Of a DNA stretch of 32,033 nucleotides, positions 1 through 32,033 are shown piece after piece. Position 1 is the stretch's first letter. Every line of letters begins with the position of its first letter. The notes under the pieces were generated by a model. The model had not been told where the DNA came from. It saw only the letters and a program-made list of their open reading frames with translations, and did no database searches. Both the position numbers and the translations under genes were made by a program. This DNA is from Gammaproteobacteria bacterium (GTDB lineage: Bacteria; Pseudomonadota; Gammaproteobacteria; Steroidobacterales; Steroidobacteraceae): positions 1 through 32,033 of the forward strand of contig JAGWPE010000179.1 of assembly GCA_028870635.1 (NCBI GenBank), written 5' to 3'.

Positions 1-96
1 GACAACTCGGGCGCGCAGGCGAATCCGCTGCCGCAGGGGACGCAGGCAACGCCTTCCAATCCGCCGCCGCAGAACCAGGCACCGCCGCCGCTGTAG
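1..96 (+). CDS. C-terminal end of an unknown protein (partial)
   Basis: Frame 1 is open from the window edge to a TAG stop and reads as a Pro/Gln/Ala/Asn-rich tail (it ends APPPL). Such low-complexity tails are common at the end of secreted or envelope proteins. The body of the gene lies outside the window, so no function can be given. It is followed after a gap by genes for small envelope proteins on the same strand. Confidence 0.55.
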   Translation, partial: DNSGAQANPLPQGTQATPSNPPPQNQAPPPL

Positions 97-106
97 CGGC
101 GGCGGT
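81..106 (+). repeat. Perfect inverted repeat over the stop codon
   Basis: A 12-base arm (accgccgccgct, 81-92) is followed by two bases and its exact reverse complement (95-106). As RNA this gives a very GC-rich hairpin spanning the TAG stop of the upstream gene. No T-run follows, so it is not a classical intrinsic terminator, but it could slow transcription or protect the 3' end. Part of the symmetry comes from the Pro-codon run and may be incidental. Confidence 0.5.
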
Positions 107-214
107 GCCGCTCACCCGCTGTCCCGCCGCCCCAGCATGCTTGCGCTTTCCGGTCGGGCCCGCGCGGCGGCCGCTCCCGCCCGCTTCCTCGCGGTACCTT
201 GGACGGCTCGTTCC

Positions 215-814
215 ATGGCGCTGCTCGCGCTGCTGCTGGCGTTACCGGGATGCAGCCGCGGACCTCGCCATCCGGACTGGGTGATTCACTCCTCGATCGA
301 GGTGGTGAATCCGCCGCCCGCCGGCGGCTACCGCCTGGTCTTTCCCTACATCGTGGGAGATTTCTACGGCTCACCCAACACCGGCAATTTCGTCGCGCCC
401 GTGAGCCGGACGGCAAGCGGCTTCACGCTCGATCTCAACCGTACGCAGGAGCAGCTCGAAAGCGAGCTCGGACCCACCGATTTCAGCCTCCGCTTCCTGA
501 GAATTGTGCCCCGTGAGGCCCGCCTTGCCCGGCTGACCCCCGTGGCCCTGCAGCGCAACGGCATCGAGCCCGTGGGTCCGGTGGAGTGGCTCGATGCCGG
601 GACGCGCCGGCCGCTCATGTTGGTGTACATCGACCGGCCTGCGCGCATCTCAGGCGCCCTCACCCGGGGCGGTGGGACCGTCCGCTATGACATCCGCGCG
701 GCGAAACCGGGCTATGTCTGGATAGGCGCCATTCAGGCCGGGGAGCACGAGGTGCTCTACACGGCGGTGCCGCCGCCGCGGCATCCGCTTCTGGCGATCA
801 GCGCCAAGCGGTAG
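215..814 (+). CDS. Hypothetical lipoprotein
   Basis: The chosen ATG at 215 gives a short, hydrophobic lipoprotein signal ending in a lipobox (ALPGC, Cys at residue 13). This predicts lipid attachment and a periplasm-facing outer- or inner-membrane anchor. The frame is open further upstream to an ATG at 137, but that start would put 26 Arg/Ala-rich residues before the signal. The mature part of about 187 residues has no cysteines or motif that I recognise. It contains mixed beta-like segments, for example around VRYDIRAAKPGYVWIGAIQ. The next gene starts 9 bases after the stop, so the two are probably co-transcribed. Function unknown. Confidence 0.7.
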   Translation: MALLALLLALPGCSRGPRHPDWVIHSSIEVVNPPPAGGYRLVFPYIVGDFYGSPNTGNFVAPVSRTASGFTLDLNRTQEQLESELGPTDFSLRFLRIVPREARLARLTPVALQRNGIEPVGPVEWLDAGTRRPLMLVYIDRPARISGALTRGGGTVRYDIRAAKPGYVWIGAIQAGEHEVLYTAVPPPRHPLLAISAKR

Positions 815-823
815 AATGCGCCC

Positions 824-1429
824 GTGCCGAGCCCTTCTCTCAGCCATCCACTGGTATTGACCGATTGGCAGAGCCTCTACGTCATGTTGGGCTCGTCGTC
901 GGCGGCTCTCACGGGGCTCACGTTCGTCGTGATCACGATCTCGGCGGAGAGAGGCGACCTGACGGGCTCGGCCCTGGCGCGGCTCACGGGCTTGCGTGTA
1001 TTCATCACGCCGACCGCGGTGCATTTCTGCGCGGCGCTGTGGCTCTCCGCGCTGATGTGCATTCCCGGGCAGACGGCCCTCACGCTCGCAGTGCTGCTCG
1101 CGGCCACGGGTGCGGCCGGATTGATCTACTGCGCCGCTCTGCTGCGGCGGATGCTCGCCAGTTCCTTCGGCTACAACCCGTTCCTGTCCGATTGGATCTG
1201 GAACGCCGTGCTCCCGGTGACCGGCTATCTGGCCCTCGCGGCCACGGGCCTCGCGTTGCCGTACGAGCCGGCAACCTGCCTGTACGCCGTGAGCGGCGTG
1301 GTGCTGTTGCTTCTCTTCATCGGCATCCACAACGCCTGGGATGTAGTGGTTTGGATCACCACGGAACGCCACGCTCACAGGGAGCGGCAGCGTCGCGGCG
1401 ATGGCGGCCCGAAGGGAGTCTCACAGTAG
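824..1429 (+). CDS. Conserved integral membrane protein, unknown function
   Basis: GTG start 9 bases after the preceding stop; 201 residues. The protein has about five hydrophobic segments (roughly residues 27-45, 61-80, 84-107, 122-145 and 151-172) and a short charged C-terminus, so it should lie in the inner membrane. The N-terminal stretch around DWQSLYVMLGSSSAALTGLTF is of a type seen in widespread small membrane proteins without assigned function. No catalytic motif is visible. Tight spacing suggests translation coupled to the upstream lipoprotein gene. Confidence 0.7.
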   Translation: MPSPSLSHPLVLTDWQSLYVMLGSSSAALTGLTFVVITISAERGDLTGSALARLTGLRVFITPTAVHFCAALWLSALMCIPGQTALTLAVLLAATGAAGLIYCAALLRRMLASSFGYNPFLSDWIWNAVLPVTGYLALAATGLALPYEPATCLYAVSGVVLLLLFIGIHNAWDVVVWITTERHAHRERQRRGDGGPKGVSQ

Positions 1430-1470
1430 CACCCGCCCCGGTCGGTTTCGTCGTCGAGGGCAGTCCCGCG

Positions 1471-1499
1471 GCGCCAATTGGCGCGCGGAACGCCAATTG
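1471..1499. promoter_or_regulatory. 14-bp perfect palindrome with a repeated half-site
   Basis: GCGCCAATTGGCGC at 1471-1484 is a perfect palindrome. The core CGCCAATTG recurs at 1491-1499, 19 bases (about two helical turns) downstream of its first copy. It lies 47 bases before the small lipoprotein gene, where an operator could sit. No regulator is known for it; the operator idea is inference from symmetry and position. Confidence 0.3.
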
Positions 1500-1545
1500 C
1501 TCCATGCACAAGGCCGATGAGGCTGGAGTCGACGATGGTGCGCAC

Positions 1546-1812
1546 ATGCTCAAGATAATGGTGGTCACGCTCGCGCTAATGGGTGCGGTCAGTGCATGCT
1601 CGATGTTCGACCGGGAACAGGTGCACTCCGGCTATGTTGGTCCCGCTGCCCTGAATCAGGACCAGGTCACTCGGCTGCTCAACGAGCAGGGCTATACGGA
1701 TGTCACCGGGCTGCACAAGAACGGCAGTGATTGGATCGGCTCGGCGGTGAACAAGGACGGCCAGGAAGTCAATTTCGACATCGACAAGGGCGGCGCGATA
1801 CACACGAAATAG
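1546..1812 (+). CDS. Small lipoprotein
   Basis: 88 residues from the ATG at 1546. A hydrophobic signal (LKIMVVTLALMGAVSAC) ends in a VSAC lipobox with Cys at residue 18, so export and lipidation are predicted. The mature part (about 70 residues) contains a helix-like stretch (ALNQDQVTRLLNEQGYTDV) and then a beta-like tail (EVNFDIDKGGAIHTK). This layout recalls PepSY-like small periplasmic domains, but the match is weak. An in-frame ATG at 1504 would add 14 charged residues before the signal and is less likely; neither start has a strong ribosome-binding site. It appears to be a single-gene unit. Confidence 0.65.
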   Translation: MLKIMVVTLALMGAVSACSMFDREQVHSGYVGPAALNQDQVTRLLNEQGYTDVTGLHKNGSDWIGSAVNKDGQEVNFDIDKGGAIHTK

Positions 1813-2216
1813 CGGCGGCCGGGGCTCGGCGGTCGAAGACCGTGCGTCCTCCCAACGCGGGCGCGAGCGCGCGCTCGTTCGCGATGCGGTCCTCGAAGGC
1901 GGGGCCGCGGGCAGTGCGGTCCAATCGGCGGGCGTGGGCATCGAGCCGCGCGAGAGCGCCCGGCTTCTCCTCGCGCCCCAAGTAGGCATGGCCGCTGCGC
2001 GCCGTCATGCCGGACAGTCTGACCGCAGCCCGGGGCGAGTCGAGCCGCCGGCCGCATACGGCCGAACGGACTTGTTCCAAGACCGACGCAGCAGCCTCGA
2101 TTGGCCTCGGATGCCGCAATCGGGAAAAAATCCCTTGCGCCTTCCAGGCGGGCGCCACAATCATCCGGCAACAACGCAAATGCGCTTTTCCCGCCGGCAC
2201 GGGGTGCCACAAGATC
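1813..2216. other. 404-bp gap before the TonB receptor
   Basis: No confident plus-strand gene. A 14-bp palindrome (CGAGCGC twice, inverted) lies at 1864-1877 and a small hairpin (GGCAC/GTGCC, 2196-2208) lies just before the receptor start. The minus strand is open from about 2008 to 1769 with a codon pattern that looks coding (see findings), but it has no ribosome-binding site. I looked for a cobalamin riboswitch, because such elements often precede TonB receptors, and found none of its conserved boxes. Confidence 0.5.
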
Positions 2217-4670
2217 ATGGGACGCTGGAATCTCGGCGCTTCGATCGCAGGATTCATCTGCATCGGAGCTTTCGGATGGTTGCCGGCCGTTCCGCCGGCG
2301 AACGCGGCTGCCACGGCCGACACGGCTGCCACGGCCGACACGGCTGCCACGGCCGACACGGCCAGCCCGGCGGCGATTCGGGAGTTGCCGCAGGTCCTGA
2401 TCAACGGCACGACCCCACTGGAGAGCTTCGGGCTGCCCTTGAACCAAGTCCCCTCGGACATCCAGACGGCGACCAGCGCGGACCTGCAGCGCGGGCAGTC
2501 GCTGAACGTGGCGGATTACCTCAACAGCAGCTTCAGCGGCATCAACGTGAGCGCAGGCGACGGCAATCCGTTCCACATCGATGTCTACTATCACGGCTTC
2601 ACGGCCTCGCCGCTGCTCGGCACCCCGGAGGGGCTATCCGTCTATGTCGACGGCGTGCGCGTGAATGAATCGTTCGGCGACATAGTCAACTGGGACCTCA
2701 TTCCGGAGTCCGCCATCAACGCAGTGTCACTGATCTCGGGCTCCAATCCCGTGTTCGGCTTGAATACACTCGGCGGCGCGCTCTCGCTACGGACCAAGAG
2801 CGGCCATGACAGTCCCGGCACCGAAATCGAAGCCTACGGCGGCTCCTTCGGTCGACACTCCGTCGATGCGCAGACCGGCGGTACGTCCGGCGCTTTCGAC
2901 TACTTCTTCAGCGGCAGCTACTTCGATGAGACCGGCTGGCGCGATCTCGACAGCTCGCGCGTCTGGCAGGGGTTCGGCAAGGTGGGCTGGCAAGGGGCAT
3001 CGACCCACATCGACCTGAGCTATACGTACGCGGACGATTTCCTCTGGGGCAACGGCGCAACGCCGTTGAGCATGCTCTTCTACCGGCGCGAGCAGGCCTA
3101 TACGCCAGACTACACCCAGAACCTGATGCACTTCGTGAACCTGGCGGGCACGCGGATACTGAGCGGGCATCTGCTGCTCTCCGGTAACGCCTTCTACCGG
3201 TACGTGAATACTCACGTGCTCAACGGAAACGTCAACGACTTCTATCTGGAGGATAATTACGCCGGACCGCCGACCGATTGCACGAACCCGGCATCGAGCG
3301 CGGCGACGCTCGCGTACTGCGCGCCCGGCCAGGATGCCACATCCAGTCTGACCCAGCGCTCGGAGGGATTTGGACTGCAGCTGACCGATTCAGCCGACGT
3401 GCTCGGCTGGAAAAACGAGGGCGTCATCGGCGTCGACTACGACGATTCGCGGAATGCCTTCTACGACCTGACTCGGTACGGCGGAATAGCGCCGAACCAT
3501 CTGCTGGTGTACGAGCCAAGTCCTTACAATGATCTTCCCCTCGTTTCCGTGCGCGGCGGCAACAGCATTTCCGGCGCTTACCTCACCGACACGCTCTCGC
3601 CGAGCAGCCTGATCCATCTGACGGCCGCTGCGCGCTACAATCGCAGCGTCGAGACGATCAACGGCACCTCGGTCGACTCGGACCCTGCCGACTATGGTGA
3701 CGGGTTTCTGAGCGCTACTCCCGTCAGCGGCGATCACTCCTTCGACCGCCTCAATCCTTCCATCGGCTTCACGCTGACGCCCACCGAATACACTACCTAT
3801 TACGCGAACTACAATGAGGCGAGCCGCGCACCTACGGTAATCGAGCTCGGCTGCGCGAATCCGGCTGTGCCGTGCGGTCTACCGGATGACTTCGCCGCCG
3901 ACCCCGATCTCAAGCAGGTCGTGGCGCGTACTTTCGAGATCGGACTGCGCGGCAACCTGGCCGACCGGAGCTTCAACTGGTCGGCGGAACTGTTCCGTAC
4001 GGTCAACAGCAACGACATTCAGTTCATCGCCACAGGCATCAATGCCGGCTTTTTCAGCAACGTCGGCAATACGCGGCGCGAGGGCCTGGACGTCGCCTTC
4101 GGCGGCAGAGAAGGCGGGCTTACCTGGAAACTCGCTTACAGCCACGTGCAGGCGACGTTTCAGTCGGGCTTCGTCGTAAACGCGCCATCGAACAGCACGG
4201 CCGATGCCAATGGGAACATCACGGTGCGGCCGGGAGACAGCATGCCGCTGGTGCCCGAGCATAACGGCCGACTGATCCTCGACTACGAATTCACCAGGCG
4301 CCTCGAGTTGGGAGCCAACGTGATCGTCGTTTCCGGCTCTTACCTGCACGGCAACGAGAACAACGCGAACGTCGCCGGGGCCACCGATGCCGCGACCGGC
4401 GCCTACATCTCACCGAATGGCACGGGGTGGACACCGGGCTATGCGCAGGTCGATTTCAACGGCACTTACCGGTTCAGCGAGTACGTCGAAATCTTCGCCC
4501 GCATGACCAATGCGCTGAACAAGAACTACTCCACCGCCGGTTTCCTGACGCGGAGCGCATTCACCGCGAATGGCACGTTCATCAGCGATCCGAACGGCTG
4601 GCTCAACGAGAACAACGTCGTGCCGGGTGCTCCCCGGGAGATCTGGGGCGGCGTGCGCGTGAGCTTCTGA
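2217..4670 (+). CDS. TonB-dependent outer-membrane receptor
   Basis: 817 residues from the ATG at 2217, which gives a signal peptide (residues 1 to about 34). The frame is open upstream to 2007, but that extension has no signal character. The plug domain follows at about residues 50-190, with typical segments such as NVADYLNSSFSGINVSAG, GFTASPLLGTPEGLSVYVDG and GSNPVFGLNTLGGALS. The rest is a long beta-barrel with a terminal Phe (VRVSF), as expected for BamA-dependent insertion. It should import a scarce, large ligand (metal chelate, cofactor or similar) using TonB energy. The ligand cannot be read from the sequence. The plug wording resembles receptors that I associate with metal uptake, LutH of methylotrophs included; this is a memory-based hint only. 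It ends 6 bases from the converging peroxiredoxin gene. Confidence 0.93.
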   Translation: MGRWNLGASIAGFICIGAFGWLPAVPPANAAATADTAATADTAATADTASPAAIRELPQVLINGTTPLESFGLPLNQVPSDIQTATSADLQRGQSLNVADYLNSSFSGINVSAGDGNPFHIDVYYHGFTASPLLGTPEGLSVYVDGVRVNESFGDIVNWDLIPESAINAVSLISGSNPVFGLNTLGGALSLRTKSGHDSPGTEIEAYGGSFGRHSVDAQTGGTSGAFDYFFSGSYFDETGWRDLDSSRVWQGFGKVGWQGASTHIDLSYTYADDFLWGNGATPLSMLFYRREQAYTPDYTQNLMHFVNLAGTRILSGHLLLSGNAFYRYVNTHVLNGNVNDFYLEDNYAGPPTDCTNPASSAATLAYCAPGQDATSSLTQRSEGFGLQLTDSADVLGWKNEGVIGVDYDDSRNAFYDLTRYGGIAPNHLLVYEPSPYNDLPLVSVRGGNSISGAYLTDTLSPSSLIHLTAAARYNRSVETINGTSVDSDPADYGDGFLSATPVSGDHSFDRLNPSIGFTLTPTEYTTYYANYNEASRAPTVIELGCANPAVPCGLPDDFAADPDLKQVVARTFEIGLRGNLADRSFNWSAELFRTVNSNDIQFIATGINAGFFSNVGNTRREGLDVAFGGREGGLTWKLAYSHVQATFQSGFVVNAPSNSTADANGNITVRPGDSMPLVPEHNGRLILDYEFTRRLELGANVIVVSGSYLHGNENNANVAGATDAATGAYISPNGTGWTPGYAQVDFNGTYRFSEYVEIFARMTNALNKNYSTAGFLTRSAFTANGTFISDPNGWLNENNVVPGAPREIWGGVRVSF
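2305..2358 (+). repeat. Three 18-bp tandem repeats inside the receptor gene
   Basis: The unit CGGCTGCCACGGCCGACA occurs three times without mismatch at 2305-2322, 2323-2340 and 2341-2358. It encodes three copies of a six-residue Ala/Thr/Asp unit (AATADT) directly after the signal peptide, at the N-terminus of the mature receptor. The unit length is a multiple of three, so copy-number change would keep the frame. Confidence 0.9.
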
Positions 4671-4676
4671 GGCCCT

Positions 4677-5222
4677 TCACGTCCCCTTGTGCTCCTTGTC
4701 CCAGCGCCGCACGACCGCCATCGTGTTGGCGACGTGATCGGCCGGGTTCAGGTTGGTATAGGAGTAGATGATCCTGCCGTCGGGCGCGATGACGTAGGAA
4801 GTGCGGTTGGCGTAGGCGGGGTGCTTGGCGAGCACGGCGTCATATTCCTTCATGATCTCGCCGGTGGCGTCGGAGGCCACGGGAAATTGCTTCCGGCACT
4901 CGCTGACGGAGAAGCGCCGGAGCTTCGCGATCGGATCGTGGGAGACGCCGATGACGGTGGCGCCGAGGGCCTTGAACTGCGGCATCGCCTTGGCGAAGTC
5001 GTGGGCTTCGGTCGTACATCCGGGGGTGAAGGCGGCGGGATAGAAGTAGAGCACCACGGGACCCTTCTTCAGGGCGGCGGCCAGGGAAAAGCTGTACGTG
5101 TTGCCTCCGAGGGAGGCTTCCGCCGTGAAGTCCGGCGCCGCGGCGCCGTTCGGCAGCGCGGCATGGGCGCCCGGAGCGGCAAGGAGGAGGGCAGTCAGCG
5201 CGGAAGCCAATGAGCGTCGCAT
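4677..5222 (-). CDS. Periplasmic peroxiredoxin, BCP/PrxQ type
   Basis: Thiol peroxidase that reduces hydroperoxides, predicted to be exported. The ATG at 5222 is preceded by AGGAG with a 7-base spacer and opens a signal peptide (ASALTALLLAAPGAHA); a GTG at 5246 in the same frame is less likely. The 181-residue product has the peroxidatic motif FTPGCTTEA (Cys69). The resolving cysteine that most PrxQ proteins carry five residues later is a His here. The only other cysteine is Cys109 (VSECRKQFP), placed like the resolving cysteine of the PrxQ variants in which it sits in a later helix. It converges with the TonB receptor and precedes nothing co-directional at short range. Recycling in the periplasm would need a thiol partner that is not seen here. 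Confidence 0.9.
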   Translation of the reverse strand: MRRSLASALTALLLAAPGAHAALPNGAAAPDFTAEASLGGNTYSFSLAAALKKGPVVLYFYPAAFTPGCTTEAHDFAKAMPQFKALGATVIGVSHDPIAKLRRFSVSECRKQFPVASDATGEIMKEYDAVLAKHPAYANRTSYVIAPDGRIIYSYTNLNPADHVANTMAVVRRWDKEHKGT

Positions 5223-5279
5223 GGGTCGACTCCTGATCTCTGGCACGGGTGCGAATCATTGCGCAACGGCAGGGCGCCG

Positions 5280-6398
5280 TCATCTGATTCCGGCGGATCC
5301 GGCGGTCGTTCCGGCGTATCCCGTCAACTCGACGTACCCGCGTCCCGCGACCGGCCGTCCAGAGCGGGTGCCGGACACATCAACCGCGCCCTCCCAGTAT
5401 CTGGGCGAGGTCACCAGCTCCTGGTCCGCGAGCACGGGACGGACGGTGACATCGAGGCCAAGCGCCGGCATCACCAGCCGCCATCGTGACGGATAACGGA
5501 TGCCGCCCGCGTCGGTCCAATGCGCCAGCACCTTTATGCGCACATCGTCGCGGGACAGCGGGCGAGTGCGCCCTGCGGAGTCGATCCAGGTGCCGGCGCT
5601 GTAGGGGTCCTCGGCGCCGTCCCGGTCGCGAAGCGAATAGAACATCAGGCACGAGCCGTCGCCGAGCTGCAGCCCGAACCAGTCCCAGCCGGTCTCCTGC
5701 GGCCCGAGGCTGCCGCTGCCCCACTCCCGGTCCAGCCACGCGAGGCCGTGCACCTGGAGCGGCCGGCCGTCGCGGACGATGGTTCCTCGAACCGAAACGC
5801 GGGGAATGGAGTAATAGTACGTCGCGTTGCCGGGCTCTCCCGACTTGCGACTCAACCCGCGCTCACCGTTGAGGACGGGCGGCATCAGCGGCCGCGCGGC
5901 AAGCGACAGCACATAGCCCCGCTCGGCCGCCTCCACCAGGCTCTCGCCGATCTGCCAATTGCCGACCCAGACCCGAAGCGGATTCGCTCGAGCGCCCGCG
6001 AGCCCGAGCGCGCCGCGTGAGAGCTTCACGGCGAACCGGAATCGATGTCGCGTGACATCGGTAACGGCAAAGTGTCCAAGGTAGATCTGACGGGCGCGCC
6101 AGGCGGAACTTTCGGCGCCGGACCTGGAACCAACATCGGCCGGTTCGGGGAGGCTGCGCGCGAGCGCGAAGCGGAAAATCGTCAGCTCGAATCCAAAGCG
6201 TTCCCCGTCAGCGGAGTCCAGATTGCCGGTGACGTACCACCATTCCTGGCGGTAATCCGGATGCGGCCCCTGATCGCGCGGAAACTCCAGGGGCTGCGCA
6301 GTGAGCGCCTGCGCGAAGGAGGGCGCACCCGCGCGAATGGCGTGAGCGGGGAATGCCGCAGCCAACACGGCGATGGCCGCGAGAGCCCGGGAGCGCAC
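5280..6398 (-). CDS. AttH/CrtC-like lipocalin-domain exported protein
   Basis: 372 residues from a GTG at 6398 with GGAGG six bases upstream; the ribosome-binding site lies inside the end of the permease gene. A signal peptide (ALAAIAVLAAAFPAHA) is followed by the family hallmark QEWWYVTGNL and by GLAWLDREWGSGSLG, ETGWDWFGLQL and a C-terminal GRGYVELTGY. This is the hydroxyneurosporene-synthase-like fold shared by CrtC and AttH. No carotenoid gene is nearby, and the neighbours are an ABC ATPase and an FtsX permease, the same company that AttH keeps in attEFGH operons. The sensible reading is a periplasmic partner of that ABC system that handles a lipophilic ligand. A hydratase role cannot be excluded. 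Confidence 0.85.
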   Translation of the reverse strand: MRSRALAAIAVLAAAFPAHAIRAGAPSFAQALTAQPLEFPRDQGPHPDYRQEWWYVTGNLDSADGERFGFELTIFRFALARSLPEPADVGSRSGAESSAWRARQIYLGHFAVTDVTRHRFRFAVKLSRGALGLAGARANPLRVWVGNWQIGESLVEAAERGYVLSLAARPLMPPVLNGERGLSRKSGEPGNATYYYSIPRVSVRGTIVRDGRPLQVHGLAWLDREWGSGSLGPQETGWDWFGLQLGDGSCLMFYSLRDRDGAEDPYSAGTWIDSAGRTRPLSRDDVRIKVLAHWTDAGGIRYPSRWRLVMPALGLDVTVRPVLADQELVTSPRYWEGAVDVSGTRSGRPVAGRGYVELTGYAGTTAGSAGIR

Positions 6399-6399
6399 C

Positions 6400-8966
6400 C
6401 TATTCCTCCCGCATTTCGCCGGCGATGGGTCCCGCGGCGGCCCGCCAGGCGGGATACAGCCCTGCGAGCAGCGCGGCGGCGAGCGCCAGCGCGAGGGCAT
6501 CGAGAAATTGCGCGGCGTGCAGATGCATCTCGATGTGCCAGCCGAAGGCGCGCCTGTCGATGACCTTGGTGAGCACCACGGCGATGATCAGCCCGGTCGG
6601 AATCGCCGCGAGGAGCGCCGCCCCTCCCATGAATACGGTCTGCGCCGCTACGAGTGCCGCAGCGCCGCGCGGCGTCAGTCCCAGCGAGCGCAGCACGGAC
6701 AGCTCGCGGGTCCTGTCGAGCTCCCATGCGAGAAGCGCGCTCACCAGCCCGATGGCGGCGATTGCGGCCGCCAGCCAGTAGAGCACGCGCGTGATGATGA
6801 AAGTGCGGTCGAAGATCTCGAGCGACATGGCGCGGATGTCGCTGTTGGATCGTATCAGGAGGGCCTGGCGCCCACCCGCCGCAGCCTCGAGACGCGGGAT
6901 CTCCGCGGCGGCTGCGACTCCATGCGCGAGATACAAGCCGACCGCCGTGATGGCATCGTCGTGCCACAGCCGGCGGTAGACCTCGAGGCTCATCATTGCG
7001 CTGCCGAGCCCGCTGCCATACTCGTGGTAGATGCCGGCGATGGGGAATTCGCGCGGCCCCGAGGCGGTGAGCAGAGAGAGGCGCTCGCCCGGCCGCAGAT
7101 CCAGCCGCCACGCGAGCGAATCCGACAGCAGCAGCGCCCCGCGTGCGTAGTCCGTCCAGACGGCTCGCGGATCACCGGCCGTCAGCTCCATGCCGGCATA
7201 ACTGCCCGGGGCAAGGTGCAGAGCATCGAGAGCAATGTCTCCGCGCGAGGAGCGGACCACGACCGAGCGGCTCGCGCTATGGTCGGCGACTCCGGGCGTT
7301 GCGAGTAAGGCGTCCAGCACGGCGGGCTCGATCCGGCGTTCCGGGCGCCCCGCCCCCGGTCCGGGGGCCGCGATGTAGATGTCTGCGCGCATCGTTTGGG
7401 TGAGCCAGTGCCGCAGCGATACGCGGAAGCTTGCAACCATGATCGATACGCCGATCATGGCCGCAACCGCCATTCCGAGTGCGGCTACCGCCACGCCCGT
7501 GCGGCTGAGGGAAGCGGCGATGTCCTCGAGCGCGAGACGCCCTACGGAGCTGATGCCGGAGAGCGCCCTCGAAGCGAGTCTCGCGGTGGCGCGCAGCACC
7601 GAGGGCGTCACCGCCGCGACGCTCACGAGCAGTAGAAAAAGCGCCGCGAAGCCGGTGAGCACACTGCGGCCCGAGCCTAAGATCAAGGCGCCGGCGGCGA
7701 GGGCGAGTGCGAGGCTGAGCCAGGAGAGGCGGCGGGCGGCGAGCGCCGCGCGGCCCTCGATCACCGAGCGCCTGAGCCCGAGCTGCGGCGCACTTGCGGC
7801 CACTTCGAGCGCCGGCAGGAGGCTCGCCAGCAGCGCCGTGCCGAGGCCTGCCGCCAGCGCTTCGATGACGGCGCCGGCGGGCAGCGCGACCTGCTGCACT
7901 GCGACGACATAGTAGAGGTCATTGACCGTCCGTGACACCAGGCGCACGAGCCCGTGACCGACGGCGAGCCCGAGCAACACGCCGAGCCCGGCCCCGGCCG
8001 CGCCGAGCACGGATGCCTCCGTCAGGACGATCGTCAGGATCTCCCGGCGGGTCGCTCCAAGCGCGCGCAGTATGGCGATGCTGCGCCGGCGCCGGACCAC
8101 GGTGAAGCTGACAGCGCCGTAGATGAGCAGCGCGCTGACGAGCAGTGCGAGCAGGCTCATGGCCGTGAGGTTGGCGGCGAAGGCGCTCGTCATGTCGAGC
8201 GTCTCGCGCATCCGTCCGGCGGCCTGCTCGAGCTGCGCTCCCGGCGGAAGCTCGCGCCGCAGCTGCGCGAGCGCCGAGGCGGCCGCCGGCCCGTGCGGCA
8301 TCCTGACGTCGATGCGCGTGAGGCGGCCCGCCATTCCCAGCCATTCCTGGGCCTGCGCGATGTCGGTCAGCATCAGCGTGGCGTCGCCGGGCCGGCGGCC
8401 GTGTATCAGGCCGACGAGGGTCGCGGTCCGCCGGACGCCCCCGATGTCCACGGCCAGCGGCTCGCCAACCTGCGCTCCCAGCTCGCGCGCCGTGGGAGCG
8501 GCCAGGACGACCGCGCCGGGCTCGACGAGCCAATCGCGCAACGTGGTGAGTGTCGCGCGGCCCGAGACGCTCGCCGGCAGAGCTCCCTGCGGACCTTCCA
8601 GCGCGGCGCTGGCGAACGGATCCACTCCGACCAGTTGCAGCACTCGGCTGCGCACGGTGACATAGCCTTCCACCACGGGCGAGTACGCCGGTTGCGGGTT
8701 GCCGCTCAAGGGCGCGCGGGTAAAGAGCCGCACATACAGGCCCTGATCGAGCCCTGACGGCCCGCCTGTGATGAGCTGCGTCGCGGGGCCGTTCACGGCC
8801 CTCAGCGACAACTCGAGCGCGCGACGGGAGCTGGCGGTGGCGATGTTGACGGCGACGATCGTGGCGACGCCGGCTGCCAGCGCCACCACAGCCAGTGCGA
8901 GTTGCGCAGGCTGGCGCAGGAGATGCCTGAGGCTGGCGGCCCAGAGTGTCGGCGCCGGACCCGGCA

Positions 8967-8967
<1 letters not shown>
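6400..8967 (-). CDS. FtsX-type ABC transporter permease, double-domain
   Basis: 855 residues. Two FtsX-like units lie in one chain. The N-terminal membrane helix is near residues 20-45, followed by a large periplasmic domain (to about 265). Three helices follow, with the cytoplasmic motif RRRRSIAILRALGATRREI. A second periplasmic section comes next, and then three C-terminal helices with the matching motif RELSVLRSLGLTPRGAA. This is the MacB/LolCE superfamily, which uses ATP to move lipids or peptides at or beyond the periplasmic face rather than through a classic channel. In attEFGH the two permeases AttF and AttG are separate, so this looks like their fusion. The ATG overlaps the ATPase stop by one base (TGATG), and the AttH-like gene follows 1 base after the stop. 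Confidence 0.92.
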
Positions 8968-9680
<713 letters not shown>

Positions 9681-9734
9681 GCGGAGGTCCCCGAAAGAGC
9701 CGCAGCCGGCGAGCGGTCAATATACAATCACCCG

Positions 9735-10535
9735 ATGAAGCACGTTGCCGTACGACCCATGATCCGACCGGCCGCAGTCTGCGCCGCCGCCTCACTATTG
9801 GGCCTCAGCAGCCTCGCACTGGGGCAGGCGGTATCTACCCCGTCCGCCGCGCGGCCGCAGACGAAGGCCGAGAGCCCCGCCCAGATCAAATCCGAAGGCA
9901 GCTACAGCCTCGGCCTCTCCGTGGGCGAGAGCTTGCGCCGTGCGTCCGTGGACGCCAATGCGATCTCGACGCAGCGGGTGCTGCAGGGCCTGCACGATGC
10001 GCTTGCCGGGAAGGCCAAGTTCAGTGCCGCCGACGAGCAGAGCATTCGTGCCCTGATCGTCGGCGCGCGGGCGCGTATCGGCAACCGGAATCACGCCGCG
10101 GCGCACGCGTTTCTCACCCGCAACGGCAAGAAGAAGGGCGTGGTCACCACCCCGAGCGGCCTCGAATACGAAGTGCTCCAGGCGGGGCAGGGCGCTGCGC
10201 CCAAGGCCAGCGATACGGTGACGGTCAACTATCGCGGCACGCTGCTCAACGGTACCGAGTTCGACAGCTCCTACAAGCGCGGCCAGCCGGCCAGCTTCCC
10301 GGTGGATCGGGTGATTCCGGGCTGGCAGGAAGCGCTGAAGCTGATGAAGCCCGGTGCGAAGTGGCGCATCTTCGTTCCGCCGCAGCTCGCCTATGACCTC
10401 AATTCACCGCCGCCGATCCCGCCGGGATCGCTCCTGATTTTCAACGTCGATCTGTTGGCGATCCAGCCGCCGCAGCCGCTGCCGCACGGCCCGACCGCCC
10501 CGCCGGCTCCGGGCCCGGGACAGCCACACCCCTAA
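9735..10535 (+). CDS. FKBP-type peptidyl-prolyl isomerase, exported
   Basis: 266 residues. A signal peptide (about 1-30, ending ALGQA) leads to an N-terminal helical region (about 50-130, FKBP_N-like, the dimerisation part of Mip/FkpA proteins). The FKBP catalytic domain follows at about 158-243, with VNYRGTLLNGTEFDSS, FPVDRVIPGWQEAL and a final IFNVDLL. The usual Tyr-Gly loop reads LAYDLNSPPPIPPGSLLIF, slightly altered. A Pro-rich tail of about 22 residues ends the protein. It should speed prolyl isomerisation and chaperone envelope proteins in the periplasm. TATACAAT at 9721-9728 could be a -10 box, but it lies only 6 bases from the ATG at 9735. If it is used, the leader would be nearly absent or the ATG at 9759 would be the true start. 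Confidence 0.92.
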   Translation: MKHVAVRPMIRPAAVCAAASLLGLSSLALGQAVSTPSAARPQTKAESPAQIKSEGSYSLGLSVGESLRRASVDANAISTQRVLQGLHDALAGKAKFSAADEQSIRALIVGARARIGNRNHAAAHAFLTRNGKKKGVVTTPSGLEYEVLQAGQGAAPKASDTVTVNYRGTLLNGTEFDSSYKRGQPASFPVDRVIPGWQEALKLMKPGAKWRIFVPPQLAYDLNSPPPIPPGSLLIFNVDLLAIQPPQPLPHGPTAPPAPGPGQPHP

Positions 10536-10554
10536 GTGTCCCCGGATCCAGCGC

Positions 10555-11277
10555 TCAAACGAGCGTGTGGAACACCCTTTGTACGTCCTCGTCCTGCTCC
10601 AGCTTGTCGATCAGGGCGAGGACTTCCGTCGCCTGCTCCTCTGGTAGCTCCGTCGGCACGGTGCAAATATATTCGTGTTCCGCCGACAGAGGAGTGATGC
10701 CGCGCGCTTCCAGGGCCTCCTGCAGCTTGCCGAAATCCGCGAAGGCGCAGCGGATGACGAGCTGCGGCTCGCCTTTCTCGCCGGTGCTCTCGCCCATCTC
10801 CTCGAGTCCGTGATCGATGAGGTAGAGCTCGAGGTCGTCCTGGTCGATGCCCGCGGGGTCCAGCCGGAAGACCCCCATGCGCTTGAATAGAAAGCCGACG
10901 CTGCCGGAAGTGGCGAGATTGCCGCCGTGCTTGGTTACGATGTTACGTACGGAGGCGACGGTGCGGGTCGGGTTGTCGGTAGCGGCCTCCACGAGCAGCG
11001 CCACGCCGTGGGGAGCGTACCCCTCGTAGTGCACTTCCTGGTAATTGGTCGCATCGCGCCCAGAGGCGCGCTTGATCGCCGCCTCGATCTTGTCCTTGGG
11101 CATGTTGACGGCGCGCGCGTTCTGGATCACGCGGCGCAGCGTCGGGTTCGAGTTGGGATCGGGGCCGCCTGACTTCACCGCCATGGTGATGTCCTTGGCG
11201 ATGCGCGCGAACTGCTTCGCCATGCGGTTCCATCGCGCAAACATCGTGTGTTTGCGGACTTCGAAGATGCGTCCCAC
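10555..11277 (-). CDS. YebC/PmpR/TACO1-family protein
   Basis: 240 residues. Family hallmarks: [65 protein letters not shown] and GSVGFLF. YebC proteins were first described as transcription regulators; later work shows ribosome binding and help with translation of difficult stretches such as polyproline. The GTG start at 11277 has GAGG five bases upstream. The N-terminus ([20 protein letters not shown]) differs from the common AGHSKWANI form and is closer to the version that I know from Bacteroidetes, so this may be a second-type YebC. It starts 15 bases after the desaturase stop, so both are probably on one transcript. Confidence 0.93.
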
Positions 11278-11292
11278 GGGGACCTCGCCGCG

Positions 11293-12516
11293 TCAGGCGA
11301 GCTGCGCTTGCAGCAGCCGCAGCCTGCGCCGCTGCAGCCGCAGCCTGTGCTCGAGCTCCTTCAGGCGCTGCTGGAAGTTGGCGTGCTCCCAATGCTCGAT
11401 GACGGCGCGCTTCTTCTCTTCCAGCCACTGCTCCTTCACCTTGGCCCACTCGGCGACCGCGGCGAGGAATGTCTCGTATTCGTGCTGCACGCGCTGGCGC
11501 AGCTCGCTGACCCGCGAGGGCGCGGCCGCGGCCGCGAGGCTCGCGAGCTTCCTCTGCGCGCGGGTGAACTGCATCGCGAGCAGGGCGCGCTGGATCTGGA
11601 ACACGGGCGTGCGCTTCAGGCGCCGCGTGAGCCCGACCCACTGCAGGCCTGCGATCAGCCACTTCGTCGGGTCCCACTGCCACCAGCGCACGCCATTGCG
11701 GTAGTCGTGCGCGAAGATGTGATGGAAATTGTGGTAGCCCTCGCCGAAGGTGAGCACCGCGAGCACCGGATTGTCGCGCGCGGTGTTGTCCTCGGTGTAC
11801 GGGCGCCCGCCCCACATGTGCGCCAGGGAATTGATGAAGAAGGTGAAATGATGGCTCACCACCAGCCGCAGCACGCCGGCGAGGAGGAAGGTGCCCCAGA
11901 GATCGCCCACCAGCCAGCCCGCCACGAGCGGCAGCCCGATATTGGTGGCGAGCACGAGCGCGACATAATGCCGCTGCTGGAAGGCCAGCATACGGTCGCG
12001 CCGCAGGTCGGGGATGTTGCTGAAGTCCTCGCGCCCGCTCGGGTACTCCCGCACCATCCAGCCGATGTGCGAGAACCAGAACCCCAGCGGGGCGGCGTAC
12101 GGGTCGCGGTCCACGTCATCGACGTCGAGGTGATGCCGGCGGTGGCCGCTGCACCACGCCCAGGCGGTGTTCTGCAGCGCCATCGAGCCGAAGACGACGA
12201 AGAGCAGGCGCAAGCTCCAGTGCGCCTCGTAAGTCCGGTGAGCCCAGAGCCGATGGTAGCCGGCGGTGATGGACATCTCGTTGGCGACCACGAAGACGCC
12301 GAACAGCACCCAGGCCGCCGTCGAGAAGCCATGGGTCAAGCCGTACCAGGGGACGAGTACCGCGGCAGCAAGAAAAGTCAACGAAAACAGTAGGATATTC
12401 GTCCAGATCAGGGGCGCCCCAGCGGCGGTGGCGGGGGACGCGGAGCTCGGTGCGGAGGGACGGGACGGCATGGCGGCTGGTGGCTCCACGAAGTGGCCGG
12501 TAAACCCACTAAACAT
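11293..12516 (-). CDS. Membrane fatty-acid (acyl-CoA delta-9-type) desaturase
   Basis: 407 residues from the ATG at 12516, which has GGGGGA eight bases upstream; ATGs at 12570 and 12471 are alternatives. Four or more membrane helices carry the three di-iron histidine boxes: HRLWAH (88-93), HRRHH (125-129) and HNFHH (262-266), plus the NSLAH motif. The enzyme inserts a double bond into a saturated acyl chain, altering membrane fluidity, and needs an electron donor not seen here. After the desaturase core (about residue 310) comes an extension of nearly 100 residues. It is rich in Arg, Gln, Leu and Glu and ends in heptad-like runs (LKELEHRLRLQRRRLRLLQ), which predicts a cytoplasmic coiled coil. 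The yebC-like gene follows directly. Confidence 0.92.
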   Translation of the reverse strand: MFSGFTGHFVEPPAAMPSRPSAPSSASPATAAGAPLIWTNILLFSLTFLAAAVLVPWYGLTHGFSTAAWVLFGVFVVANEMSITAGYHRLWAHRTYEAHWSLRLLFVVFGSMALQNTAWAWCSGHRRHHLDVDDVDRDPYAAPLGFWFSHIGWMVREYPSGREDFSNIPDLRRDRMLAFQQRHYVALVLATNIGLPLVAGWLVGDLWGTFLLAGVLRLVVSHHFTFFINSLAHMWGGRPYTEDNTARDNPVLAVLTFGEGYHNFHHIFAHDYRNGVRWWQWDPTKWLIAGLQWVGLTRRLKRTPVFQIQRALLAMQFTRAQRKLASLAAAAAPSRVSELRQRVQHEYETFLAAVAEWAKVKEQWLEEKKRAVIEHWEHANFQQRLKELEHRLRLQRRRLRLLQAQLA

Positions 12517-12612
12517 AGCACGGTTCCCCCGTGCGCAGGGAGCCGCGGGGGCGATTGCGAGGCTCCGCACGCTTGCAGACTCGCCGCGCGCAGGGGCGAG
12601 CCGGTGCCTTTC

Positions 12613-12639
12613 AGCGAGGACACTTAACGTGTCCTCGCT
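12613..12639. repeat. Inverted repeat, 11-bp perfect arms
   Basis: AGCGAGGACAC, loop TTAAC, then the exact complement GTGTCCTCGCT. It is a stable hairpin in either direction, lying about 100 bases upstream of the desaturase start. No T-run follows on either side, so termination is possible but unproven; an operator is the other option because the symmetric centre is AT-rich. Confidence 0.6.
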
Positions 12640-12648
12640 CCGGCGAGC

Positions 12649-12670
12649 GCCCGCGCACGGATGCGCGGGC
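12649..12670. repeat. Second inverted repeat, 9-bp perfect arms
   Basis: GCCCGCGCA, loop CGGA, then TGCGCGGGC. It lies only 9 bases after the previous hairpin, so the two together would form a double stem-loop in RNA from either strand. Confidence 0.6.
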
Positions 12671-12778
12671 CGGGGGCGCTACCGCCATGGACGGCCAGTG
12701 GCACGGCCCCCACTCTCCCCGTTTGTGATAGCTCCCTTTGCGCCCCCCAGCGGCGCATCCCCTGACCCGCGCGTCCCT

Positions 12779-12818
<40 letters not shown>

Positions 12819-13213
12819 AGCGACAGCCCGAGCGCAGCCACAGCGGTCCTCGCCGTGACGCCGAAGCTCGAGAGGCAACCCCGCAAACGACCCGCGCCGC
12901 GCGTGTTAGGCAAATCGGCCGACCGCCTGTTTTCCGGGGTCTCCTGGATGTCAGGTCTCGCCAAAGAGACACGGCGTTCCATTGCTGACACACTCGCGCC
13001 GAGCAATATGTCCCGCCATTCGCACGGACCGGTGACTGCGGTTGCAGGCGGCAAGGGCCGGGTGTATTGATAGCGCCCGACAACGCAACCGTGCCCGACA
13101 TGCGTGTTAAACCATGTCCGCCCTGGAGGGCGACCGCTTCTGTGCCCGTCTTCGGGCCGCCTTGGTGGAGGAGCGCCGGAAGCGGCCGTATTTCCGCAAT
13201 ACCAAGAATTTGT

Positions 13214-13220
13214 GGAGGAG
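13214..13220 (+). promoter_or_regulatory. Strong ribosome-binding site of the 26-codon ORF
   Basis: GGAGGAG is nearly a full anti-16S complement and sits 2 to 4 bases before the ATG at 13223. It is the strongest such site in the leader and is the main reason to believe that the small ORF is translated. Confidence 0.6.
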
Positions 13221-13222
13221 AT

Positions 13223-13303
13223 ATGAGCTACCAGTTCCAATCCTTGGCCGTCGAGGCGATCGTGATCGCCGGAGCGGCAGCCTCACAAAAGGGGGACATA
13301 TGA
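13223..13303 (+). CDS. 26-residue small ORF coupled to the dehydrogenase gene
   Basis: ATG at 13223 with GGAGGAG directly upstream; its TGA (13301-13303) overlaps the dehydrogenase ATG (13300) as ATGA, the classic coupling arrangement. The peptide begins MSYQFQSLAVEAIVIAGA and ends ASQKGDI. The middle is hydrophobic but too short for a membrane helix and contains a Glu. It has no Cys, no signal peptide and no Glu-x3-Tyr, so it is not a PqqA-type PQQ precursor. It may be a leader that sets translation of the dehydrogenase, a secreted or modified peptide, or a structural partner. I do not recognise it. Confidence 0.5.
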   Translation: MSYQFQSLAVEAIVIAGAAASQKGDI

Positions 13304-15186
13304 AACTATCAGATTGGCGCAAAGTACTGGCGCCGGCCGCAATCCTGTTGGCAGCGGGAATGGGCTGCGCAACGGCCTTTGCGCAAACCGGAGCGGATGC
13401 CGACCTGTGGACGTCGATGGGACAGAACGCGGCGCTCGACCGGCATAGCCCGCTGACGCAGATCACCCCGAGCAACGCGAGCCAGTTGGAGATGATCTGG
13501 TCGCAATCGACGGGCGCGCTGCGCGGCCACGAGGGTCAGCCGATCGTCGTGGACGTCGACGGCAAGCCGATGATGTTCTTCGAAAGCGCCTGGCCGAACA
13601 TCGTTCAGGCGTTGGATCTGTCGGATCCGGACCATCCCGTCGAGGTATGGAACTACGTGAAGAAGACTGACCGCGATCTCTCCGCGGTGCCGCGCGCATG
13701 CTGCGACACCGTCAATCGCGGTGTTAACTATGCAGACGGGAAGGTCGTCCTCAATACGCTCGACGGATATCTCATCGCGCTGGACGCCAGGACCGGCAAG
13801 GTGGACTGGGAGGTCAAGCGCGCCTATCCGGACAAGGGCGAGACCGTGACCGGGGCGCCGCTGATCGCCAACGGCAAGGTCATCGATGGCTTCGGCGGCG
13901 ACGAGTTCGCCGCGCGCGGACGGGTCGAGGCCTATGACCTTCAGACCGGAAAGTTGGTCTGGAGATACTGGGACAACGGCACCGACCAGGAGATCGGCCT
14001 GACGCCACAGACGAACAAGGCCAATCCGCAGTACGGCACTTATGGCCACCGCACCGGGTTGACCTACCCCGGCGACGAGTGGAAGCGCGGCGGCGGCGCG
14101 GCCTGGGCCTGGTACAGCTATGACCCGGAGCTGAAGCTCGTTTATTACGGGTCAGGCAATCCCGGCCTCTGGAGCCCCTCGTACCGCTGCGGCGCCAAGC
14201 CGGTATCACAGAAAGCCTGCAACGACGGCAAGTGGGACAACAAGTGGTCGATGAGCATCTTCGCCAGGAACGTCGACACCGGCAAGGTGGCGTGGGTCTA
14301 TCAGATGACGCCGTTCGATCAATGGGACTATGACGGTGTCAACGAGCCCATCCTGGTCAATCTGACGATCGACGGCAGGATGCACAAGGCGCTCGTCCAC
14401 TTCGATCGTAACGGCTTTGCCTATGTCCTCGATCGAACGAACGGCACACTGCTGGAGGCGCACAAGTACGTGGCGGTCAACTGGGCGGAAAAGATCGACA
14501 TGAAGACCGGCCGCCCCGTCAAGGTGGGAGAGCACTCGCCGTTGACCGTCGGCCAGATGGCCCAGGCCTGCCCCTCGGCGATGGGCGGCAAGGATCAGCA
14601 GCCCGCGTCCGTCGATCCCAACAATCCGGAAATCTTCTTTGTGCCAACCAACAATTGGTGCATGCAGGATACGCCGCAGACCCGCACCAGCATGCAGCAG
14701 GGTGTGGTGTACGTCTTCGCCAACGTCTACATGTACGAGCACAAGCCCGGAGTCTCGGGCCGGGTGAAGGCGTTCAACGTGGTGACCGGACAGACGGTGT
14801 GGGACATCCCGGACAAGTACCCGAACTGGGGCGGAACGCTGAACACCGCGGGCGGCGTGGTGTTCTACGGCAGCCTCGGCGGTGACTTCCGCGCCGTCGA
14901 CTCCAAGAGCGGCAGGATCCTCTGGTCCCGCAAGCTCGGCTCCGGAATCATCGGGAACCCGATCAGCTACGAGATCAAGGGACACCAGTACGTATCGGTC
15001 TTCGCCGGCATCGGCGGGTGGATCGGCTTGCCGGTGACGGCGGGTCTCGATCTCGGCGATAAGTACGGCGCGATCGGCGCGACGGCAATGGCCAAAGCAA
15101 CTCACCTTAACCTGATTCCTCAGGGCGGTGAGCTGTACACCTTCCGCCTGCCGGGACAGGAGCAGGTTGCCAATAACGGAATGTGA
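13300..15186 (+). CDS. xoxF: PQQ-dependent alcohol dehydrogenase, XoxF type, probably lanthanide-dependent
   Basis: 628 residues with a signal peptide (about 1-30, ending ATAFAQ) and eight W-motif propeller blades. It oxidises a primary alcohol (methanol or similar) in the periplasm with PQQ and passes electrons to cytochrome c. Visible active-site parts: adjacent cysteines RACCDT (134-135), metal ligands Glu202 (GGDEFAARG) and Asn287 (GSGNPG), and catalytic Asp343 in QWDYDGVNE. Asp345, two residues after the catalytic Asp, is the mark of lanthanide-using XoxF/ExaF enzymes; calcium enzymes have Ala, Ser or Thr there. A short insertion with Cys297 and Cys307 could add a disulfide. The ATG at 13300 gives the signal peptide and overlaps the preceding small ORF; a frame extension to 13114 does not fit export. 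The genes after it encode its typical partners. Substrate not determinable; an ExaF-like ethanol enzyme is the alternative. Confidence 0.93.
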   Translation: MKLSDWRKVLAPAAILLAAGMGCATAFAQTGADADLWTSMGQNAALDRHSPLTQITPSNASQLEMIWSQSTGALRGHEGQPIVVDVDGKPMMFFESAWPNIVQALDLSDPDHPVEVWNYVKKTDRDLSAVPRACCDTVNRGVNYADGKVVLNTLDGYLIALDARTGKVDWEVKRAYPDKGETVTGAPLIANGKVIDGFGGDEFAARGRVEAYDLQTGKLVWRYWDNGTDQEIGLTPQTNKANPQYGTYGHRTGLTYPGDEWKRGGGAAWAWYSYDPELKLVYYGSGNPGLWSPSYRCGAKPVSQKACNDGKWDNKWSMSIFARNVDTGKVAWVYQMTPFDQWDYDGVNEPILVNLTIDGRMHKALVHFDRNGFAYVLDRTNGTLLEAHKYVAVNWAEKIDMKTGRPVKVGEHSPLTVGQMAQACPSAMGGKDQQPASVDPNNPEIFFVPTNNWCMQDTPQTRTSMQQGVVYVFANVYMYEHKPGVSGRVKAFNVVTGQTVWDIPDKYPNWGGTLNTAGGVVFYGSLGGDFRAVDSKSGRILWSRKLGSGIIGNPISYEIKGHQYVSVFAGIGGWIGLPVTAGLDLGDKYGAIGATAMAKATHLNLIPQGGELYTFRLPGQEQVANNGM

Positions 15187-15200
15187 TAGGGTAATCCATC

Positions 15201-15235
15201 GGCTCCCCGCGGCGGCTTGAGCTCCGCGGGGAGCC
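15201..15235 (+). terminator. Strong hairpin after xoxF (attenuator or partial terminator)
   Basis: Perfect 12-bp arms GGCTCCCCGCGG (15201-15212) and CCGCGGGGAGCC (15224-15235) with an 11-base loop, starting 14 bases after the xoxF stop. No T-run follows, so read-through into the downstream partner genes is likely. Such a stem between a highly made enzyme and its less abundant partners often lowers downstream expression or protects the upstream mRNA. Confidence 0.6.
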
Positions 15236-15310
15236 AGTTCCTCCCGCGCGTCCGGCACCCGACGGCAAGAGCGCGGGAGCCAAAACGATGGTCTTCGACA
15301 AGGATACCTG

Positions 15311-17104
15311 ATGTCCTTAATGCCGCGATGCGGCCGCTGCGCGATGTCGGCGGCCCTTTTGTCGATCACCGCTCTTTTTGCTTCGACCGCGTTCGCTGAC
15401 AACACCACGACCCCGTCGGCCGCCAACTCGGCCGGCCTGCAGGGTCCCTGGGTCGGCAAAGATTTCGACGAGCTGGACCAGGCCGAGATAGACGCGGCCA
15501 GGCAAGCCGCTCGGAACGCCCACTTTCCCACCCTGCGCGTCTGCGCGGACCCCGGCAACATGCCGCTTTCCGATCGCGCCCGGGAGGGATACCAGAACAA
15601 GATCCTCGAGGTTCTCGCCAAGGCGATGGGCGCCCGGCTGAGCTACTACTGGCGCGCCTATACGGGCGACCTCGTCGGTCAGGCATTCGGAACGGCTGAC
15701 GAATGCGACCTCCTGATGGACATGCCCGTCGAGGACGACGACATCCTGGCGACGATGCCGATCTATCGCACGAGCTACGTGCTCGTGTGGCGCAACGACG
15801 AGAAGCTCTCCATCAGCAGCCTCGATGACCCGCGCCTCAGGCATTTGCGCGTAGGGGTATTCCAGATCTCCGCGTTGCGCCAGGCGCTCTCCGATCACGG
15901 TGTCGTCGCGAACGTAAAGGTCTGGCACGTGAGCAGCGACACCGAATGGGTCCCGGCGCATCAGCCCTGGCGCCAGGTCCAGGAGGTGGTCGACGGCAAG
16001 CTCGACGTCGCCGCCGCCTGGGGACCGATGGCGGGTTGGCTGAAGACCATGAAAAGAGCGCCAATCACCATTCAACCCACCAATCTCATGGACAACTCGG
16101 TACCGATGGAATTCAGCCTGGGGATAGGCGTGCCGAAGCAGGATGTGGTGCTGAAATTCGCACTCGATGACGCGCTCAAGGCGCATCGAGCCGAGATCGA
16201 GGGCATCCTGCGCAAGTACGGCGTGCCCATGGTGAAATGCGCCGACTGCCTCATCCCGGGTGACCTTCCGGCGCACGGCAGCTACATGACGCAAACGTCC
16301 GTCGCTGACAGCGAGAGCAAGCCGACGCACTGGTCGGTCTCCCGGGTGCAGGTCGACAAGTGGCTGGCGGAAGGGTCGAGCGCCAACAAGGAGCTCGATG
16401 ACGCCGTCATAGCCAATGACGTCGATCGGGCCGCCTATTTGATCGGCAAGGGCGCCAGCGTGAACGCGTTGGATAACCTCGGCACGCCGCCGCTGGTGAC
16501 GGCCGCCCGCGCCGGCTGCATCGAAATGATGCAGCTGCTCATCGCGCACGGGGCGAAAGTGGATCGGCGCGACGGAGAAGGAGCGACGCCCCTCATGGGC
16601 GCGGCCGAGCGCAACCAGGCCGCGGCCATCAGGTTCCTGGTCGCGCATGGCGCGAGCACGGAGAAGGGGGCGCCCCGCGGCTACACTCCCCTGTCGCTCG
16701 CGATCGAGGAGCAGCAGTTCGATGCCGCATACACCCTCATCGAAGCGGGTGCGGACGTGAACACCGCGGCCAGCAAATACCGGCTGACGCCCCTCATGGT
16801 CGTCGCAAGCGAGCCGCCGCCGGGAGCGCACAGTCTGGTGCGCGTGCTGCAGAATCATGGACCGATGGACGTCGCCCGCGCCCTGCTGGCCCACAAGGCG
16901 AAGGTGAACGCGACCGACACCGAGGGGGTGACCGCGCTCATGATCGCGGCCGCGCACGACAATTCGCCCATGATCGCGTTGCTGATCCAATCCGGCGCGA
17001 ATCCGGCCATGAAGTCGGCGGCGGGCGAGACCGCGCGCGACATCGCAGTCAAGAACGACAATCTCGGCGCCATACGGATCCTTTCATTGCTCGTTCGCCG
17101 CTGA
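15311..17104 (+). CDS. XoxJ-like periplasmic binding protein fused to ankyrin repeats
   Basis: 597 residues. ATG at 15311 with AAGGA upstream; signal peptide about 1-29 (ALFASTAFA). Residues about 75-320 form a MoxJ/XoxJ-like substrate-binding domain (TLRVCADPGNMPLSD, GYQNKILEVLAKAMG, CDLLMDMPVEDDD, VDGKLDVAAAWGPMAGW). This domain is usual next to methanol-type dehydrogenases, where XoxJ is thought to help activate the enzyme. From about 358 to the end run some six ankyrin repeats (for example GTPPLVTAARAGCIEMMQLL, GATPLMGAAERNQAAAIRFL, GVTALMIAAAHDNSPMIALL). XoxJ proteins are usually about 280-300 residues, so the second half is an addition and probably a protein-binding surface in the periplasm. 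Cys310 and Cys313 in VKCADCLIPGD lie at the end of the first domain. It follows the dehydrogenase and precedes the cytochrome. Confidence 0.88.
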   Translation: MSLMPRCGRCAMSAALLSITALFASTAFADNTTTPSAANSAGLQGPWVGKDFDELDQAEIDAARQAARNAHFPTLRVCADPGNMPLSDRAREGYQNKILEVLAKAMGARLSYYWRAYTGDLVGQAFGTADECDLLMDMPVEDDDILATMPIYRTSYVLVWRNDEKLSISSLDDPRLRHLRVGVFQISALRQALSDHGVVANVKVWHVSSDTEWVPAHQPWRQVQEVVDGKLDVAAAWGPMAGWLKTMKRAPITIQPTNLMDNSVPMEFSLGIGVPKQDVVLKFALDDALKAHRAEIEGILRKYGVPMVKCADCLIPGDLPAHGSYMTQTSVADSESKPTHWSVSRVQVDKWLAEGSSANKELDDAVIANDVDRAAYLIGKGASVNALDNLGTPPLVTAARAGCIEMMQLLIAHGAKVDRRDGEGATPLMGAAERNQAAAIRFLVAHGASTEKGAPRGYTPLSLAIEEQQFDAAYTLIEAGADVNTAASKYRLTPLMVVASEPPPGAHSLVRVLQNHGPMDVARALLAHKAKVNATDTEGVTALMIAAAHDNSPMIALLIQSGANPAMKSAAGETARDIAVKNDNLGAIRILSLLVRR

Positions 17105-17141
17105 GCCGGCGACGCCCTTTTTCCTGAGACAACCGGAGTAA

Positions 17142-17666
17142 ATGATGATGAGACGCTTCGCAGGCGTGGTCGCCTCCAGTTTGGCGCTGATCGGGACGGG
17201 CTTTGGGCTCATGGCGGCATCTCCCGCCGCCGCCGCCGCAACCCATTCCTCTGCGAAGGGCTCTCCCATCACGGGCAAGCCGCCGCTGCAGGTCGTCGCG
17301 ACCGCGCCCAAGGGATCGCTGCACAATCCGTACAACGGCAATGCGGCGATGGCCAAAGCCGGCCACAAGCTGTTCTTCCAGTATGGTTGCAACGGCTGCC
17401 ACGGCGGCAACGGCGGCGGCGGCATGTGTCCGCCGCTCACCAACGGCGTCTGGATCTACGGCGGCAGCGACGACACCCTTTTCCGCCTCGTCTCGCTGGG
17501 GTCGACGAAGCTCGTGGCGGCCGGTTATGAGCGGCAAGCCCTGGAGGACGTCGTGGGACCGATGCCGTCGATGGGCCCGCTGATCAAGAGCGACGGTGAT
17601 CTGTGGAAAATCATCACCTGGGTTCGGTCGGTCTACAACGGGCCTCCAGCTCACAAGTACAAGTGA
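17142..17666 (+). CDS. XoxG-like cytochrome c
   Basis: 174 residues with an exported N-terminus (signal about 1-33). A single haem site CNGCH (Cys83, Cys86, His87) is followed by candidate axial methionines in GPMPSMGPL (Met141, Met144). One c-type haem in the periplasm fits the electron acceptor of the PQQ dehydrogenase. The size agrees with XoxG proteins, and the position two genes after xoxF is typical. Three consecutive ATGs (17142, 17145, 17148) follow GGAG at 17135; the second has the best spacing. The next gene starts 7 bases after the stop. Confidence 0.88.
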   Translation: MMMRRFAGVVASSLALIGTGFGLMAASPAAAAATHSSAKGSPITGKPPLQVVATAPKGSLHNPYNGNAAMAKAGHKLFFQYGCNGCHGGNGGGGMCPPLTNGVWIYGGSDDTLFRLVSLGSTKLVAAGYERQALEDVVGPMPSMGPLIKSDGDLWKIITWVRSVYNGPPAHKYK

Positions 17667-17673
17667 CCGGTGC

Positions 17674-18906
17674 ATGACCGGGCGCTGCGCCCTTGGAGCC
17701 TCGGGGCTGCTCACGCTGGCTTTGCTGGCCGGCGTGAGCCAGTCCTTCGGGGCCCCGGCTGCGGCCGGCAGCGCCGCGGCGCGCACTTTCCCGATCGTCT
17801 ACCTCCGCGAAGCCTATCCCGGGCCCGGGATCATGCCGTCGCTTCTGGAGACTCACCCTGACGACCTGGGGCTCGCCGGCGCGCAGGAGGCCGAGTACGA
17901 GATCAATACCACCGGCAAGTTTCTGGGTTGGCATTTCAAGCTGTATGTCGTGACGCTTCCGGCGGGCGCGGACGTCGCGGCCCGGGCCAGGCAGATGCTG
18001 ACCGGGGGACCCGAGGTCATCGTCGCCGACCTTCGTGCGGACGATCTTCTGAGACTCGCCGACGTTCCTTCCGCGAAGGACTCATTGATCCTCGACATGA
18101 GAACGGACGAGGACAGCTTGCGGCAGCAGCAGTGCCGGGCGAACGTCTTTCACATCCTTCCGAGCCAGGCAATGCGGGCCGATGCGCTGGCGCAATTCCT
18201 GGTGGAGAAGCGCTGGACACGGTGGTTCCTGCTTCAGGGTCCCACGCGACAGGATGCTGTCTACGCAGCGGACGTTCGCCGCTCGGCTGCCCGCTATGGA
18301 GCCCGGATCGTCGCCGCCAGAAGCTATGATTACAACCCCGGCTCGCTCCGCAGCGACACCGGCTATCAGCAGATTCAAACGCAGATGCCTCTCGCGACGC
18401 AGGTCGGCTCCGATTACGACGTCCTCTTCGTCGCGGATCAGACGGATCTGTTCGGAGATTATCTTCCCTACAACACGTTCGACGCGCGCCCCGTCGTCGG
18501 AACACAGGGGCTCGTCGCGACGGCCTGGACGCCCGCCTTTCAGTCCTATTCCGCCCTGCAGATGCAGCACAGGTTCAAGCTCTTCGCCCATCGCGACATG
18601 TTTGAGCGCGATTACGGCGGCTGGCTCGCCGTCAGAATCGTCGGCGACGCCGTCATGCGCGGGAGGCAGACGTCGCCGGACGGAATGCGGGCGTACCTGA
18701 GATCCGACAGCTTTCTCGTCGCCGGCTTCAAGGGGCAAGGCCTGACATTCAGGCGGTGGGATCAGCAACTGCGTCAGCCGGTGCTGCTTGCGCAGCCGCT
18801 GATGGTCGTTTCCATGTCGCCGCAGAACGGTTTTCTCCACCCGGGGGATACGACCGACACCTTGGGCTTCGATGAGCCGGAGACGCAATGCCGATTCGCG
18901 CGATGA
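17674..18906 (+). CDS. PQQ-dehydrogenase-associated ABC substrate-binding protein (PedA1-like)
   Basis: 410 residues from the ATG at 17674, starting with a signal peptide (LLTLALLAGVSQSFGAPAAA). The body looks like a branched-chain amino-acid-type (type 1) periplasmic binding protein: FPIVYLREAYPGPG, EVIVADLRADDLL, a middle DALAQFLVEKRWTRWFLLQG and VGSDYDVLFVADQTD. This kind of protein is a regular neighbour of PQQ alcohol dehydrogenases, as PedA1 in Pseudomonas putida and LutA in methylotrophs. Those systems have been linked to lanthanide handling or alcohol-product export. The genes for its presumed beta-propeller partner overlap it, and its ATPase and permease (PedB/C-like) lie 3.6 kb further on. 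Ligand unknown. Confidence 0.82.
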   Translation: MTGRCALGASGLLTLALLAGVSQSFGAPAAAGSAAARTFPIVYLREAYPGPGIMPSLLETHPDDLGLAGAQEAEYEINTTGKFLGWHFKLYVVTLPAGADVAARARQMLTGGPEVIVADLRADDLLRLADVPSAKDSLILDMRTDEDSLRQQQCRANVFHILPSQAMRADALAQFLVEKRWTRWFLLQGPTRQDAVYAADVRRSAARYGARIVAARSYDYNPGSLRSDTGYQQIQTQMPLATQVGSDYDVLFVADQTDLFGDYLPYNTFDARPVVGTQGLVATAWTPAFQSYSALQMQHRFKLFAHRDMFERDYGGWLAVRIVGDAVMRGRQTSPDGMRAYLRSDSFLVAGFKGQGLTFRRWDQQLRQPVLLAQPLMVVSMSPQNGFLHPGDTTDTLGFDEPETQCRFAR

Positions 18907-19877
18907 CCGGGCGCGGCGCCGCGCTGCTCGCACTTGCCGCCGTCCTGTGCTCCTTTGCCGCGAGCACCCAGGCCAGCGAGCTCTTCGTCTCGAACGAAGT
19001 CGACGATACGGTGACGGTGCTCGACGGTGAAAGCTACAAGGTGCTCGCGACGATTCCGACCGACCAGCGGCCCCGGGGAATCGTGGAGACTCCGGACCAC
19101 AAGGCCGTTCTGGTGTGCGATGGCGACTCGAGCAACATCGACGTCATCGATACGAAGACGCTGAAGGTAACGCGCAAACTGGAGACCGGCCCGGACCCCG
19201 AAACGCTGGCGATGTCTCCGTCGGGCGACAAGGTCTACGTCTCGAATGAGAACAACGCGCTGGTGACGGTATTGGACTACGCCACCGGCAAGGTGATCAC
19301 CCAGATCCCGGTCGGCATAGAGCCTGAAGGTCTCGCCGTCACCAGGAACGGGGGGAGCGTGGTGGTCGTCTCCGAGTCCACCAGCATGGCGCATTTCATC
19401 GACACCAGGACATGGCAGGTCGTGGCCAACGTCCTCGTGGATACGCGGCCGAGGATTGCCGAATACACCCCCGATGAGCGTTACCTTTGGGTCTCATCGG
19501 AGGTCGGGGGCACCGTCTCGGTCATCGACCCCCGCAGCCATGAGATCGTGCACACGATGGAGTTCCGGATCCCGGGGGTCGACAAGCAATACATCGGGCC
19601 CGTAGGCGTGCGCTTCACGCCCGACGGCCGTCTGGCGTTCGTGGCCTTGGGGCGTGCGAATCGGGTCGCCGTGGTCGACCCGAAGACCTACGAAGTCCAA
19701 CAGTACATTCTGGTGGGACAGCGGCCCTGGCAGCTGGCATTCAGCCCGGACCACACCAAGCTCTACGTGGCAAATGGACTCACGAACGACGTGACGATCA
19801 TCGACGTGTCGTCGCTGAGAGCGGTGAAGTCGGTTCCTGTCGGCCGCCTGCCGTGGGGCATCGCCGTGGTCCCCTGA
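18888..19877 (+). CDS. YVTN beta-propeller protein, PQQ-associated (PedA2-like)
   Basis: 329 residues with a signal peptide and about seven repeats of the YVTN/NHL kind, for example ELFVSNEVDDTVTVLDGES, GDKVYVSNENNALVTVLDY and HTKLYVANGLTNDVTIID, each starting from a PRGI/PEGLAV/PWQLAFSPD strand. It should be a periplasmic propeller that binds another protein or ligand of the system. The ATG at 18888 has GGAG five bases upstream and overlaps the preceding gene by 19 bases; an ATG at 18903 forming ATGA with the previous stop is an alternative. The same pairing (binding protein plus propeller) is seen with PQQ dehydrogenase transporters. Confidence 0.85.
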   Translation: MPIRAMTGRGAALLALAAVLCSFAASTQASELFVSNEVDDTVTVLDGESYKVLATIPTDQRPRGIVETPDHKAVLVCDGDSSNIDVIDTKTLKVTRKLETGPDPETLAMSPSGDKVYVSNENNALVTVLDYATGKVITQIPVGIEPEGLAVTRNGGSVVVVSESTSMAHFIDTRTWQVVANVLVDTRPRIAEYTPDERYLWVSSEVGGTVSVIDPRSHEIVHTMEFRIPGVDKQYIGPVGVRFTPDGRLAFVALGRANRVAVVDPKTYEVQQYILVGQRPWQLAFSPDHTKLYVANGLTNDVTIIDVSSLRAVKSVPVGRLPWGIAVVP

Positions 19878-19884
19878 GCTGCCC

Positions 19885-20883
19885 GTGCGCGTGACTCATC
19901 CGCTTTCCTGGTGTGTCCGCCTCTGTGCCCTCACGCTTCTCGCGGCCGCCGCAGTCGGGCCCGGGGTGGCGCGGGCGCAGCCCGCGCTGCGCATCGCAGT
20001 CCTGAAATTCGGCACCGTGAGCTGGGTCATGGACGTCATCGCGCATCACGGGCTCGACAAGGAGAACGGCATCCGCATCGACGAGTTGGAGTTGGCGAGC
20101 AATCAGGCCACGCTGGTGGCTCTGCAGGCCGGACGCGTCGATTGCGTGGTCTCTGACTGGCTGTGGGTTTCGCGCCAGCGCGCGTCCGGGGCGGACTGGA
20201 CGTTCTTCCCGTTCTCGACCGCCCTCGGCGCGCTCATCGCGGCGCGCGGCGCGCCGATTCATGGGCTGGCGGACCTGCGGAACCGGCGGCTCGGCGTGGC
20301 CGGCAGTCCGCTCGACAAGAGCTGGGTCATCCTGCAGGCGCTCGCGCAGGAGCAGCACGTCGATCTCGCGCGCGCGGCGCAGCTGTCGTTCGGCGCTCCG
20401 CCGCTCGTCGATCAGGAGTTGCTGGCGGGCCGGCTCGATGCCGTGCTCACGTACTGGAACTTTGCGGCGCAGCTCGAGAGCCGCGGGATGCCGGCCGTGC
20501 TGCCGATGAGCGATGCCTTGCGCCAGCTCGGCTTCAAGGCCGCGATTCCACTCGTGGGCTATGTAGTATCCGAGCGTTGGGCACGGGAGCATGCGGGCGT
20601 GTTGGCGGCCTTCGTGCGCGCCACGCGTCAGGCGGACTCCATCCTGGCGAAGTCGGATGCGGAATGGGACTGGCTCGGGCCGAGAACGCAGGCCCGCGAT
20701 CCTGCCGAGCTGAAAGCGCTGCGCGCTGCGTTCCGGGCCGGTATTCCGGCGCACTGGGGCAAGGATGAGCGGCGCGAGGCGAGTGCGCTCTATGCGCTCT
20801 TCGCCAGGGTCGGCGGTCAGGCGCTCGTCGGCTCCAGCCTGGCATTGCAGCCGGGCACGTTCCTCGACACGGTGAGTTACTGA
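19885..20883 (+). CDS. NitT/TauT-type ABC substrate-binding protein
   Basis: 332 residues, GTG start 7 bases after the propeller stop, with a signal peptide (LCALTLLAAAAVGPGVARAQ). The pattern LRIAVLKFGTVSWVMDVI, GIRIDELELASNQATLVALQ, GRVDCVVSDWLWVSRQR and DLRNRRLGVAGSPLDKSW is that of NMT1/THI5-like and TauA/SsuA binding proteins. Those bind small sulfonates, nitrate, pyrimidine precursors and similar ligands. Permease and ATPase follow without gaps, so this is a complete importer. It lies between the PedA2-like and PedB-like genes, which suggests a part in the same alcohol/metal/cofactor pathway. Ligand unknown. Confidence 0.87.
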   Translation: MRVTHPLSWCVRLCALTLLAAAAVGPGVARAQPALRIAVLKFGTVSWVMDVIAHHGLDKENGIRIDELELASNQATLVALQAGRVDCVVSDWLWVSRQRASGADWTFFPFSTALGALIAARGAPIHGLADLRNRRLGVAGSPLDKSWVILQALAQEQHVDLARAAQLSFGAPPLVDQELLAGRLDAVLTYWNFAAQLESRGMPAVLPMSDALRQLGFKAAIPLVGYVVSERWAREHAGVLAAFVRATRQADSILAKSDAEWDWLGPRTQARDPAELKALRAAFRAGIPAHWGKDERREASALYALFARVGGQALVGSSLALQPGTFLDTVSY

Positions 20884-21666
20884 ATGAGCACGGCCACCGG
20901 TCAGCGTGCCTCGCCGTGGGCGGCGGCATCCTCGCTGGCGCAGCGCGTCGGCTCGGTCGCCCTGTTCATCGCGGTCTGGCAGATCGCGGCAGATGCGGTT
21001 CACAGCCGCCTGCTGCCTTCGGCCAGCGCCGTGTTCGTGGTACTGGCTCGGGAATGCGTGCACGGCCCGCTCCTCTTCAACCTCGGCATCACCCTGGCGA
21101 GGGTGGCCGCCGCCTTCATCGTCGCCATGGCCCTCGGCACGGCGATCGGCATCGTGATGGGCCGCTCGCGGACGATAGACGCGCTGTTCGACAGCTGGCT
21201 CGTGCTGCTGCTCAACCTCCCGGCTCTGGTCATCATCGTGCTGGCCTATGTCTGGTTCGGGCTCACGGAGGCGGCGGCAATCGGCGCCGTGGCGGTCAAC
21301 AAGATCCCGAACACGGCCGTGACTCTGCGGGAAGGCGCCCGCGCGCTCGATCGGAGCTATTCGGACATGGCGGCGAGCTTCCACGTCGGCCGGTGGCGGA
21401 CGCTGCGACACGTGATCATGCCGCAGCTGTATCCTTATATTTTCGCGGCTGCCCGCTCGGGCCTGGCACTCGTATGGAAAATCGTGCTGATCGTCGAGCT
21501 GCTGGGGCGCAGCAACGGCGTCGGCTTCCAGATCCAGCTCTATTTCCAGCAATTCGACGTGACCCGCATCCTCGCCTACAGCATCGCCTTCATGTTGGTC
21601 ATCCAGCTCATCGAGTGGGCGATCTTTCAGCCGCTGGAGCGGCGGGCCGCGCGATGGCGCCAGTGA
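20884..21666 (+). CDS. NitT/TauT-type ABC transporter permease
   Basis: 260 residues, ATG directly after the binding-protein stop with no gap. About six membrane helices. The inner-membrane permease loop that contacts the ATPase appears as DMAASFHVGRWRTLRHVIMPQLYPYI (the EAA-type motif, written here as Asp/Ala-Ala-Ser then His-Val-Gly), with GSVALFIAVWQIAAD at the start, as in SsuC/TauC proteins. It forms the channel of the importer with the flanking binding protein and ATPase, and its end overlaps the ATPase start by 13 bases. Confidence 0.9.
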   Translation: MSTATGQRASPWAAASSLAQRVGSVALFIAVWQIAADAVHSRLLPSASAVFVVLARECVHGPLLFNLGITLARVAAAFIVAMALGTAIGIVMGRSRTIDALFDSWLVLLLNLPALVIIVLAYVWFGLTEAAAIGAVAVNKIPNTAVTLREGARALDRSYSDMAASFHVGRWRTLRHVIMPQLYPYIFAAARSGLALVWKIVLIVELLGRSNGVGFQIQLYFQQFDVTRILAYSIAFMLVIQLIEWAIFQPLERRAARWRQ

Positions 21667-22433
21667 CGCCGGCACTGGTCGCGGACATCCGCGAGAAGCG
21701 GTATGCGCGTGCGCGCGGCGGGAAATCCCACGTGGCTCTGGCCGGCCTGTCGCTAAAGGTCGCGGCCGGTGAATTCGTAGCCCTCGTCGGCCCGTCAGGT
21801 TGCGGCAAGACGACGTTCCTCAACATCGTGGCGGGCCTCGACCGCAATTTCGACGGCGATTTCCAGCTCGCGCCGCGTGCGGACGGCGGCCCGGCCCAGG
21901 TCGGCTACGTCTTTCAGGAGCCCCGGCTGCTGCCGTGGCGGACGGTCCACGAGAACATCGCGCTGGTGCTGCCGCCGCACCGCGCCGCTGCAGTCGTCGA
22001 AGACATGCTGAAGGCGGTGGGTCTCGCCGCGGCACGGGACCTCTATCCGCCGCAGCTGTCGGTGGGAATGAGCCGCCGGGTGGCCATCGCGCGCGCCTTC
22101 GCGATCGAGCCCGACCTGCTGCTGATGGATGAGCCCTTCGTATCGCTCGATCACGACTCGGTGGAGCAGCTGCGCGACCTCCTGCTCGGGCTGTGGCATG
22201 CGCGGCCCACGACGGTGCTGTTCGTCACGCACGACATGCGCGAGGCGCTGGTGCTCGCCGATCGCCTGGTGCTCCTGTCCGGCCCGCCGGGCCATGTCGT
22301 GGCGGATGTTCCGGTGAGCCTGGCGCGCAATCTCCGCCACAGCGGCGCGGAGATCGAGCGGCTGCGGGAGGAGATCCTGCGCCGGCACCGGGAGCTGATC
22401 GGCGCCGCCGCGGCGGCGGCGCCGGTCGAGTGA
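21654..22433 (+). CDS. NitT/TauT-type ABC transporter ATP-binding protein
   Basis: 259 residues from the ATG at 21654, overlapping the permease by 13 bases. Walker A GPSGCGKTT (46-54), Q-loop VFQEPRLLPW, Walker B LLLMDEPFVSLD (from 155) and H-loop VTHD are intact. The signature is LSVGMSRRVAIARA instead of the usual LSGGM/QQRV. I recall related ATPases with LSLGMARR, so this is likely a subfamily trait and not decay. It powers the importer made by the two genes before it. 58 bases separate it from the PedB-like gene. Confidence 0.92.
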   Translation: MAPVTPALVADIREKRYARARGGKSHVALAGLSLKVAAGEFVALVGPSGCGKTTFLNIVAGLDRNFDGDFQLAPRADGGPAQVGYVFQEPRLLPWRTVHENIALVLPPHRAAAVVEDMLKAVGLAAARDLYPPQLSVGMSRRVAIARAFAIEPDLLLMDEPFVSLDHDSVEQLRDLLLGLWHARPTTVLFVTHDMREALVLADRLVLLSGPPGHVVADVPVSLARNLRHSGAEIERLREEILRRHRELIGAAAAAAPVE

Positions 22434-22491
22434 ACCGTGTTCCGTTGTGGCATATTGCAGCGTCGTCGGCCATGAGGCGGTGAAAGGCTCA

Positions 22492-23283
22492 ATGCTGGAC
22501 CTCGAGAGAGAGGCCGCGGACCGAAAGGCGACGCGCGCACCGGGCCCGCAGGCGCTGCCGCTCGCCGTCGAGGGCCTGAGCCACGCGTTCGGCGAGCGCC
22601 AGGCGCTGCGCGAGGTGTCCTTCGCGCTCGGCAAGGGCGACCGCACGGTGCTGCTCGGCCTCAATGGCGCGGGCAAGACGACCCTCTTCTCGCTGATCAC
22701 CCGGCTGTACAACCATCGCAGCGGCTCGATCCGGATCTTCGGCTGGGAGATCAAGGACAAGCCCTCGGAAGCGCTCGCCCGGCTGGGTGTCGTATTCCAG
22801 CTGCCGACGCTCGACCCCGATCTTTCGGTCGCGCAAAACCTCTTCTATCACGCTGCCCTGCATGGCCTGCCGCGCCGCGAGGCCGCGAACCGCATCAAGC
22901 GCGAGATCGAGCGGGTCGGCCTGACCGATCGGATGCATGAGAAGGCGCGCACCTTGAGCGGTGGCCAACGGCGTCGCGTGGAGATCGCGCGTGCCCTGAT
23001 CCATCAGCCGAAGATGTTGCTCCTCGACGAGGCCACGGTGGGGCTGGATATCGCAAGCCGCCAGTTCCTGCTCGACCATGTCCGCATGCTGTGCCGCGAA
23101 GAAGGGCTCGCCGTGCTGTGGGCAACCCATCTGATCGACGAGGTCGACTCCGCCGCGCGGGTGATCGTGTTGCACAAGGGCCGGATCCTGGCCCAAGGGC
23201 CGGTGCCGGACGTGATCCGCGGTGCGAATGCCGCGTCAATTCGCGAGGCCTTCGACAAGCTGACCGGCGGGCAGGGCGAATGA
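22492..23283 (+). CDS. ABC-2-type ATP-binding protein (PedB-like)
   Basis: 263 residues from the ATG at 22492 (AAAGG four bases before it); a GTG at 22447 would add 15 residues. Walker A GLNGAGKTT (56-64), signature LSGGQRRRVEIARA (from 155), Walker B LLLDEATVGLD and H-loop WATH. The DEAT form and the downstream ABC-2 permease match PedB of the P. putida alcohol cluster, and the ATPase of lanthanide-linked lut clusters. It would power the permease that follows, with the PedA1/PedA2-like proteins as periplasmic partners. Its stop overlaps the permease start as ATGA. Confidence 0.88.
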   Translation: MLDLEREAADRKATRAPGPQALPLAVEGLSHAFGERQALREVSFALGKGDRTVLLGLNGAGKTTLFSLITRLYNHRSGSIRIFGWEIKDKPSEALARLGVVFQLPTLDPDLSVAQNLFYHAALHGLPRREAANRIKREIERVGLTDRMHEKARTLSGGQRRRVEIARALIHQPKMLLLDEATVGLDIASRQFLLDHVRMLCREEGLAVLWATHLIDEVDSAARVIVLHKGRILAQGPVPDVIRGANAASIREAFDKLTGGQGE

Positions 23284-24086
23284 GGGCGGTCCATTATTAC
23301 CGCTGCATGCGCGGCATCGTATGGCGCGAGGGTTTGCGCTTCCTCAATCAGCGCGGCCGTTTCGTCGCGGCTCTGGTGCGGCCGCTGGTCTGGCTGGTGA
23401 TCTTCGCCGCCGGATTCCGCTTCGTGCTCGGCGTGTCGATCATTCCGCCCTACCAGACCTACATTCCCTACGAGGAATACATCGCTCCCGGCCTGATCGG
23501 CATGATCCAGCTGTTTCAGGCCATGCAGAGCACCCTGTCCATGGTCTGGGACCGGGAAATGGGCAGCATGCGCACGCTGCTGGTGAGCCCGCTGCCGCGC
23601 TGGTTCCTCCTGGTCTCGAAGATGGTCGCGACGGTGGCCGTCTCGGTCCTGCAGTCGTACGTCTTCCTGGGCATCGCCTGGTTCTGGGGGATCCAACCGC
23701 CGCCCCTCGGCTACCTCACCGTGCTCCCGGCCCTGATCCTTTCGGGGATGATGCTGAGCGCGCTCGGACTGTTCGTGTCCTCGGCGATCCGCCAGCTCGA
23801 GAATTTCGCCGGCGTCATGAATTTCGTGATCTTCCCGATGTTCTTCGCCTCCTCCGCACTCTATCCCCTGTGGACGGTGCGGGAGGCGAACGAGAAGCTC
23901 TACTACATCTGCCAGGTCAACCCGTTCACTCATGCGGTCGAGCTGGTCCGCTTCGCGCTCTACGGCAAGTTCAATCCCGAGGCATGCGCCGTCGTCGTCG
24001 CGGCCCTCATCGTCTTCATGGCGCTCGCGATCCTCGGTTACGATCCCGGGCGCGGGCTCATCGTCCGCCGGGCCGCCGCCGAATGA
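23280..24086 (+). CDS. ABC-2-type permease (PedC-like)
   Basis: 268 residues from the ATG at 23280, which overlaps the ATPase stop by four bases. About six membrane helices, with the ABC-2 permease pattern PLVWLVIFAAGFRFVLG, YIAPGLIGMIQLFQAMQ, VWDREMGSMRTLLVSPLPRW (the cytoplasmic coupling region) and NFVIFPMFFASSALYPLW. ABC-2 permeases usually export drugs, lipids or polysaccharides; PedC-type members accompany PQQ alcohol dehydrogenases, and direction and substrate remain debated. It is the last gene of the plus-strand cluster and converges on the porin gene. Confidence 0.88.
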   Translation: MRAVHYYRCMRGIVWREGLRFLNQRGRFVAALVRPLVWLVIFAAGFRFVLGVSIIPPYQTYIPYEEYIAPGLIGMIQLFQAMQSTLSMVWDREMGSMRTLLVSPLPRWFLLVSKMVATVAVSVLQSYVFLGIAWFWGIQPPPLGYLTVLPALILSGMMLSALGLFVSSAIRQLENFAGVMNFVIFPMFFASSALYPLWTVREANEKLYYICQVNPFTHAVELVRFALYGKFNPEACAVVVAALIVFMALAILGYDPGRGLIVRRAAAE

Positions 24087-24090
24087 TCGA

Positions 24091-24108
24091 GAAGCGGCCC
24101 GCCGCTTC
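24091..24108. terminator. Hairpin between convergent pedC-like and porin genes
   Basis: GAAGCGG, loop CCCG, then CCGCTTC, five bases after the PedC-like stop. Further GC-rich symmetry follows to 24125. There is no T-run. The position between converging genes suggests a terminator working from either side, but the shape alone is weak evidence. Confidence 0.4.
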
Positions 24109-24144
24109 CGCCGCGGCGAGCCGCTCGAGCCAGCCGTCTTCCGG

Positions 24145-25248
24145 TCAGAACTTGAAGACGCTCTGCAGCGCCACCTCGGTCTGATTGTCGGTGGGCGCGC
24201 CGCTGCTCCATTTGACGAACCCGGGCGCGTTGGAGCTGTCATACCGCGCCTCCAGGCGCAGCTCGAAGTTCGACACCGGGTCGTAGCCGAAGGTCACGGT
24301 GCCTTCCTTGATCTTCTGCGGGACGGTCGTCATGAAACCATCCTTGTCGTCGAAATACTCGCCGCGCAATGACACGCGCCACTCGCTGTTCAACTGATAG
24401 TTCACGTAGGCGGCGAGACCGTCCCATTTCAGGTCCGGACCGGCGACCTGCGCCTGCTTGCCCCAGTCGAAGCTCGCCACGAGCGACAGCGCCGAGGTGA
24501 CGTTGTATGTGGCGACGGTATCGAAGAGGGTCCGGCCGGCGCCGACCACGGGATCGCGTCCGACGTAAGCCTGCGCGGTCAGAGAGAAGTTCTTGGTCGG
24601 AGCGAGGGCCAGGCCGAACTCCCCCGTCTTGGAGCTGAATCCGGACAGTTTCGTGTAGTTCCACCCGTTGTTGACGCCGACGATCACGCTCACCATGTCG
24701 TTGACGGCGTAGGTCGCGCGCAGCCCGGTGTGGGTCATCGGCTCGCCATAGAAGAGCAGCGACCGCGAGTAGTTCGTGTTGCCGGTCGGAGCGATCACCT
24801 CCGCGCCGGCCAGCGTGGTGAACTTGCCGGCCTGCACCGTCAGGGGGCCGGACACGTACTGTGCATAACCCTGCAGGATGTCGAAGGAGTTGGCGCTGGC
24901 GCCGGCGCTCTCGGCGAAATCCACGATCTTTGCGTCCTCGCCGGCGATCACGTCCACCACGGCGCCGAAGCCGCTCTTGGGCTGGTAGGCGAGCGTCAAC
25001 CCTGCCTCGTCGAGTTGGAAGGTATCGTGACCGGTATCGAACTGGTGATCGCTGTTGACCCCCGTGGAGTGGAAGTACGAGCCGGCGACGTACCCGGATT
25101 CGGTGATCCCGGAGTTGCTCAGGATCTGCGACAGTGTCGCGGCCGGGGAGTCGGCCAGCGCAGCGGCCGGCACGGCGCCGGCGGCCAGCGCCGCAAGGCT
25201 CAGGATGGGGCGACTTTTGTGGATTCGGTGCAACAAGGACTTCTGCAT
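24145..25248 (-). CDS. Outer-membrane beta-barrel porin (OmpL/BBP2-like)
   Basis: 367 residues from the ATG at 25248, with AGAGGGG five bases before it and a signal peptide (SLAALAAGAVPAAALA). The mature protein is a row of alternating amphipathic strands (for example GYVAGSYFHSTGV, FGAVVDVIAGEDAKIVDFAE, LTVQAGKFTTLAGAEVI) and ends in Phe (SVFKF), as beta-barrels do. It resembles the putative beta-barrel porin-2 group. The likely role is passive passage of small solutes. Its closeness to the alcohol-oxidation cluster may mean substrate entry, but it is transcribed toward that cluster from its own promoter. Confidence 0.87.
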   Translation of the reverse strand: MQKSLLHRIHKSRPILSLAALAAGAVPAAALADSPAATLSQILSNSGITESGYVAGSYFHSTGVNSDHQFDTGHDTFQLDEAGLTLAYQPKSGFGAVVDVIAGEDAKIVDFAESAGASANSFDILQGYAQYVSGPLTVQAGKFTTLAGAEVIAPTGNTNYSRSLLFYGEPMTHTGLRATYAVNDMVSVIVGVNNGWNYTKLSGFSSKTGEFGLALAPTKNFSLTAQAYVGRDPVVGAGRTLFDTVATYNVTSALSLVASFDWGKQAQVAGPDLKWDGLAAYVNYQLNSEWRVSLRGEYFDDKDGFMTTVPQKIKEGTVTFGYDPVSNFELRLEARYDSSNAPGFVKWSSGAPTDNQTEVALQSVFKF

Positions 25249-25718
25249 TGGGGCCCCTCTGATTGCCGAAGGATTCGGTGGGCTCGCTGGCCAAGCATCC
25301 GCCATGCCAAGTTAATTTTTCGTTAATAATCAAATAATTATAACGTGTGGAGGCACTGGCTCGGCCGTCATTGCACCAGCACGGTGCAGCGCCGCCCGTG
25401 CCCCTCCCAATCGGGTGCGCCGGAGCCCGAATGCTGTGTGGTCTCTCTCCCACGAGCGCCGCGGCCGGCGCGGATGTCATACTTTCCCTTTGCCGTCAGT
25501 CTCGTCCGACATGTTTTTCAGACACAGCAAATGAGTTACGCTGCGAAAATCCGTGTCCTTGGGCGCCGCCTCTTGCGCCGTCGCAACTCAGGGGCGGATT
25601 TAACCAGAGCAGAGCCACCGGACTGTCGCTCGATGGCGACAGGGGGGCTCTGTTTGTGCCGCGAAGACCGGACGCGGTACGAGCGGATCGTTTGAGCCGG
25701 TTTGCCCGGGGAGCCTTG
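25249..25718. other. Divergent gap between porin and opgG genes
   Basis: 470 bases without a convincing gene. The section 25314-25343 is strongly AT-rich in a GC-rich genome and holds the likely porin promoter. Frames open toward opgG across this gap have no signal character and translate into low-complexity sequence. A control region for opgG should also lie here; I see no clear boxes for it. Confidence 0.5.
25337..25342 (-). promoter_or_regulatory. Candidate -10 box of the porin gene
   Basis: TATAAT read on the minus strand, inside the AT-rich tract about 90 bases upstream of the porin ATG. No good -35 box lies 16-18 bases further upstream, so the call rests on the perfect -10 sequence and the local AT bias. 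Confidence 0.35.
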
Positions 25719-27281
25719 GTGTTACCGCTTCATCGAACGCAGCTGGCCGCCGCCGCCCTCGCGCTCCTCCTGCTGACCTCCGCGGTCGGCCAGACCCCCG
25801 GCACTCCGCAGCAGCCGCAGGCGCCCGCATTCACCTTCGCCACGGTGCAGCGCCTTGCGCAGGAGCGCGCCGCGCGGCCTTACCACATCCGCTCTACGCC
25901 GCTGCCGCGGGCTCTCGCGACGCTCAGCTACGATCAGTACCGGCAGATCGGATTCCGGCCTTCCGCCGCGCTGTGGCACGGCCAGTCCATGTTCGAGGTG
26001 CAATTTTTCCATCGCGGCTTCAATTTCGATCGACGGGTCAACGTCTACGAGGTGGTGCCGTCCGGGGTGCGGCCGGTGGTGTACAGCCCCTCGATGTTCC
26101 AGTTCGGGAAGAGCGTGCCGCGGGTCACCCTGCCCGCCAACCTCGGCTTTGCGGGCTTGAGCGTGCATTACCCCCTGAACACGCCGGGTTACAAGGACGA
26201 AGTGGTCGCCTTTCTCGGCGCCTCGTACTTCCGGGCGCTCGGCCGCAATCAGGGATACGGTGTCTCGGCGCGGGGCCTCGCCATCGATACCGCCACACCC
26301 GCCGGGGAGGAATTCCCGTATTTCACCGATTTCTGGCTGGTCCGCCCGGAGCCGAACCAGCGGACCATGACCATTTATGCCCTTCTGGACAGCCCGAGCA
26401 TGGCCGGCGCGTATGAGTTCGACGTGCGCCCAGGTACCGTCACCCAGGTACAGGTCACGGCGGAGCTTTACCCGCGGCGGGCGGTGGACAAGCTTGGGAT
26501 CGCGCCGCTGACTTCCATGTTCCTCTACGGCGAGAGCTCCGATGGCCGTCCCTTCGATGACTGGCGGCCGGAGGTGCACAACAGCGACGGCCTGATGATG
26601 CAGACCGGTACGGGTGAATGGCTGTGGCGGCCCCTGGACGACCCGGAGAAGCTTCAGGTCAACCGCTACATGGACGATAGTCCCAAGGGCTTCGGCCTCA
26701 TCCAGCGCGACCGCAACTTCGCCGACTACGAGGACCCGGACTCGCAGTACGAGCGGCGGCCGAGCTACTGGATCCAGCCGCTCGGCAATTGGGGCAAGGG
26801 CGGCATAGAGCTCGTCGAAATCCCGAGCGATGAGGAAATCCACGAGAATATCGATGCGTACTGGGTACCCAGCGCCGCGGTGGTGCCGCACGCGCCGATC
26901 CGGTTCTCGTATCTGCTATCGGCTTATCTGAATTCCGGCGGCCGCTGGCCTCCCGGCGGCAAGGTGATCGCCACGCGCTTCGGGCCGGTCCTGAACGGCA
27001 CGACCCCCGTGTCAGGCATGCGGCTTGTTCTCATTGATTTCACCGGTGGCGACCTCGATTCTCTGATGCCGTCGCAGCCGGTGCATGCGGACGTGGCCGC
27101 GGACGGAGGCACGATCAGTCATGTCACCGTTCAGCGAATACCCGAAAATGGTGTCTGGCGCGTGACGATGGAGGTGAAACCCGCGGGCGACCAGCCGGTC
27201 GATTTGCGTTGTTATCTCGATTTGTACGGCGAGGCTTTGACCGAGACTTGGACTTATCAGTGGACACCTTCGGGAGCGTAG
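25719..27281 (+). CDS. opgG: Periplasmic glucan biosynthesis protein OpgG/OpgD
   Basis: 520 residues from a GTG at 25719 with GGGGAG five bases upstream; it opens a signal peptide (LAAAALALLLLTSAVG). Family marks: FTFATVQRLAQERAARPY, LSYDQYRQIGFRP, FEVQFFHRGFNFDRRVNVYEV, GFAGLSVHYPLN, FLGASYFRALGRNQGYG, ARGLAIDTA, EEFPYFTDFWLVRP, LTSMFLYGE and EVHNSDGL. The protein acts in the periplasm on the glucan backbone made by OpgH, in osmoregulated periplasmic glucan synthesis; recent work describes OpgG/OpgD proteins as glucan-acting enzymes. Length is normal for the family. OpgD is the close alternative, but direct pairing with opgH favours OpgG. Confidence 0.93.
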   Translation: MLPLHRTQLAAAALALLLLTSAVGQTPGTPQQPQAPAFTFATVQRLAQERAARPYHIRSTPLPRALATLSYDQYRQIGFRPSAALWHGQSMFEVQFFHRGFNFDRRVNVYEVVPSGVRPVVYSPSMFQFGKSVPRVTLPANLGFAGLSVHYPLNTPGYKDEVVAFLGASYFRALGRNQGYGVSARGLAIDTATPAGEEFPYFTDFWLVRPEPNQRTMTIYALLDSPSMAGAYEFDVRPGTVTQVQVTAELYPRRAVDKLGIAPLTSMFLYGESSDGRPFDDWRPEVHNSDGLMMQTGTGEWLWRPLDDPEKLQVNRYMDDSPKGFGLIQRDRNFADYEDPDSQYERRPSYWIQPLGNWGKGGIELVEIPSDEEIHENIDAYWVPSAAVVPHAPIRFSYLLSAYLNSGGRWPPGGKVIATRFGPVLNGTTPVSGMRLVLIDFTGGDLDSLMPSQPVHADVAADGGTISHVTVQRIPENGVWRVTMEVKPAGDQPVDLRCYLDLYGEALTETWTYQWTPSGA

Positions 27282-27283
27282 TA

Positions 27284-29233
27284 GTGGACGCCGATCGAGC
27301 GGTGCGCCGCGCCGCGCGCTGGCGCCGGGCGCTGTTCTTCGCGTTGACGCTGCTCACGGCCGCCGCGGCGACCGGCATGATGTGCGACATCCTCGCCGCC
27401 AACGGGCTGACCGGCCTGAAGCGGGCGGGTCTGGTTCTCTTCTATGTCCTCTTCGTCTGGATCACGGGCGCCTTCTGGACGGCCCTCGCGGGATTCGTGG
27501 TGCGACTGCGGGGCGGAGATCCGGTGTCGCTCAAGCCGCAGGATCTCGCCGGCCGGCCGCTCGCCGGCCGCACGGCGGTCATCATGCCGATCTACAACGA
27601 GGAGACCGTGCGCGTCATGGCCGGCCTCGATGTCATCTGGTCCTCGCTCGCGCGCCTGCCGGAGCAGGCGGCCTTCGATCTCTTCGTACTCTCCGATACC
27701 CGCAAGCTCGAGATCGCGGCGGCCGAGGAAGCCGCCTGGCGCGAGCTCGCCGCGCGCCATCATGCCCGCGGGCGGATCTTCTATCGGCGGCGGGCGGAGA
27801 ACGTCGGCCGCAAGGCCGGCAACATCGCCGACTTCGTGCGCGCCTGGGGCGGCGCCTACGACTACGCCATCGTCCTGGATGCCGACAGCATCATGTCAGG
27901 AGAGGCGCTGGTGATGCTGGCCAGACTCATGGACGCGCATCCCCAGGCGGGCATCATCCAGGCGCTGCCCCTGCCGGCCGGGCGGGAGACGTTCTTTGCG
28001 CGCATCATTCAGTTTGCCGCACGGCTGTCGAGCCCCATGCTCGCCAGCGGGCTCGCCTGGTGGCAGCTCGGCGATGGCAATTACTGGGGCCACAACGCGA
28101 TCCTGCGCCTGAAGCCGTTCGCCGCCTTCTGTGACCTGCCGCGGCTGCCGGGCTCTGCGCCGCTCGGCGGCGAGATCCTGAGCCACGATTTCGTCGAGGC
28201 CGCATTCATGCGGCGCGCCGGCTACCAAGTCTGGCTGGTACCGGACGACTGCGGCAGCTGGGAAGAGGTCCCGTCCAACATCATCGATTACGCGGCGCGC
28301 GACCGCCGCTGGGCGCAGGGCAATCTGCAGCATCTGGGCCTCCTGCCCATGCGCGGGCTGCACTGGCTCAGTCGTCTGCACCTCATCACCGGTGTCCTGT
28401 CCTACGCCAGCTCGCCCCTGTGGCTGCTCGTGCTGCTCTTGAGCTCCACCGTCGTGATTCTGGACGCCATCCACGGCTATCAGTACTTCAAGCCTGGGTC
28501 CTATGCGCTCTTTCCAACCTGGCCGCAGTACCGGGACGGGGAGATCGTGGCGCTGTTGTCGATTACGGTGGCGGTGCTCCTCCTGCCCAAGGTGTTCGGC
28601 GCGCTGCTTGCGCTGAAGGACGCGCGGCTGCGGCGCGGCTTCGGCGGCGGCCCGCGGCTGTTCCTGAGCCTCGGGATCGAGCAGCTCTTCAGCATTCTGC
28701 TCGCGCCCGCGATGATGCTCTTCCATACGACCTTCGTCGTGACCACGCTCATGGGCAAGCCGGTCGTGTGGCACGCGCAGGAGCGGGGCGATCGCGGCAT
28801 CGGCGTGCTCGAGGCCCTCATGCGGCACAAGTGGCATCTGGCGATCGGCATCGTCTGGGGAGCGGTGATCCTGACATTCGCGCCGCGATACATCTGGTGG
28901 CTGCTGCCGGTGCTCGCGGGGATGGTGCTCGCGGTGCCGCTCACGGTCGTGACGAGCCGCACGGGAGCCGGGCTGTGGTTGCGCAAGCACCGCCTGCTGC
29001 TCACACCGGAGGAGTCCGACCCGCCGATGGAGCTGGCCGCGCTGCAGGCGCGCCTCTCGCCAGGCGCCAGCCCGGAAGCCCTACGCGAGCCCAACGGCGC
29101 CGCCGAGGCGCCGCCCGCGTTGCCCGAGCGGGTGCCGCTGTCGATGCAGGCTCAGCCGCCGCGGTACCTGACTCCCCGGGATGCGTTGAGGTTCGGCCGC
29201 TGGAAGAGTGTAAACTCGACCTCCGCGCCGTGA
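27284..29233 (+). CDS. opgH: Glucan glucosyltransferase OpgH (MdoH)
   Basis: 649 residues from a GTG at 27284, with GGGAG seven bases before it and two bases after the opgG stop. Membrane helices flank a cytoplasmic GT2 domain with AVIMPIYNEE, DLFVLSDTRK, ENVGRKAGNI, IVLDADSIMSGE, the acceptor region GHNAILR, SHDFVEAAFMRRAG and the QxxRW-type end DRRWAQGN. Further helices follow. It makes the beta-1,2-linked glucose backbone from UDP-glucose and moves it to the periplasm. The E. coli protein has 847 residues with a long cytoplasmic N-terminus; here the helices begin within 30 residues, so that regulatory N-terminus is missing. Confidence 0.94.
   Translation: MDADRAVRRAARWRRALFFALTLLTAAAATGMMCDILAANGLTGLKRAGLVLFYVLFVWITGAFWTALAGFVVRLRGGDPVSLKPQDLAGRPLAGRTAVIMPIYNEETVRVMAGLDVIWSSLARLPEQAAFDLFVLSDTRKLEIAAAEEAAWRELAARHHARGRIFYRRRAENVGRKAGNIADFVRAWGGAYDYAIVLDADSIMSGEALVMLARLMDAHPQAGIIQALPLPAGRETFFARIIQFAARLSSPMLASGLAWWQLGDGNYWGHNAILRLKPFAAFCDLPRLPGSAPLGGEILSHDFVEAAFMRRAGYQVWLVPDDCGSWEEVPSNIIDYAARDRRWAQGNLQHLGLLPMRGLHWLSRLHLITGVLSYASSPLWLLVLLLSSTVVILDAIHGYQYFKPGSYALFPTWPQYRDGEIVALLSITVAVLLLPKVFGALLALKDARLRRGFGGGPRLFLSLGIEQLFSILLAPAMMLFHTTFVVTTLMGKPVVWHAQERGDRGIGVLEALMRHKWHLAIGIVWGAVILTFAPRYIWWLLPVLAGMVLAVPLTVVTSRTGAGLWLRKHRLLLTPEESDPPMELAALQARLSPGASPEALREPNGAAEAPPALPERVPLSMQAQPPRYLTPRDALRFGRWKSVNSTSAP
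29208..29224 (+). repeat. First copy of a 17-base motif
   Basis: GTGTAAACTCGACCTCC, at the very end of opgH. It matches 30099-30115 at 16 of 17 bases. TAAACT preceded by TG could be an extended -10 box. In this copy TTGAGG lies 19 bases upstream (29186-29191). Confidence 0.45.
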
Positions 29234-29407
29234 TTCCGGCTTCCTGACACCGGATTCCTGTGATTGGCCGTCCGCACCGGCATGGCTCGTGCCGCGGCCC
29301 GAATGCACCATGTCTGCGCCAGGCGCGGCTTACAGGCCGCGGCAAAATCAGGTTGCCGCGCGGGGACGCTGGCATGGGCGTTGCTTGAAGCATGCCAGGA
29401 GGATCCG

Positions 29408-30094
29408 ATGAGCGTGCTCGATTTCGCCAAGATCGCTTCCCGTCCGGCTTCCAACGAGGAGAGCGAGCCCGCGCCGGCTGCGGCCGGCAGCTTCGCGCGG
29501 CCGCTTTCCCGCGCACGGATCGTCGATGCCGCCACCCGGCTCATCGCGCGCCGGGGCGATCATCGCATTCCATGGCCTGCCATCGCCGTGGAGGCCGGCG
29601 GCGAGCCCTTCGGTGCCGCACCGGACTGGCTCGACGACCTTCCCGATCTCATCGATCAGTGCTATGCGCGCACGGCACAGGCGCTCGCCGACAGTTTGTT
29701 GCGCGCCGAGACCGCGCCGGGCAACGCCCTCGACAAGCTGGCCGCTTTTCTGGTGGCCGCGCTCGAGGCGCGGCGGGAGCTCGGCACGCTGCTCTCTTTC
29801 CGCCGCGGGCGCAACTTGCCCGAGGCGTTGCAGCGGCGTCTGCACGAGCGCGACATGATGGTTCGCACGCGGCTCAAGCGGCTGCTGGAGCAGGGCCGGC
29901 GCGACGGCTCCCTCGCCCGGCGCAATCCCGATAGCGCCTGCGAGCTGATCCTCGCCAGCCTGATGGTGCCGGATGTCGCCGTGACCGACCCCGAGCAGCT
30001 CATCTGGGACAGCGAGCTCGTCGAGCTGCTGCTCGCCGCCTTGGCGGAGCCGCATCCCCCTGAAAGCCGCACGGACGCTCTGCCGCGCGGCTAG
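29408..30094 (+). CDS. TetR/AcrR-family regulator (divergent HTH)
   Basis: 228 residues, ATG at 29408 with AGGAGG six bases upstream. The TetR-like N-terminal helix RARIVDAATRLIARRGD is clear at about 36-52. The following helix-turn-helix (IPWPAIAVEAGGEPFGAAPD) departs from the usual pattern, with no Gly-Val-Ser turn and no Tyr-x-His-Phe. The C-terminal helical domain carries a FRRGRNLPEALQRRLHERD segment. A ligand-binding repressor is the default reading, though DNA binding may be altered. The first 30 residues are an Ala/Pro/Glu-rich lead. It lies between opgH and an aminotransferase on the same strand; its target cannot be told from sequence. Confidence 0.7.
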   Translation: MSVLDFAKIASRPASNEESEPAPAAAGSFARPLSRARIVDAATRLIARRGDHRIPWPAIAVEAGGEPFGAAPDWLDDLPDLIDQCYARTAQALADSLLRAETAPGNALDKLAAFLVAALEARRELGTLLSFRRGRNLPEALQRRLHERDMMVRTRLKRLLEQGRRDGSLARRNPDSACELILASLMVPDVAVTDPEQLIWDSELVELLLAALAEPHPPESRTDALPRG

Positions 30095-30098
30095 CGCG

Positions 30099-30115
30099 GT
30101 GTAAACTCGATCTCC
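30099..30115 (+). repeat. Second copy of the 17-base motif
   Basis: GTGTAAACTCGATCTCC, 31 bases upstream of the aminotransferase GTG and just after the regulator stop. It differs from the copy at 29208-29224 in one base. A promoter -10 element (TG-TAAACT) for the aminotransferase is the simplest reading. Confidence 0.45.
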
Positions 30116-30146
30116 TGCCGCAGTCCCGCGGTTAGGAGGATTACCC

Positions 30147-31340
30147 GTGCTCGAGCATCTCGACCGGCTTGCGCCGGACCCCATTCTCGGCGTCATGGCC
30201 GCGTTCCGCGCCGATTCCGACCCCCGCAAGGTGGATTTGGGGGTGGGCGTCTTTCGCGACGATGCCGGGGAGACGCCGGTCATGAGGGCGGTGCGGGAAG
30301 CGGAGCGGGAGCTGCTCGCGCGCCAGACGACCAAGACTTATGTTGCGGCGGTCGGTAACGCGGGATTCAACGAGGCCATGGAGCGGCTGGTATTGGGGCA
30401 TGGGCATGCGGCGCTGACCGCGGGGCGCTTGCGCACGATCCAGGCCCCCGGCGGTTGCGGTGCGCTGAGGCTGGGTGCGGAACTCATCCGTACGGCGGCA
30501 CCGGACGCAGTCGTGCATGTCAGCACGCCGACGTGGGCGAACCACGTGCCGCTGCTTTCGAACTGTGGCCTGAAGCTGGAGCGTTACCCCTACTTCGATC
30601 CGGCGACCGGCGGCGTTGCCTTCGATGCCATGCTGGGCGCGCTCGATCGGCTGCCGCCGCGCTCGGTGGTGTTGCTGCATGCCTCCTGTCACAATCCGAC
30701 GGGCGCCGATCTGGAGGATGCGCAGTGGCGCGAGCTGTTGTCGGTGGTTGGCCGCCGCTCGCTGCTGCCCTTCATCGACATCGCCTATCAGGGCCTGGGC
30801 AGGGGAGTGGCGGAGGATGCCTACGGGCCGCGGCTCTTCTGCGCCGAGCTGCCCGAGGTGCTGGTCGCGGTCTCCTGCTCGAAGAACTTCGGCCTGTATC
30901 GCGAGCGCACGGGCGCGCTCCACGTGCTGAGCGCGACGCCTGCCGCAGCAGATGCCGCGATCAGCCAACTCATGCGCATCGCGCGCGGCCTCTACTCCAT
31001 GCCGCCGGATCACGGCGCGGCCATCGTGCACGGCATACTCACCGGGGAGCGGCTGCGCGCGTCCTGGGAGGGGGAGCTCGAGGCGATGCGCCTCAGGATC
31101 CAACAGCTGCGCGCCGCGGCGGTGCAGCGTCTCGCCGTGACCTGCCCGAGCAAGGACTTCGGCTACATCGCGCGCCAACGCGGGATGTTCTCCTACCTGG
31201 GGGTCGACCCGCAGGCGGTGCGGGAGCTGCGGGAGCGGCACCATGTCTACATGATGGACGACAGCCGGATCAACGTCGCGGGACTGCGGATGGACAACAT
31301 CGGCTATTTCGCGGAGGCGGTGGGCAAGACGGTGCGATAG
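30147..31340 (+). CDS. Class I aspartate/aromatic aminotransferase
   Basis: 397 residues, GTG at 30147 with AGGAGG seven bases upstream. Family features: VDLGVGVFRDDAGETPVM, KTYVAAVGNAGFNEAM, IQAPGGCGALRLGAELI, Trp130 region STPTWANH, HASCHNPTGADL (Asn183), FIDIAYQGLGRG (Asp211, Tyr214), the PLP lysine Lys246 in SCSKNFGLYRERTGAL and the substrate Arg in DSRINVAGL. It moves amino groups between aspartate or aromatic amino acids and 2-oxoglutarate. AspC and TyrB are too alike to tell apart here, so no symbol is given. It converges with the TPM gene. Confidence 0.93.
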   Translation: MLEHLDRLAPDPILGVMAAFRADSDPRKVDLGVGVFRDDAGETPVMRAVREAERELLARQTTKTYVAAVGNAGFNEAMERLVLGHGHAALTAGRLRTIQAPGGCGALRLGAELIRTAAPDAVVHVSTPTWANHVPLLSNCGLKLERYPYFDPATGGVAFDAMLGALDRLPPRSVVLLHASCHNPTGADLEDAQWRELLSVVGRRSLLPFIDIAYQGLGRGVAEDAYGPRLFCAELPEVLVAVSCSKNFGLYRERTGALHVLSATPAAADAAISQLMRIARGLYSMPPDHGAAIVHGILTGERLRASWEGELEAMRLRIQQLRAAAVQRLAVTCPSKDFGYIARQRGMFSYLGVDPQAVRELRERHHVYMMDDSRINVAGLRMDNIGYFAEAVGKTVR

Positions 31341-31350
31341 CCGTACGGCT
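31339..31350. repeat. 12-bp perfect palindrome in a convergent gap
   Basis: AGCCGTACGGCT begins inside the aminotransferase stop codon and fills most of the 15-base gap before the converging TPM gene stop. As RNA it would form only a short stem. A weak bidirectional terminator or a protein site is possible. Confidence 0.4.
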
Positions 31351-31355
31351 GCGCG

Positions 31356-31976
31356 CTACAGCTCGATCAGGCCGTCGGAGAGCTCACTGGTATCGCCGGG
31401 ATCCGGTGGATAGTGCTCCGCCATGGCGGCACCGCAGGCGCCGATCGCATCCACGAAGCCGTCGACCACCTGACCGCGGCGCACGCGGTCGACGAACTCG
31501 TCGATGATCCCCTTCCAGTGCGCTTCGCCGAGCTTCTCGTGGATCCCCTTGTCGGCGACGATCTCCACGTAGCGCTCCGCGAGCGAGACGAAGAACAGCA
31601 CGCCCGAGTGATGCCGGGTGAGCTGCACGCCTTGGCTGTAGAACTGCGCCTTGGCGAGCCGGCCGGCACGCGCGTGCTTCACCCGGCGGGGGATGAGCCT
31701 CAGGTGCAGGCCCGGCACGGAAAGGAGCAGGATGGCCAGCGCGATGAAGGTCAGGAGTTGGATCTGATAGAGATGCACCCAGCGGATGGATGATCCGGCG
31801 AGAAGGCACGCGCCCGGAAACAACAGCGCGAGTATCGCCGACCAGAGAAGAGGCAGAAGGACGTAATGATCGCTGGCGCGCGCCACGACGGCCACGAACT
31901 CGCCGCTCGTGCTCTTTTCCGCGGCATGGATCGCTGCCGTGATCCGGGCCTTGTCGTCAGCGGAGAAGCGGATCAT
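31356..31976 (-). CDS. TPM-domain membrane protein
   Basis: 206 residues. The N-terminal part (IHAAEKSTSGEFVAVVARAS) is followed by two membrane helices (about 41-60 and 70-92). A C-terminal region (QFYSQGVQLTRHHSGVLFFV, ERYVEIVADKGIHEKLGEAHW, GQVVDGFVDAIGACG) is typical of TPM proteins (TLP18.3/Psb32/MOLO-1). It lies next to the gene for another TPM protein, as such proteins often do in bacteria. The precise role is not established; membrane-stress or LemA-linked functions have been proposed. Starts 3 bases after the preceding stop. Confidence 0.85.
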   Translation of the reverse strand: MIRFSADDKARITAAIHAAEKSTSGEFVAVVARASDHYVLLPLLWSAILALLFPGACLLAGSSIRWVHLYQIQLLTFIALAILLLSVPGLHLRLIPRRVKHARAGRLAKAQFYSQGVQLTRHHSGVLFFVSLAERYVEIVADKGIHEKLGEAHWKGIIDEFVDRVRRGQVVDGFVDAIGACGAAMAEHYPPDPGDTSELSDGLIEL

Positions 31977-31979
31977 CGC

Positions 31980-32033
31980 TCACCAGCCCCCCGAGGCGCC
32001 GCCGCCTCCAAAGGATCCGCCGCCGCCGGAGAA
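31980..32033 (-). CDS. C-terminal end of a TPM/YgcG-like protein (partial)
   Basis: The last 17 codons of a gene entering from the window edge: a Gly/Ser/Phe tail (SGGGGSFGGGGASGGW) and TGA stop. This tail is typical of YgcG-type TPM proteins, which are secreted, carry a C-terminal Gly-rich segment and sit in lemA operons. The adjacent TPM gene supports the reading; the rest lies outside the window. Confidence 0.75.
   Translation of the reverse strand, partial: FSGGGGSFGGGGASGGW

Follow-up and report, generated by a model that had tools for sequence, protein, structure and literature searches.

The window, by which we mean the whole 32,033-nucleotide stretch that was analysed, comes from a Steroidobacteraceae MAG of 3.5 Mb in 420 contigs with an estimated completeness of 83%. 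It carries a small ORF that starts with ATG at position 13223, ends with TGA at 13301–13303 and encodes, in 26 codons, the peptide MSYQFQSLAVEAIVIAGAAASQKGDI. The ATG of a methanol dehydrogenase gene lies at 13300, so that its overlap with the stop of the small ORF reads ATGA. The locus comprises the following genes and signals.

11293–12570, minus strand: fatty acid desaturase (Pfam), upstream flank of the locus
13214–13220, plus strand: Shine-Dalgarno of the small ORF, GGAGGAG, identical in five xoxF5 leaders of the genus
13223–13303, plus strand: upstream ORF (uORF) of 26 codons, from its sequence and from comparison with orthologues and xoxF5 apparently a retained xoxF5 5′ end (codons 1–8 clear, 9–20 probable), followed by the dehydrogenase's Shine-Dalgarno and start
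13289–13295, plus strand: the dehydrogenase's own Shine-Dalgarno, AAGGGGG, within the 3′ end of the small ORF
13300–15186, plus strand: XoxF1-type lanthanide methanol dehydrogenase with a signal-peptide-like N-terminus of its own (TIGR03075, 565 bits; 7o6z, 790 bits; GGDE and WDYDG motifs)
15311–17104, plus strand: MoxJ/XoxJ-like periplasmic protein (TIGR03871, residues 75–308) fused to C-terminal ankyrin repeats (Ank_2, about residues 360–590)
17142–17666, plus strand: MoxG-like cytochrome c (TIGR03872 at 43 bits, below the model cut-off of 148; Pfam Cytochrom_C)
17596–18906, plus strand: PQQ-system ABC substrate-binding protein (TIGR03863)
18888–19877, plus strand: PQQ-associated beta-propeller protein (TIGR03866)
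25347–27281, plus strand: mdoG (Pfam), downstream flank of the locus

Among solved enzymes the window dehydrogenase is closest to XoxF1 (7o6z, 790 bits versus 558 bits for the next). Its GGDE aligns with the GGDE of 7o6z (Asp172-Glu173 by counting), the extra Asp before the metal-binding Glu thus being present where XoxF5 has GGEF, and FDQWDYDGVNE aligns with FDQWDYDGINE of 7o6z, which places the lanthanide Asp two residues after the catalytic Asp. The additional Asp (Asp172 in 7O6Z) is called diagnostic for XoxF1 in PMC8546591. The XoxJ-like/ankyrin fusion is 69–77% identical in ten relatives that have the cluster. At two loci (L191 in G049 and L192 in G014) some of the transporter genes of the cluster have the opposite orientation to that in the window, and a gene resembling a TonB receptor is found close to the cluster. 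In each of the large genomes G050, G005, G039 and G010 of the genus, 10–20 TIGR03075 matches were counted (E≤1e-50), with scoring limited to 20 candidates, so that a count of 20 is a lower bound; the window genome shows one.

Close relatives of the dehydrogenase (at least 79% identity) were found in 12 genomes of the genus, all of them Steroidobacteraceae MAGs. Nine carry the ORF and two (G014 and G049) lack it; in the remaining one (G052, 90% identical) the contig begins inside the gene, so that the leader is not on the contig and the genome stands outside the nine-versus-two count. A peptide search of 99 genomes, the window's own included, gave 13 matches at E≤10. Eight of these are true (the window's own genome G000 plus G055, G036, G006, G048, G035, G008 and G030), the seven same-genus homologues other than the window having E-values of 2e-6 to 0.024 and each its own Shine-Dalgarno and ATGA overlap, and four were taken as chance. 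The thirteenth, in G033, is not noise, as the leader there opens a different, XoxF5-type dehydrogenase. The ninth copy, in G032 (contig title Steroidobacteraceae), has only 14 codons (MSYEFRSFSHMGDI) and came to light when the region before the dehydrogenase gene was read. No second copy was seen in the window's own genome at E≤10. A pattern scan returned 16 loci, 11 of which proved on reading to be true leaders, all in contigs of Gammaproteobacteria, Proteobacteria or Steroidobacteraceae MAGs; the other five (L137, L141, L144, L149 and L151) lack the arrangement and were rejected as chance hits.

In the nine genomes the ORF measures 14, 25, 26, 27, 29 (four genomes) or 30 codons. The two genes are always co-directed, the ATGA overlap on the dehydrogenase start is present in nine of nine orthologues, and the start-to-start distance is 2 mod 3 in every one of them. 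By our reading of the alignment there were at least five length changes, all frame-preserving (P 0.004 for five, 0.0014 for six). All nine ORFs have a Shine-Dalgarno of their own and also keep GGGGGAYATATGA, which is the Shine-Dalgarno and start of the dehydrogenase. The small ORF is a real, conserved mini-gene. Its reading frame, ribosome-binding site and ATGA junction, as the earlier note had described them from the window, are thus borne out in nine genomes. Homologous loci with no conserved ORF or start, which that note had named as speaking against it, are not what the comparison found: the ORF, its start and its N-terminal residues are conserved.

The 5′ end of the ORF has a counterpart elsewhere in the genus. 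Its upstream DNA, its Shine-Dalgarno and its seven opening codons match those of xoxF5 (MSYEYRS...), where these codons form the start of a signal peptide; the uORFs begin in the manner of MSY[QE]F[RQ]S, and the xoxF5 genes of G039, G050 and G033 with MSYEYRS. In G033 the window-type leader starts a dehydrogenase of the full-size type (MSYEYRSVPIRAVVLAAAAAITTAALADAD...), and likewise in G050 and G039, the xoxF5 genes of G033 and G050 being interrupted by gaps or contig ends. The protein behind the leader in genomes of this type is XoxF5-type, its nearest solved relative being 6oc5 (923 bits), which we take to belong to the XoxF5 clade. The window XoxF1 is only 45–48% identical to XoxF5, and the two fall into separate, well-supported (starred) clades of a tree that used 51 of 81 dehydrogenase rows; related 5′ ends thus stand before different genes. 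Four elements of the leader are referred to below.

12973–12992, plus strand: distal conserved block GTTCCATT..TGACACAC, common to the xoxF5 upstream regions of the genus (mean identity 0.77, nine uORF versus four xoxF5 leaders)
13033–13082, plus strand: main conserved upstream block GGTTGCAGG...CGGGTGTATTGATAG, a candidate promoter or operator common to xoxF5 of the genus (identity 0.75–0.80)
13187–13195, plus strand: leader arm CGTATTTCC, complementary to the Shine-Dalgarno/AUG of the uORF, as in a possible hairpin masking the ribosome-binding site (97 of 99 cells paired)
13217–13225, plus strand: 3′ arm GGAGATATG of the possible hairpin, from Shine-Dalgarno to AUG, by complementarity

When aligned, the conserved blocks (12973–12992, 13033–13082, 13173–13202 and 13213–13242) have mean identities of 0.72–0.85; identity is poorer between them (0.09–0.6) and falls to 0.30–0.51 from about codon 5–7 on, a 20-base value of 0.02 past 13303 being an alignment-end effect that was disregarded. 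Comparison by blastn of the 260 nt preceding each of the nine uORFs with the xoxF5 leaders gave best E-values per leader of 2e-21 to 2e-4 (G055 2e-21; window 2.5e-8; G030, G048 and G008 2e-4), all to xoxF5 of the genus, and for the regions upstream of 65 other dehydrogenase genes in the genus blastn gave no match to the uORF leaders at E≤1. A leader model, R1, run with Infernal and stricter filters on 58 genomes, gave 16 hits at E≤0.1, 14 of which precede uORF-xoxF1 (nine) or xoxF5 (five, the one in G005 running off its contig); as 11 of these 14 are in the model by construction, G008, G005 and G010 are the only independent ones. The two weakest hits (G057 and G018) have no matching Shine-Dalgarno-ATG start and were taken as chance. 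Between codons 9–20 of the ORF and the XoxF5 signal peptide there is an ungapped resemblance (7, 4, 53, 3 and 145 of 2000 shuffles were as good in the five species compared), with weak homology in G048. These comparisons indicate that the leader and first codons of the uORFs share their origin with those of xoxF5 in the genus. A scan of 12530–13400 for sigma-70 promoters and terminators found none, including no consensus promoter in the 13033–13082 block, and Rfam gave no match in the whole window at the gathering threshold. A short tandem GAGCCC repeat, seen by eye, lies at 12780–12819 between the desaturase and the conserved leader.

The two dehydrogenase genes also share a chromosomal place, as a comparison of the window's genes with 18 flanks showed. 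On the upstream side, YebC and the desaturase precede the xoxF5 locus in G010 and G050; in G000, G055, G036, G035 and G032 they stand just before the uORF. On the downstream side, mdoG follows xoxF5 in G010, G039 and G005, and it follows the XoxF1 cluster in G000 and G036. Shared flanks are thus found upstream in five of the nine uORF genomes, with G000 and G036 sharing the downstream flank as well, and among the xoxF5 genomes on both sides in G010, upstream in G050 and downstream in G039 and G005. The 7–10 kb upstream in G030, G048 and G008 hold none of the window's genes, and in G006, with only 1.4 kb on the upstream side, mdoG is absent from the downstream stretch examined; as these flanks are missing there, the unit of leader and cluster must have moved in G030, G048 and G008 (and, judged from the downstream side, in G006). 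Nor was the exchange a clean swap, since a beta-propeller gene that stands between the desaturase and xoxF5 in G010 and G050 is missing at that point in the window.

Among the 58 genomes of the genus, XoxF5 (at least 83% identity) was found in five (G005, G010, G033, G039 and G050) and window-type XoxF1 (at least 79%) in twelve others, with no genome holding both; an overlap of zero is expected by chance with P 0.30 and is not significant, and several of the MAGs are only 70–83% complete. The argument for displacement therefore rests on the shared place and the leader. The first to branch off in the tree are the window and G032, which both occupy the xoxF5 place, and the leaderless G014 and G049 are nested inside, so that the ORF is probably ancestral, having then moved in one lineage and been lost in another. 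The dehydrogenases of G014 and G049 begin VYTLTDRTPRRADR/AQR..., an N-terminus common to paralogues of about 45% identity, one of which (L070) is in the same genome as L115 (G049), and their start codon would be GTG. In these two close XoxF1 relatives (L131 and L115) the 5′ end appears to have been replaced once more, again by a borrowed one.

As to which gene owned the leader, xoxF5 of another genus (G289) starts with MRYEYRS and has GGAGGAGATATGAGA and a GGGTGTATTCATA block, and that of a further genus (G247) has a GGGTGTATTGATAG block. A short piece of the main block, GGGTGTATTSATA, stands before both genes; only such short pieces are alike between these leaders and those of the uORFs, and blastn reaches only E 3.5. 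Inspection of eight XoxF genes of the same family and other genera showed MRYEYRS in one, partial likeness (MKTECRS, MKSEYRF) in two and none in five, and eight XoxF genes from other families had no MRYEYRS-like start. G005 has a second XoxF5 (L053), which is without the leader. Seven XoxF1 genes are 68–71% identical to that of the window; the six of them that were read directly lack the leader, and the R1 model found none in the seven genomes. From the short pieces on xoxF5 of other genera and this absence from the 68–71% XoxF1 genes, it is more likely that the leader was originally xoxF5's rather than xoxF1's.

Selection acts unevenly along the ORF. Pooled pairwise pN/pS in seven representatives (G008 and G030 being left out as near-copies of G048) was 0.14 for codons 2–8, 1.39 for the middle and 0.55 for the whole ORF, crude values since the pairs share branches. 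A parsimony count by hand for codons 2–8 gave about seven synonymous and seven non-synonymous changes of 14 (binomial P 0.006 versus a neutral 0.82), and the same codons in four xoxF5 genes had a pN/pS of 0.36. The middle of the peptide is missing altogether in G032 (14 aa). Owing to charged or polar residues in the middle, the longest run free of DEKRHNQ is shorter in the uORF peptides (3–11 residues) than in XoxF5 signal peptides (16–20). The best 10-residue Kyte-Doolittle stretch is −0.12 to 1.48 in six of the nine peptides, and in G000, G055 and G036 it is 1.92–2.27, about equal to XoxF5 (1.99–2.75). We infer that the ORF peptide no longer directs export, and put this no more strongly since the cores of these last three are about as hydrophobic as those of XoxF5. 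The statement in the earlier note that there is no signal peptide needs correcting: although the peptide is not recognisable as a complete signal peptide, it seems to be derived from one. The peptide probably has no function off the ribosome.

We consider it likely that the ORF is the retained start of an xoxF5 gene displaced in situ by the XoxF1 cluster, its leader and first codons having been kept, probably for termination-reinitiation coupling. This origin, apparently from the 5′ end of a displaced xoxF5, had been overlooked in the earlier note. In the ancestor of the clade, the XoxF1 dehydrogenase cluster would have replaced xoxF5 between the YebC-desaturase pair and mdoG, leaving before the newcomer the xoxF5 upstream region, untranslated leader, Shine-Dalgarno and first codons with the signal-peptide start, and the retained codons would now end in the ATGA overlap with the xoxF1 start codon. 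Ribosomes would load at the old xoxF5 Shine-Dalgarno, translate 14–30 codons, stop at ATGA and reinitiate on xoxF1, aided by its own AAGGGGG, and the dehydrogenase would thereby stay under the transcriptional and translational control of xoxF5. The shared chromosomal place, the conserved overlap and frame and the neutral middle can be read from the alignments and flanks; coupling of the small ORF to translation of the dehydrogenase is likely, and the direction of the exchange, with xoxF1 replacing xoxF5, is the one these data suggest. Coupling may be partial, because the dehydrogenase has its own Shine-Dalgarno. In tests elsewhere (PMC6728339), strict coupling was seen for 13 of 14 overlapping pairs, with a variable contribution of the downstream Shine-Dalgarno.

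The non-significant exclusivity, the short matches to leaders of other genera and the still hydrophobic core in the window slightly weaken the case for displacement and for the portable control element described below, and slightly strengthen that for a passive remnant or the opposite direction. That the ORF is a role-less remnant of xoxF5, with the dehydrogenase initiating from its own AAGGGGG, we hold to be unlikely. It would fit the dehydrogenase's own conserved Shine-Dalgarno, the neutral middle of the ORF and the life of G014 and G049 without it, but a remnant of this kind would not be expected to keep its frame through at least five length changes, its ATGA overlap in all nine genomes and the constraint on codons 2–8. 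Quite improbable, in our estimate, is the opposite direction, in which the leader was xoxF1's and was taken over by xoxF5: the MRYEYRS start and blocks of the G289 gene and the leaderless 68–71% XoxF1 genes speak against it, while the leader and place are common to both genes, as it would also predict, and the likeness to xoxF5 leaders of other genera is only short.

The leader itself offers a further candidate for control. Across 11 leaders, 97 of 99 cells of the arms CGTATTTCC/GGAGATATG pair, versus 40–71% when the arms are slid; the possible pair can also be written CGUAUUUCC/GGAGAUAUG, with CGUAUUUCC as the leader arm. No covariation between the arms was found in the 11 leaders. Among the 13 leaders for which arm pairing was scored, eight have a predicted probability of 0.99–1.0; the value for the window is 0.42 and that for G032 is 0. 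Folding z-scores for 16 leaders range from −3.4 to +1.9 (the xoxF5 leader of G005 is too short). Masking of the ribosome-binding site by the leader arm is possible. A tentative extension, to which we would give a modest chance, is a portable xoxF5 translation-control element, first codons included, in which CGUAUUUCC masks the Shine-Dalgarno and AUG and opens in response to a signal related to methanol or lanthanides, and which was kept as a coupled ORF so that the foreign XoxF1 inherited the control; the ORF would then be a fossil signal peptide turned regulatory adaptor.

The conserved arm, found in xoxF5 and uORF leaders alike, and the constrained N-terminal residues could also be read as signs of a regulatory leader peptide, whose nascent chain or translation senses lanthanide, methanol or PQQ and sets xoxF1 translation by attenuation or stalling. 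We give this very little weight, since the conserved C-terminal part is the Shine-Dalgarno and start of the next gene, the same N-terminal residues open a plain enzyme precursor in xoxF5, and the hairpin arms lack covariation. Looked at as a stalling or attenuation leader, the ORF is constrained in codons 2–8 only, with a middle that is neutral and absent in G032. Of the leader idea in the earlier note, an effect on dehydrogenase translation survives as the most likely role, and its sensing part found no evidence. A functional small protein, either an MxaI-like dehydrogenase subunit or a precursor of a PqqA-like modified peptide, is barely conceivable: the ORF adjoins a PQQ dehydrogenase gene and its N-terminus is conserved, but the peptide has no Pfam or NCBIfam match at E≤1, its length varies from 14 to 30 aa, and an origin from the xoxF5 5′ end accounts for it otherwise. 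The core motif of PqqA is Glu-x3-Tyr, and it is absent from all nine peptides. Both suggestions, the small structural subunit and the modified peptide, had been raised in the earlier note and are not supported, in view of the neutral middle (pN/pS 1.39), its absence in G032 and the missing family match.

Displacement of xoxF5 with retention of its start would provide a case, with flanks and sister species, of a distant homologue that took a gene's place but kept its old control region, and for lanthanide biology an apparent XoxF5-to-XoxF1 exchange at one locus. A truncated signal peptide would here have become a short overlapping ORF that has kept its frame in a clade within which the dehydrogenases diverge by as much as about 21%. 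It also suggests a possible origin of 'orphan' leader ORFs that match nothing in databases, which might be compared with the 5′ end of the relatives' gene at the same place. In titles and abstract openings of the papers found on XoxF with upstream ORFs, leader peptides, gene replacement and XoxJ/ankyrin, the arrangement is not described.

The arrangement of ORF and dehydrogenase is a variation on known things and not a new kind of system. In gene displacement in situ, a distant homologue comes to stand at the same chromosomal place. The present locus agrees with this in having such a homologue and the same flanks around the old and the new gene, but differs in that the displaced gene has apparently left part of itself behind, namely the leader and first codons, still in frame. 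With the XoxF5-type enzyme (6oc5) of the genus the locus shares the leader and first codons of the ORF, whereas none of the nine ORF-carrying genomes was found to contain the XoxF5 enzyme. XoxF1 of PDB 7O6Z (PMC8546591) is the best structural relative by sequence, sharing GGDE and WDYDG; the window enzyme differs in coming from a gammaproteobacterial family, in being preceded by an overlapping ORF and in having an XoxJ-like partner with ankyrin repeats. With termination-reinitiation at ATGA (PMC6728339), the locus has in common the ATGA overlap and a downstream Shine-Dalgarno inside the upstream ORF; unlike the coupled gene pairs described there, its upstream ORF would be a relic of 14–30 codons from the 5′ end of another gene rather than a partner gene.
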